47,948 nucleotides of DNA from Fibrobacterota bacterium. GTDB taxonomy: Bacteria; Fibrobacterota; Chitinivibrionia; Chitinivibrionales; FEN-1185. A program made the translations under genes and the position numbers. The notes below the pieces were generated by a model. The model was given only the letters and a program-made list of their open reading frames with translations. It searched no databases and was not told the origin of the DNA. Location of the stretch: assembly GCA_003165595.1 (NCBI GenBank), contig PLWQ01000014.1, positions 2,084 to 50,031 on the forward strand. The letters are read 5' to 3'. Below, in pieces: positions 1 to 47,948 of this stretch (the stretch's first letter is position 1; each line of letters starts with the position of its first letter).

Positions 1-396
<396 letters not shown>

Positions 397-445
397 CTTT
401 TTATTTACATCGCGACGAAAGTGTGCTTCAATATCAGGATATATG

Positions 446-512
446 AATTCCAAATTGCAAATTACAAATTCCAGATTTTAAATTTGGAATCTGGAATGTG
501 GAATCTGGAATC
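446..512. repeat. AT-rich quasi-palindromic word repeat in the 23S-5S spacer
   Basis: The 23S-5S spacer consists of words such as AAATTCCAGATT and their inverse AATCTGGAAT, so it can fold back on itself. A 24-base stretch (454-477) recurs without a mismatch at 10367-10390, upstream of the cyclophilin gene. Its presence inside an rrn transcript is notable. No coding potential is seen. Confidence 0.75.
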
Positions 513-518
513 AAAATT

Positions 519-636
519 TCTGGTGGTTATTGCGTAGAGGAAACACCCGTTCCCATACCGAACACGGCAGTTAAGCTCTATAGCGCCGATGGTACTACAT
601 GGGTAACTGTGTGGGAGAGTAGGTCGCCGCCAGATT
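519..636 (+). rRNA. 5S rRNA
   Basis: A full-length 5S rRNA of about 118 bases. The 5' TCTGGTGG pairs with the 3' CCGCCAGA to form helix I, and the conserved CCGAACACGG, AGCGCCGATGGTA and GGGAGAGTAGGTCGCCGCC blocks are in order. It lies downstream of the 23S gene and is followed directly by a strong terminator. Two degraded copies lie further on, at 2793-2864 and 4972-5079. End positions are from helix pairing and may shift by 1-2 bases. Confidence 0.96.
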
Positions 637-643
637 AAATTAG

Positions 644-679
644 GCCCCCGTTTCTGAGAAGAAGCGGGGGTTTTTTTGT
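644..679 (+). terminator. rrn operon intrinsic terminator
   Basis: CCCCCG at 645-650 pairs with CGGGGG at 665-670, followed by a run of T (671-677). It lies just after the 5S gene and ends the rRNA transcript. Confidence 0.92.
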
Positions 680-718
680 TTTGCCTGCATCCCAAGCCCC
701 GCGAAAGCTTTGCTAAAA

Positions 719-747
719 TTGACAAATACCGAAAGAGATTCTATATT
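719..747 (+). promoter_or_regulatory. sigma-70 type promoter for the GLUG-repeat gene
   Basis: TTGACA at 719-724 (6/6 match to -35) and TATATT at 742-747 (5/6 match to -10) are separated by exactly 17 bases. Transcription would start near 754, giving a leader of about 65 bases before the ATG at 821. It lies just beyond the rrn terminator, so the gene has its own transcription. Confidence 0.75.
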
Positions 748-820
748 TAGGTATGGCAGGCCGAAGCAAATCCTTTCAACTTCATAAAGCCGCATGTTCT
801 TGAAACGCAGAGGTTTTTTC

Positions 821-2713
821 ATGCGCCCTCGATGCAAAGTTCTTCGAATACGGACGCATCAAAAATGGCAATCCGCCTTTCAATGGATTTTGCTTGAGAT
901 CCTGTTTATCTTGACAGCATCCGCCTATGGCATCGGCGGCAAGATGACGGGCAATGGGACCGAGTCCGATCCATACCGCGTGGGTGATTTTGCGGATTTG
1001 AAGGCTGTGGGAACGGATTCTGCCACTTACGGTCTTGATAAAGTCTATGAGTTGATTGCGGATATCGATGCCGCTGCACCGGGAAGCGGGGGACCGGAAT
1101 TTTCTCCCATAGGATACCCGAATGCGTTTTGCGGTGTTCTTCATGGCCGCAGTCATTCTATAAAGAATTTTCAAATTGATACTTATGAACCTGCCGGTCT
1201 TTTCTCGAACTTAAGCGGGTCGGTTGACAGCTTGGGGTTGATAAAGGAGATTGTTTCCGGGAAAAGTAACGTCGGCGGCATTGCGGGCAATCTTAAGAGC
1301 GGAAGAATTGCGTGGTGCTATGCAACAGGGCAGGTAAAGAGCAGTTCCGCAAGCTCGGGGGAAATGGAGGATTATGTCGGCGGGCTTGTGGGATACCAGG
1401 ATTCGGGCATAATCCTTGGTTGTTCTACGACTGGACCAGTCACTGCCGGCTATATCTTCGAATCCACCACATACTATGCCGGCGGACTTGTAGGATATGT
1501 CAAGAATGGTACAGTCAACGGCTGTCATGCCACGGGCATGGTATCCGGAATGATGCAAGTGGGCGGTCTCGTCGGGTGCAGCGACAATGGAATCGTCATA
1601 AACTGTTATTCCACAGGCGCGGTAGAGGGAATGGCGGATGTTGGAGGCCTGATCGGAAATAATAAGGGGACGCTGCAAAATTGCTATGCTACCGGATCTG
1701 CGTCCGGAGGCGGCAGTATAGGCGGATTCGCGGGTTACAATTACATGAGGATAGCCTTTTGCTATGCCACCGGAAACTGTCAGGCCTCAGGCGGAAAGAA
1801 CGAGGACAATTCGGTTGGCGGGTTTGTCGGAACAAACGAAGGGTCTTTTAGAGGAGCCAAGATAAGCTTCTGTTACGCCGCCGGCGCCGTACAGGGGAAT
1901 TTAAACGTAGGAGGATTTGTCGGAATAAACGGTGGCAAGTCCGATACGGTAAATTCTTGCTATTCGGATACAACCGTTTCCGGTAAGGGAATCGCCGCAG
2001 GAGCCAATTCAGGAGTTCTCGCAGCAGACAGCGGGTTTTCAACGGCGCAAATGAAAAAAACATCAACGTTTTCCGCCTGGAACTTAGATACGGTTTGGAC
2101 CATGCGCGTTGACAGCACCTACCCCGGCCTTCGTAAAATGGATAATGCGCCCTTTGCCTTTGCAGACTCGTTGGCGGTAAAATCACTATCATGCAGCCTG
2201 ACTGTTCTTCTTTCAAACGACTGTGACATCGAAACCGGTCGGAGCAATCTGACGCTTCGGGTCGCAAGCGTCACGGGCGGCACCACGGACAGCACCAAGA
2301 CTTTCACGTTTCCGCAGGGTGCGAAAAAGGGCACGGCGGCAAGATTGCTATATCGAGTCGGCGAGATTCGCCCGCTATCCGGCGACACGCTGTGGGGCAA
2401 CGCGGCACTCGCGCTCATTGAGCTGGACTCGACAATTGTTGCAGGGGTAAATCCCGACAACAAATCATCGCCCCCGCCTGCCAGCTTATTATTCAAAACT
2501 TCCGCATCGTCCATTTTCTTTTTTCTTCCTTCAGCGGAGATCGTCACTTTGAAGCTCTTCGATGTACGCGGCCGCGCCCTCGCTTCACCAGTCAAGGACA
2601 AATTGCTTTCGGCAGGACCCCATACCGTACGTACAGCGGCCGGAATAGCGCAGAAAGGCGCATACGTTGCAAGACTTCAGGCAGGTTCCTCCTTGATATA
2701 TAGCATATTCTAG
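821..2713 (+). CDS. secreted GLUG-repeat surface protein with sorting-type C-terminus
   Basis: Predicted 630-aa secreted protein. The start at 821 is chosen over 794 because AGAGG lies 7 bases upstream. After a long basic N-terminus and a hydrophobic stretch ending in TASAYG, the central part (about residues 130-400) holds at least eight repeats of the GLUG type: VGG[LF]VG..., then a C-Y-[AS]-[TA]-G strand. Such repeats form beta-solenoids in adhesins and IgA-peptidase-like surface proteins. The last 80 residues resemble a type IX secretion sorting domain, with KLFDVRGRAL followed by GAYVARLQAG. The role is probably surface attachment, but the ligand cannot be told. It has its own promoter and lies between the intact 5S gene and a 5S fragment. 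Confidence 0.85.
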   Translation: MRPRCKVLRIRTHQKWQSAFQWILLEILFILTASAYGIGGKMTGNGTESDPYRVGDFADLKAVGTDSATYGLDKVYELIADIDAAAPGSGGPEFSPIGYPNAFCGVLHGRSHSIKNFQIDTYEPAGLFSNLSGSVDSLGLIKEIVSGKSNVGGIAGNLKSGRIAWCYATGQVKSSSASSGEMEDYVGGLVGYQDSGIILGCSTTGPVTAGYIFESTTYYAGGLVGYVKNGTVNGCHATGMVSGMMQVGGLVGCSDNGIVINCYSTGAVEGMADVGGLIGNNKGTLQNCYATGSASGGGSIGGFAGYNYMRIAFCYATGNCQASGGKNEDNSVGGFVGTNEGSFRGAKISFCYAAGAVQGNLNVGGFVGINGGKSDTVNSCYSDTTVSGKGIAAGANSGVLAADSGFSTAQMKKTSTFSAWNLDTVWTMRVDSTYPGLRKMDNAPFAFADSLAVKSLSCSLTVLLSNDCDIETGRSNLTLRVASVTGGTTDSTKTFTFPQGAKKGTAARLLYRVGEIRPLSGDTLWGNAALALIELDSTIVAGVNPDNKSSPPPASLLFKTSASSIFFFLPSAEIVTLKLFDVRGRALASPVKDKLLSAGPHTVRTAAGIAQKGAYVARLQAGSSLIYSIF

Positions 2714-2792
2714 CCTGTTACCCGTTGACAGTTCAAAAATCGTCAACCGTCACCTGTAAACCCTCATCCAATAGTCCTTGAAATAATTCACG

Positions 2793-2864
2793 TGGTTTTG
2801 GCGTAGAGGAAACACCCGTTCCCATACCGAACACGGCATTGAGGCTCTATAGCGCCGATGGTAG
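2793..2864 (+). pseudogene. 5S rRNA 5' fragment
   Basis: About 70 bases match the 5' two thirds of the intact 5S gene at 519-636 almost base for base (GCGTAGAGGAAACACCCGTT, then CCGAACACGGCA, then CTCTATAGCGCCGATGGTA). Similarity stops abruptly at about 2864. The 3' strand of helix I is missing, so it cannot fold as 5S rRNA. It ends 28 bases from the stop codon of the minus-strand hydrolase remnant, marking a rearrangement junction. Confidence 0.9.
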
Positions 2865-2892
2865 ACTCCGGACCTGTCAGTTCACCACCCTC

Positions 2893-3640
2893 TCAGTTCC
2901 CGTCTACCTCCATTTCCCAAATCGAATAGCCATAAGTCAAGTTGCGCGCCGTACCATACATACGGTAATACCGGTACGAGCCGGTGAGCCCGGTCAGGCT
3001 GTCGATCCGGTGCTGCCCGGTCGGCATGTTGGTTTTGGTCACGAGAGTCGTATTGGTCGCAAACGTTGAATCATTGGACCCTTCTACTGTATAGTTTTTG
3101 GCATTGGCCGCTTCCCAGTCCATTACCATCACCGCAGCACGTACCGCGCTGCCCATATCAAACCTGATCCACTGCGGATCGACGCCCTGGGTACTTTCCC
3201 AGCGGGTCGTCGTTATGCCGTCGATGGCATAGGAAGCGGGTTGCAGCTCGCTCGATGCGGTCGCGTGATACACCGGAAGGGGGCGAACCGGAGAAGCCAC
3301 GACGGTATCCCCGTGTGCATCTCGAAAGTCAATTCCGGTTTGGGTGAGCGACCCGCTCGGCAGGAAAATGGACGTGAATCCGAATCCGACGGTCTGGCTT
3401 GCGTCCGTGAACCAGGCATACCGTTGCACGAAAGGAAGATCTTCAAGCATCGCCAGCACGTTCTTTACATGCGCGTCGGTAATGGCCTGCGTGAGTGGCG
3501 GGGCCGACCCGCACCAGCCAAGGACGCTGCAGTCGGGAGCGCCGAATTCGGTGAGCCCGTGCTCAGAATGACCTTGTTCGGCTTATCTGCCGCAGGGTCC
3601 GGGCTCCGGACGCTTGGAGCCGCGGCAAGTCGGGCGCTTG
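2893..3640 (-). pseudogene. GH128-like hydrolase remnant with C-terminal CBM32/discoidin domain
   Basis: Reading on the minus strand, an open frame ends at 2893. Its first part has GLTEFGAPDC followed by a helix ending in FVQRYAWFTDASQ, which resembles the end of the Asl1-like/GH128 beta-glucanase barrel; the Glu of TEFG would be catalytic. The last 130 residues (VYHATASSELQPA to EMEVDGN) look like an F5/8 type C or CBM32 domain. Upstream of about 3565 this frame meets a stop, but a neighbouring frame continues plausibly with DKPNKVIL. A frameshift near 3555-3570 is therefore likely. No start codon, signal peptide or N-terminal half of the barrel is present. The 5' side runs into the GH12 gene on the other strand. 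Confidence 0.7.
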
Positions 3641-4425
3641 CCAGGACGGCCGCCGTATCGGACACGCTTGTCGCGGCAAAGTGCGGCTACAATACGTTCA
3701 AGACGTTCGTTTCCTCATATGCGCTTTCGGATCAGGTGTGCACACTTAGCGGCCCAGGTGCCTGCACGCAGAGTGATTGCACGAATCCGGCGTTCGTGAC
3801 CTCGGATCCGAACGGCGGCTGGAGTAACGGCGGATACTATGTCCACAACAACATGTGGAACAGTGCCTCTTATCAATGCGCGGAAACCCTGTATGCTTGC
3901 TCATATCACAGCTGGTACGTGATTGCAAACATGAACAATAGTAACGGTGACGGGGCGGTCAAGACGTATCCGAATGTCCACAAGGACTATAACAATGTTG
4001 CGATAAGCTCGTTCAACACCATCACGAGCACGTTTGCCGAGACCAGTCCGCACGTCGGGATCTACGACGTCGCTTATGACATCTGGACCAACGGTGTCGC
4101 CACATCCGGCTGCACCGAATTCATGATCTGGAACGAAAACTACAAACAGGTTCCGGGAGGCAGTCTGGCAGCATCGGTGACATTGGGCGGAAAGGCCTAT
4201 AACGTGTATAAGACTTCTACCAACGGCTACATCGCATTTGTGCCGACTGCCGTTTTCACTTCAGGTACCGTGGATATTCTTGAGATCTTCAAATGGACGA
4301 TGTCCAAGGGCTGGCTTCCTGCCAATTCCACGCTGGGCCAGATCGACTTCGGCGTTGAGATCGTGTCAACGAACGGTGCAAATGCTACTTTCAAATGTAC
4401 CGACTTCTCAATCACCAGCAACTAG
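3568..4425 (+). CDS. GH12-family endoglucanase, 5'-truncated
   Basis: About 255 residues from 3660 onward match the GH12 beta-jelly-roll layout: a cysteine-containing start, VHNNMWN, KTYPNV, DVAYDIWT, then TEFMIW with the likely nucleophile Glu near residue 185, and GVEIV with the likely acid/base Glu near residue 270. GH12 enzymes cleave beta-1,4-glucans or xyloglucan outside the cell. The frame is open back to 3241, but that part is antisense to the GH128-like remnant and reads as nonsense. ATG 3568 is only the first reasonable start, and the 30 residues after it do not form a signal peptide. The secretion signal seems to have been lost by the rearrangement, so export is doubtful. No sorting-type C-terminus is present. 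Confidence 0.7.
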   Translation: MTLFGLSAAGSGLRTLGAAASRALARTAAVSDTLVAAKCGYNTFKTFVSSYALSDQVCTLSGPGACTQSDCTNPAFVTSDPNGGWSNGGYYVHNNMWNSASYQCAETLYACSYHSWYVIANMNNSNGDGAVKTYPNVHKDYNNVAISSFNTITSTFAETSPHVGIYDVAYDIWTNGVATSGCTEFMIWNENYKQVPGGSLAASVTLGGKAYNVYKTSTNGYIAFVPTAVFTSGTVDILEIFKWTMSKGWLPANSTLGQIDFGVEIVSTNGANATFKCTDFSITSN

Positions 4426-4615
4426 CCTCGGCGGCGGCCGCCTTTTGATTGACATGAGAAAAAACCGCCTTCCCCCGTGCGCTCGCCGTTAAATCAAGCC
4501 CATGTTTTCCAGTAGAAAACACTTTCTGAAAATGAGCCTTGTGGCATGAGGCCGTTGTTGCTATATTGGTAATTGCGAGTCAGCATGTTGCCTCAATCAA
4601 GAAGGATGGGATGGC

Positions 4616-4953
4616 ATGAAAAACACGATCTTGATTCTTGTTCTTTGCATTTGTTGTTTTCCCGGCTGGATTTCTTTGTCCTTGTTACGCTTGGATCTAC
4701 TTGCGCTGATTTCTGCTGGATGTTCTTGCGGCAAATCCCCCTGCAAAGTTTTGTTTCCGCGGTTTCAAGTTCGGTCCGTTCCCCAAATCTTCCTGCAGTT
4801 GCCCAAAGAGGCGGAATGCAGCCTGAAGAGCTGTACTCTCTCAATGGCAAAAGAGTGTATCGTGACCTGCACGCCAGGGCGATTGCCCGGCAGTTATTGA
4901 TTTCCAAGAACAAATTGGGAGAAACAAGAATCATCATGCCCGCCGGTAATTGA
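4616..4953 (+). pseudogene. collapsed gene for a secreted protein (signal peptide and sorting domain in different frames)
   Basis: ATG 4616 has a good ribosome binding site (AAGGATGG) and starts a clear signal peptide (MKNTILILVLCICCFPG). That frame soon turns into unremarkable sequence and stops at 4900. The neighbouring frame, ending at 4953, finishes with LYSLNGKRVY...GETRIIMPAGN, which resembles a type IX sorting domain. The two ends of a secreted protein are thus present, but the middle is missing and a frameshift separates them. Probably a deletion remnant of a sorted hydrolase or surface protein. Confidence 0.55.
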
Positions 4954-4971
4954 TTCCTTTTCGCAGTCAGC

Positions 4972-5079
4972 CCATATTCCTTGAGAAATTTCCCGTGCCG
5001 AACGGGGCAAGTCAAGGCCTGTTGCGGTGAGTGGTATTGCATGTGTAACTGCGCAGAATAGTAGGTCACCAGCAGATTG
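4972..5079 (+). pseudogene. degenerate 5S rRNA copy
   Basis: From GCCGAACGGGGCAAG (4998) to GTAACTGCGCAGAATAGTAG and CACCAGCAGATT (5078), the order and spacing follow the intact 5S gene, with many substitutions (roughly two thirds identical by eye). The 5' boundary is vague. A hairpin with a T tail follows at 5101-5118, as the rrn terminator follows the real gene. It appears to be an old 5S duplicate. Confidence 0.65.
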
Positions 5080-5100
5080 GGGTGCGGCACTTATGCGATC

Positions 5101-5118
5101 GGGGGTGAAGCCCCTTTT
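5101..5118 (+). terminator. terminator-like hairpin after the degenerate 5S copy
   Basis: GGGG (5102-5105) and CCCC (5111-5114) enclose a 5-base loop, followed by TTTT. It ends exactly where the MFS gene on the other strand stops (5119). The position relative to the 5S-like copy mirrors the rrn terminator at 644-679. Confidence 0.55.
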
Positions 5119-6474
5119 CTATTTTCGCGTCGGCCTGAACACCTGTCTGATTATCTCCATCCCCGCCCTGTACCAACCGGCCTCATTGACAAGCTCTAGT
5201 GCGTCCGGTTCTATCCGCATTTGGGGCTGGCGGAACTTCCTGAAGAAGAACAAGACTACCACAAGCCGCGCCGTAAAGGAAACGAAAAAGAGCGTCTGGA
5301 GCGGATAGGTGAATAGCAAGGGAAGCCTCGTGGAAAGAAAACCGCCAAGGAGACTGAACACGAACATCGAAACGGCGGTGACGGCGGCGGCGAATCCAAT
5401 GTAATGGTCCGACCGTTCTTTCTCGGTCATGTGGAGGAGATAGTTCACATTTGCTATGTTGAAGCCGCCCCAGGCAACACCGGAGAAAAAATTAGACAGC
5501 CAGACCGGAAGCGGTGATGAACAGAATAGAAAAGGCACGGGCACAAAGGCGCACATGAGCGCGGTTATCCTGAGAACCCGGGACGTTCCGGCCACATCAA
5601 CGAGTTTGCCCCACAAGGGCAGGAACGTGATGGTACCCAGGATCATGGATGCCGTCGTAATGGAAAACGTCAGGAAGTCAAACCTCAGGTCGCGCAGGAA
5701 CCAGACGTTGAAGAACGGACCCGCGAGGGCCGTTGTACCCTGGAGAAGAGCCACGGATGCGCAGAACCAGAGGAAGTTTCGCGACGGCCTAAACCCGAAC
5801 ACCTGTGACCTGCCCGGCAAATTGGACGGCAGCGGCTCGTATTGCAGGGAGAGAAACTGGCTGGAGCCGAACCTGAAAAAGCTTCCCACAAAGAATATGG
5901 CCGCAAAGAACATCCAGGGGGCGGTCTGAGAGCTATACTTTCGCGAAAGAACTCCGGCGGCAATTGCGCAGGCCAGTTGGGTGACGGAAAAGAACCTGTT
6001 GCGCCAGGCGAAATGTCTGCCCCGTACCGCCTGAGGAACGCAATCGCGGAACCAGGAGGTCCATATCCCGGCAAAAAGGTTTCCGGAAGATCCATATAGG
6101 ACAAATGCGAAAATATATGCCCAGGCATTGAAAGGAGCGGGAAGCCATCCCGTGAGTGCGGCCAGTATAAGGAACATGGCCTGAACGCGCACGCTGGCGA
6201 CAACGTATTGTTTGCGCGTGCGCCGGGCATCGAGAAACAGCGGGAGGAAGAATTGTCCGACTGAGCCGACCAGAAGCGGCCCGCTGCCGAGCAGCGCGAT
6301 GGCCATTGCGGGCGCCTTGAGGCGCACGGCCGCGGCGACCGAAAAGGTGTCGGCCAGCGCAATCATGACGGAGCACATCATACCGTCGGCCAGGCTGAAT
6401 AGAAGCGCCTGCCGAAGGATCGTGGAACCGATGTCGACGCCGCCGAGCGTATGTCTGGGTACCGGGGTTTTCAT
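5119..6474 (-). CDS. MFS transporter
   Basis: A 451-aa integral membrane protein with about 12 hydrophobic segments in two halves, separated by a hydrophilic stretch around residues 210-225 (LQYEPLPSNLPGRSQVFG). A charged cytoplasmic-loop motif, GRHFAWRNRFF, lies between early helices. The layout is that of the major facilitator superfamily. The substrate cannot be told. The N-terminus (MKTPVPRHTLGG) has no strong ribosome binding site before it, so the start is moderately sure. It is the last gene of a minus-strand run from 9867; its neighbours (prepilin peptidase, CvpA) give no clue to substrate. Its 3' end touches the hairpin of the degenerate 5S copy. Confidence 0.85.
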   Translation of the reverse strand: MKTPVPRHTLGGVDIGSTILRQALLFSLADGMMCSVMIALADTFSVAAAVRLKAPAMAIALLGSGPLLVGSVGQFFLPLFLDARRTRKQYVVASVRVQAMFLILAALTGWLPAPFNAWAYIFAFVLYGSSGNLFAGIWTSWFRDCVPQAVRGRHFAWRNRFFSVTQLACAIAAGVLSRKYSSQTAPWMFFAAIFFVGSFFRFGSSQFLSLQYEPLPSNLPGRSQVFGFRPSRNFLWFCASVALLQGTTALAGPFFNVWFLRDLRFDFLTFSITTASMILGTITFLPLWGKLVDVAGTSRVLRITALMCAFVPVPFLFCSSPLPVWLSNFFSGVAWGGFNIANVNYLLHMTEKERSDHYIGFAAAVTAVSMFVFSLLGGFLSTRLPLLFTYPLQTLFFVSFTARLVVVLFFFRKFRQPQMRIEPDALELVNEAGWYRAGMEIIRQVFRPTRK

Positions 6475-6602
6475 GGTACGAGAACCGGAATTCCTGTGTG
6501 CGCCAATCCTTTATTGTATAATGGCGGCGAGCGGAAATGTAGGCAGGCAACGGTGCGCTGTCTGCGAAAAAGAACCGCACGGCAGCGGCGCATTGATGCA
6601 CA

Positions 6603-7421
6603 TCACCCGAATGCCTTGTCGACAAACGAGAAATACAGGCTGATGATCCGGTCTCCCCAGAGAACGGCGATCCAAAGGCTCAAAGTGAGAAATGGTCCAA
6701 ACGGTATCCTGTGCTCGCGTGCAAATTTCTTGAATGCGATCATGAGGATGCCTCCGACCGAACCGATGCCGGCCGCCATCATTATGGTAAGAAATGCGGT
6801 CTGCCAGCCGAAGACGGCGCCCGCAAGCGCCATGAGCTTTATGTCTCCGCCGCCCATCACTTCGTCTTTCTTGAAGATATACTCGCCGGCAATTGCCACC
6901 ACAAAAAGCGAACCGCCGCCCGCCAGGATGCCAAGGCCGCACTGCAAAGGCGTAATGCCGCCCGGAAGAAATGAGAGGAGAGCCGCGCACACGAGCAGGG
7001 GAAGGGTTATCACATCCGGGATGATGAAGTTGAACAAGTCGATTATCGCAAGGGGAATCACGAGCAGGAGCACAAGAACCGTCAAGCAGATTTGGACAAC
7101 CAGGCCGCAGGAGTGCATTGCCGGAATTGCGGGCGTCACCACAAGCCCGTACAGCAACAGCGCCGCCACTCCCGTCATCAGCTCGACAATCGGGTAACTG
7201 AGCGGAATTCTCCATCCGCAACCGGCACATCTTCCCCGCAGAACAAGGTAGCTTGCCACCGGAATATTTTCCCATGGCCTTACCGGTCTCCCGCAATGAG
7301 GGCAATGGGACCCCGGCTTGACAATGGATTCATGACGGGGCAAACGATAGATGAGCACATTGAAGAACGACCCGAGCACCAGCCCCAGCAATACCGAGAT
7401 CACTGCCCAAAACGGGTCCAT
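6603..7421 (-). CDS. pilD: type IV prepilin peptidase / N-methyltransferase (A24)
   Basis: A 272-aa polytopic membrane protein that cleaves the leader of type IV pilins and type II secretion pseudopilins and methylates the new N-terminus. Seen here: GSFFNVLIYRLPR near the N-terminus, the zinc-binding pair CPHC (40-43) and CAGC (65-68) typical of the bifunctional form, and the two aspartate motifs of the aspartyl protease core, IIDLFNFIIPD and MGGGDIK. The start is ATG 7421, because GTGAGG lies 6 bases upstream; the GTG at 7433 overlaps the cvpA stop. Very short spacing to cvpA suggests coupled translation. No pilin gene is in the window. Confidence 0.93.
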   Translation of the reverse strand: MDPFWAVISVLLGLVLGSFFNVLIYRLPRHESIVKPGSHCPHCGRPVRPWENIPVASYLVLRGRCAGCGWRIPLSYPIVELMTGVAALLLYGLVVTPAIPAMHSCGLVVQICLTVLVLLLVIPLAIIDLFNFIIPDVITLPLLVCAALLSFLPGGITPLQCGLGILAGGGSLFVVAIAGEYIFKKDEVMGGGDIKLMALAGAVFGWQTAFLTIMMAAGIGSVGGILMIAFKKFAREHRIPFGPFLTLSLWIAVLWGDRIISLYFSFVDKAFG

Positions 7422-7429
7422 GCAATTCC

Positions 7430-8062
7430 TCACTTGGGCGAAGTCTTCAATACCGGGCTGGCTGGTTTCTTGAGAGTCTCGGAATGCTTATGATTTCGCG
7501 ACGTCGAATCGGCAACGTTGGCCATGGCCTCGATAGCCTTGGTGATCGCGGGAAGAGGATTCGCCTTGAGAATGTCCTGCACCGGCCCGTTGGCAGGCAC
7601 CAGGCCGTGGGTGCGAAGCACCGGTGAAATCGCCACGAAGAACGAATATGACTTCGACGGCCGGAACCAGTTCTTGACGCGGTCGAAGGGGAGGGACGAA
7701 ACGGTTATCACCACGATCCACACGATGAAGAACACCTTCACAAAGCCGAGAATTCCGCCGCACAGGCGGTCGACCCACCCCAGCACCGTGAGGTGCACTA
7801 TCTTCTTAATGAGAATGCCCAGCAGAGCGATGGCGAGCAGGCAGGCGAGAAAGATCACCAGAAAGGAGAGAATCGACAGAATCGTGTCCGACACATGGAG
7901 AAACCGGATGTATTCTTCCCCGCGGCGGTAGAGAGACAAAGCGGCAAAGAAGGCGCCCACCACGGCAACAACCCGGATCACCTCTTCGACGAACCCCCGC
8001 TTGATTCCCAGAATCATAAAGATAAGCGCAATGCAGGCGCAGATGATATCGAACAAATGCAT
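7430..8062 (-). CDS. CvpA family inner-membrane protein
   Basis: A 210-aa protein beginning at ATG 8062, which has AAGGA 6 bases upstream; the longer open frame upstream has no such support. It starts with a membrane segment (LFDIICACIALIFMILG), then KRGFVEEVIRVVAVVGAFFAA, the hallmark of the colicin V production family, and has four hydrophobic segments in the first 135 residues. The C-terminal third is hydrophilic and ends in a Lys/Ser/Pro-rich tail. CvpA proteins are needed for colicin V export and linked to envelope stress, but their activity is unknown. The stop codon lies just before the ribosome binding site of the prepilin peptidase gene. Confidence 0.88.
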   Translation of the reverse strand: MHLFDIICACIALIFMILGIKRGFVEEVIRVVAVVGAFFAALSLYRRGEEYIRFLHVSDTILSILSFLVIFLACLLAIALLGILIKKIVHLTVLGWVDRLCGGILGFVKVFFIVWIVVITVSSLPFDRVKNWFRPSKSYSFFVAISPVLRTHGLVPANGPVQDILKANPLPAITKAIEAMANVADSTSRNHKHSETLKKPASPVLKTSPK

Positions 8063-8192
8063 GGGAAATCCTTTGGAAGTGAATGATCCTCGCCGTCGGC
8101 ACGACCCAAGATTAGCATTCACGGCGGCAGGCAATGAAAAAGGCGAGATGATTTTCCCGCCTTGCTACGCTATTCTCTTTTGAAAATGGCCG

Positions 8193-8540
8193 CTATTTTT
8201 TGGCCGATTCTAGAATTCCAACCACGTGCTTTTCTTCGATGATGAAGGTCTTCCTGCCGTTTTTGTAATAAATCCAGTTCTCCTGAGTAGCCCAGGGCTG
8301 TTTCACGATGTCGAGCTTGTCGGGTTTTTCGAGGAGAAATTCCAGCGTTTCCACCTTCATGCCGATTTCGAACCTGCCGTCGTAGATGCACTGCTTGTCG
8401 AGATCGGGAAGATCGGGGTGGCTTTGCACGTATTGATCGATTTTTTCCTGGTTGGGTTTAATGAACGGCTTCATGAAACAGCCGCCGACGACGCCCAGAA
8501 CCAGAAAACAGGCAAGGACACTAAGAATGCTTCGTTTCAT
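8193..8540 (-). CDS. small lipoprotein
   Basis: A 115-aa protein starting at ATG 8540, with GAGGAGGAG about 8 bases upstream. Residues 1-21 are a lipoprotein signal ending in VVGGC. The mature part is charged and soluble and carries FEIGMKVETLEFLLEKP and WIYYKNGRKTFIIEEKHVVGI. This resembles the short two-strand fold of SmpA/BamE-like lipoproteins, in which a G-M/T-T-x-x-x-V/L-x-x-x-x-G/K-P segment is typical. The resemblance is by eye and no firm family is assigned. The first 20 bases overlap the end of the STAS gene, pointing to translational coupling. Confidence 0.8.
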   Translation of the reverse strand: MKRSILSVLACFLVLGVVGGCFMKPFIKPNQEKIDQYVQSHPDLPDLDKQCIYDGRFEIGMKVETLEFLLEKPDKLDIVKQPWATQENWIYYKNGRKTFIIEEKHVVGILESAKK

Positions 8541-8865
8541 TCTCAAACTCCTCCTCGGTCGCGTAAATCTTGACCAGTTTGTTGAGCCCAACAACGTCAA
8601 GGACGTCTTTGACGTATTCGTTCGGTTCGATAATAACAAGCAGCCCATCGCGTTTCTTGAGTGTGTTGTGGCTGTAAATGAGGACGTTAAGGGCGCCGCT
8701 GTCGAGATACGTTACCTGCGAGAGGTTGAGCGCGATCTTTATCACGTTCTTCTCAAGCAGCGAATTGACGTAGGACTTGAGAATAATTGAGTCTTTAAGC
8801 CTGTCTATCTTTCCTACCACATCGATAATGTGGAACTTGTTGCGCTCCCGGCCGCCAATGTCCAT
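8521..8865 (-). CDS. STAS-domain anti-sigma factor antagonist-like protein
   Basis: A 114-aa single-domain protein of STAS (SpoIIAA-like) fold. Residues 10-95 show the usual strands and helices, with NLSQVTYLDSGALNVLI holding the region where the phosphorylated Ser normally sits (DSGAL here, DSSGL in the classic form). Such proteins bind anti-sigma kinases or serve as phospho-switches. No partner kinase or phosphatase is adjacent; the gene just upstream encodes a degenerate GGDEF protein. It overlaps the lipoprotein gene by 20 bases. The start is ATG 8865; the ribosome binding site (GGGCGG) is weak. Confidence 0.88.
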   Translation of the reverse strand: MDIGGRERNKFHIIDVVGKIDRLKDSIILKSYVNSLLEKNVIKIALNLSQVTYLDSGALNVLIYSHNTLKKRDGLLVIIEPNEYVKDVLDVVGLNKLVKIYATEEEFENETKHS

Positions 8866-8946
8866 AGCAACACCGCCCTGAATTTGAGGGTGATAAAGTC
8901 AACGTAGTAATATAATCAAAGTCACCGGACTAGAAAAATAAATTCG

Positions 8947-9867
8947 CTAGCAACCTTCGCACACGTACACTGCGTTTCGGCCCCTCTTCTTGCCTTCTTC
9001 AAGAGTGTGATCGAGCGATTTCATGAATTCCGCCGACTTGTCTTCTTTTGAAGACTGGCCTGCTGTAAGAGTAACCGTTACTCCGGAGGTGAGCCCGCTG
9101 ATGCGCTTGGTTCGCTCTTGTATGTTGGCGCGCAGCCGCTCCGCAAGCTCCGACGCTTCCCGCTTGTTGGTGTTCGGGAGGATCAGGAGAAAGCGGTCCC
9201 CGGAATATCGCGTGATGATGTCCACCGCCCGGACTGTCTTCTTGACGATCTTTACGATAACGGTAAGGATTTCGTCTCCGGTCTTGAACGAAAAATCCTG
9301 GTTGATCTTGTGAAACTCGTCAACGTCCAGAAGTATTGCGGAAAGCGCGTGCTTGTACCGTTTGGCGCGAAGCATCTCTTCCTTGAGCTTTTCCACGTGG
9401 TAACCCGGCGCATAGATCCGGTTGAGCCACTCCTCGCGGTTGATGACGCCTTCGAGCGGGCCCGGTTCTCCCGTCGCCGTGCCCGTAACACGCTGGACTT
9501 TCGGGCTGCCGATGGCGTCGAAATAATCGGCGGCGCACACGTTAATGGTAACCCGGCGGCCGAGTTTTGCCTGCATGTCGTCCTTGTGAAGCAAGATCTG
9601 ATGCCAGTGGTCGCGGGCTTCTCGGCCGCGAAAGATTTCGCCGGTCAGCCGCTGAATGAGTATCCGGAACGGGTCGCTGGGCGCAGCCGGACTGTCGAGG
9701 AAAATGCTCTTGATCCTGCTAAAAGAAACCGGGTCGCTCGTTTCGAGCGGATCCTGCACGAATCGCTTAAACCCTTCAAAGGGAAGTTCGGCTTGATTTT
9801 CCATAAAGAGAAGCGACCATGGCTGTGAAACAACGGGCGGCGTTCCTGCGAAAGGCATTTTCTTCAT
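8947..9867 (-). CDS. GGDEF-domain protein with degenerate active site (SGDRF)
   Basis: A protein of about 306 aa if started at ATG 9867; ATG 9930 and TTG 9993 are open in frame and none has a convincing ribosome binding site. Residues 1-155 match no domain I recognise. Residues 160-300 form a GGDEF domain: LLDVDEFHKIN with the metal-binding Asp, FKTGDEIL, and RYSGDRFLLILP where an active enzyme has GG[DE]EF. The first Gly is Ser and the fourth-position Glu is Arg, so cyclic-di-GMP synthesis is doubtful and a GTP- or c-di-GMP-sensing role is possible. No RxxD product-inhibition site was recognised. It heads the minus-strand run down to 5119. Confidence 0.82.
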   Translation of the reverse strand: MKKMPFAGTPPVVSQPWSLLFMENQAELPFEGFKRFVQDPLETSDPVSFSRIKSIFLDSPAAPSDPFRILIQRLTGEIFRGREARDHWHQILLHKDDMQAKLGRRVTINVCAADYFDAIGSPKVQRVTGTATGEPGPLEGVINREEWLNRIYAPGYHVEKLKEEMLRAKRYKHALSAILLDVDEFHKINQDFSFKTGDEILTVIVKIVKKTVRAVDIITRYSGDRFLLILPNTNKREASELAERLRANIQERTKRISGLTSGVTVTLTAGQSSKEDKSAEFMKSLDHTLEEGKKRGRNAVYVCEGC

Positions 9868-10073
9868 TCGATGGTCGGGCTTTTCAATCTTCAACGCCAA
9901 GCATAATATAAATTCGCGGTCGCACGACATTGTACTATCTTGAAGCAGCGGGGCGGACGCAGGAAAGAATTTTGCATCGGCGAATTTATTCAAAAGTTAT
10001 TTTATGGCCAAGGCGCCGAGGATTCTTGAGGGCCGCTCGACGAAAATCGTCACCCATCAGCCGGAGGCATGGC

Positions 10074-10358
10074 ATGAGCCTTTTCGAGATAAAATGTCCC
10101 CTGTGCAAGGGAACGCTCTGGGTGGACCAGTCGACGGGCAAAGTGGTGGACCACAAATCGGCCGACCAGAAGAAGACCGATTTTGACGATTTTGTCAAGC
10201 AGCAGAAGGAAAAAAGCTCACAATGGGAAGACAAGTTCAAGAAAGCGGCCGAGGAAAAGGCTAAGCGCAAGGCGGAGATCGAGCAGAAATTCAAGACGGC
10301 CAAGGAGAAACCCGACGAGATCGAAGGAGATTACGAATCGCCGTTCAAATGGGACTGA
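10074..10358 (+). CDS. small CxxC, coiled-coil protein of unknown function
   Basis: A 94-aa protein starting at ATG 10074, with GGAGG 6 bases upstream. The N-terminus has a single CPLC knuckle (residues 8-11) followed by GTLWVDQSTGKVVDH, like half of a zinc ribbon. Residues 30-85 are almost all charged and helical (KQQKEKSSQWEDKFKKAAEEK), a likely coiled coil. No function can be assigned. It is divergent from the GGDEF gene and lies upstream of two peptidyl-prolyl isomerases on the same strand, though an AT-rich repeat separates it from them. Confidence 0.75.
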   Translation: MSLFEIKCPLCKGTLWVDQSTGKVVDHKSADQKKTDFDDFVKQQKEKSSQWEDKFKKAAEEKAKRKAEIEQKFKTAKEKPDEIEGDYESPFKWD

Positions 10359-10364
10359 AAAACG

Positions 10365-10460
10365 AGATTGCAAATTACAAATTCCAGATTGCAGATTGAT
10401 AAAATTAGATCTGATCTTGGATTCATAATTTGAAATCTGGAATATGGAATCTGAAATTTT
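10365..10460. repeat. AT-rich quasi-palindromic word repeat, second copy
   Basis: The same family as 446-512: positions 10367-10390 are identical to 454-477, and 10437-10454 matches 491-508 with one change. The two halves are rich in complementary words (AAATTCCAGATT and AATCTGGAAT), so the RNA can form a long imperfect hairpin between two genes. It ends just before the ribosome binding site of the cyclophilin gene. Confidence 0.75.
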
Positions 10461-10477
10461 TAAACAAGGAGGCATTC

Positions 10478-11131
10478 ATGAGGAAACTGGTCGCATGTGC
10501 CGCAACTGCAATTCTTGTCGCATCGTTCATGTCTTACGCAGCAGAAGGCGCGAATCCGCGCGTAAAAATCGAGACGACCAAAGGAATAGTCGTCGTAGAA
10601 TTATTTCCCAAGGCTGCACCAAAGACGGTGGCGAATTTCATTCAGTATGTGAAGGACGGGTTCTACAGCGGAACGATTTTTCACCGGGTCATCAAGAACT
10701 TCATGATCCAGGGAGGCGGCTTCACAAAGGACATGACCGAGAAACCCACCAGGCCACCGGTTGTCAATGAAGCGGACAACGGCCTCAAGAACGGCCTCGG
10801 CACGCTGGCAATGGCCCGCACAAACGATCCCAATTCCGCAACGGCGCAGTTTTTCATCAACGTCAAAGATAACGCGTTTCTCAATTTTCGCAGCAAGGAC
10901 GAGCAGGGGTGGGGCTATTGCGTTTTCGGAAGAGTGGTTACGGGCCTCAACGTGGTAACTGCAATAGAGAACGAACCCACGGGAAACTCGGGCATGTTCC
11001 AGGACGTGCCTACAACGCCAGTTATCCTCACCAGGGTCTCGCTGGTTGAGGCCGCGCCGGCCGCCAAACCGGCGGCGCAACCTGCGGCAAAGCCCGTAGT
11101 CAAGGACACGGCCTCTCAACAGCCACAGTAG
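10478..11131 (+). CDS. periplasmic cyclophilin-type peptidyl-prolyl isomerase
   Basis: A 217-aa protein starting at ATG 10478, with AAGGAGG 5 bases upstream. Residues 1-22 form a signal peptide, cut near SYAAEG. Residues 25-190 are a cyclophilin domain with FHRVIKNFMIQGGGF (catalytic Arg and the Phe/Gln pair), AQFFINVKDNAFLNF and YCVFGRVVTGLNVV. The tail is rich in Pro/Ala/Lys (about residues 192-217), as is the linker of the FKBP protein that follows. It catalyses cis-trans isomerisation of prolyl bonds in exported proteins. The FKBP gene lies 56 bases downstream on the same strand, so the two probably act together in envelope folding. Confidence 0.94.
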   Translation: MRKLVACAATAILVASFMSYAAEGANPRVKIETTKGIVVVELFPKAAPKTVANFIQYVKDGFYSGTIFHRVIKNFMIQGGGFTKDMTEKPTRPPVVNEADNGLKNGLGTLAMARTNDPNSATAQFFINVKDNAFLNFRSKDEQGWGYCVFGRVVTGLNVVTAIENEPTGNSGMFQDVPTTPVILTRVSLVEAAPAAKPAAQPAAKPVVKDTASQQPQ

Positions 11132-11187
11132 GTTGCCGTTGCCGGGTTTTAGTGTTCGGCAATTTCGCTAACGAAAGGATCGGTTCA

Positions 11188-11703
11188 ATGGGTAGATACC
11201 TGACATTTGCTCTTACAGTAATTTTGCTCGCAGGGTGTTCATCCGGCCAGAAACAACAGGCCCAGCCGTCGCCACAGGCCCAGGCTGCGCCTGCGGCGCA
11301 GCAAGCGGCGCCCGCACCTGTTTCGGCAGCACCGGCAGCGGAACCGGCAAAAACGGCAGCGCCATCCGACACGGTGACCACACCATCCGGGCTCAAGTAT
11401 ATCATTACGAAAAAAGGCAACGGCGTGATGCCCAAGGCGGGCCAGGTTGTCAAGGTCCACTACACGGGCAAGTTGATGGACGGAACTGTGTTCGACAGCT
11501 CCATCCCGCGCGGGGAGCCGTTTGAATTTCCTGTGGGAATGGGGCGCGTGATCAAAGGGTGGGACGAGGCGGTACTCACTATGTCCAAAGGGGAGAAGCG
11601 AACGCTTATCGTGCCGCCTGCCCTGGGATACGGCCCGGACGGCATGGGGCCGATTCCGCCCAACGCCACCATGATTTTCGACGTGGAGCTTGTTGATTTC
11701 TAA
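11188..11703 (+). CDS. FKBP-type peptidyl-prolyl isomerase lipoprotein
   Basis: A 171-aa protein. ATG 11188 is preferred over 11152 because it has AAAGGA upstream and starts a proper lipoprotein signal ending in LLAGC. A linker of about 45 residues rich in Ala, Pro and Gln (QAQAAPAAQQAAPAPV) follows. The last 105 residues are an FKBP domain: VKVHYTGKLMDGTVFDSS, FPVGMGRVIKGWDEAV, GEKRTLIVPPALGYG and IFDVELVDF. Anchored to the membrane, it would isomerise prolyl bonds in the periplasm. It pairs with the cyclophilin gene upstream, and a hairpin follows at 11716. Confidence 0.95.
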   Translation: MGRYLTFALTVILLAGCSSGQKQQAQPSPQAQAAPAAQQAAPAPVSAAPAAEPAKTAAPSDTVTTPSGLKYIITKKGNGVMPKAGQVVKVHYTGKLMDGTVFDSSIPRGEPFEFPVGMGRVIKGWDEAVLTMSKGEKRTLIVPPALGYGPDGMGPIPPNATMIFDVELVDF

Positions 11704-11715
11704 GAACGACTGCGC

Positions 11716-11746
11716 GCGCGTCCGGCCGACCGGCCGGATGCGCTTT
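11716..11746 (+). terminator. GC-rich hairpin after the FKBP gene
   Basis: GCGCGTCCGGCC (11716-11727) pairs with GGCCGGATGCGC (11732-11743) with one mismatch, then only TTT. It begins 13 bases after the FKBP stop codon. The T tract is short, so termination may be partial. Confidence 0.55.
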
Positions 11747-11781
11747 GTGGCAGCCCTGGTTGTAACTGTGAGGCGGACGTT

Positions 11782-12636
11782 ATGCGCTTAATGTCAAGGA
11801 TCTGCGGAGCCGCGGCGGTGCACGCCTCACTGTTCTGCATCTGCGCCCTGGGCCCGCAGCTCTGCCGTGCAAGCGCCGAAGAAATCAAGATGTACCTCCA
11901 CCTTCCCGGCGTGTCCGACACCGCGGCGCCCGATTCCGAATCCGATTCGGCAATCAATGCCGAGGCGCTGAAATCCGAGCCGGCGGCTCCCTCCCATATA
12001 AACATGGCTTTTATCGAGGGCGGATGTTTCATCATGGGAAGCCCGGAAGGCGAGGGGGACGCCGACGAGCATCCCCAGCACCAGGTCTGCCTCGACGGTT
12101 TTTACATTGACAGATACGAAGTTACCCAGGCCGAATACGAGCGTGTTGCGAAGAAGAATCCGGCGGTGTTCAACAAGTGCCCTTCCTGTCCCGTTGAGTA
12201 TGTGTCGTGGGGCGAAGCAAAAGACTATTGCGAGAAGACGGGCAAGCGGCTGCCCACCGAGGCCGAATGGGAATTTGCGGCGCGCGCGGGAACCGAAACA
12301 AGGTACTTTTGGGGCAACAGCCCGGACACGGCATGCGCGTGGTTAGCGGCCAACTCGGGCAACCGGACACATCCGGTCGGCCAGAAACGGCCCAATGCAA
12401 ACGGCCTGTACGACATGCTCGGCAATGTTTCCGAATGGTGCGCCGACAAGTTCTCTGACAACATCTACCGCATGAGCGCAGTGCGAAATCCCGTGGCAGG
12501 CACCGGACGCTACCAGGTGCATCGCGGCGGTTCCTGGATGGATGACGCGAAGAAAATCCGTTCAACGGCACGGGGAAGCGACGACCCGAAGACGCGGGAC
12601 AGCATGATAGGTTTCCGGTGCGCGACCAACAAATAA
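11782..12636 (+). CDS. secreted FGE/SUMF1-like protein
   Basis: A 284-aa protein with GAGG 8 bases before ATG 11782. An N-terminal signal-like stretch is followed by a Ser/Asp-rich linker and then a formylglycine-generating-enzyme fold: FIEGGCFIMGSPEGEGDADEHP, FYIDRYEVTQAEY, VEYVSWGEAKDYCEKTGKRLPTEAEWEFAAR, LYDMLGNVSEWCAD, HRGGSWMD and IGFRCA. True FGEs oxidise a sulfatase cysteine. The cysteine pair of that active site is not evident, and many secreted relatives have other or unknown roles, such as iron-dependent hydroxylation or binding. No sulfatase is in the window. It follows the two isomerases on the same strand. Confidence 0.88.
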   Translation: MRLMSRICGAAAVHASLFCICALGPQLCRASAEEIKMYLHLPGVSDTAAPDSESDSAINAEALKSEPAAPSHINMAFIEGGCFIMGSPEGEGDADEHPQHQVCLDGFYIDRYEVTQAEYERVAKKNPAVFNKCPSCPVEYVSWGEAKDYCEKTGKRLPTEAEWEFAARAGTETRYFWGNSPDTACAWLAANSGNRTHPVGQKRPNANGLYDMLGNVSEWCADKFSDNIYRMSAVRNPVAGTGRYQVHRGGSWMDDAKKIRSTARGSDDPKTRDSMIGFRCATNK

Positions 12637-12650
12637 AAAGGAGAGTCCGA

Positions 12651-12749
12651 AAGGCTAAAAGTCAAGAGGTCTGTAAGGTCGAGACGATCGCGCGAAGAAT
12701 TCGACCCTTAGACTTTACGACCTTCAGACCTTTCGACATTTAGACCTTT
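12651..12749. repeat. imperfect inverted word repeat between the FGE-like and pdxA-like genes
   Basis: The left half (AAAGTCAAGAGGTCTGTAAGGTCG) is echoed in inverse by the right half (CGACCTTCAGACCTTTCGAC...TAGACCTT), centred on CGATCGCG. Short words (GACCTT, AGACTTT) recur in both orientations. It sits between convergent genes and could act as a bidirectional terminator, although no clean T tract is seen. Confidence 0.5.
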
Positions 12750-13747
12750 GCCTCCCTGTTTTTCCACAGCATCTCCGCAGCCTTGATCGCCCCCACCAGG
12801 CTCACCTCCGAGGCCATGCCTTTTCCCGCGATGTCGAACGCTGTGCCATGGCCCACCGATGTGCGCACCAGCGGCAGCCCCACGGTGATATTTATTCCCT
12901 CTTCGAAATTGCGAGACTTGAGCGAGCCGAACCCCTGATCGTGAAGCATCGAAACCACGCCGTCGAATTCGCCCCGGAAAGCGCGCATGAATACGGTATC
13001 GGGCGGGCAGGGACCGGTCACCTCGATGCCCAGCTTTTTCGCATCTTCGATTGCCGGTGAGATGAACCGGATTTCCTCGTCGCCGAACAGCCCGTTTTCA
13101 CCGGCATGCGGATTGAGCCCGGCCACGGCGATCCGCGGTTTGGCAATGCCCAGGCACCTGAGAGACTTGTGAAACAAGATGACATTCTTGAGAACGCGCT
13201 CGCGCGTGATAAGATCGATGGCCAGGCGAACGCTCACGTGGCTCGTAACCAGCATCGTGTAAACGTCTTCAACGCCATACATCATGGAAAAATCCCTCAC
13301 GCCGGTCTTCTCGCTCAGGATCTGGGTCTGGTCGCGAAAGGCAATGCCGGCCAGGTGAAACGACTCGGTGCTTATCGGATTTGTTATGATGCCGGCGATT
13401 TTGTTTTCGAGACACAGGTCGATGCCCTTCGTCAGATAGGCGTACGAGGCTGCGCCGCACGCGGCCGACGGTTTTCCCGTTTGGAGGTCCTTGAATGTCA
13501 CCCGATTCATAGAGAGGACGTTGAGACAACCTTGTTCGAAGTCGTCCACCGAGGCCATTTCGTGCAGGTCATTCCATCCGGTGACGAGGTTGAGGTTGTG
13601 CTGGAGCACGTTGAAATCGCCTATGACGAACAGGTCCCCGTCCGGGGAAACCGACGGCGACGACAGTGCCTTAAGGGCAATTTCCGGGCCGATGCCTGCC
13701 GGGTCTCCCATGGTAATTGCGAAACGGGGATGCTTGGTTTCTTTCAT
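12740..13747 (-). CDS. PdxA-like dehydrogenase paralogue with altered substrate motif
   Basis: A 335-aa protein (start ATG 13747, AAAGGA 8 bases upstream) of the 4-hydroxythreonine-4-phosphate dehydrogenase family, NAD-dependent enzymes of vitamin B6 synthesis or of tetronate catabolism. Conserved: ITMGDPAGIGPEI, TSHVSV, GLNPHAGENGLFG and SMLHDQGFG; the last three carry the metal-binding His residues. However, the GHTE motif, whose His-Thr pair contacts the substrate in PdxA, reads RDQTQ (residues 138-142). The paralogue just upstream keeps GHTE. The metal site is intact but substrate contacts differ, so this copy may use another 4-phosphate or be inactive. The two genes are 75 bases apart and probably co-transcribed. 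Confidence 0.88.
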   Translation of the reverse strand: MKETKHPRFAITMGDPAGIGPEIALKALSSPSVSPDGDLFVIGDFNVLQHNLNLVTGWNDLHEMASVDDFEQGCLNVLSMNRVTFKDLQTGKPSAACGAASYAYLTKGIDLCLENKIAGIITNPISTESFHLAGIAFRDQTQILSEKTGVRDFSMMYGVEDVYTMLVTSHVSVRLAIDLITRERVLKNVILFHKSLRCLGIAKPRIAVAGLNPHAGENGLFGDEEIRFISPAIEDAKKLGIEVTGPCPPDTVFMRAFRGEFDGVVSMLHDQGFGSLKSRNFEEGINITVGLPLVRTSVGHGTAFDIAGKGMASEVSLVGAIKAAEMLWKNREAKV

Positions 13748-13822
13748 GATCCCGTCCTTTCCCTTGGCGCTACACACTGCGGTTCTCTCCCGGCAAAGCA
13801 GCTGTGCGCCCGGTTCCCGGCG

Positions 13823-14836
13823 TCACCCTACCGAATTGTTTTTCCACAGCATCATCGCGACGTTGATTGCTGCGATAAGGCTTTTTTCCGACGCAATGCC
13901 TTTTCCCGCAATGTCGAAGGCGGTGCCGTGCCCGACCGACGTGCGGATAATGGGCAGTCCCACGGTAATGTTGACCCCGTTTTCAAAATCGCGCGATTTT
14001 AGTGCGACAAACCCGTGATCGTGCAGCATCGACACCACGCCGTCGAAATCGCCGCGAAACGCGCGCATAAACACGGTATCGGGCGCAAAGGGTCCGCTGG
14101 CGCTGATGCCTTCGTGCACGGCGTCGCTCACGGCCGGTGCAATCTGGCGGATCTCCTCGGTGCCAAACAGACCGTTTTCCCCGGCGTGCGGGTTGAGGCC
14201 TCCCACGGCGATGCGCGGCGAATTGATGCCGAGCCGTCGCAGGGTACGGTTGAGCAGCCGGATATGTGCGAGCACTCTTTCGCGTGTGACAAGGTCCAGG
14301 GCATCCCTCAGGCTCACATGAGTGGTCACATGCACCACGTACACCTTCTCGACCGCGAACATCATGGAGAAATCCTTGGCGCCGGTCCTGGCAGCAAGAA
14401 TTTCGGTATGACCCGGGAAGTCAATGCCCGCCATGTGGAGGGCTTCTTTGCTTATGGGATTGGTTATCATTCCCTGGATCTTTTTGTTCATACACAGGTC
14501 TATCGCCGTTGTCACGTAGGCAAAGCTGGCTCTGCCGCAGACGGCCTGAGGTTTGCCGACTTGGAAGTCCTTGAGGGGTATTTGGTTCACGTCGAGGACG
14601 TTGATGCCGCCGTTCTGGAAGTCGTCTATGTTCTTCATTACCCGCACATCGGTCCAGCTCGGTACGATGTTGAGCCAGTGCCTAAGCACGTTGCTGTCAC
14701 CGATTACGACGATGTCGCAGCCCTGTGGCAGCGCCGGCGACGTCAGTGCCCGTAAGGTGATTTCCGGACCAATACCGGCCGGGTCTCCCATGGTGATGGC
14801 AAAGCGCGGATTGGACTGCGGAATGGCTTCCTTCAT
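13823..14836 (-). CDS. pdxA: 4-hydroxythreonine-4-phosphate dehydrogenase
   Basis: A 337-aa protein starting at ATG 14836 with AGGAG upstream. It oxidises 4-phosphohydroxy-L-threonine with NAD+ in the DXP-dependent pyridoxal phosphate pathway. It keeps all expected motifs: ITMGDPAGIGPEI, FPGHTEIL (His143, Thr144), TTHVSL, GLNPHAGENGLFG and SMLHDHGFVALKSR, covering the substrate pair and the three metal-binding His. Length is normal for the family (about 330). The tandem paralogue at 12740-13747 is very similar but lacks GHTE. No other pyridoxine gene is in the window. Confidence 0.9.
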   Translation of the reverse strand: MKEAIPQSNPRFAITMGDPAGIGPEITLRALTSPALPQGCDIVVIGDSNVLRHWLNIVPSWTDVRVMKNIDDFQNGGINVLDVNQIPLKDFQVGKPQAVCGRASFAYVTTAIDLCMNKKIQGMITNPISKEALHMAGIDFPGHTEILAARTGAKDFSMMFAVEKVYVVHVTTHVSLRDALDLVTRERVLAHIRLLNRTLRRLGINSPRIAVGGLNPHAGENGLFGTEEIRQIAPAVSDAVHEGISASGPFAPDTVFMRAFRGDFDGVVSMLHDHGFVALKSRDFENGVNITVGLPIIRTSVGHGTAFDIAGKGIASEKSLIAAINVAMMLWKNNSVG

Positions 14837-14880
14837 TTCCTGCTCTCCTTGCTCGTGGTGCATCAATCCCACAGCGAGCG

Positions 14881-14983
14881 GATTCCCCGAAGCTTGCTTC
14901 GAGGTTAGCGAGCGAATACAATTTATTCTTCTTCCCTAGGGATGGAAGGATTCCCCGCAGCTTGCTGCGGGGTCCTTCAATAA
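14881..14983. repeat. dispersed intergenic repeat, copy A
   Basis: GATTCCCCGAAGCTTGCTTCG opens the unit, and TTCTTCTTCCCTAGGGAT lies in the middle. Copy B at 26127-26212 has the same blocks in the same order. Copy A also contains a perfect hairpin, CCCCGCAGC-TT-GCTGCGGGG (14953-14972). It sits upstream of the pdxA start on the non-coding side. Confidence 0.7.
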
Positions 14984-15103
14984 AATAATCGCGGGCAGGG
15001 GACCGCGGGGCTTTCAAAAAGCGGCAGGTCTCAACGGGCATGCGGGGGAAAGCCCTTATCTTTTGCGCTAAATGTTCAAGATTGGATTGCCGATAGATTA
15101 AAT

Positions 15104-15280
15104 ATGAACAAGCTCAAAGAAACATTGATCGAGCGCGCAAGGGACAGGTACGAGGAGATTTCGCCCTGTCCTTCCAAGGGAAGCTTTGAAGAGTGTTTCA
15201 CCTTGGAAAACAACAGGCTGTGCTTCTGGTTCAATACCAAAGATCAAAGTACACATGTGCTGGCAGAGAGAGTAGGGTAG
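15104..15280 (+). CDS. small protein of 58 aa, unknown function
   Basis: An open frame from ATG 15104 to TAG 15280, preceded by AT-rich sequence (GATAGATTAAAT) but no clear ribosome binding site. The product starts MNKLKETLIERARDRYEEI, an amphipathic helix, followed by SPCPSKGSFEECF and RLCFWFNTKDQSTHVL. The helix-then-strand composition and the paired Cys/Trp/Phe positions read like a real small domain rather than random sequence. It stands alone between pdxA and a mobile-looking repeat. No function can be named. Confidence 0.55.
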   Translation: MNKLKETLIERARDRYEEISPCPSKGSFEECFTLENNRLCFWFNTKDQSTHVLAERVG

Positions 15281-15400
15281 CAGGAACTTCCCCGGCCCCT
15301 CGGTTTGCCGACGACTACCTCTGGTTTGCCTCTTTTGCTTCCTCCGGGAAGCTCCACTTGCAGGAAAAAGACTCGGTTACTTCTCCAGGAAGAACAGTAA

Positions 15401-15546
15401 TAAGGGGAACTCTAAAGATTCAAAAACGCGGTCTGTCATTGCGAACGAAGTGAAGCAATCTCGCGTTTTTGAAAGGAATTAAGGGAGATGGCCACGTCGC
15501 TTCGCTCCTCGCAATGACATTTCGGCAATCTTTAGAGGTCCCCTTA
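15401..15546. mobile_element. 146-bp MITE-like element with 20-bp terminal inverted repeats
   Basis: The ends TAAGGGGAACTCTAAAGATT (15401-15420) and AATCTTTAGAGGTCCCCTTA (15527-15546) are inverted repeats with 19 of 20 matches. Just inside, CAAAAACGCG (15421-15430) faces CGCGTTTTTG (15462-15471). The interior holds TCATTGCGAACGAAG and an inverse CTTCGCTCCTCGCAATGA, a word family well known from intergenic repeats in many bacteria. It encodes no protein. No target-site duplication was confirmed. Confidence 0.7.
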
Positions 15547-15575
15547 AAGGCAGGACAAAGGCCCTCGGCCGTTCA

Positions 15576-17225
15576 TCACGCCGGCGACAATTCCGCTATG
15601 CATTTTCTTTGCGCTGCCCGTACGGTCACCCGCGTGGCGCTGAACTCCTGGCTCCTGACCTCGACATCTCCGGCACGTTCCAGAAAGTTCCGCGCCCTTC
15701 TTCTGTCTTTCAGCAACAGGTACACAACAGCCATCCCACGAGCGGCATCGGGATTTCTTTCGGGCGCCAGGGTGAGTGAAGTCGTAAAATGACGCGCCGC
15801 CTGCGGAAGGTCGTTTGCGCACAGCAGGGCCTTTCCCAGCAAGGTGTGGAAATCCACCACATTCGGGTATGATTCCAGTGCGGCCCGCGCGACAGATTCG
15901 CACTCGTCAATCATCCCGCGCGAAAAAAGAAACCCTGCAACGCGCAGCGACGAGTCTATCCGGATCTTGAGGGCGTCGGTGGCGGTTTTCCGCACCGGCG
16001 GTTTGATCCGGGAGCATGAGAGAAAATAGCCGAATGCCCTTTCGCGTTCGCCCCGCTCCTGGGCGATGAGGCCGAGCACGTAGAACGCCTCGGAGCGCGA
16101 AGGGTCGAGCGCAATGGTTTTTTCCAACCATCGGCACGCTTCGGCGGAGTCTCCTCTGTCCCGGTACAATAACGCCGTATCGAACACCGCCTGGACATAC
16201 ATGTCGGGGTCTCTCGCCTGCGCCTGCGGGTTCGAAATGATCTTATTGTATGCGTCAAGCGCCTCGGTTTTTTTCCCCAGCACCGACAGGCAGTCGCCCA
16301 GGCTCAAGAGCAGGGCGGCCGAATCCGGGTTGGCGCGCAACTCCTCGATGATAAGCGGCCTATTGCGCAGCGCTTTCCTTTTGTGGACATCCGGATCGTC
16401 GTACCCGGCGTGAACAATGCGGATGGCAGGGTAGTGCTTATGCGCAACACCAAGCCTGTGAAGGCTGGGGCTTATCTGTTCGTGTACCCGGCGTTCGAAC
16501 GCAACGCCTTGCAGCCTCGGGAAAAGCCGGACTTGCAGAAACTGCATGCCCGAGGCGCCATGATGGACGTTGTCCACGCATACCAGGGCTGCGTGAGGAT
16601 CTCCGGAGCGCACCAGTGATAGGATACCGTCTTTTGAAGCCGGGTCGAGCACGTCGTCGGCGTCCAGCCAGAATATCCAGGCGCCGCTGCTTGCGCCAAG
16701 GGCTGCATTTCGCGGCACGCTGAAGTCGTTGCACCAGGGCTTGCGCACCACGGTTGCACCATAACGCAGCGCAATTTCGACCGTTGCGTCGCTTGAACCC
16801 GTATCGCATACGACAATTTCGTCCACAATATCGTCCACCGAGCCGAGGGCGCGGCCTACGGCTGCTTCCTCGTTTTTTACTATCATGTTGAGCGTGCACC
16901 GGCACGGGATCGATACTGCCGAACTTTGTGCCTCGGCCATCAACGCCGCATGGGCCGGGGCGGGGGAGGGATGACCGCACAAGAGCGCGAGGGCGCGACG
17001 CGGATTGCTATTGTCAAGATAAGCGCGCGCGGCAAGCAAAACGAATTCCTCGTCGCTGTACATGCCGGCATCGCGGCGCGTCCGCAGGCACCAAAGATAG
17101 CGCGCTGCCCCGAAATTGCGGATGCACTGCCGGATGGTGTACCGTCTGGGTTCGTTCCCGTCGCCGCTCACGTCGGCCGGCGGCAGCGAAACGTCGGCCC
17201 GGGGTTCCCGGATGATTGAAACCAT
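15576..17225 (-). CDS. family 2 glycosyltransferase with TPR repeats, probable flagellar glycosylation
   Basis: A 549-aa soluble protein; ATG 17225 has GGGGAG 9 bases upstream. Residues 108-320 form a GT2 domain: LNMIVKNEEAAVGRAL, IVVCDTGSSDATVEIA (nucleotide binding), FWLDADDVL (metal-binding DxD) and RVHEQISPSL. The rest to the C-terminus is a chain of about five TPR-like helical pairs (LLLSLGDCLSVLGKKTEALDAY, SEAFYVLGLIAQERGERERA and so on). This architecture is common in transferases that modify flagellins or surface proteins. The gene starts 13 bases after merR and shares its sigma-54-type promoter, which ties it to the flagellar regulon. Acceptor and sugar are unknown. Confidence 0.87.
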   Translation of the reverse strand: MVSIIREPRADVSLPPADVSGDGNEPRRYTIRQCIRNFGAARYLWCLRTRRDAGMYSDEEFVLLAARAYLDNSNPRRALALLCGHPSPAPAHAALMAEAQSSAVSIPCRCTLNMIVKNEEAAVGRALGSVDDIVDEIVVCDTGSSDATVEIALRYGATVVRKPWCNDFSVPRNAALGASSGAWIFWLDADDVLDPASKDGILSLVRSGDPHAALVCVDNVHHGASGMQFLQVRLFPRLQGVAFERRVHEQISPSLHRLGVAHKHYPAIRIVHAGYDDPDVHKRKALRNRPLIIEELRANPDSAALLLSLGDCLSVLGKKTEALDAYNKIISNPQAQARDPDMYVQAVFDTALLYRDRGDSAEACRWLEKTIALDPSRSEAFYVLGLIAQERGERERAFGYFLSCSRIKPPVRKTATDALKIRIDSSLRVAGFLFSRGMIDECESVARAALESYPNVVDFHTLLGKALLCANDLPQAARHFTTSLTLAPERNPDAARGMAVVYLLLKDRRRARNFLERAGDVEVRSQEFSATRVTVRAAQRKCIAELSPA

Positions 17226-17238
17226 TGTTTGTTCTCCC

Positions 17239-17634
17239 CTATGCCACGTTGCGCGAAGCCTCTGCGGTTTCCCCGGAATTAACCATTGTCAATTGCTGCT
17301 GGACAAAGCGCGCTATGTTCATCGCAAGCTCGTGCGGGTCGGGTAACAGTATCGTATCGCTTGACTGAAAGGTAGTGGCGTTTGACGCTGCGAGCAGCCG
17401 CTTTGCGCCGTTTATACTGTAGCCGTCGGTCCAGAGCAGTTTACGGATGCGCAGTATCTTCTGAATGGTTCCCTCCTGGTATCGCCGCTGCTTTCCGTGC
17501 GTTCTAGCCGGCTGGATATACTCACCGAATTCCTTCTCCCAGAAACGGATGGTGTGCGACGGCACGTCACAGATCCTGGCGACGTCGCCGATGGAGTATC
17601 CGGCGCAAGTTTCGCGTGTGGCTGTTGTTTCCAT
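17239..17634 (-). CDS. MerR-family transcriptional regulator
   Basis: A 131-aa protein. ATG 17634 is chosen because AAGGAG lies 7 bases upstream and because a sigma-54 promoter ends near 17682, excluding longer starts. Residues 11-80 are a MerR winged helix: YSIGDVARICDVPSHTIRFWEKEF, GKQRRYQEGTIQKILRIRKLL and GYSINGAKRLL. There is no C-terminal metal-binding Cys pattern, and the short tail (PDPHELAMNIARFVQQQLT) could be a dimer helix. Regulators of this short type occur in many genomes; the effector is unknown. It is co-transcribed with the TPR glycosyltransferase. Confidence 0.9.
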   Translation of the reverse strand: METTATRETCAGYSIGDVARICDVPSHTIRFWEKEFGEYIQPARTHGKQRRYQEGTIQKILRIRKLLWTDGYSINGAKRLLAASNATTFQSSDTILLPDPHELAMNIARFVQQQLTMVNSGETAEASRNVA

Positions 17635-17692
17635 GGGCGACTCCTTGAGGGATTGTTGGAGTAACGATTGAGGTTTCATGGCAGGATTCAAT

Positions 17693-17707
17693 GCAATTTC
17701 CAGGCCA
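17693..17707 (-). promoter_or_regulatory. sigma-54 promoter of merR-glycosyltransferase
   Basis: On the minus strand the sequence is TGGCCTGGAAATTGC, followed by A: -24 element TGGC, -12 element TTGCA, with exactly ten bases between GG and GC. Transcription would start near 17682, about 48 bases before the merR ATG. It matches the promoters ahead of flagellin and flgJ in form. Confidence 0.72.
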
Positions 17708-17886
17708 CCCGCATGGATAGAGGGCAATGCCCGGGCCGTCATTAACAACCGGTTGAATCGCACTGCGTTAGGAGATGCGGTTGGAGGCCCTGGACTGCGG
17801 AGGCTTCGATCGACGTTTGAGGGAGTGGAGAATCACGGAAAATTTTGCCACAGGAACAGGAAGAATCGTCCGGCACGGGGAAAGAA

Positions 17887-18126
17887 TTACTCTGTCTTGT
17901 TGCCGCGGAGAGCGTCGGCAATGTTCTTGACGCTCTGGTCTTTGGACGATGAGGCGGCTTTGTTCTCGTTCTGGATTCGTTCGTAAATCTCTTCGCGGTT
18001 TACCGAAATGCTCCTGGGCGCGTCGATGCCGAGCTTGACGTGGCGGCTGTCGAGATCCACCACCTTGAGGATGATGTTGTCGCCGATGCGGATGGATTCG
18101 CCCAGCTTGCGAGTGAGTACCAGCAT
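17887..18126 (-). CDS. csrA: carbon storage regulator CsrA
   Basis: A 79-aa RNA-binding protein that dimerises and blocks translation by binding GGA motifs at ribosome binding sites. The full signature is present: MLVLTRKLGESIRIGD at the start, VKLGIDAPRSISVNREEIYERI in the RNA-binding part, and a variable C-terminal tail of about 25 residues that is longer than in E. coli (61 aa). It lies 3 bases downstream of fliW, and the pair sits directly after flagellin. This is the arrangement of the FliW-CsrA-flagellin switch, in which FliW sequesters CsrA until flagellin titrates FliW. Confidence 0.97.
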   Translation of the reverse strand: MLVLTRKLGESIRIGDNIILKVVDLDSRHVKLGIDAPRSISVNREEIYERIQNENKAASSSKDQSVKNIADALRGNKTE

Positions 18127-18129
18127 GCG

Positions 18130-18549
18130 CTACTTCTTCCTCAGAATTGGTTCCCGGGTTCGGTACCGTTCGTCCTCGATGATGATCTGCTTGCCGATCC
18201 TCCTGGTCTTGTTGATTACCACCGGGCCAACGAGGTTCGCGGTCGATTGCAGCGGATTGTCGGCGATGGTGACGATCGAATACAGGAGGATGTCTTCAGG
18301 TTTCTCTATACCAAGGTCCTCGAACTGTTCCTTAACGATTTTTGGAGCATAGTCGGGGCAAAACAGCAGCGGGTTGATAATGGCGAAACGGAGCCTGCTT
18401 CCATCGACGCACACGAGCCACTCGAAAGGGACGAAATCGGGAATCTGGACAAGCACGAACTTCTGGTTCTTCTCGAAGCCGGGAATGCCGTGCGCAAACG
18501 TGATGACATCGTCATTCGAGTAGATAAGATCCTTAAAAAAATCTGCCAT
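18130..18549 (-). CDS. fliW: flagellar assembly factor FliW
   Basis: A 139-aa protein of normal length for FliW, with ITFAHGIPGFEKNQKFVLVQ near the N-terminus, FEWLVCVDGSRLRFAIINPLLFCPDY in the middle, and TANLVGPVVINKTRRIGKQIIIEDERY near the end. FliW binds either flagellin or CsrA and so couples flagellin translation to filament assembly. ATG 18549 has GGGGAGA 9 bases upstream. Spacing to csrA is 3 bases, so the pair is co-translated. Flagellin lies just upstream, past a hairpin. Confidence 0.96.
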   Translation of the reverse strand: MADFFKDLIYSNDDVITFAHGIPGFEKNQKFVLVQIPDFVPFEWLVCVDGSRLRFAIINPLLFCPDYAPKIVKEQFEDLGIEKPEDILLYSIVTIADNPLQSTANLVGPVVINKTRRIGKQIIIEDERYRTREPILRKK

Positions 18550-18629
18550 TAACGCCGGTCTCCCCTCATCGGAACCATTTACGTAAAAATCGTTTATTGC
18601 GACCCCGATGACAAGCGAATACGCATCAA

Positions 18630-18665
18630 GTTTCGCGCGGCGGCGTTCACGCCGCCGCGCGAAAC
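18630..18665 (-). terminator. strong hairpin after flagellin
   Basis: A perfect 16-bp stem, GTTTCGCGCGGCGGCG and its complement, with a 4-base loop. It begins 7 bases after the flagellin stop codon on the minus strand. The T tract behind it is poor, so it may stabilise the flagellin mRNA as well as limit read-through into fliW-csrA. Confidence 0.7.
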
Positions 18666-18671
18666 GAAAGT

Positions 18672-19517
18672 CTACGACTTAAGCAGGGTCAGTATGCTCT
18701 GCGGCAGGGAATTTGCCTGGGCAAGCATGGCGGTGGACGACTGAACAAGGATCTGGTTCTTGCTGTATTCCGTTGTTTCGGCCGCAAAATCCACGTCTCG
18801 GATTGTCGACTCGGCAGCCTGCATGTTCGTTTGCTGGTTCTCCTGGTTGGTGAGGGCATGTTGCAGACGGTTGGTGACGGCACCGAGGTTGGCCCGCAGG
18901 GTATTGACGCTGTCCAGCGCGGTGTCGAGTGAATTGATAGTGTTGGACGCATCGACCTGGGTGGTAACCCACACGTTGTCGACAGTACTGATACCCAGCA
19001 GGGTGGTATTCATTGCGTTGATAGTGATGAGAATTGTGTCGGCATACGACACATTGTTGGGTCCGATATGGATGACGCCACCGGTGCCCCAGGGGGCCGA
19101 ACCGTCGAGCAGGTTCATGCTGTTGAACTGGGTGCAATTCACGATCCGGTCTATTTCACTCCTCAGCTGGTCGAATTCCACCTGAACGTAGCCTCGCTCC
19201 AGCGAGGTGAGCGTGTCGTTGGACGCCTGCACCGACAATTCGCGCATGCGCTGCAGCATCGACTCAACTTCGTTGAGCGCGCCGTCGGCTATATTGACAA
19301 GCGATTCTCCATCCTGCGTGTTGCGGTTGCCCATCGCAAGGCCATTGACCTGGCCGGTGAGCTGTTCGGAGATGCTGAGTCCGGCTGCGTCGTCGGCCGC
19401 CCGATTGATCCTCAGGCCGGTCGAGAGCTTCTCCAGAGAACTCTGCATGGCGCGATCGGTGGATCGAAGCGCGTCTGCCGTTATCATCGCCGAAATGTTA
19501 TGATTGATGCGAGGCAT
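18672..19517 (-). CDS. fliC: flagellin
   Basis: A 281-aa filament protein consisting mainly of the conserved D0/D1 helices. N-terminal MPRINHNISAMITADAL, LEKLSTGLRINRAADDAAGLSISE and LQRMRELSVQASNDT; C-terminal NRLQHALTNQENQQTNMQAAESTIRDVDFAAET and LAQANSLPQSILTLL. The variable middle is short (about 60 residues), so there is little surface-exposed D2/D3. The ribosome binding site AAGGAGGG is 4 bases from ATG 19517. A sigma-54 promoter lies at 19631-19645. The 100-base leader has five GGA triplets, one of them in the ribosome binding site, consistent with control by CsrA, whose gene is downstream. Confidence 0.97.
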   Translation of the reverse strand: MPRINHNISAMITADALRSTDRAMQSSLEKLSTGLRINRAADDAAGLSISEQLTGQVNGLAMGNRNTQDGESLVNIADGALNEVESMLQRMRELSVQASNDTLTSLERGYVQVEFDQLRSEIDRIVNCTQFNSMNLLDGSAPWGTGGVIHIGPNNVSYADTILITINAMNTTLLGISTVDNVWVTTQVDASNTINSLDTALDSVNTLRANLGAVTNRLQHALTNQENQQTNMQAAESTIRDVDFAAETTEYSKNQILVQSSTAMLAQANSLPQSILTLLKS

Positions 19518-19620
19518 AGTACCCTCCTTTTTGTTTTACAGTTGCCTCCATGCAGCCGGTACATTCTACCAAGACTGCCTCCTCGCGGTCGTCCAGACCA
19601 TGCCTTGCTTCCATGCGATT
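19518..19620 (-). promoter_or_regulatory. flagellin mRNA leader with five GGA motifs (candidate CsrA target)
   Basis: Between the predicted transcription start (about 19620) and the flagellin ATG, GGA occurs on the minus strand at 19610-19612, 19592-19594, 19580-19582, 19547-19549 and 19525-19527. The last is in the ribosome binding site. CsrA dimers usually bridge two GGA sites, one overlapping the Shine-Dalgarno. The nearby fliW-csrA pair makes this the expected target. Binding is inferred. Confidence 0.68.
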
Positions 19621-19630
19621 ATACCCTTGC

Positions 19631-19645
19631 GCAAACGTCATGCCA
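19631..19645 (-). promoter_or_regulatory. sigma-54 promoter of flagellin
   Basis: On the minus strand TGGCATGACGTTTGC gives the -24 (TGGCATG) and -12 (TTGC) elements with exactly ten bases between GG and GC. The start of transcription would be near 19620, leaving a leader of about 100 bases before the flagellin ATG. Confidence 0.82.
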
Positions 19646-19725
19646 GTCAAAAGGCATGATTTTGAGCGAATTTAGAAGCCTGCCGAGCACTCTCGTATTG
19701 TCAACAGGCAAGAAATTCCTTGTGA

Positions 19726-20949
19726 TCATAGATAGTCCACCAGGGAATGCTGGATAACGCTTGCCGCCGACTTGAGCGCGGCGTCGTACACGGTCTGTTC
19801 GAGTGAGAACTTGGTGGCCACCGAGGCCATGTCGGCGTCTTCGAGCGTGGATTGAAGCGAGTTGTTCTGCGTCACCAGTTGTTCGTTGCGCGTTTGCGTC
19901 GTATCGAACATGTTGACCCGTGCGCCGTTCTTCGCCTGCGCGTTGAGAATCTGCTGCGAGGAATTGTCTATGTCGGTTATGGCGTTCGATATGCCCGGCT
20001 GGTTGTTCTGGAGAAGATTCTGGCCGAACAGTATCATGGAGCTTATCAGGTTTGTGCCGGTGGCGTGGTTCACGGTAATATCGTCGCCCGTAACATTGAT
20101 CGGCGAGGTGACGCCCGGCTCTATTTCGCGCAGGATGTTGCCGGTGTTGGCGACCGTGGCGCCGAAAACGTCCTTTGACTCGCCCACGCGATCGAAGGTA
20201 ATGGAAAACGCACCCGGCTGGTAGTTGGGGCCGGCGAATGTCCCGCCATCCGATATGTCAACGGCAAGGGCCGCGTTGATCGGCGTGATGGTGCCGTTGA
20301 CATAGTCGACGGTGTAGTCCTTTCCTTCCACGAATTGGACGGCGCCGTCGGAAATCTTGAGCGACCCGGGCAGGATGTTGGTGTCGGCGGTGTTGTCGAA
20401 AGCGTTGCGCATCTGGGCGGGTTGTCCCACGCCGGCGGCAGCGCCGTTGAAATAGGACATGCGGAGCTTCTGGTAGTCGGCGATCCCGCCGGCGACCGAC
20501 GAATCGATCGGAAAAGGCGCTATCTTGCTCTGCGTTCCGCCGAAAACATAGTCACCCTTGTATTGGGTGTCGGCAAGCGAGATCATCTGCCGAAAGAGCT
20601 GGTCGGTCTCCTGCTGGATGGACGCGCGCTCGGAGGCGCCGAGCGTATCGCTCGATCCCTGCACGGCAAGCTCTCGCATCCGCTGCATAATGGTGTTCAT
20701 GCTTTGCATGGCGGTATCGGACACCTGCATGAAACTGAGCCCGTCGGAGATGTTGGTGCCGTACTGGGTGAGTTGTGCGGTGCCGGAGCGGAGCTTGAGG
20801 TCATTGGCGATGTCAACCGGGTTGTCGGAAGGGCGCAACAGCTGCTTTCCGGTTGCCAATTGTTCCTCGGTATTGGCAAGGTCGGCGTACTTGTTGGCGA
20901 TAAGGTCTTCCATGTGCTGGGTGACGCTCTTAAGCGATACTCTCATCAT
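19726..20949 (-). CDS. flgL: flagellar hook-filament junction protein FlgL (HAP3)
   Basis: A 407-aa protein. ATG 20949 is chosen because AAGGAG lies 7 bases upstream; the GTG at 20967 would sit within the flgK stop region. The N-terminus has the flagellin-like helices (ANTEEQLATGKQLLRPSDNPVDIAN, MNTIMQRMRELAVQGSSDTLGASERASIQQETDQL) followed by YKGDYVFGGTQSKIAPF, typical of FlgL. The C-terminus has LEDADMASVATKFSLEQTVYDAALKSAASVIQHSLVDYL. It links the hook to the filament. It is the last gene of flgJ-flgN-flgK-flgL, with 14 bases to flgK. Confidence 0.96.
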   Translation of the reverse strand: MMRVSLKSVTQHMEDLIANKYADLANTEEQLATGKQLLRPSDNPVDIANDLKLRSGTAQLTQYGTNISDGLSFMQVSDTAMQSMNTIMQRMRELAVQGSSDTLGASERASIQQETDQLFRQMISLADTQYKGDYVFGGTQSKIAPFPIDSSVAGGIADYQKLRMSYFNGAAAGVGQPAQMRNAFDNTADTNILPGSLKISDGAVQFVEGKDYTVDYVNGTITPINAALAVDISDGGTFAGPNYQPGAFSITFDRVGESKDVFGATVANTGNILREIEPGVTSPINVTGDDITVNHATGTNLISSMILFGQNLLQNNQPGISNAITDIDNSSQQILNAQAKNGARVNMFDTTQTRNEQLVTQNNSLQSTLEDADMASVATKFSLEQTVYDAALKSAASVIQHSLVDYL

Positions 20950-20963
20950 GGGAACGCTCCTTG

Positions 20964-22607
20964 TCACATGTTGATAAGGGAGTCAAGCATGGTGTTGCTC
21001 GTTGTTATGAGTCGCGCCGATGCGGCGTAGATGTGCTGGTACTTGATGATGTCGGCCATTTCGTCGTCGAGCGAGACGCCGGCAATGGAATCCTGCTGCG
21101 TCTGAAATTGCGCAACGATGTTGTTCCTCGTATCGAGATTCGCCGAGGCCTCATTGGTGGCAAGGCCGAGTTTTCCGATAAACGAACTGTAGTAATCCGT
21201 AAAGCTCGCGGTGGGGTTGCCCAGCGTATCGTTGTTCATGGTGAGGGACGAACCCAATTGCGCAATCGCCACGGCGTTGGTGTTGTCGGCCGGGCCCTTA
21301 AAGCTGCCGTCGGTGTAGGTGTATTGAATGTTAAGCGGCGTGTTGTTGTACCCGTTGTTGAGAAGCTGAATGGTGCCGCGGGTATAGTCGATATGGTAAT
21401 CGACGCCTTCCTTGAGCGTTGTGGTTCCGGCCGTCACCTGCACTGAATTGTATAGAAGGTTCGTATGGGTGAGCGACGTGGGAGCGTTGCCGAACACCAA
21501 GGGGATCGTGCCGGGCTCGGTGAACGTGAGCATCTGGCCGCCGGAGGCGGCGGCAATGTTCTGCACGTCCGATTCCACCGCCGCAGAAAGCTTGATGTCC
21601 GAGGCGCCGGTGGATGTCGGGTCGAAAAACTGCACGCCCGAATACCCGTTGAGCGTGTACCCTGCCTGGTGAAGCGTATTGACTTTTGATACCAGGGCAT
21701 TTGCCAGCGTGTCGAGATTCTTCTGGTATTCGGGAATGACGATGTCGCGCGAATCAAGCTGTCCTCTGATCTGGCCGCTCTGCGGATTGTACACGCGCTT
21801 GGAATCGGCAAACTGCATTCCCACGTCGTTCACCGTGGTGCCGTCGGGAAGCTGACGGGTGGTCGAAGTCATCTGAATATCCTGCTGATACGCCGGCGAG
21901 ACGATGATGTTGCCCGCCGTGGTGACGGTGATCTGGCCCAGGCTGTCCACCTGGGTGCTGATGTCGATGAGTTTGGAAAGTTGAGCCAGGTCCTGGTCGC
22001 GTTTATCAAGGCTATCGTTGGGATTCTGTCCCGTAATCTCCACGCTTGCGATTTCCTTGTTCAGGTTGTAGATATCTTTGGTAAGGCTGTTTACCTGCCC
22101 CACATACGACGTGATCTGGCCGTTGCAGTTTGATCGCAGCGTGGTGAGTTGCGTGGAAAGGTTGTGAAACACGTCCGTGAGGGTGTCGCCGTCCGTTTTA
22201 AGCGCGGTGCGCGCCGATAGATCCGCCGGATTGTTGGCCAGATTCTGCCAGGAGGTGAAAAACTGGTCCATGTACGCCTGAAGCCCTTGATCCGAAGGCT
22301 CGGTAAAGATGTTCTGCACTCCCTGAAGCGTATTGTTCTGCTCGGTGAAATACCCGACTTCCTGCGTCTGGTCTCTCATCTGCTGGTCGATAAACGTGTC
22401 CCGCATCCGTTGTATGTTGATGACATCGACGCCGTCTCCTACCTGTCCGAAGGTGCCGTCGGAATGATAGTCGGCCGCGAGGTTCTCTCGCTTGCGCGAA
22501 TACCCGGTGGTGTCGGCATTGGTGATGTTCTGGCCCGCCAGATCCATGCCGGTCTGCGCCGCGGACATTCCCTTGACTCCTACGCCGAGTACCGAAAAAA
22601 GGCTCAT
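20964..22607 (-). CDS. flgK: flagellar hook-associated protein FlgK (HAP1)
   Basis: A 547-aa protein with the flagellar rod/hook N-terminal motif GMSAAQTGMDLAGQNITNADTTGYSRK and the C-terminal ASANLDTRNNIVAQFQTQQDSIAGVSLDDEMADIIKYQHIYAASARLI. The strong ribosome binding site TAGGAGGGG lies 4 bases before ATG 22607. FlgK forms the first junction ring between hook and filament and is exported through the flagellar apparatus, helped by FlgN, whose gene is immediately upstream. Length is typical (about 550). Confidence 0.97.
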   Translation of the reverse strand: MSLFSVLGVGVKGMSAAQTGMDLAGQNITNADTTGYSRKRENLAADYHSDGTFGQVGDGVDVINIQRMRDTFIDQQMRDQTQEVGYFTEQNNTLQGVQNIFTEPSDQGLQAYMDQFFTSWQNLANNPADLSARTALKTDGDTLTDVFHNLSTQLTTLRSNCNGQITSYVGQVNSLTKDIYNLNKEIASVEITGQNPNDSLDKRDQDLAQLSKLIDISTQVDSLGQITVTTAGNIIVSPAYQQDIQMTSTTRQLPDGTTVNDVGMQFADSKRVYNPQSGQIRGQLDSRDIVIPEYQKNLDTLANALVSKVNTLHQAGYTLNGYSGVQFFDPTSTGASDIKLSAAVESDVQNIAAASGGQMLTFTEPGTIPLVFGNAPTSLTHTNLLYNSVQVTAGTTTLKEGVDYHIDYTRGTIQLLNNGYNNTPLNIQYTYTDGSFKGPADNTNAVAIAQLGSSLTMNNDTLGNPTASFTDYYSSFIGKLGLATNEASANLDTRNNIVAQFQTQQDSIAGVSLDDEMADIIKYQHIYAASARLITTSNTMLDSLINM

Positions 22608-22662
22608 AACGCCCCTCCTAGGCTGTGCATCCGTTTGCGGCTACGTGTGGCATGTGTCCTCT

Positions 22663-23166
22663 TTACGCAACGGTATTGACTATTGCCGTTGCAACGCGCC
22701 CGCGGTCCATGGTCCCGAGTTTTTTGTACCCGCCCTGGTTGCGCGGGTCATGCAGTGCTATGTATTTGAACAAATTGGCGATTGTTTTGAGAGATTCGCA
22801 GAGCAGCACCTGGTTTGAATAGTTGATTTTAGATAAGTTTCCCACCGCTTCCTTGAGACTCGCCCGGAGCGCTGCAAGCCGCTGTCTGCATTCCGCCGGC
22901 GCGTGCTCCATCACCCTCGACAATGAAGCGTGCCCAACCGTTTTTCCCGAGTACCCGCAGATCTCGTCGGACCATTGCAGCCGTTTCTCTTCGAGGTCCT
23001 GAATGCGGCAGGTGCATTCGTCGTAGGTGCGGGAGGCCTTTCGGACTTCGTCCATCGAGCGAATCTTGATGGCTGCGTTCATCGAGAAAGCCGCCTGGAT
23101 AAGCAATCCATGGAACTCCAGCTCTTTTTCGAGAACGCCGATCAAATCGTCAAAGCGGTTGCTCAT
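22663..23166 (-). CDS. flgN: FlgN family flagellar export chaperone
   Basis: A 167-aa, mostly helical protein. It begins FDDLIGVLEKELEFHGLLIQAA, the usual FlgN N-terminal helix, then AAIKIRSMDEVRKASRTYDECTCRIQDLEEKR, and ends with a helix carrying LSKINYSNQVLLCESLKTIANLFKYI. FlgN chaperones carry FlgK and FlgL to the export gate; the position just before flgK supports this role. ATG 23166 overlaps the flgJ stop (ATGA), with AAGGA upstream, so translation is coupled. The sequence is diverged, as is common in this family. Confidence 0.88.
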   Translation of the reverse strand: MSNRFDDLIGVLEKELEFHGLLIQAAFSMNAAIKIRSMDEVRKASRTYDECTCRIQDLEEKRLQWSDEICGYSGKTVGHASLSRVMEHAPAECRQRLAALRASLKEAVGNLSKINYSNQVLLCESLKTIANLFKYIALHDPRNQGGYKKLGTMDRGRVATAIVNTVA

Positions 23167-24008
23167 TTTTTTTGTCCTTGTATGGTGGAGGACGATGCCG
23201 CGGCCAGGCGGTTCCTCACCGAAAGCACGTTCCCAACGTACCGCTGCGTTTCGTCGTACGGAGGAATGCCGTTGTATTTGTCGACGGCTGCGCTCCCTGC
23301 GTTGTATGAGGCGAGTGCCAGCGCTTCGTTGCCGTTGTATTTGTCCAGAAGCTGCTTGAGGTACTTGGTTCCGCCCATGATGTTCTGGCGCGGCTGAAAC
23401 ACGGCCGATACGCCGAGGTTCTGCGCGGTGGAGTCCATGAGCTGCATCAGTCCCTTGGCGCCGCGCTGCGACACCGCGAACTGGTTCCCGGCCGATTCCT
23501 GGGAAATAACGGCGGAAATGAGGCTTTTGTCAACGCCATATTTCTTGCTTGCCTCATCGATGATCTGCTGCCACTTGCTCACGCCGCTTGTGGCGTCTGC
23601 GACGCTTTGCCCGCCCGCGGAAGGAATGAACTTGTTGTCGAGCATCCACGGCTGCGATCCCGTGAGCCCCTTGAGCATGGAAAGCGAAGTGCCCGAACCG
23701 CCGTTCCTCTCGATCTGCTTGAGGATAAGGTCGGCCAGTCCCAGGGAACCTTTGTTCGACATGAGCGTGCCGTATTGGTCGTCGAGCATGTCGGTAAAGA
23801 TTTTCTCGCCGGTGCTGGTGGGCATGAAACTGTTCTTGTCGAGCTGGAGTACGGTATTGCGCATGCTGTGAAGCATCATTGAGGCGAACAGGGCCTCAAA
23901 CTCTTTGGCGGCCGCCTTTGCCTTGGCGCTGGCGGTTGTGGTACCCGCAGCCTGGGACGCGGCCGGTGTCGGCTGCACCGCGCCATTATTATTTATTGCT
24001 TGTGTCAT
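23163..24008 (-). CDS. flgJ: FlgJ-type rod-binding protein fused to a lytic transglycosylase (SLT) domain
   Basis: A 281-aa protein. ATG 24008 has AAGGA upstream and lies 19 bases after a sigma-54 start site, which excludes the longer open frame. Residues 35-105 are the FlgJ rod-binding domain (AAKEFEALFASMMLHSMRNTV, GEKIFTDMLDDQYGTLMS). Residues 150-275 are an SLT domain, with the catalytic Glu in ISAVISQESAGNQFAVSQRGAKGLMQLM and the NAGSAAVDKYNGIPPYDETQRYV block. Classical FlgJ has a GH73-type muramidase instead. It would open peptidoglycan for rod assembly. It is first in the flgJ-flgN-flgK-flgL operon. Confidence 0.93.
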   Translation of the reverse strand: MTQAINNNGAVQPTPAASQAAGTTTASAKAKAAAKEFEALFASMMLHSMRNTVLQLDKNSFMPTSTGEKIFTDMLDDQYGTLMSNKGSLGLADLILKQIERNGGSGTSLSMLKGLTGSQPWMLDNKFIPSAGGQSVADATSGVSKWQQIIDEASKKYGVDKSLISAVISQESAGNQFAVSQRGAKGLMQLMDSTAQNLGVSAVFQPRQNIMGGTKYLKQLLDKYNGNEALALASYNAGSAAVDKYNGIPPYDETQRYVGNVLSVRNRLAAASSSTIQGQKK

Positions 24009-24037
24009 AGAGTACGTCCTTGTCGCGGCTTCAAAAA

Positions 24038-24052
24038 GCAATAGTAATGCCA
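24038..24052 (-). promoter_or_regulatory. sigma-54 promoter of the flgJNKL operon
   Basis: On the minus strand TGGCATTACTATTGC, followed by T, gives the -24 and -12 elements with exactly ten bases between GG and GC. The start of transcription would be near 24027, leaving a leader of about 19 bases that holds only the ribosome binding site of flgJ. Confidence 0.8.
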
Positions 24053-24295
24053 ATCGGTCATCCTTCAAGAACTCAACGGCTTATTCGCCACGGGCACAAG
24101 AGGCGACCCGGAAGAAATTGCTTGGATACGGCAGATTTGTCCCCCTTCCCGGGGGAAAGCGCCGGCCGCATACGAAGCTATCGCTCCTGGAAGATCGGCC
24201 GCGGACGAGGGTGATTGACTTTGATCCGCAGTGGAATTATTTTACTACTATACTTTACAAATGATATAAGAGACGTATTATCCAAGGAGAACTCC

Positions 24296-24994
24296 ATGAA
24301 GAGATCCGCCGTTCTGATCGGGATGGTTGCAGCTGCGCTTGTCTTTGGACAGGGAAAACCCGAGGAAATGTCGGTGGTGCGGGCCATGCTCGACAGCGCC
24401 GGGCTCGCGGGCACAACCGTTGAAAGCGTGATCAAGACAGATTCGCTCGGCAGGATAGTCTCCCTCGACTTGACAAACAAAGAAATGGAAAAGGGCGGCA
24501 TCAAGGCGATTCCGTCCTCCATAGGCAGGCTCACCTCGCTCACGACCCTGCTGTTGGGCCGCAACGACATAACCGTTGTCCCGCCGGAGATCGGCCTGCT
24601 TACATCGCTTGTCAAGCTCGACCTGCAGTACAACCAGATCGACGAACTGCCGGCAGAGCTGGGCAATTGCGCCGCGCTGCAGGAGCTCGACGTCCGCCAG
24701 AACCAGCTCTCCAGGCTGCCGCGGGAGCTGTTCGCGCTCAAATCGCTGCGGGTCCTGCAGTTGTGGGGCAACCGTTTCACCTCGCTCCCCGAGGAAATAA
24801 GCAAGCTCGCCTCGATCCGCGAGTTGTACCTCATGAACAACAGGCTCATCACGCTTCCCACAAGTATCACCCGGATGAAGGGCCTCACGTACGTTGATTT
24901 TCAGGACAACAAGATCTGCGCACCTTCTCCCGAGCTTGCTGCCTGGCTCACAAAATGGGACGACCGGTGGAAATCCAAGCAGAAGTGCTGGTAG
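24296..24994 (+). CDS. secreted leucine-rich repeat protein
   Basis: A 232-aa protein; ATG 24296 has AAGGAG 6 bases upstream. Residues 1-19 form a signal peptide ending in VFGQG. From residue 50 on, about six LRR units of 23 residues follow (LTSLTTLLLGRNDITVVPPEIG, LTSLVKLDLQYNQIDELPAELG and so on), of the bacterial type with the LP..I/L..L..L pattern. A capping segment with Cys and Trp (APSPELAAWLTKWDDRW...KCW) closes the protein. LRR domains bind proteins; the partner is unknown. It is divergent from the flagellar operon and 3 bases ahead of the amidotransferase gene. Confidence 0.88.
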   Translation: MKRSAVLIGMVAAALVFGQGKPEEMSVVRAMLDSAGLAGTTVESVIKTDSLGRIVSLDLTNKEMEKGGIKAIPSSIGRLTSLTTLLLGRNDITVVPPEIGLLTSLVKLDLQYNQIDELPAELGNCAALQELDVRQNQLSRLPRELFALKSLRVLQLWGNRFTSLPEEISKLASIRELYLMNNRLITLPTSITRMKGLTYVDFQDNKICAPSPELAAWLTKWDDRWKSKQKCW

Positions 24995-24997
24995 GGG

Positions 24998-25690
24998 ATG
25001 CGTCTCCACTATTTTCAGCATGTGCCGTTCGAGAACCCGGCTTTTCTCCTGTCGTGGGCCCGTCGTAAGGGACATTCGGTCACCAAAACCCTTCTGTATG
25101 CGGGCGACGATCCGCTGCTGTCGCCCGGGTATGACCTGCTGGTCGTCATGGGCGGCCCCATGGGCATTTACGAACACGACAAATATCCCTGGCTCATAAA
25201 GGAGAAAGACGCCATCCGCAGGGCAATCGAGGCAAACAAGTTCGTGCTGGGTATTTGCCTGGGCGGACAACTCATCGCCGACGCGCTGGGCGGCCCCGTC
25301 ACGCGCAACGCGCAGAAAGAAATAGGGTGGATGCCGCTTACTCAGACCGACGAAGTTTCGACGCTCAGGCCCTTCGATATTTTCCCCAGGCAGTACCTCG
25401 CGCTTCACTGGCATGGCGACACGTTTGCCGTTCCTCCGGGAGCGGTGCTCCAGAGTTCTAGTGCGGCGTGCGAGAACCAGGGCTTTCTGTACAAACACCG
25501 CGTGATCGGTTTCCAATACCATATAGAGGCCACCGAGGCGAGCGTCGGTGCGCTTGTTGACAATTGCGCAAACGAGCTGATGAATGCCCCCTTTGTCCAC
25601 GAAGCGCAGCGGATAAGGAGCGACACGGCACGGTATCACAAGGACGCCAACGCGCTGATTGAGCGGATGCTCCAGCGGTGGTTGTCGTGA
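24998..25690 (+). CDS. class I glutamine amidotransferase (GMP synthase-like)
   Basis: A 230-aa stand-alone amidotransferase. The nucleophile Cys sits in LGICLGGQLIADALGG, and the His/Glu of the triad in GFQYHIEATEAS. HWHGDTFAVPPGA precedes them, as in relatives of YfeJ/GuaA-N-type proteins. Such proteins hydrolyse glutamine or gamma-glutamyl bonds, but the acceptor of this subgroup is mostly unknown. Length is normal (220-240). It starts 3 bases after the LRR stop with a GGGG just before ATG, so coupled translation is likely. Functional linkage to the LRR protein is not obvious. Confidence 0.9.
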   Translation: MRLHYFQHVPFENPAFLLSWARRKGHSVTKTLLYAGDDPLLSPGYDLLVVMGGPMGIYEHDKYPWLIKEKDAIRRAIEANKFVLGICLGGQLIADALGGPVTRNAQKEIGWMPLTQTDEVSTLRPFDIFPRQYLALHWHGDTFAVPPGAVLQSSSAACENQGFLYKHRVIGFQYHIEATEASVGALVDNCANELMNAPFVHEAQRIRSDTARYHKDANALIERMLQRWLS

Positions 25691-26315
25691 TTTCTACGCC
25701 ATCGTGATGTGCCTTTCTTTGCGATTTCTTGGCGCCCTTTGCGCCTTTGCGGTGAGTTCAAATTTGCTTTCTCTGTGTGCTCTGTGTCTCTGTGGTGAGC
25801 CTTCTTGATCGTTCTGGACACGCGGCTCCCAACCCAATTTTCGAGATGTGAAAATCGATCATCTTTTTCTTGCCTTTTTGCCTTCAAATACCTATCTTTG
25901 AGCCCACGGGGTATGGGTTACCCGCCTGCTTGCAGAGAGAACGAAAACCTCAACGGTTCTCTCAAAAATTCCATGACACCCCGCCTTCTCGTTTCTGTTT
26001 CGCGCTTTTCCAAACATTGCAACGGAAACTGCTTTCGGTGACGGATTTTTTGGTGTCCATTGGCATGGAACTGTCCGGAATCATCCGGCAATCGGTTGCT
26101 GTCCCGGGATCAATCCCAAAGTTTGCGATTCCCCGAAGCTTGCCTCGGGGGCAAGCAAACGACCACAAAATTCTTCTTCCTTAGGGATTGGAAGATGCCT
26201 CGCAGGTTCGCAAGAGCGTCTACTCCTGTAGCGCTGTATGCAGTCGTAGTCGTGGTGCTGCGAGGTTCTTCACTAACCGCTTGACAGATGTTACCCGCCT
26301 TCAGAGGAGATTTGT
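25691..26315. other. gene-free region of 625 bases with dispersed repeats
   Basis: No credible gene is seen. The first part (25735-25800) has the words CCTTTGCGCCTTTGCGGTGA and CTCTGTGTGCTCTGTGTCTC, a kind of intergenic direct word repeat found in many bacteria. Positions 26127-26212 hold copy B of the repeat at 14881. The short frames here have atypical composition and no ribosome binding sites. The ribosome binding site AGAGGAG for the kinase gene closes the region. Confidence 0.6.
26127..26212. repeat. dispersed intergenic repeat, copy B
   Basis: It opens with GATTCCCCGAAGCTTGC and continues with ATTCTTCTTCC, TAGGGATT and GGAAG in the same order as copy A at 14881-14983. Divergence between the copies is moderate and greatest in the spacer. 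Confidence 0.65.
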
Positions 26316-27866
26316 ATGAGCGTTGAGCAATGCATCACAAACTCGGGAGAAATTGAGTCATTGGTGTCGAGTGCTTGTTCAATTCCGAACCGGCTCATGG
26401 AAATGCTGTTCGGCCTTCAGGCCGACGGCGTCATCCTGTGCGACAGCACGGGGAGAATCACCTTTCTTAACAAGTCCGCAAGGGCGCTGATCGGCCTTTC
26501 CGGGGAGGCGGGCGCACGTATTGACATTATGCAAGCTTATAAGACCTTCTACGAGTCGGGAAGAATTCCGTGCGAGAACATCTTTGCCAGGATCGCAAAG
26601 AACCACCGGCCCGTGCAGAACAAGCGCCTGCTGATCTGCGCCGCCGCGAACGGCTCCGAGCGCCTGATTCTCGAAAGCGCGGCGCCGTTGTTTGGTGACT
26701 CGAACGTATTCTGCGGCGCCATCCTCATCCTGCGGGACTTCACCGAAACAATGGACGAGATACGGGTGACCGACAAGATGGAGTCATTCAAGACTCTCGC
26801 CGGCGGGCTGGCCAACGACTTCAACAACCTGCTCACCGTGATCACCAATTCGCTGTTCATGGCGCGCCTCGACCTGAGGCCGGACAGCGACAAGTACCGG
26901 CTGCTCATAAACGCGGAGCAGGCGGCGTTTCAGGCGACCACACTCACCAGTCAGCTGCTGTCCATAGCGGGCGGCGGACGGCCGGTCCTTACCGAAGTTG
27001 ACATAAGGCAAATAGTTTCGAGCCTGGCCGGATTCGTCATCACCAACGAAGCCATAAATTACGATATCAAATACGACGACGATCTGGCGCTCGTGTCGGG
27101 CGATCGCGGGATGCTCGACATGGCCATCGGGAACGTGCTCAAAAACGCGGTTCAGGCGCTGCCCGAAGGCGGCGAAATCCAAGTGCGCGCGGGAAACGTA
27201 CAGGTGGATTCGAACATGCCGCTGCCGCTTGTCGACGGCGAATATGTGCGTGTGTCAATCAGCGACAGCGGCAAGGGCATCCCGCTCGAAAACAAGGCAA
27301 AGGTGTTTGATCCGTTCTTCACCACCAGACCGGATGGCCGCGGCCTGGGGCTGTCGCTTGCGTATTCGGCCGTCCGCCAGCATGGCGGGCACGTTTCCGT
27401 CGAGTCGGGCGCAAGCGGCACGACGGTTTCCATATATCTGCCGAGCCTGATGCGCGCAAGCGCGGAAGAACCAAAGAAGGGCTCCGGTAAAGGCCGTATA
27501 CTTTTTATGGACGACGAAGATTTCCTTCGGCACAGCGCAAACCGCATACTCGCGTATCTCGGCTTTGAGGTCATTACCGCAGCCGACGGCGATGAGGCCG
27601 TCAGGTTGTACAAGGACGCCGACGTTGCGGGGAACCCCTTCGACATCGTGATTCTCGACCTCATGGTCGAACAGGGGCGCGGCGGCAAGGAAGTGGTGGG
27701 GGATATTCTTGCGTGCAACCCCGGCGCACGGGTTGTAATTTCGAGCGGCTTTGTGAGCGACCCGGTGGTGACCAAGTATGCCGACTACGGATTCTGCGGT
27801 GCAATTACCAAACCGTACAACATAGCCGAAATGAACGTAACGCTTTCGAAATTGACAACAAAGTAA
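26316..27866 (+). CDS. PAS hybrid histidine kinase with the phosphoacceptor His replaced by Asn
   Basis: A 516-aa cytoplasmic protein; AGAGGAG precedes ATG 26316. Residues 25-145 form a PAS domain (LQADGVILCDSTGRITFLNKSARALIGL). The dimerisation helix reads KMESFKTLAGGLANDFNNLLTVI: family members have AHDFNN, so the phosphoacceptor His is Asn167 here. The catalytic domain looks complete, with NVLKNAVQALPEGG (N box), DSGKGIP and GRGLGLSL. Residues 393-516 are a receiver domain with Asp448 in VILDLM and a Lys in ITKPYN. Autophosphorylation on His seems impossible, so it may act as a phosphatase, an ATP-sensing partner of another kinase, or a receiver-gated scaffold. No membrane segment is seen. 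Confidence 0.9.
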   Translation: MSVEQCITNSGEIESLVSSACSIPNRLMEMLFGLQADGVILCDSTGRITFLNKSARALIGLSGEAGARIDIMQAYKTFYESGRIPCENIFARIAKNHRPVQNKRLLICAAANGSERLILESAAPLFGDSNVFCGAILILRDFTETMDEIRVTDKMESFKTLAGGLANDFNNLLTVITNSLFMARLDLRPDSDKYRLLINAEQAAFQATTLTSQLLSIAGGGRPVLTEVDIRQIVSSLAGFVITNEAINYDIKYDDDLALVSGDRGMLDMAIGNVLKNAVQALPEGGEIQVRAGNVQVDSNMPLPLVDGEYVRVSISDSGKGIPLENKAKVFDPFFTTRPDGRGLGLSLAYSAVRQHGGHVSVESGASGTTVSIYLPSLMRASAEEPKKGSGKGRILFMDDEDFLRHSANRILAYLGFEVITAADGDEAVRLYKDADVAGNPFDIVILDLMVEQGRGGKEVVGDILACNPGARVVISSGFVSDPVVTKYADYGFCGAITKPYNIAEMNVTLSKLTTK

Positions 27867-28053
27867 TCGGCAAGCAGGACGTTTTCGGAGCCCTCCTTTC
27901 TCCGCAGCGGCCCCGACGCGAAGTGCGGCATGCTGCCGGTTTTTGTGCAAGAATCCCCAAACAGCTCATTTTGTTCTTACCTGGCGCAGCGTATCTTATT
28001 GATACAACCGAAGAAGCCTCCATCGCCTTTTTTTTCCAACGCGGGGTCACCAT

Positions 28054-30612
28054 ATGCGATATCCGGTCCGCATGTACCCGTCACACCGGGCAGTACTCTG
28101 CCTCTTGTTCGTTGCCGTTGCTTCCTCCTGGGGCAGCCCGGAAAAAACCAAAACAGCCGGATCGTCCGGGAGCGTCGTGATCGTGAACCCGGCCTCGTTG
28201 TTCGGCGGCGCGGTTGCCGCTGTTTCGTATGACGGAAAAGACAAGAAGTACGCAACGGGCGATGTTTCGTTTGCGGCGGAAGTCAAGGAAGGCGAATACG
28301 ACGTCTACGCAATGAACGCATCCAAACCCGGCGCAACGATTTCGGTAAAGGACGGAAAAGTACTTTACATAGTAAAAACCAACGACCAGGCCGCCCGGCT
28401 CCTGGTTGAGGCAATGCGCGGCCATGCGGCAGGCCGGGGCGAGCTCAAGAAGATCCTCAAAAACCATCCGTCAACCTACGCGGTTTCCGATTCCGCGGAA
28501 TGGGCCGAAGTGATGATCGTTTGCCCGGCATCGGCCTTTGGGGGTCGGGCCGCGCTCCTGGTCGGCGACAGGCGGCGAAACGAGCCTGTAGCCCAACGCA
28601 CCCTTTCGGCGCACATACTGCCGGGCGCATATGCGGTATACGACAGCTCCTCGGCAAAGCCCATGGCAACCCTCACCGTGGCCTCGGGCGAACTGCTGTA
28701 TGCAGTGAGCCGCGCCGACGCCTCGTCCCAGCGGCAGCTCGGCGACATATTCTATGACAACGGCAACCGCGCGGGCGCCCTTGTATTGTATCGCGGCGCG
28801 CTCGCCGTTGATTCAACGACGTCCGAAATTTACAAACGGTATGCCGACATGGCGCTGGCCCTTGCGGGCGGCAGCGAGGCGATTACCGCCCTGCTGCGGC
28901 TCGACCGGGCTGGCCTGGCAGGCGGTCAGGACTATCAGGCTCTCGGGGGGCTTCTGGCGGCGGCAAACCGGAACGCCGAAGCGCAGGCCATGTATGGCAA
29001 GGCGCTCAAGATGGCAAACAGCAGCCCGTTGGTCTTTGCAGGATTGGGCGCTGCAAAATCCAAGACCGGCGATCTTGCCGGCGCCGCCGCCGCCTACGAA
29101 AACGCCATAAAGCTTGTGCCCGATTCGTGCAAGCTGTACCAGCTTGCCGGGGACGTTTACCTCAGACAAAAAGACACCGCACGGGCAATTGCCGCGTATG
29201 ATCTGTTCTTTCAAAAGGGCGGCAGGAATTCCGCAACGGCGATGGCGGCAGGCCGTTGTGAGTTTGCACAAGGGAATTTTAAGGAAGCAAGGCGCTTCTT
29301 GCAGATGGTGGCAGGCAAAGCCAGACAGAAGCCCGACTATGTCCAAATGCTGGGTGAGTCGCACTACCAGCTCAAGGACTATGCAAAGGCCCAGGTTCTG
29401 CTATCCCAGACCGTAAAGAATTATCCCCATGCCGCGCGATGGCAGGCGACGGCCGAGATGCTCCTGTATTCGCTGGTCAAGACCAAGGACTACACCAAGG
29501 CCGGATTCTGGCTGGAAAAATACGCGAAATCGCCCAAGGCCCAGCCGGCGACGGTAGGTTACTTCCGTGCCGAGCTCAAAGAGCGATCTTCAGCCAAAGC
29601 CGCGACTACCCTGTATGAACAGAACATAAAGAAGTATCCCGGCGATTACCGCAGTTACCTTGGCCTGGGGACCATGCTTTCGGCGGACCCCCAAACCCTC
29701 GGCCGCGCGCTGGAATTGTTGAAAAAATCAACTTCGCTCGCGGACACCGTGGCTGAGGGTTTTTGGGAACTTGCGGCCGTGTACCGGAAGCTCAACAGGC
29801 CCGACGACGAACTGTCGGCCCTCAAGGTTTACAATGCGGCAGACCCCCAGAATGCCGAGACAAACGCTCGCATCGGCGAGCTGATGTTGCGAAAGGGAAA
29901 TGCCGGCGAGGCCGTGGAAAAGCTCGAAGCGGCAACAGCGGCAACCCCGGACGATCCGGCGGTGCTCAAGGCGCTTGCGCAGGGATACGCCGCAACCGGG
30001 AAATACGACACCGCAATCGCCGTGCTCCAGCGCGCCAAGGCAAGCGCCCCCAAGGACCTTGCCGTCCGCGAGCGGCTCATCGACCTGCTGGGCAAACAGG
30101 GTCCTCCGGAAAAACTTCTTGACGAATACAAGCTGATGCTCGACCTGCGGCGGGATACCATTACGCTTTTCACCTACGCCCGCCTGCTGTACGAAAACGG
30201 GAAGTTCGCCGACGCCGAAAATACGCTCGAAGATTTGAGAGCGGTACGGCCCGATTACGTAAAAGGCCTCATGCTGCTGGCCAGGGTGCTCCGGGCGCAG
30301 CAGAAATACCTGCCTGCGGTTGACGTGTACAAAGAGGTCGCCTCCATTGATCCGGGCTCGGTGGAAGCGCTTTTCGAACGGGCGCAGACGCACCTCGAAA
30401 ATGGACAGCCGTACTGGGCCGAACTGTTCTACCAGCGAACGCTCAAGCAGAACCCGCGGTATGCCCGCGCCGAACTCGGGCTGGCGCGTGTGGCGAAACT
30501 GAGGCGCAACTACGCGGCATACAAGCTGCATGTCAACAAGGCGCATGCGCTCGCGCCGGACGATCCGGCCATTGAGCAGGAGCTTGCGGCTGCGGGCAAG
30601 GGATCCTGGTAA
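28054..30612 (+). CDS. large secreted TPR protein with duplicated N-terminal domain
   Basis: An 852-aa protein with an N-terminal signal peptide (cut near ASSWGS). Two similar units of about 75 residues follow: one starts VVIVNPASLFGGAVAAVS and ends VLYIVKTND, the other starts VMIVCPASAFGGRAALLVG and ends LLYAVSRAD. From about residue 225 to the end there are roughly 15 TPR units (e.g. GDIFYDNGNRAGALVLYRGAL, AAYENAIKLVPDSCKLYQLAGDVYL). Exported TPR solenoids often serve as periplasmic scaffolds in secretion or envelope assembly. The paired front units match no family I recognise. The ribosome binding site before ATG 28054 is weak; ATG 28072 is an alternative. Confidence 0.85.
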   Translation: MRYPVRMYPSHRAVLCLLFVAVASSWGSPEKTKTAGSSGSVVIVNPASLFGGAVAAVSYDGKDKKYATGDVSFAAEVKEGEYDVYAMNASKPGATISVKDGKVLYIVKTNDQAARLLVEAMRGHAAGRGELKKILKNHPSTYAVSDSAEWAEVMIVCPASAFGGRAALLVGDRRRNEPVAQRTLSAHILPGAYAVYDSSSAKPMATLTVASGELLYAVSRADASSQRQLGDIFYDNGNRAGALVLYRGALAVDSTTSEIYKRYADMALALAGGSEAITALLRLDRAGLAGGQDYQALGGLLAAANRNAEAQAMYGKALKMANSSPLVFAGLGAAKSKTGDLAGAAAAYENAIKLVPDSCKLYQLAGDVYLRQKDTARAIAAYDLFFQKGGRNSATAMAAGRCEFAQGNFKEARRFLQMVAGKARQKPDYVQMLGESHYQLKDYAKAQVLLSQTVKNYPHAARWQATAEMLLYSLVKTKDYTKAGFWLEKYAKSPKAQPATVGYFRAELKERSSAKAATTLYEQNIKKYPGDYRSYLGLGTMLSADPQTLGRALELLKKSTSLADTVAEGFWELAAVYRKLNRPDDELSALKVYNAADPQNAETNARIGELMLRKGNAGEAVEKLEAATAATPDDPAVLKALAQGYAATGKYDTAIAVLQRAKASAPKDLAVRERLIDLLGKQGPPEKLLDEYKLMLDLRRDTITLFTYARLLYENGKFADAENTLEDLRAVRPDYVKGLMLLARVLRAQQKYLPAVDVYKEVASIDPGSVEALFERAQTHLENGQPYWAELFYQRTLKQNPRYARAELGLARVAKLRRNYAAYKLHVNKAHALAPDDPAIEQELAAAGKGSW

Positions 30613-30643
30613 CTTTGATCTTGGATCCGGCATCCACCGCTTT

Positions 30644-32314
30644 TCACTTTAAACGCGCCTCCGGGTGAGCCCTCATGACTTGCTGCATTGACCCCAACCT
30701 GATTTTTTCCGACAAATAGTATTCGTAATTTCCATCAAACACCCTGATTCTTCCGTGATCCACCTCGAACACCCTGTTGGTGATCTGACGGAGGAAATAC
30801 CTGTCGTGACTCACCAGTAAGACGGTGCCCTGGTATCGGTCGAGCGCGTCGAGCAGCACCTCGCGGGATCTTATGTCGAGGTGGTTGGTCGGTTCGTCGA
30901 GCACCAGACAGTTGAAGGGCGTTGTTAACAAGTGAGACAGGATCACGCGGGTCTTTTCGCCGCCGGAGAGAAAGCTTAGCTTTTTGTAAACCTCGTCGCC
31001 TTTGAACAGGAACGCGGCCAGCAGGTTCCTGAGGGCCGCGTCCTTTGCGGCGGGCAGTTTGTGCTGCAATTCCTCGAACACCGTGCGGTCCGGATCGAGC
31101 GATTCGATCGTCGATTGCCCGAAATAGCCCATGGAGATGCTTGGGCCGACAATCACCTCGCCCGAGGTCGGGGCGGTGAGGCCGCAGAGCGTTTTGAAGA
31201 AGGTGGACTTGCCCGCGCCGTTGACCCCAACCACCGCGATTTTGTCCTGCCGGTGCACGGTTGCGCTAAGCCCGGAAAAAACGGCCTTGTCGCTCCCGTC
31301 CGCATTTTTCCAGGTCTTGGAAAGTGCCCTTATCACCACGACATCATTTGAACCGCGGGCGATTTCGGGAAGCTCAATTGACATTTCATCGTTTTCGGCA
31401 ACGAGTTCCACACGGTCTATTTTTGCCAGCATTTTCACGCGCGACTGCACTTGTGACGCGTGGCTCGCACGCGCCTTGAACCGCGCGATAAATGTTTCTT
31501 CCTTTTTGAGCATACTCTGCTGGCGGTTAAACTCCGCTTCGTTCTGCCGCAGGCGCACGGATTTTTCCTGTTCGTAAAAGTCGTAGTTTCCGGAGAATGT
31601 TGTGACGGATCCGGCGGCGACCTCCACGATCTTGCGAACCACCCTGTTCATAAAATCCCGGTCGTGGGTGGTCATCAGGATCGCGCCTTTGAAGTTCAAA
31701 AGCCAGTCTTCGAGCCAGAGTATGGTTTCCATGTCCAGGTAATTGGTGGGCTCGTCCATGAGGATAAGGTCGGGGAGCGCGATGAGAACCCTGGCGAGGG
31801 CGATTCGCATTTTCCAACCAGAACTGAAATCCTCCAGGGGTTTGTCGTGTTCGTCCGGAAAGATGCCCAGGCCCCCGAGTATGGTTTTGGCATTGGTTTC
31901 GATTTCGAACCCGCCGAGCTTTTCGAACTCGATCTGGTCGTCGCCCATTTTCGCCAGAATCGTTTCCATTTCCTCGGAGCCAAGGCCGGGATCGCACAGC
32001 GCGTCGTTGTACGAGGTGAGGCGTGCCGACAGTTCGCACACCCGCGCGCTGCCTTCAATCACTTCCCTGAGCGCGGAGCGTCCCTTCATGTCTCCCACGC
32101 TCTGCGAAAAATAGGCGATCCGGACGTTGTTCTGGACACTCACGCTTCCCGCATCGGGCTGGACTTCTCCCATAATAATGCGGAACAGGGTTGTTTTCCC
32201 GGCGCCGTTGGGCCCCACAAGGCCGATCTTTTCTCCCGGGAAAATCTGGAAGCTTGCGTTTGTAAAGAGCGGCGTGCCGCTCATGTTCTTGGAGATGGAA
32301 GACAGGGATACCAT
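30644..32314 (-). CDS. ABC-F family ATPase
   Basis: A 556-aa soluble protein with two ABC domains and no membrane segment. Domain 1: GPNGAGKTT, FSSGWKMRIALARVL, LILMDEPTNYLD. Domain 2: GVNGAGKST, LSGGEKTRVILSHLL, CLVLDEPTNHLD. The charged inter-domain linker (YEQEKSVRLRQNEAEFNRQQSMLKKEE) is the arm that reaches the ribosomal P/E region in ABC-F proteins. These factors act on stalled or initiating ribosomes, and some protect against antibiotics; the subgroup is not resolved by eye. The start at ATG 32314 (MVSLSSISKNM) is chosen because ABC homology begins there; its ribosome binding site is weak. It is convergent with the TPR gene. Confidence 0.94.
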   Translation of the reverse strand: MVSLSSISKNMSGTPLFTNASFQIFPGEKIGLVGPNGAGKTTLFRIIMGEVQPDAGSVSVQNNVRIAYFSQSVGDMKGRSALREVIEGSARVCELSARLTSYNDALCDPGLGSEEMETILAKMGDDQIEFEKLGGFEIETNAKTILGGLGIFPDEHDKPLEDFSSGWKMRIALARVLIALPDLILMDEPTNYLDMETILWLEDWLLNFKGAILMTTHDRDFMNRVVRKIVEVAAGSVTTFSGNYDFYEQEKSVRLRQNEAEFNRQQSMLKKEETFIARFKARASHASQVQSRVKMLAKIDRVELVAENDEMSIELPEIARGSNDVVVIRALSKTWKNADGSDKAVFSGLSATVHRQDKIAVVGVNGAGKSTFFKTLCGLTAPTSGEVIVGPSISMGYFGQSTIESLDPDRTVFEELQHKLPAAKDAALRNLLAAFLFKGDEVYKKLSFLSGGEKTRVILSHLLTTPFNCLVLDEPTNHLDIRSREVLLDALDRYQGTVLLVSHDRYFLRQITNRVFEVDHGRIRVFDGNYEYYLSEKIRLGSMQQVMRAHPEARLK

Positions 32315-32528
32315 GTAACCAGGTTCTCTTTTTCTTCTTGCGAGGAATGAAAGCAATTCACAGCAGCTTTGAGTTCGAAGAAAATATATCGGGATCGGGC
32401 GGCTGCGACGATAACTCAACTAACTAAGCAGGCGCCAGACTGCGTTGCCACAGTTTGCGAAAGGCTGTACTTCTCCTTCGAAAACTCCTGACCAATCCAC
32501 CAAAACGAGATATATTTACACTACACCT

Positions 32529-33551
32529 ATGAATACCATGCGCCTGGGCAAAACCAATCTCATGGTGGGTAGCAGCGGATTCGGCGCCCTGCCCATCCAG
32601 CGACTTTCCAAACAGGAATCGGTGCGCCTGCTTTGCAAAGCGCGCGAGAGCGGCATGACCTTTTTCGATACCGCGCGCATGTACTCGGACAGCGAGGAAA
32701 AGATCGGCGAGGCCTTTTCCGGCGATCGGCAGGCCGTGGTGATAGCCACCAAGACGCTGGCAACCACCCGGGCCGGCGTGACGGCAGACTTGGCGGTGAG
32801 TCTGGCGAACCTCAAAACCGATTACGTTGACATACTCCAATTGCACAACCCCGCAACGCTGCCTGATCCGCTGGATATCAACGGCCCGTATGCGGCGCTG
32901 CTCGAGGCCAGGAAAAAGGGTATGGTCCGTTTTTTCGGCATTTCGAATCACAGTCTGGAAAAGGCGGTTGCGGCTGCACAGTCCGGGTTGTACGACACGG
33001 TTCAATTCCCCCTAAGCTCGCTTTCGTCCGACAAGGACCTCACCATTGTGACGGCCTGTATGGAAGCGGACGCGGGCCTCATCGCCATGAAGGCCCTTTC
33101 CGGCGGACTTGTGACCAATGCGGCAACGACCTTCGCCTTTCTGCGGCAATACCCGACCGTGCTTCCCATCTGGGGCATCCAGCGCGAGTCGGAGCTCGAC
33201 GAATTCCTGCGAATGGAGGAGGAACCGCCGCTCCTTGACACACGCATGTGGGAGCTTATTGCCAAAGACAGGCAGGAGCTTGGCGGCAGGTTCTGCCGGG
33301 GGTGCGGATACTGTATGCCGTGCCCCGCGGGCATCCAGATCAACTGGGCGGCGCGTATGTCGTTGCTGTTGCGCCGGGCGCCGTATCAGGGTTTTCTCAC
33401 CGACGAATGGAACGCTACAATGGGCAGGATTCGCGATTGTACAGAGTGCGGAAACTGCCGGAGCAAGTGTCCCTATGGCCTGGATACGCCCGAGTTGCTC
33501 AGGATGAATCTTGACGACTACGAACGCTTCCGGGACGAGCATCGGGCATGA
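32529..33551 (+). CDS. aldo/keto reductase with C-terminal [4Fe-4S] ferredoxin segment
   Basis: A 340-aa protein. Residues 1-260 form an AKR barrel: MRLGKTNLMVGSSGFG, MTFFDTARMYSDSEEKIGEAF (catalytic Asp/Tyr), VVIATKT (Lys) and VDILQLHNP (His), then IGISNHS-like FFGISNHSLEKA. The C-terminus has two cysteine clusters, CRGCGYCMPCP and CTECGNCRSKCP, enough for two [4Fe-4S] clusters. Such ferredoxin-fused AKRs are common in anaerobes and presumably pass electrons between the nicotinamide site and the clusters. The substrate is unknown. No clear ribosome binding site precedes ATG 32529; ATG 32538 is possible. Confidence 0.92.
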   Translation: MNTMRLGKTNLMVGSSGFGALPIQRLSKQESVRLLCKARESGMTFFDTARMYSDSEEKIGEAFSGDRQAVVIATKTLATTRAGVTADLAVSLANLKTDYVDILQLHNPATLPDPLDINGPYAALLEARKKGMVRFFGISNHSLEKAVAAAQSGLYDTVQFPLSSLSSDKDLTIVTACMEADAGLIAMKALSGGLVTNAATTFAFLRQYPTVLPIWGIQRESELDEFLRMEEEPPLLDTRMWELIAKDRQELGGRFCRGCGYCMPCPAGIQINWAARMSLLLRRAPYQGFLTDEWNATMGRIRDCTECGNCRSKCPYGLDTPELLRMNLDDYERFRDEHRA

Positions 33552-33862
33552 ACGCAGGCCCGATGCTCGAACGGACCCCCGGTCAACCGAAGCATCTCGA
33601 ACCGGCCTCAAGATCACCGTATACACCGTGAGTACAGAAAGTGCATTTTGGGGCCTGTTTTATCCATCAGAGCAATCGTTGTCTTGCTAAATTATTACGT
33701 GGGGGATCATTATACATCTTTCAACGGACAATCTTGGACCTGTGGGGGGATAGGGTTGCGTTGAGAGGGTACTTTGATGGGACAAAAGGCCGTGCGAAAG
33801 CCGGTCTTTTGTCCCTTTCCTTTCTTCGCGCACTGGCCGGCCCCAGGTGGGCGCCGGAAGAT
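33552..33862. other. gene-free intergenic region between convergent genes
   Basis: It lies between the aldo/keto reductase and the CcsA-like gene, which point toward each other. Besides the bidirectional-looking hairpin at 33779-33823 nothing distinctive was found. A short open frame (33641-33946) runs into the CcsA gene in antisense and has no support. Confidence 0.55.
33779..33823. terminator. long hairpin between convergent genes
   Basis: GGGACAAAAGGCCG (33779-33792) pairs with CGGTCTTTTGTCCC (33802-33815) with one mismatch, followed by TTTCCTTTCTT. It suits termination of the plus-strand reductase and, being symmetric, could also serve the minus-strand cytochrome genes. Confidence 0.75.
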
Positions 33863-35752
33863 CTACACTGCGCGCTTCCAGGTCATAAAGAACGTCACTG
33901 CCGCGGCAGCGAGGAATACGGCCTCAAAGATAAGAAAAGTGTATAGCGCGGTAACCCCTGTGGTTGTAAACCCGTACGAATGCATTCCGATGCCGAGGAG
34001 ATTCACGCCGATCCACGCAAACATCACCAGTACCAGGCTCAAAATCGCGCCGATTGCCATGCCCTGCTGTTTCACAACTCCCGCCGATCGAGCGTGAAAT
34101 ACCACCGCGCACCACAGGATAATGAGCAGAGCGCCGTTTTCCTTGGGATCCCAACCCCAGAACCTGCCCCAGCTCTGATCGGCCCACATGCCGCCGAGCA
34201 TGGTGCCTATTACCGTGAACACCAGGCCAAACGCGAGAATGCCGTACAGGGCGCTCGACGTTGAGACGAGCCGTTCCTCCGGCGTTCTCAAAAAGAGCTT
34301 CTTTACGAGGTACACATGACCGATGACGCCGGCGCAGCAGCACCCCGCGTAGCCAAGCGTTACCGACATGATGTGCGTGGTAAGCCAGAAATTCGAGTTG
34401 AGCACAGCCGCGATCATTCCCATGGAGTCTTCGCCGACGTTGTATCTGCCGGCCAAGTGGAGAAAGAAAAATCCGCACAACGAAGAAATAAGCAGGCCGA
34501 GCGATTTCCTCTGTATCAGTTCCAGCACCAGTCCGAGGACCGCGCAGGCCCATGCCACAAAAAGGAATGTTTCGTAAATCGTTGCAAGGGGCGGACGGTG
34601 CAGGATAATCACGCGGGCTACAAGCCCGAAGGTGTGCGGCGCCAGCGCGGCGCAGATGAGAACGAACGCAAGCGTCCGGGCCCAGCGCGGTGAGAACACG
34701 GTAACGAGCATCAGCGCCAGGATTGCCGCAAGCCCATAGAGTATTTTCGCTTTTGCAAAGGGGTCGATCCGGTTGTACAGAAGCTCGATGCCGGGAGAAG
34801 GCGGCTGCGCGGTCCGGCGCACCGCTGCATTGAACAAAGCTACCGCTGCGGCAAAACCCTTTGCATCGCCCGAAATAAAGGCAGCGCGCATCGATGCGAG
34901 CGAAGAAATGTCGGCGCGGGCCTGCGCGCCGCTGCCGGCGTCGAGCATCACAATCCAAGGACACAGCCATTCTTCCCTGCCGTCAACGATTTTCGGGATG
35001 ATATGAAACGGCTGGTCTCCACGGGACTGGCGCCAGCGCTGGAGGGCCTGCGAGAGCGACATCATGGTCATGTCGAATACCGACCACCCCGCCTTGTCCT
35101 TTTGCTCGGCAGCGGCGGCGGCCTGCACGATCCTGTCGAAACAGGGCGAAAGGTCGTAAAAGGAAAGCTGCTCCGCGGCAGGACTGATGCCGAGAAGATT
35201 GCGCGAAGCAGAATCCCTGACGGCAAACTCCGGATAGGGCATCAGGAACATGAGCACAGACGAAATCTCAAGGTAGTCCTGCAGGTTGCGCGACACACGA
35301 ACCACTTCATTCTCGAACAGGGTGCGTTCTTTGGCGTCTTTGGCTTCCGCTTCCCGGGCCATGCCCGTGAGCTGGTGATAGCCTCGCTTTATGTCGTTGA
35401 AGCTGTACCGCCTCCGCTTCTCGGGCAAAACGCCGATTGCATCAACAACTTCCGGATTATTGATAAGGAACACCTTGTCGTCGGCCGCGGTGAGCGGCAG
35501 GAAGATCACGCGCGCGAGCCACAGCGTGGGCGACATGCCGTGGATGCCTGCGCGGCCGGAGAACTGCATGAGCAGGGACCGTGCATACGAGTCGAGCGGC
35601 TTGAGCCGTCCGTTGTCGAGTATCATTGTTGACGCAAAGTCGTCGGTTTTCGGGTACGAAGTTTCTGGAATGGCTCCGGACGCGCCTTCGGCAAAAAGCG
35701 CCACCGCGCAAGCGGCTGCAGCGAAAACGGCACAGCGGAAGGAAACAATCAT
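33863..35752 (-). CDS. ccsA: System II cytochrome c synthesis protein, CcsA/ResC type with extracytoplasmic N-terminal domain
   Basis: A 629-aa protein; ATG 35752 overlaps the resB stop, with GGGAGG upstream. A signal-like segment (residues 1-25) is followed by about 320 mostly soluble residues (TYPKTDDFA-type start, RLKPLDSYARSLLMQFSG), then eight or so membrane segments. The haem-handling WWD motif is WADQSWGRFWGWDPKENGALL near residue 535; flanking His residues (for example in LTTHIMSVTLGYA) would bind haem. The family transports haem out and attaches it to apocytochrome c with ResB. The long N-terminal domain before the first membrane helices resembles that of CcsA proteins of Bacteroidetes and deltaproteobacteria. 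Confidence 0.93.
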   Translation of the reverse strand: MIVSFRCAVFAAAACAVALFAEGASGAIPETSYPKTDDFASTMILDNGRLKPLDSYARSLLMQFSGRAGIHGMSPTLWLARVIFLPLTAADDKVFLINNPEVVDAIGVLPEKRRRYSFNDIKRGYHQLTGMAREAEAKDAKERTLFENEVVRVSRNLQDYLEISSVLMFLMPYPEFAVRDSASRNLLGISPAAEQLSFYDLSPCFDRIVQAAAAAEQKDKAGWSVFDMTMMSLSQALQRWRQSRGDQPFHIIPKIVDGREEWLCPWIVMLDAGSGAQARADISSLASMRAAFISGDAKGFAAAVALFNAAVRRTAQPPSPGIELLYNRIDPFAKAKILYGLAAILALMLVTVFSPRWARTLAFVLICAALAPHTFGLVARVIILHRPPLATIYETFLFVAWACAVLGLVLELIQRKSLGLLISSLCGFFFLHLAGRYNVGEDSMGMIAAVLNSNFWLTTHIMSVTLGYAGCCCAGVIGHVYLVKKLFLRTPEERLVSTSSALYGILAFGLVFTVIGTMLGGMWADQSWGRFWGWDPKENGALLIILWCAVVFHARSAGVVKQQGMAIGAILSLVLVMFAWIGVNLLGIGMHSYGFTTTGVTALYTFLIFEAVFLAAAAVTFFMTWKRAV

Positions 35753-36900
35753 GGCGCCTCCCGTTTGCGAATATGAATAATGAGCTTGGTGCAGAAATGG
35801 AGGAGCAGCCCGGCAGCCAGGAGAAATCCGGCCACGTAGGGGAGCCATTTGCCTCGGTTCTCCACCACCGCAAACGTGGACGACCGGCGCCCGCCCGTTT
35901 GCGAGTACGACGACTGATAAAAGGTGTAGTGGCGGTACCTGAACGGCTTGTTCATCGAAATCACGGCTTCGCGGTCGATGTCGGAACCTTTGGCGCGCAC
36001 CGTGCTCCGGTACTGCCGCGCCATTTGGGTCCCGGCATAGTCTTCCTTGACAAACTTGATAAGCGCTAAGGCAAGAGGCAGCGGCACAGGTTTGCGACGG
36101 ACCGCGCAGTACAGCGTATCGGCGCCGCAGGGTATGCACACCGGTTCGCTTGCGCCGCCGTACACAACCCGGCGGGTTCCGGCGCCCGCGGCCGCCGAAA
36201 CGGTGACCACGACCCCTGGAATATTATCCGACGGGTCGGAAGCGGCGCTTTGCGCCTCAATGGAATCGATGGCCGCGGGCATCGGCATGCGGGCCGAGGA
36301 ATCGGCCAGTGGCATCTGGCGCATGAGCGCGACGCAGTTCGGGTACGCGTCTTCGACCAGAACCGACGCTCCCGGCAGAGCCGAGCGGTATGCATGCCCC
36401 GTGCGCAATGTGTCGAGACTCATTGCCCACGGCGTGCCTGGTTTCGTTTTTGTCCAGGTAGCCAGATCCCAGGAATGGTACGACAGTGATTCGTTCGAGG
36501 TTTCGCCTTCCCAGAGCGCAAGGAACGATTCCCGGGCGGTATACGAAACGATGCCGCCGCCGACCAAGAGAACGAGCACTCCCAAATGCGTGATGATTAT
36601 GCCGGCCTTTGCCGGTCTCCATTCCTGTTTGAAAACGAGCATCGCCGCTTGATTAAGGATGAGCGCGGCGGCGGCAAGCAGAACGCCGGGAAACGGAACG
36701 ATCCCGGCGATAAGCACGATCCACGAGCTGAAGAACCGCGTCTTTGCGGCATAGATGCCGTGGTCGATCTGGTAGAGCGTTCCCCACAATACCAGTATGC
36801 ACAGGACAATCAGGCAGATCACCGTGGTGTACAGGGACAGAAACGGCGAAGAGAAAATCCTTGCTGCAGAAAGCGGTTTCTTTGGGGCGGAATGGGTCAT
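35749..36900 (-). CDS. resB: ResB/Ccs1-type cytochrome c biogenesis protein
   Basis: A 383-aa membrane protein and partner of CcsA in System II cytochrome c maturation. Three N-terminal membrane segments (residues 18-115: FLSLYTTVICLIVLCILVLWGTLYQ, a second near 55-80, a third at IIITHLGVLVLLVGGGIV) precede a large extracytoplasmic domain, and a last segment (YVAGFLLAAGLLLHFC) lies near the end. Motifs include RFRHYTFYQSSY-like FRYRHYTFYQSSYSQTGG. The start is ATG 36900; the ribosome binding site is poor. The stop overlaps the ccsA start by four bases, so the two proteins are made together. No c-type cytochrome gene is in the window. Confidence 0.9.
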   Translation of the reverse strand: MTHSAPKKPLSAARIFSSPFLSLYTTVICLIVLCILVLWGTLYQIDHGIYAAKTRFFSSWIVLIAGIVPFPGVLLAAAALILNQAAMLVFKQEWRPAKAGIIITHLGVLVLLVGGGIVSYTARESFLALWEGETSNESLSYHSWDLATWTKTKPGTPWAMSLDTLRTGHAYRSALPGASVLVEDAYPNCVALMRQMPLADSSARMPMPAAIDSIEAQSAASDPSDNIPGVVVTVSAAAGAGTRRVVYGGASEPVCIPCGADTLYCAVRRKPVPLPLALALIKFVKEDYAGTQMARQYRSTVRAKGSDIDREAVISMNKPFRYRHYTFYQSSYSQTGGRRSSTFAVVENRGKWLPYVAGFLLAAGLLLHFCTKLIIHIRKREAP

Positions 36901-37183
36901 AATGCCATCACAGAGGATTGACTCGGTCGAGCCATGCAAATCGCCTGCGCCTGTGCGCTATGGCGTCCGTGGTAAAATACCACTTTGCGACCTGATGCTG
37001 GCACGACATTTTGCAATGGTGAGCCGCCGGACCCCCTTTGCATGAGCAGTGAAATTACGGGGACGATACAGGCTGGATGCATTTTCTTGTGCGAAATTCT
37101 TCCAGAATTGGTATTTTACAGCATAAGCTCTTGGTCGAGAAACAGCCTCGGCGGCCACTGTCTCTTAAAGGGGGGGGATTGTC

Positions 37184-38893
37184 ATGCTCAGATTTGCCGG
37201 CATATCTGCTGTACTCGTTTGTTGTCTCACAACATTGACATTTGCCGACATCGTCGGCCACATTGCCGACACGGTGACGCACGCTTCAATAGCGAACGTC
37301 AAGGTTACCGTCATCGGAACCACGTCGACCGCCACCACGGATGGCCAGGGGAATTTCACCATTCCCACAACCTTCGCGGTCGCCGTGCCCGCTCCTGCCG
37401 GCAGCGCCGCCGGACTGCGGCCGATCCTCAGGGATCGATTGCTGGCACTTGACGCTCCGGATAACATCCTCGCCGTTTCCATTGTAAATTCCCGGGGCAC
37501 GGCTGTGTTCTACCGTGACCTCCGGCAAAGCGCGACGCAGCGCGCGTCGGTGCAGGTGCCGGCCCTGGCGCAAGGAATGTATCTGGTGGACGTCGCCCTT
37601 GCGCGTGCGCACGTGACGCTGCGGCTGCTGAGCGCGGGCGGCCGTATGGAATTGGCCCCTGAAGCGGTTCGTGCGGAAAGCGGGCAGGCGAGCCTGGCAA
37701 AGCGGGACGCGGTCACCACCTACGCGGTATCATGCGAAAACGCCGCCTACAAAACGCGCGAGGCAAACGTGATCGATTCCGGCGTCAACGAAATCCGCCT
37801 CGTGCCTGCGTCGTCTTCTTCCTATTACTACTTTGAGCCCGTCCAGCTTGACGACGGCATCACCACCGGCACGGTCAAGGCAGCTTCCATGAGCCAGTCG
37901 CTTATGGAAGGGGCGGCGCTCAAGGCCCTCAACAAGGTCAACTGCCACGAGATCCACAGCATTCTTGTTTGCAAAGATTCCAAGCTCGTGTTCGAAGAGT
38001 ATTTTTACGGCAACAACGACACCATCAACTTCGAGAACAACGTTTCCCGCGTCTCCAACGGCAACATCCAATGGTCGCGCACGCTCAAACATTATATCGC
38101 CTCGGCCACCAAAGCGATCACCTCCACGGTTGTATCAATTGCGCTTGACAAAATGGGGCTTACCCCCGACGAGAAGATCGCAAAATACCTGCCTTCATAT
38201 TCGGCCCTGTTCACGGGTCAGAAGGCGAACCTCACACTCAAGAACTGCCTTAACATGGAGTCGGGGCTCGACTGGAACGAATGGGGCGGGCCGGACCTCA
38301 ATAACATGTGGAGCGTCTCCGATACCGACTTTACCGCCTTTGTGCTCAATCACAATAGCCGGTCGACGCCCGGGACCGAATGGGTGTATTGCAGCGGATT
38401 GCCCAATGTGGAGCTGCACGTTGTCCAGAACATGGTCCAGGACTCGGCGGCCAGGTTCATCCGCCAGAACCTGCTTGCGCCGCTCGGCATCACCGACATC
38501 AAGTGGGAAACCCAGCACGGCAAAGGCATGCTGCCCGAAGGCGCGGCGCGGCTCTTTATCCGGCCGCGCGACATGCTCAAATGGGGAATGACGTGCCTTA
38601 ACAACGGGCAATGGCAGGGAGTGCAGGTGATTCCGTCCGCGTGGCTGACGGCGTGCCGCCAGGTCCAGTACAACGGCAACTACAGCAACCATTTCTGGAT
38701 CACCACGTACACCTATGGAACCAAGACCGCCACCGCGTTCGCCGCGGAAGGGGACGGCGGCAATTACATCTGCATGTTTCCCTCGCTCAACATGGTGGTG
38801 GTGTTTACCGGCGGACTGTATCTCGAGTCGCCAACGTACGACAACCAGATTACGGATTTCTTGACAAACTATATACTTCCGGCGGCGGGATAG
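37184..38893 (+). CDS. secreted class C beta-lactamase-like serine hydrolase with N-terminal accessory domains
   Basis: A 569-aa protein; a G-rich ribosome binding site (GGGGGGG) lies 6 bases before ATG 37184. Order: signal peptide (1-21), a carboxypeptidase-regulatory-like beta domain (DIVGHIADTVTHASIANVKVTV, about 22-65), a segment resembling a sorting domain (LAVSIVNSRGTAVFYRDL...GMYLVDVALARAHV, about 90-150) placed internally, and a penicillin-binding/beta-lactamase class C domain (about 220-565). Active-site motifs: SATK (S-x-x-K), YCSGLPN (Y-x-S) and GDGGN near the end. Such hydrolases include esterases and D-peptidases; the substrate is unknown. It is divergent from resB with a 283-base gap. 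It may act outside the cell. Confidence 0.88.
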   Translation: MLRFAGISAVLVCCLTTLTFADIVGHIADTVTHASIANVKVTVIGTTSTATTDGQGNFTIPTTFAVAVPAPAGSAAGLRPILRDRLLALDAPDNILAVSIVNSRGTAVFYRDLRQSATQRASVQVPALAQGMYLVDVALARAHVTLRLLSAGGRMELAPEAVRAESGQASLAKRDAVTTYAVSCENAAYKTREANVIDSGVNEIRLVPASSSSYYYFEPVQLDDGITTGTVKAASMSQSLMEGAALKALNKVNCHEIHSILVCKDSKLVFEEYFYGNNDTINFENNVSRVSNGNIQWSRTLKHYIASATKAITSTVVSIALDKMGLTPDEKIAKYLPSYSALFTGQKANLTLKNCLNMESGLDWNEWGGPDLNNMWSVSDTDFTAFVLNHNSRSTPGTEWVYCSGLPNVELHVVQNMVQDSAARFIRQNLLAPLGITDIKWETQHGKGMLPEGAARLFIRPRDMLKWGMTCLNNGQWQGVQVIPSAWLTACRQVQYNGNYSNHFWITTYTYGTKTATAFAAEGDGGNYICMFPSLNMVVVFTGGLYLESPTYDNQITDFLTNYILPAAG

Positions 38894-39351
38894 AACATGA
38901 GTCATGATCACGTTTATGGCGGGGGAAGTTCAGTCTGTCTCAAATCTTGACAGTAGGTTTGGGCGTTTCCCCTTTTGTAGAGGCGCATGGCCATGCGCCT
39001 CTACAAAAGGGGTCGGCCCTCCCTCCGGGCTCGGCCGGTCGGCCTCGGTGCCGCCTGCCGCCAGGGCCTGTGGCCGCGGTCAGGCGGCACTGCGCTTTTG
39101 CGCACCGCTGCGGTCCTGCCTAACGCAAGCGTGCGAGCGACTGCTGCACGCATTGCAGGAAGGTGAGTGCGGAGAGCCGGGGTTCCGGAAGGAAGGTGGT
39201 TGACAAAAGATACTTCCGCGCGAGGCGATACGTCGTCACTTGCGGAAGATAGCGGGCGCAACAGGGCGATCATTGCTGCGCCAACGTGGTTCGCTGATCG
39301 AGCGGGTGTTGCCCAGGGCAGGCGCCCATCCTTTTCGAGAAGTCAGAAATC
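38894..39351. other. gene-free palindrome-rich region
   Basis: No credible gene is found between the serine hydrolase and GH105 genes. It contains a perfect 44-bp palindrome (38969-39012) and a second inverted repeat with 10-bp arms, GTGCCGCCTG (39048-39057) and CAGGCGGCAC (39081-39090). The rest is GC-rich with no recognised motif. The genes on either side converge here, so some of these hairpins may stop transcription. Confidence 0.6.
38969..39012. repeat. perfect 44-bp palindrome
   Basis: Two 22-base arms with no spacer: CCCCTTTTGTAGAGGCGCAT, then GG/CC at the centre, and the exact inverse. It contains GTAGAGGCGCATGGCCATGCGCCTCTAC, a form of intergenic repeat seen in many environmental genomes. 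It lies 75 bases after the serine hydrolase stop. Confidence 0.9.
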
Positions 39352-40803
39352 TCACCTCATCGTTACCGCAGTCGTTGCTGTAATACGACCATTTTCCTCT
39401 AGAACTATCCTGTACACGCCGGACACAAGATTGAGCGAGGCGAGGGAGACGGCATTGTCGCCTCTGCGCATTGCCTGTAACGACAGATTCGCAACAAGGC
39501 GTCCCCGCGCCGAAAGAACGCGGACTGAGGCCGACGCCGGGTTCGCAAGCCTGAAGAAAAGGGAAGCGCCCTTGACCGCGAGGAAGCGAGTCTTGTCAAA
39601 TGCAACCGAGGCAGCCGGAGATGCAGCGGTCGCTGCCGTCGCCCTCTGGTACATTTCGTAACCCGCCTGCAGGAACGCGCCTTCGCCTTCCGGCGAGGAG
39701 TTGTTGACATCCGCGCTGAGGTCGGTCCGTGGCATCCAGTCGACATGCTGGCAGCGCAGGAGCCTGCCGTCGGCGCCGATGTTCTTGACAAGGTCGCTCC
39801 ATGCCTTATTGATGCACGGATTGTACGTTGCGGAATCGAGGAGGCCGTTGCGGACCCCCCAAGCCATGGCAAAGCAGAAAAAAGCGGAGCCGCTGGTTTC
39901 CGGATCCGGGTAGTCGGGGTGGTCGAGCATGCAAGTGGTCCACAAACCCTGGTAGAGGGTATTGTTTCCCTGTTGAGCCTTGATTGCCGCACAGATGTCC
40001 TGGAACTGAGCGACAAACTGCGACCGGTTGGCGTAGGTCTTAGGCATATGGTCGAGTATTCTTGCCATCCCGCCGATCACCCAGGCCTCGCCGCATGACC
40101 AGAACATCGGCTTGCCATTGGGGCAGACATTTTTTGGTGGGATAAAGCTTCCATCCCTGTAGTAAAATTTGTAGGTCGTGTTGTACAGCGAGTCCGCGAC
40201 CAGTTCCCACCAGTTGGTCATGGAATCCAGGTAACCGGTCTGATTTGCCGCTTGACAATACAGTGTTATGGCGGGAGGTGCCATGTAAAGCGCGTCGCAC
40301 CACCACCAGCAGGTCTTGGGGTTAAGGTGTGATCCGAACAGGTGCGCCAGATTTTGTGCGGTACTGCTTATCATGTTGTTGTTCGCAGTTACCGGGTTCA
40401 GAAGGTAGATTTCGGAATAGGTCTGCGCGCAGCAGATATTGTCCGCAGTTGTTGTGTTCACACCGTTCCAAGGCAGCCAATTGAAATAGGTCGCCCAGCG
40501 CTTTGCGAAATTGAGGTATGTCGTGTCCTTTGAGGTATAATACATTGCCATGAGACCGGTCATAAACGATCCGACATCCCAGTCGTTTCCCTGGTTGGCC
40601 CCGTCATAGGGGTTCGGCTGGTCGCCTTTCCCGGCAGACGTGTGGTTGTAAAGGTTGGCAATGTCGGCGTAGGTCATGCGATAGTGCGCAACGCGTTTCA
40701 TGACGTTTGCAATGCTATCCGCGTCGAATTCGGTGAGGGCAAAAGACCGGTTGGCGCACAGCAATAATGTTGCTAAAACCAGCACGCGGCTTGGTGTGTT
40801 CAT
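39352..40803 (-). CDS. secreted GH105-like unsaturated glycuronyl hydrolase with sorting-type C-terminus
   Basis: A 483-aa protein; ATG 40803 has AAAGGAG 9 bases upstream. Signal peptide to about residue 23 (NRSFA). Residues 30-390 look like the six-hairpin (alpha/alpha)6 barrel of GH105/GH88: DWDVGSFMTGLMAMYY, KTCWWWCDALYMAPPAITLY with the catalytic-type Asp, MFWSCGEAWVIGGMARIL, PETSGSAFFCFAMAWGVRNGLL and EGEGAFLQAGYEMY. Such enzymes remove unsaturated uronic residues left by pectin or alginate-type lyases. The last 80 residues (RVLSARGRLVANLSL...SGVYRIVLEENG) are a sorting-type domain. It is last in the minus-strand CBM run but follows a terminator hairpin. Confidence 0.85.
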   Translation of the reverse strand: MNTPSRVLVLATLLLCANRSFALTEFDADSIANVMKRVAHYRMTYADIANLYNHTSAGKGDQPNPYDGANQGNDWDVGSFMTGLMAMYYTSKDTTYLNFAKRWATYFNWLPWNGVNTTTADNICCAQTYSEIYLLNPVTANNNMISSTAQNLAHLFGSHLNPKTCWWWCDALYMAPPAITLYCQAANQTGYLDSMTNWWELVADSLYNTTYKFYYRDGSFIPPKNVCPNGKPMFWSCGEAWVIGGMARILDHMPKTYANRSQFVAQFQDICAAIKAQQGNNTLYQGLWTTCMLDHPDYPDPETSGSAFFCFAMAWGVRNGLLDSATYNPCINKAWSDLVKNIGADGRLLRCQHVDWMPRTDLSADVNNSSPEGEGAFLQAGYEMYQRATAATAASPAASVAFDKTRFLAVKGASLFFRLANPASASVRVLSARGRLVANLSLQAMRRGDNAVSLASLNLVSGVYRIVLEENGRITATTAVTMR

Positions 40804-40926
40804 CGGACTTTCTCCTTTTGCGATGAAGAGGACAATGGCAGGCATCACACTACAAAATAAGGAAAATTCCCGGGGTTTGAGAAGAAAAAATGCACACTTG
40901 CGCCGGGCTCTGCAAGTTGGGCATCA

Positions 40927-40958
40927 AAGAAAGGGACTCGAAGCAGCGAGTCCCCTTT
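40927..40958. terminator. hairpin between the CBM6-like gene and GH105
   Basis: GGGACTCG (40933-40940) and CGAGTCCC (40947-40954) form a perfect stem. On the minus strand it is followed by TTTCTTTG, on the plus strand by CTTTT. It would end or attenuate transcription between the CBM6-like gene (stop 40986) and GH105 (start 40803). Confidence 0.78.
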
Positions 40959-40985
40959 TCCATTCACCAATCCTGTGTCAAAAGA

Positions 40986-41966
40986 TCAATGCGTTATCGT
41001 CAAAGACCTTACTTCCCTGGAACCGTTCTGTTCAACCTGTACGAAATAAACCCCGCGGCGCATGTTCCGCAGATTGAAGGTGTGGTTTTGCAGCCCTGCA
41101 GCTCCGCTGCTTTCGATTGAGGACAAGACCGCCCTGCCGGCACAATTGACCAATGATATTCGCGCGTTGCCGGCCCCGACAGCATTGTAGGAAAGCTTCA
41201 GGTTGTTACCAGACACAACGGCATGCAGCGCAAGCGAACCCGCAGCTGAATTCTCGTAAACGGGTTCACCTGCCACCGTCGACGACACAAGCGTGAACTT
41301 TATCCAGTCGAAATTGAACCCGCCCTGGACGTATGTGTATTTGACCACGTACAGGCCGGTATCGAGAACAACCTGGCCAACATTTGGAAAGGTATCCCAG
41401 GCATGCCAGACTTCCGATTTGATCTGGGCAGCAGTGGGCACATGTAGATTGTTGATGTAGACGTTGGTTGTGGTATCCTCGTTGAATGTAATGCACGTGG
41501 TATTTGGCGTGGAGGCCGGCACCTCGTGCAGGCATATCGAGTAGGTTCCCGCGATATTGACGTGACAGCTCATTCTTTGATATTCACCCGGATCTATCCA
41601 TGAAATATGCCATGTCTGTGAACCTGTGGAATCGGTCATCATGTAGACCGTCCAGTCCCAATAGGAATTGAAATACTGCATGTCAACCGGCAGATCGGCC
41701 TGGATCTGCTGTTTGTTCTTGTCCAGTCGCATGGAGCCGCCCTGGTTGCCCACGGTTGTTTCATGGAATCCCACGCCTTCGCCGCCCGAGTCGAAAAACA
41801 CGGCCTTGACAACGCCCGGAATCTGCTGGTAGTGTCCCAGCAGTGTGTCGCAGCAGAAGGGCTTTCCCGTGTAGCCGGCCGGGATGCCGGAAGGAATCAC
41901 AGCTGCGCCTGCCGACACAGCACATAGCGCCGCCGCGATTGCGGCAATTTTGCAATACTGGTGCAT
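40986..41966 (-). CDS. secreted CBM6-like protein with sorting-type C-terminus (copy D)
   Basis: A 326-aa protein; GGGGAG lies 8 bases before ATG 41966. A signal peptide (cut near SAGAA) precedes IPSGIPAGYTGKPFCCDTLLGHYQQIPGVV and FFDSGGEGVGFHE, a CBM6-type lead. Jelly-roll strands then include WIDPGEYQRMSCHVNIAGTYSICLHE and ends with GGFNFDWIKFTLVSS. The classic CBM6 start has a Glu-Ala-Glu before the aromatic pair, but here it is KAVFF. The last 80 residues (LVNCAGRAVLSSIE...RGVYFVQVEQNG) are a sorting-type domain. There is no catalytic domain. It is the closest to copy A in its lead and linker. The spacer to copy C is 57 bases. Confidence 0.82.
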   Translation of the reverse strand: MHQYCKIAAIAAALCAVSAGAAVIPSGIPAGYTGKPFCCDTLLGHYQQIPGVVKAVFFDSGGEGVGFHETTVGNQGGSMRLDKNKQQIQADLPVDMQYFNSYWDWTVYMMTDSTGSQTWHISWIDPGEYQRMSCHVNIAGTYSICLHEVPASTPNTTCITFNEDTTTNVYINNLHVPTAAQIKSEVWHAWDTFPNVGQVVLDTGLYVVKYTYVQGGFNFDWIKFTLVSSTVAGEPVYENSAAGSLALHAVVSGNNLKLSYNAVGAGNARISLVNCAGRAVLSSIESSGAAGLQNHTFNLRNMRRGVYFVQVEQNGSREVRSLTITH

Positions 41967-42023
41967 AGAAAAAACTCCCCTGAAAGATGAATGGTACTAT
42001 TCTCTTCGCAACGAAAAAACTGC

Positions 42024-42989
42024 TTACCTCGTGATAATAAACCGCGATTTCGCCATCAAGCCGTGGTGCTCTATTTCCAGAAAGTAAACGCCGGGACTGA
42101 GTTTACCCAAAGCCAGGCTCTGTGATTGCGGTCCTGCAGCCAGAGACTTTGCAACGGAATTCCCAACCAATTTTCCGCTGCAATCCAACAGGGAAAACGA
42201 TGCCACGCCTGTTTGATACATGTCGAAAGATATTCTAAGCGTGTTTCCCATCGGCCTGACTTCAACCGCGCTTTGTCTCTCCGGAACTGCCGTGCTTGCC
42301 TGCACCACCGGCGTGGGGTAGTGGAGATCAAAACTCATCCAATCCAGGTTCCAGCTGCCGAGCAAGAAAGTAATTTGAACGACTTGGAGCCCTGTGTCAA
42401 GCATCACCGAATCCACATTGTTGTTCATGGTCCAGGAGTGCCAGAGTTCGGGGCATCCCGGCGGTACAGTTACAACCGGCAGATTGATAATCGAATCTAT
42501 TTTTGTCTTGGTACCATCATAGTAGGTAAGCACTTCACAGTTTGGATAATAGGCGGTCGCCTGGTGAAAGCTGATATAATACATGCCTGCCGTATTCACA
42601 TGGACGGAATACTTGTTCCATTGCCCGTTCGAATCAATCCAGGCCAGATGCCAATAGCCTGCTTCATGCTGGTCGGTGATCATGTCGTAATCGTTGCCGC
42701 TGTATTGTTGCATGCATAAGGGGGCATCTGCCGGAATCTGTTGTTTTGCCGCATTCAGACGCATGGTTCCGCCCCCGCCGCAGCCGCCGGGGTAATGGAA
42801 TGCAACACCCTCTCCGCCCGAGTCGAAAAACACGCACACAACTTTTCCGGGGATTTGCTGGTAATGGCGCATGAGCGTATCACAGCAATAGGGAACGCCG
42901 GGGTATCCCGCCGGAATGGCCGCGCTTGCAAGTGAGGCAGCCAACAAACACGTGAGTGCCGCAGCGACAATCGAAACGGAAAAGCGCAT
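42024..42989 (-). CDS. secreted CBM6-like protein with sorting-type C-terminus (copy C)
   Basis: A 321-aa paralogue; AAGGAG lies 8 bases before ATG 42989. Signal peptide (ASLASAA) then IPAGYPGVPYCCDTLMRHYQQIPG, VFFDSGGEGVAFHYPG, and a jelly roll with WIDSNGQWNKYSVHVNTAGMYYISFHQ and SWNLDWMSFDLHY. The paired Cys of PYCCDTL is shared with copy D only. The C-terminus (LLDCSGKLVGNSV...PGVYFLEIEHHG) is sorting-like. It begins 26 bases after copy B, with the same spacing as between copies A and B, so the unit seems to have been duplicated with its ribosome binding site. Confidence 0.83.
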   Translation of the reverse strand: MRFSVSIVAAALTCLLAASLASAAIPAGYPGVPYCCDTLMRHYQQIPGKVVCVFFDSGGEGVAFHYPGGCGGGGTMRLNAAKQQIPADAPLCMQQYSGNDYDMITDQHEAGYWHLAWIDSNGQWNKYSVHVNTAGMYYISFHQATAYYPNCEVLTYYDGTKTKIDSIINLPVVTVPPGCPELWHSWTMNNNVDSVMLDTGLQVVQITFLLGSWNLDWMSFDLHYPTPVVQASTAVPERQSAVEVRPMGNTLRISFDMYQTGVASFSLLDCSGKLVGNSVAKSLAAGPQSQSLALGKLSPGVYFLEIEHHGLMAKSRFIITR

Positions 42990-43015
42990 ACGCCGGACTC
43001 CTTGGAAAATGGTGA

Positions 43016-43972
43016 TCAATGAGTAATTGTAAAGGATTTCACTTCTCTGACGCCGTTGTGTTCAACGTTTACAAAATATACGCCCCGGCCGATGTTCCCG
43101 AGGCTGATTGTTTCCGTCCGGCTTCCGCTGTTCAGGTTCCTGGTTTTAGCGGGAACCATTGCCCTGCCTTCGCAGTCGAAAACAGAGACCGTCGTCGGCC
43201 CGGCCTGTTCGAGTGAATAAGAAATACACAGTTTGTTTCTATTGACAACAGGCGTAATCGCAAGCCCTTTTTGCACAAGGCCCCGGTTTGTTGCCGGCAC
43301 GGTGGACGTACCATCTAAAAGAAACTTCATGCCGTGGAAGTTTAGGCCTTCGTGGAAAAATGAGACCTTTATGAGAAAGAGGCCGGTATCAAGCGCAAGC
43401 CTGGTTTTCGTAGTGTCCCATCTCCAGTCGTGATTGATTTCAACGTCGCCCGGCGGCCTGATGCTTGCCGGCAATCCACCTACCGAATCGGGCGGGAGGT
43501 CGCCGACATTGAAGATGATCAGGTTGCTGGTATCGACAACGGAGTGATGCAATATCATTTTGTAGTTACCGGCAGTGTTCACATGCACTGTATATTTAAG
43601 CCATTCTCCGCTCTGCACCCACCCGATATGACAATTGGCGTGAGCGGGATAGGCGGCGGAGTCAACGATACCTCCAACGGTTCCCGCAACAAAATCATTC
43701 CAAGTTCCAAAAAACTGCAGGGATACCTTCTTGCCTGGGTCACCATCACGCCAGTGACAATCGCCCATGTTGCTCCAAGTATAATTGAATGTCACTCCTG
43801 AGTCACCCTTATCGAAATACGCTGCGGTTACAAAACCCGGGATTTGCATCGGTATTCCCTTAAGCGAGTCAAAAACCGTACCGGCGTACCCTGCGGGCAT
43901 CGCGGCGCAGACAAGCGACGCCATCAGGAAAACTGATGCCGCCATGGCGGCGAATTTTTGGTAGAGACGCAT
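43016..43972 (-). CDS. secreted CBM6-like protein with sorting-type C-terminus (copy B)
   Basis: A 318-aa paralogue; TAGGAG lies 8 bases before ATG 43972. It is the most diverged of the four in its lead (AYFDKGDSGVTFNYTW instead of FDxGGEGVxFH) but has the most typical CBM6 core: WVQSGEWLKYTVHVNTAGNYKMILHH, PGDVEINHDWRWDTTKTRLALDTGLFLIKVSFF, and GLNFHGMKFLL. The C-terminus (VFDCEGRAMVPAKTR...GRGVYFVNVEHNG) is sorting-like. It probably binds a different glycan from its neighbours. It starts 26 bases after copy A. Confidence 0.83.
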   Translation of the reverse strand: MRLYQKFAAMAASVFLMASLVCAAMPAGYAGTVFDSLKGIPMQIPGFVTAAYFDKGDSGVTFNYTWSNMGDCHWRDGDPGKKVSLQFFGTWNDFVAGTVGGIVDSAAYPAHANCHIGWVQSGEWLKYTVHVNTAGNYKMILHHSVVDTSNLIIFNVGDLPPDSVGGLPASIRPPGDVEINHDWRWDTTKTRLALDTGLFLIKVSFFHEGLNFHGMKFLLDGTSTVPATNRGLVQKGLAITPVVNRNKLCISYSLEQAGPTTVSVFDCEGRAMVPAKTRNLNSGSRTETISLGNIGRGVYFVNVEHNGVREVKSFTITH

Positions 43973-43998
43973 ACGGGAAACTCCTATGAGAAGGTACA

Positions 43999-44973
43999 TC
44001 AACGTGTGATCGCTATCGATTTCACTTCCTTGATTCCGTCATGCTCGACGTTCACAAAATAGACGCCATGGCGAAGGTTGTGCACGTTAAGCGCCACGGT
44101 TCGATTTCCCCGTATCGCGGCGTTGTCGATCGACGACAGAATCGATTTTCCCGAACAATCGGTGAGCGATATCCGCGCAGGGAAAGCGTCGGTTGCGTTG
44201 TACAAAACCGACAGGCGTCCGTCGGTAAGAATTGCCCTGACGTCCATCGCCGTTTTCGCGGACCTTGCGTTCATCTGGTCGCTCACTCCGGATGCGCTTT
44301 TGAGCGTGAACCTCATCCAATCGAAATTCCAGCCACCCTTTACAAACTGCTGTTTGAGCGTGTACATGCCGGTGTCAAGATCGACCGTTGCCACGTCCAT
44401 GAATCTATTCCAAATATGCCATACCTCGCTGCCCGTATGGACTTGCGATGCGAGAACGTGGGGAAGGTTGTTGATAAGGATGGGCGTCGCGTTGTTGAAC
44501 TGAAGGCTTATCGTGTTTAGGGAGTCAACGGCCGCTGCATGAATATCAATGGTGTAGGTGCCGGCCATGAGCACTTTCACCGTATGCCTTGTCCAGTCGC
44601 CGTTGACAGGATCGGAGTTGATCCACGATTCATGCCATGAGCCCAGGGTTTCGGGCTGGTTGGTGACTGTCCAGTCCCAATAGCTGTCGAACGCCTGCAT
44701 TTCCACTGACCTGTCTGCAGCCAGAGGCCGCATGGTTCCGCCGCCGCCGACGCCAGTGCCGTCCATCTCATGGAAGCCGACTCCTTCGCCGCCTTCATCG
44801 AAGAACACGACCTTGATGACGCCCGGAATCTGCTGGGCATTGCCTTTGAGCGTGTCACCGGTGAACACCTTCCCTGCATAGCCTGCGGGGATGCCCGACG
44901 GTATTACTGCTGCGCCGACCGACATGACGCAAAATGTCACCGCTACCACGGCAATCCTAAAATGGAGACGCAT
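43999..44973 (-). CDS. secreted CBM6-like protein with sorting-type C-terminus (copy A)
   Basis: A 324-aa protein, first of the tandem; AAGGAG lies 8 bases before ATG 44973. Signal peptide (cut near SVGAA), then IPSGIPAGYAGKVFTGDTLKGNAQQIPG, VVFFDEGGEGVGFHEMDG, a jelly roll with WINSDPVNGDWTRHTVKVLMAGTYTIDIHA and GGWNFDWMRFTLKS. The C-terminus (LTDCSGKSILSSID...RHGVYFVNVEHDG) is sorting-like. CBM6 domains bind beta-glucan, xylan or related chains; as there is no enzyme domain, these proteins may coat the cell or hold polysaccharide at the surface. The leader region upstream is hairpin-rich. Confidence 0.83.
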   Translation of the reverse strand: MRLHFRIAVVAVTFCVMSVGAAVIPSGIPAGYAGKVFTGDTLKGNAQQIPGVIKVVFFDEGGEGVGFHEMDGTGVGGGGTMRPLAADRSVEMQAFDSYWDWTVTNQPETLGSWHESWINSDPVNGDWTRHTVKVLMAGTYTIDIHAAAVDSLNTISLQFNNATPILINNLPHVLASQVHTGSEVWHIWNRFMDVATVDLDTGMYTLKQQFVKGGWNFDWMRFTLKSASGVSDQMNARSAKTAMDVRAILTDGRLSVLYNATDAFPARISLTDCSGKSILSSIDNAAIRGNRTVALNVHNLRHGVYFVNVEHDGIKEVKSIAITR

Positions 44974-45577
44974 AGCACAAACTCCTTAATAAATATAGGT
45001 GAGCCTCTTCCTTTTTTTCGTTTCTTCATTTTGTGCAGCGTGAACGAGCACATGCGCAAAAGCCTATGGCGTTTCTCGAAAAGAGACCACACCCTTTGGG
45101 GGTGGTGCACAACGCTACGCCAAAGCACTTACGTGCTTTTCTTTGATTTCGGGGTTTTCCCCCCTCATCAAAGCCACGGCCTATGGCCGTGGTTCTTTGC
45201 TGCAATTCCCTGCTGCCACGGCAGAAAGGCATTTGCAAACAATTGTGAGGGGGAATGTTGAAAATAACAGGGCGACTTCGCAGGATGCGAAGTGCATGAT
45301 AACAGCCAGGAAGCCCAGCCACCGGCTTTTTCACTTATCCCCCTAAGACCTAAGTGAAAAGCGCCGAAAGAACCGGTTACAATTACAAAATAATGTCCGG
45401 CAGGGCAGGGTTCTAAAAGGATTGTGGCCAATACTCCCGCACTGACGGCCTCACACCGTAATATACCCAGACTTTTCAAATGATGCCGGGAATTCTTGCC
45501 GCCAGACTCATCAAAAAAAGCCCAGCGGGAAACCTGCCGCGGGGCTTGCAATCAACAGCCCGGACAAACCGGCAAGC
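44974..45577. other. hairpin-rich gene-free region upstream of the CBM6-like run
   Basis: No credible gene is seen. Perfect or near-perfect hairpins crowd 45086-45293: ACCACACCC/GGGGGTGGT (45086-45106), AAAGCAC/GTGCTTT (45122-45139), CCACGGCC/GGCCGTGG (45174-45192) and ACTTCGCA/TGCGAAGT (45275-45293). This could be a structured leader of the CBM6-like genes or a cluster of palindromic repeats. No known riboswitch pattern was recognised. Confidence 0.5.
45512..45548 (-). terminator. intrinsic terminator on the minus strand
   Basis: On the minus strand AAGCCCCGCGG pairs with CCCGCTGGGCTT around a short loop and is followed by seven T. It lies 30 bases after the small open frame ending at 45578 and would end a transcript coming from the M23-like gene. 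Confidence 0.8.
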
Positions 45578-45742
45578 CTATTTCACGACGTTTTCAAATC
45601 TCACGACCGCCTTGTCCGCATTGCAAGCGAAACGAAGAGGTAACCTGCGGCCGAAGCGGCCAGAAAATGCATCGAAGAACGTCGGACATCGTCCATTTGA
45701 TCCCCCTCTGTTGCAAAAAATAGATATGTCAACCGATTGCAT
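45578..45742 (-). CDS. candidate small protein of 54 aa
   Basis: An open frame from ATG 45742 (AGAGGA 3 bases upstream) to a stop at 45578, with an intrinsic terminator 30 bases further. The product starts MQSVDISIFCNRGG and ends NADKAVVRFENVVK. The ordered set of ribosome binding site, frame and terminator argues for a gene, but the composition (Arg/Phe-rich middle) is odd and a 92-residue plus-strand frame overlaps it. It may be a repeat with chance coding potential. No family is recognised. Confidence 0.35.
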   Translation of the reverse strand: MQSVDISIFCNRGGSNGRCPTFFDAFSGRFGRRLPLRFACNADKAVVRFENVVK

Positions 45743-45843
45743 CGGTCCTCTTCCCTAGGGAATAAATAATCACGCAAACATGCCCTTAGGTACTTTTTCT
45801 ATTTGGTTTAGTTCTCGATCTTTAAGGAGTATTTGTACATGGT

Positions 45844-46374
45844 TTACTCTTCGTCATCGTTGCCACTTGGAATTTGAATCAGCAATTTTAAGTATTCAAC
45901 GTCATCTGTTTTTTCTATGAAAAAGTCACCTGTGTATTTCTCCATGCTCCAGCTGATTGCAGGAGCACCATAATCATTATTCGGTTTGCATTTTCCCCTA
46001 AGAACTTTTTGGATTTGCTTTGCTCCGTTCTTAAAAGATAAATAGCTGCTTTTCCTTGAAAAAGTGACGCTCACATATTCAAGGACCCACCCTTTCCGGA
46101 TTTGTGAATAATTCTTCGAGAACCCAACTTTGAAACTTTCAAGGGGCGTCTTGGTGTTCTTGGCAATGACGAAAGTACAGTTGCTTTTAGTCCCACTTTC
46201 CTGCGCTATCGGAACAATCGCCCTGAAATATTCAACTGCGTTTTCCGGCGTGGTATTAAGCAATGTTGTATCCGTTGTCTTTTGGATCAAATTGTAAAAC
46301 AATAGTGAGTCATTATCCGCATGAAGGAAACTGCAAAAAGATAGAAGAATAGAGCATACAATTATTTTTCTCAT
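45844..46374 (-). CDS. small secreted protein, possible immunity partner of the M23-like protein
   Basis: A 176-aa protein; AAAGGAG lies 10 bases before ATG 46374. Residues 1-19 are a signal peptide (IIVCSILLSFCSFLHA). The mature part has a helical start (LLFYNLIQKTTDTTLLNTTPENAVEYFRAIV), then strands (KSNCTFVIAKN, WVLEYVSVTFSRKSSYLSF) and an acidic tail (GNDDEE). Two Cys may form a disulfide. No family is recognised. It starts 15 bases after the M23-like gene. Both genes are more AT-rich than the neighbours, suggesting shared transfer. A periplasmic protein beside a cell-wall hydrolase that lacks a signal peptide fits an immunity role, but this is inferred. Confidence 0.8.
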   Translation of the reverse strand: MRKIIVCSILLSFCSFLHADNDSLLFYNLIQKTTDTTLLNTTPENAVEYFRAIVPIAQESGTKSNCTFVIAKNTKTPLESFKVGFSKNYSQIRKGWVLEYVSVTFSRKSSYLSFKNGAKQIQKVLRGKCKPNNDYGAPAISWSMEKYTGDFFIEKTDDVEYLKLLIQIPSGNDDEE

Positions 46375-46389
46375 CCCGTATTTTCTCCT

Positions 46390-47325
46390 TTACTGCTTTA
46401 TGAGTTCGGCTTTGTCGAGGAAGTCCGTAGGATCCACTAAATCCGAACGCCGTTGAAATGGAGGGTTGTCACGTCGCGTTAAAGGACCAGTTGCCTTCTT
46501 TGAGTATAGTTCGAAATGAAGCATGTGTTTTATGCCATCATGCTTGGTTACGAATTTGCCGACATATGCAATTACCTGGCCTTGCTTAACGGTAGCACCG
46601 ATTTTTATGCCTTCCGGACATTCCCCTTTGATTTCGGCATAACGAACGAGGATATCGCCGTGGTCTACCTCAAGTGCATATGTGCCACCGGCAAATTCAG
46701 ACGGTCCTTTTGTTATTACGCCATCTTTGACGGCCAAGATATCGGTACCGATTGGTGCATACAGGTCGCAGCCAGCGTGTTTCCTTCCGTTGTCGCGGTC
46801 GGCACCGAATTTTCTTGAACCGTCGTGGTAGCTATCGGAGGGTCTTGTTCTCATCGGGAAAATATGTTTCTGACTTTTCGGAAGTGTTAGTTTTCCGCTC
46901 TCCACCACCTTGTCCCCTCCGCAATGCTCGGCGGTAAAGAAAAAATCCACCGGTCCGTCATTATATCCGTCCGGATAGAATAGCTGCAATTCCGCCTTTG
47001 CAACGCCATTTCTTTCGTTCGCATCAACCTTGCACGAAAGATCCTGCTTGTCGCCATTGTAATTGCAAAACAATTTGAACGTAACGCGTGTCTGCGGGGT
47101 TTGTTCCTTGTATTGCACGGAAACCTGGACCGGGCATTTGTCGTTGAATTTCAGGTCGGCTTGCGGCGGCACGAACTTGGCGTCAGACAACGTGGCGATT
47201 GGAGCGAGCTTTTCCTTCGGCTTCGCGAGTTCATCCGTTGCCGCAACCCGCGTATTGTCCGCGGGCGCGGTTGTGGGCTTGCAGAAGAACCCGGGATCGT
47301 TTATGTCTCGCCATGGTTCGGACAT
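46390..47325 (-). CDS. M23/LytM-like peptidase without signal peptide, atypical active site
   Basis: A 311-aa protein; ATG 47325 has AAAGGGTG 8 bases upstream (the GTG at 47334 is an alternative). There is no signal peptide. Residues 50-150 form a beta-sandwich-like domain (FVPPQADLKFNDKCPVQVSVQYKE, VDFFFTAEHCGGDKV). Residues 155-290 are a LytM domain: HAGCDLYAPIGTDILAVKDGVI has the zinc-binding His183 and Asp187, and HFELYS has His270, but the usual HxH reads MLH, so the catalytic His is Met268 with a His one place earlier. M23 enzymes cut peptidoglycan cross-bridges. An intracellular start with a periplasmic partner suggests a contact-delivered toxin. Confidence 0.82.
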   Translation of the reverse strand: MSEPWRDINDPGFFCKPTTAPADNTRVAATDELAKPKEKLAPIATLSDAKFVPPQADLKFNDKCPVQVSVQYKEQTPQTRVTFKLFCNYNGDKQDLSCKVDANERNGVAKAELQLFYPDGYNDGPVDFFFTAEHCGGDKVVESGKLTLPKSQKHIFPMRTRPSDSYHDGSRKFGADRDNGRKHAGCDLYAPIGTDILAVKDGVITKGPSEFAGGTYALEVDHGDILVRYAEIKGECPEGIKIGATVKQGQVIAYVGKFVTKHDGIKHMLHFELYSKKATGPLTRRDNPPFQRRSDLVDPTDFLDKAELIKQ

Positions 47326-47354
47326 TGGAGTCACCCTTTGTTTGTGACAACGTC

Positions 47355-47360
47355 AATATA
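47355..47360 (-). promoter_or_regulatory. candidate -10 element of the M23-like gene
   Basis: TATATT on the minus strand. With transcription starting near 47348, the centre of the CRP-type palindrome at 47382-47397 would be at -41.5, the position of a class II activator site. There is no good -35, which also suits an activated promoter. Confidence 0.45.
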
Positions 47361-47381
47361 ATAATTGCTTTCGAGACGGAT

Positions 47382-47397
47382 TGTGACGGCCGTCACA
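47382..47397. promoter_or_regulatory. perfect CRP/FNR-family operator
   Basis: TGTGACGGCCGTCACA is an exact palindrome and matches the CRP consensus TGTGA-N6-TCACA at all ten positions. It lies between the divergent M23-like gene (start 47325) and the lipoprotein gene (start 47491), so it could control either. A TGTGAC half-site also occurs at 47344. The regulator is not in the window. Confidence 0.75.
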
Positions 47398-47490
47398 CCT
47401 CGGCTTGTACCCTGATATTATTTTCTTTCTGGGCGCCCTCTTGTCGCGGCCGGGCCACAATTAGTCAACCTCTCCCGGAGATTTGTTCCC

Positions 47491-47948
47491 ATGATCGGAA
47501 GAAACGCGTGGATTCTCATAGTGTCGGCAGTGATTGTTCCGCTCGTCCTTTCCTGCAACAATTCTCCCAATCCCTTCTCGGCTTCGGACGCTTCGATATC
47601 ACTCAGGCTTGTCAATTCGAGCGACCAGCGGGAAGACCACAGCATTTCCGACACGGTCGGCAAAACCATTCGCGTCGGGGTGAGCGGTTACCTGATTCAG
47701 TACATCACCTCGGTGTCGGTCCTTGTCGGCAGGAGCCCGACAGACACCGACACTTCCTTCACATTCGGCAGCTTCTCATCCTCGACCGATACCTTGTGGC
47801 TGGATATTGTCTTCAAATCCGCTGGCAGCCGCAAGGTTACCGCGATCGCGTCCATCCAGGGCGCATCTCCGTACACCGACACGGCGACAATCGTGGTTAT
47901 TGCGCTGCCCGTTCAGACCTATGGCGTTTCGTACGACGGCAATGGCAA
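47491..47948 (+). CDS. secreted lipoprotein, partial (runs off the window)
   Basis: The frame is open from ATG 47491 to the window end (152 residues seen); CGGAG lies 10 bases upstream. Residues 1-22 form a lipoprotein signal ending in PLVLSC. A beta-rich, Ser/Thr-rich domain follows (SISLRLVNSSDQRED, GKTIRVGVSGYL, VSVLVGRSPTDTDTSFTFGSF), like an Ig or cadherin-type fold. The last visible residues, YGVSYDGNGN, resemble the start of an InlB B / Listeria-Bacteroides repeat, which often continues in tandem. It is probably a surface-exposed adhesin-like lipoprotein. It is divergent from the M23-like gene. Confidence 0.8.
   Translation, partial: MIGRNAWILIVSAVIVPLVLSCNNSPNPFSASDASISLRLVNSSDQREDHSISDTVGKTIRVGVSGYLIQYITSVSVLVGRSPTDTDTSFTFGSFSSSTDTLWLDIVFKSAGSRKVTAIASIQGASPYTDTATIVVIALPVQTYGVSYDGNG

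Follow-up and report, generated by a model that had tools for sequence, protein, structure and literature searches.

A tandem array of four genes without an enzyme domain

The window, that is, the whole stretch of 47,948 nucleotides analysed here, comes from a Fibrobacterota bacterium and carries four consecutive genes on its minus strand, which we call copies A to D. Copy A (43999–44973, 324 aa) is the first gene of the array and is predicted to encode an exported protein with a CBM6-type module and a type A tail for type IX secretion (T9SS). It is followed by copy B (43016–43972, 318 aa from the ATG at 43972), copy C (42024–42989, 321 aa from the ATG at 42989) and copy D (40986–41966, 326 aa), the last with a CBM6 fold and an Ig-like tail in its AlphaFold2 model. 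All four frames are intact, each encodes about 320 aa with no enzyme domain, and AGGAG or GGGAG stands ahead of each likely start (ATG at 44973, 43972, 42989 and 41966). The minus-strand spacers between A and B (43973–43998) and between B and C (42990–43015) both measure 26 bases and contain an AGGAG ribosome-binding site; the C–D spacer, counted from the likely ATG starts, has 57 bases. These positions agree with the initial annotation, which described four tandem, enzyme-free, CBM6-like proteins with identical A–B and B–C spacing. Pairwise identity of B, C and D to A is 33–48%, so the copies are old duplicates and not recent ones.

Fold and family of the N-terminal module

Taken singly, A–D gave weak CBM_6 or CBM_35 matches in Pfam scans, and none of the four reached the CBM_6 gathering score (PF03422, 28.9 bits; best 18.8 bits, for B). 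Profiles of the family were more telling: one built from four rows already retrieves solved CBM6 modules, and with 26 rows the profile hits AaBglC (7e-34) and the CtXyl5A CBM6 (4e-19). Two stand-alone paralogues in the genome of the window pass the 28.9-bit cut-off themselves (C1:47157 with 40.3 bits and C16:5652 with 31.2 bits).

The mature form of D was modelled with AlphaFold2 from 26 rows (mean pLDDT 79), a model built from 11 rows being poor (pLDDT 64). The best structural match was the CtXyl5A CBM6 (5la2; Z 17.8, 2.4 Å over 162 residues), followed by other solved CBM6 modules with Z of 12–15. This Clostridium thermocellum module (PDB 2y8k, 5la2, 5g56) has the same jelly roll as residues 8–208 of the D model, at 24% identity, and shares with it the I-x-A-x-x-F-D-x-G-G opening frame, the sugar-site Asn and a Gly-Glu-Trp segment. 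It differs in having E-A-E and in being fused to a GH5 enzyme, whereas A–D stand alone and have lost both Glu.

On profile and model evidence, the A–D modules are divergent members of the CBM6 superfamily, not formal CBM6, as they fall below the Pfam cut-off; a new fold is ruled out by the same two lines of evidence. The separation from known CBM families with the usual binding residues that the initial annotation had drawn thus holds only in part, the superfamily being CBM6 and sugar-site residues being found in A, C and D.

Calcium ligands lost from the opening, sugar-site residues kept in A, C and D

A calcium site made of an E-x-E motif and an Asp is conserved in many CBM6 members without strictly defining them. 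In BT0996-C, a related structure, the Glu pair of E-x-E and a C-terminal Asp hold structural calcium, and the sugar site of CBM6 and CBM35 consists of a Trp in region A and an Asn in region C (PMC9843283).

In the array, E-x-E is replaced by KVVFF (A), TAAYF (B), VCVFF (C) and KAVFF (D). Profile alignment sets the CtXyl5A CBM6 sequence RIEAEDFDWGGNGV against the family sequence VKAVFFDSGGEGV, which shows that the frame given in the initial annotation was right: RIEAEDFD pairs with VKAVFFD, and both Glu are lost. Glu-Ala-Glu is indeed replaced in all four copies, but the replacement described as hydrophobic is so only at the second Glu (V, A, V and V in A, B, C and D), the first reading K, T, V and K. 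Both Glu are also missing from all 23 genus paralogues in the alignment, which rules out a change special to A–D; as aligned, the loss of E-x-E is a trait of the lineage. The genome of the window also has a canonical CBM6 (L098), and that one keeps EAE (IEAENFD). The idea that such a loss is unheard of is weakened by some enzyme-linked CBM6 modules in related genomes, which read Q-A-E or Q-A-Q.

Copies A, C and D keep the region-A Trp, the region-C Asn and the calcium Asp, while B keeps the sugar-site Asn but has no Trp at the region-A position (EINHDW) and no Asp at the calcium position (NFHG). Among the 23 genus paralogues, a Trp or another aromatic residue persists at this position in most, and the Asn is nearly invariant. 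Since E-x-E holds calcium and the Trp and Asn persist, the change is a loss of calcium ligands and not of the sugar cleft. The altered opening therefore does not amount to a new binding mode: what is removed is the calcium Glu pair, with the Trp and Asn kept in A, C and D. The outcome is probably a jelly roll that lacks the conserved structural calcium and folds calcium-free. In at least one member of the array, copy B, the key aromatic is missing, and sugar binding of the usual kind may be absent there. BT0996-C (PMC9843283) likewise has an atypical CBM6/CBM35-like fold with deviating signatures, but in reverse: its calcium Glu pair is intact and the Trp and Asn of its sugar site are gone, the opposite of A, C and D.

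Export signals

The C-terminal sorting domain was found in all four proteins above both cut-offs, with 28.1–31.5 bits for PF18962 (cut-off 27) and 23.5–27.8 bits for TIGR04183 (cut-off 23), in line with the shared sorting-type C-termini proposed at the outset. In the D model, residues 223–305 form a separate Ig-like sandwich that corresponds to this sorting tail. At the other end, A–D have a basic start, a hydrophobic stretch and an A-x-A-like end, as judged by eye. The same genome encodes SprA (SprA_N within a 2203-aa frame) and two PorU homologues that score over cut-off; a route for type IX secretion is thus available. By sorting domain and genome machinery, A–D are predicted T9SS type A cargo and would be exported.

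A GH105 neighbour probably insulated in part from the array

Downstream of D, also on the minus strand, lies a gene for a GH88/GH105-family hydrolase of the unsaturated glycuronyl hydrolase type (39352–40803, ATG at 40803), with a ribosome-binding site of its own. The protein scores 200 bits with PF07470 and ends in a weak sorting-like tail below cut-off. Its WWWCDALYM segment aligns with 4ce7 and fits the WWWxDALxM motif containing the catalytic Asp, a role known for this residue from YteR (Asp143). The nearest solved relatives, the unsaturated 3S-rhamnoglycuronyl hydrolase 4ce7 and the family 88 hydrolase 5noa, suggest a uronic-acid polysaccharide without fixing which.

The gap between D and the GH105 gene contains a terminator-like hairpin (40925–40962, minus strand) with the stem GGGACTCG and a T-rich tail (−22.8 kcal/mol, z −2.4). 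In a congener, four family genes on one contig (C38) are followed by a same-strand GH105 gene and a cytochrome c biogenesis pair, as in the window; this pair was named by ResB in the window and by eye-judged similarity in the congener. A hairpin unrelated in sequence, and stronger (−34.5 kcal/mol, z −4.0), occupies the same place there. The initial annotation had the array made together with the GH105 enzyme yet partly insulated from it. The congener has the same linkage and again a hairpin, and the presence of a hairpin in both genomes supports partial insulation of the array from the GH105 gene.

The window also has a plus-strand gene (37184–38893), flanked by the cytochrome c biogenesis pair on one side and the GH105 gene on the other, that is missing from this place in the congener. 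It encodes a beta-lactamase/esterase-family protein with a CarboxypepD_reg-like start, in which a stretch resembling a sorting tail (residues 96–138, below cut-off) precedes the catalytic domain instead of being C-terminal. The congener further encodes, close to family loci, a pair of related exported proteins about 450 aa long (L061:17355–18692, CPAFVHKVAVKQYVDSG; L063:9381–10760, CPAYVKRLNITTYLDSG), neither of which had a Pfam match. The genome of the window encodes Fibro_Slime proteins, in keeping with Fibrobacterota, to which T9SS and general similarity also point.

Compared with random placement, GH88/105 loci lie within 5 kb of family genes more often than expected (2/6, P 0.006; 3/7, P 0.0003), two tests that are not independent, as two pairs are orthologous between the two genomes. 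A run of four tandem GH88/105 genes in the genome of the window (C32:26835–31927) has no adjoining stand-alone CBM6 family gene.

This neighbourhood raises a different role for A–D, as non-covalent partners that dock onto or stabilise secreted enzymes (the GH105 or others) instead of holding polysaccharide. Glycan binding does not follow from homology, because the nearest solved relative, the CBM6 of CtXyl5A, acts chiefly to stabilise the GH5 module it is fused to (PMC5063996); this precedent, together with the recurrence of GH88/105 genes as family neighbours, speaks for enzyme partnership. We nonetheless consider it improbable: one enzyme faces four binders across a hairpin, most family loci have no GH105 nearby, and A, C and D retain the sugar-site residues.

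An expanded family, found in one genus among the genomes searched

About fourteen near-full-length family members were found in the genome of the window (on contigs C8, C16, C1, C17, C28 and C41), plus fragments, and about twelve in the one congener examined. A second genome of the same taxonomic family (79% complete) had no family member, and the matches from other genomes of the order and phylum were almost all enzyme-length CBM6 proteins and sorting tails. The proposal that exported CBM6-like proteins without enzymes form a family of their own is thereby upheld, with this genus as its only home among the genomes searched. Searches of viral contigs and plasmids returned no match to the family, which rules out a phage or plasmid origin by that measure. 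A replacement of enzyme-linked CBM6 by stand-alone modules in this genus is unsupported, since other genomes of the order span 0–23 strong CBM6 matches without having this family.

Among outside relatives only one is named, the stand-alone CBM6 protein L073:4742–5395 of Flavobacterium sp. MC2016-06, which is 217 aa long. Like the family, it has a single CBM6 module and a similar GKPQQIPG lead-in; its gene adjoins a glycoside hydrolase (GH30-like by eye), and it passes the Pfam CBM_6 cut-off with 35.8 bits. It differs in keeping both Glu (VECELYD) and in having no sorting tail, and its identity is 26%. In the same phylum, Fibrobacter succinogenes S85 has the non-catalytic CBM6 proteins FSU_2273 and FSU_3051, the latter with a basic terminal domain (PMC3079729, Table 5). 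The same paper describes as unclear what stand-alone CBM6 proteins do in Fibrobacter; CBM6 with C-terminal modules is usual in the hemicellulases of F. succinogenes (PMC6851124). By description the S85 pair resembles A–D, being exported CBM6 proteins with no catalytic domain, one of them with a C-terminal module, but there are only two of them and, unlike A–D, they are not described as a tandem array.

In the tree, B groups with its congener orthologue (100/100; 76% identity) and C with copies from the congener (100/99); A and D pair with each other (97/96). Family copies diverge to 33–50% identity. Among orthologue pairs, dN/dS came to 0.18 with B and 0.23 with C; two more pairs gave 0.19 and 0.21. 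Truncated members occur at C23:161567–161869 (a 144-aa N-terminal part), C16:6308–6553 (an 84-aa tail) and C28:136072–136239 (a 59-aa tail with an internal TAG), and we read these as signs of family birth and death. A second cluster (L058, C28:126000–145985) holds at least four more distant members over about 10 kb on both strands, opening with GRINFHDYD or similar.

Two further explanations turn on these data. The fragments on C23, C16 and C28 could be taken to mean that A–D too are decaying, functionless duplicates, but the four intact frames with their ribosome-binding sites, the synteny of the array in the congener and above all the purifying selection on the B and C orthologues make this very improbable and largely refute it. 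Alternatively, A–D could be mainly a structural coat or antigen-like, with sugar binding lost and the expansion reflecting variation instead of ligand range. The fast divergence of the copies, the gene fragments, the absence of the calcium Glu pair from every family row and the missing Trp in B would fit a coat or antigen; persistence of the Trp and of a nearly invariant Asn in most copies over long divergence, with dN/dS of about 0.2, would not, and we regard it as unlikely.

Proposed role of the array

CBM6 modules are mostly parts of enzymes. Taken globally, the evidence favours reading A–D as a genus-specific, expanded set of stand-alone CBM6-type glycan-binding proteins, exported by T9SS, made from one transcription unit and directed at a substrate linked to the GH105 enzyme (probability about 0.68). 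Mechanistically, the layout suggests that A–D would be made from one transcription unit ending at the hairpin before the GH105 gene. Each protein would leave by Sec, through the N-terminus recognised by eye, and then by type IX secretion through its C-terminal domain, and would end up displayed on the cell surface or released from it. Copies A, C and D, with Trp and Asn kept, would bind a sugar chain in the cleft that is usual for CBM6, and B would bind differently or have a structural role. In this way the array would probably serve to anchor cells to a polysaccharide that contains uronic acids, or to gather it, with the GH105 enzyme cleaving the unsaturated fragments of that polysaccharide; it is the GH105 neighbourhood that points to this substrate for the array. 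The holding or coating of polysaccharide by A–D, put forward in the initial annotation, is a fair inference.

A bolder version is possible but doubtful: a genus-specific radiation of calcium-independent, CBM6-derived, T9SS-displayed lectins, about 12–14 per genome, each tuned to a different glycan, with detached modules replacing enzyme-fused ones.

A–D thus remain recognisable as a variant, if an unusual one, of the known sugar binders of cell surfaces. New here are the expansion at genus level, the conservation of the tandem array together with GH105, and a loss of the calcium Glu pair that runs through the whole family and spares the sugar site. That loss makes the family a natural experiment on whether the fold needs calcium, and a detached, exported CBM6 set offers a testable case of gripping plant or algal polysaccharide without a scaffold.
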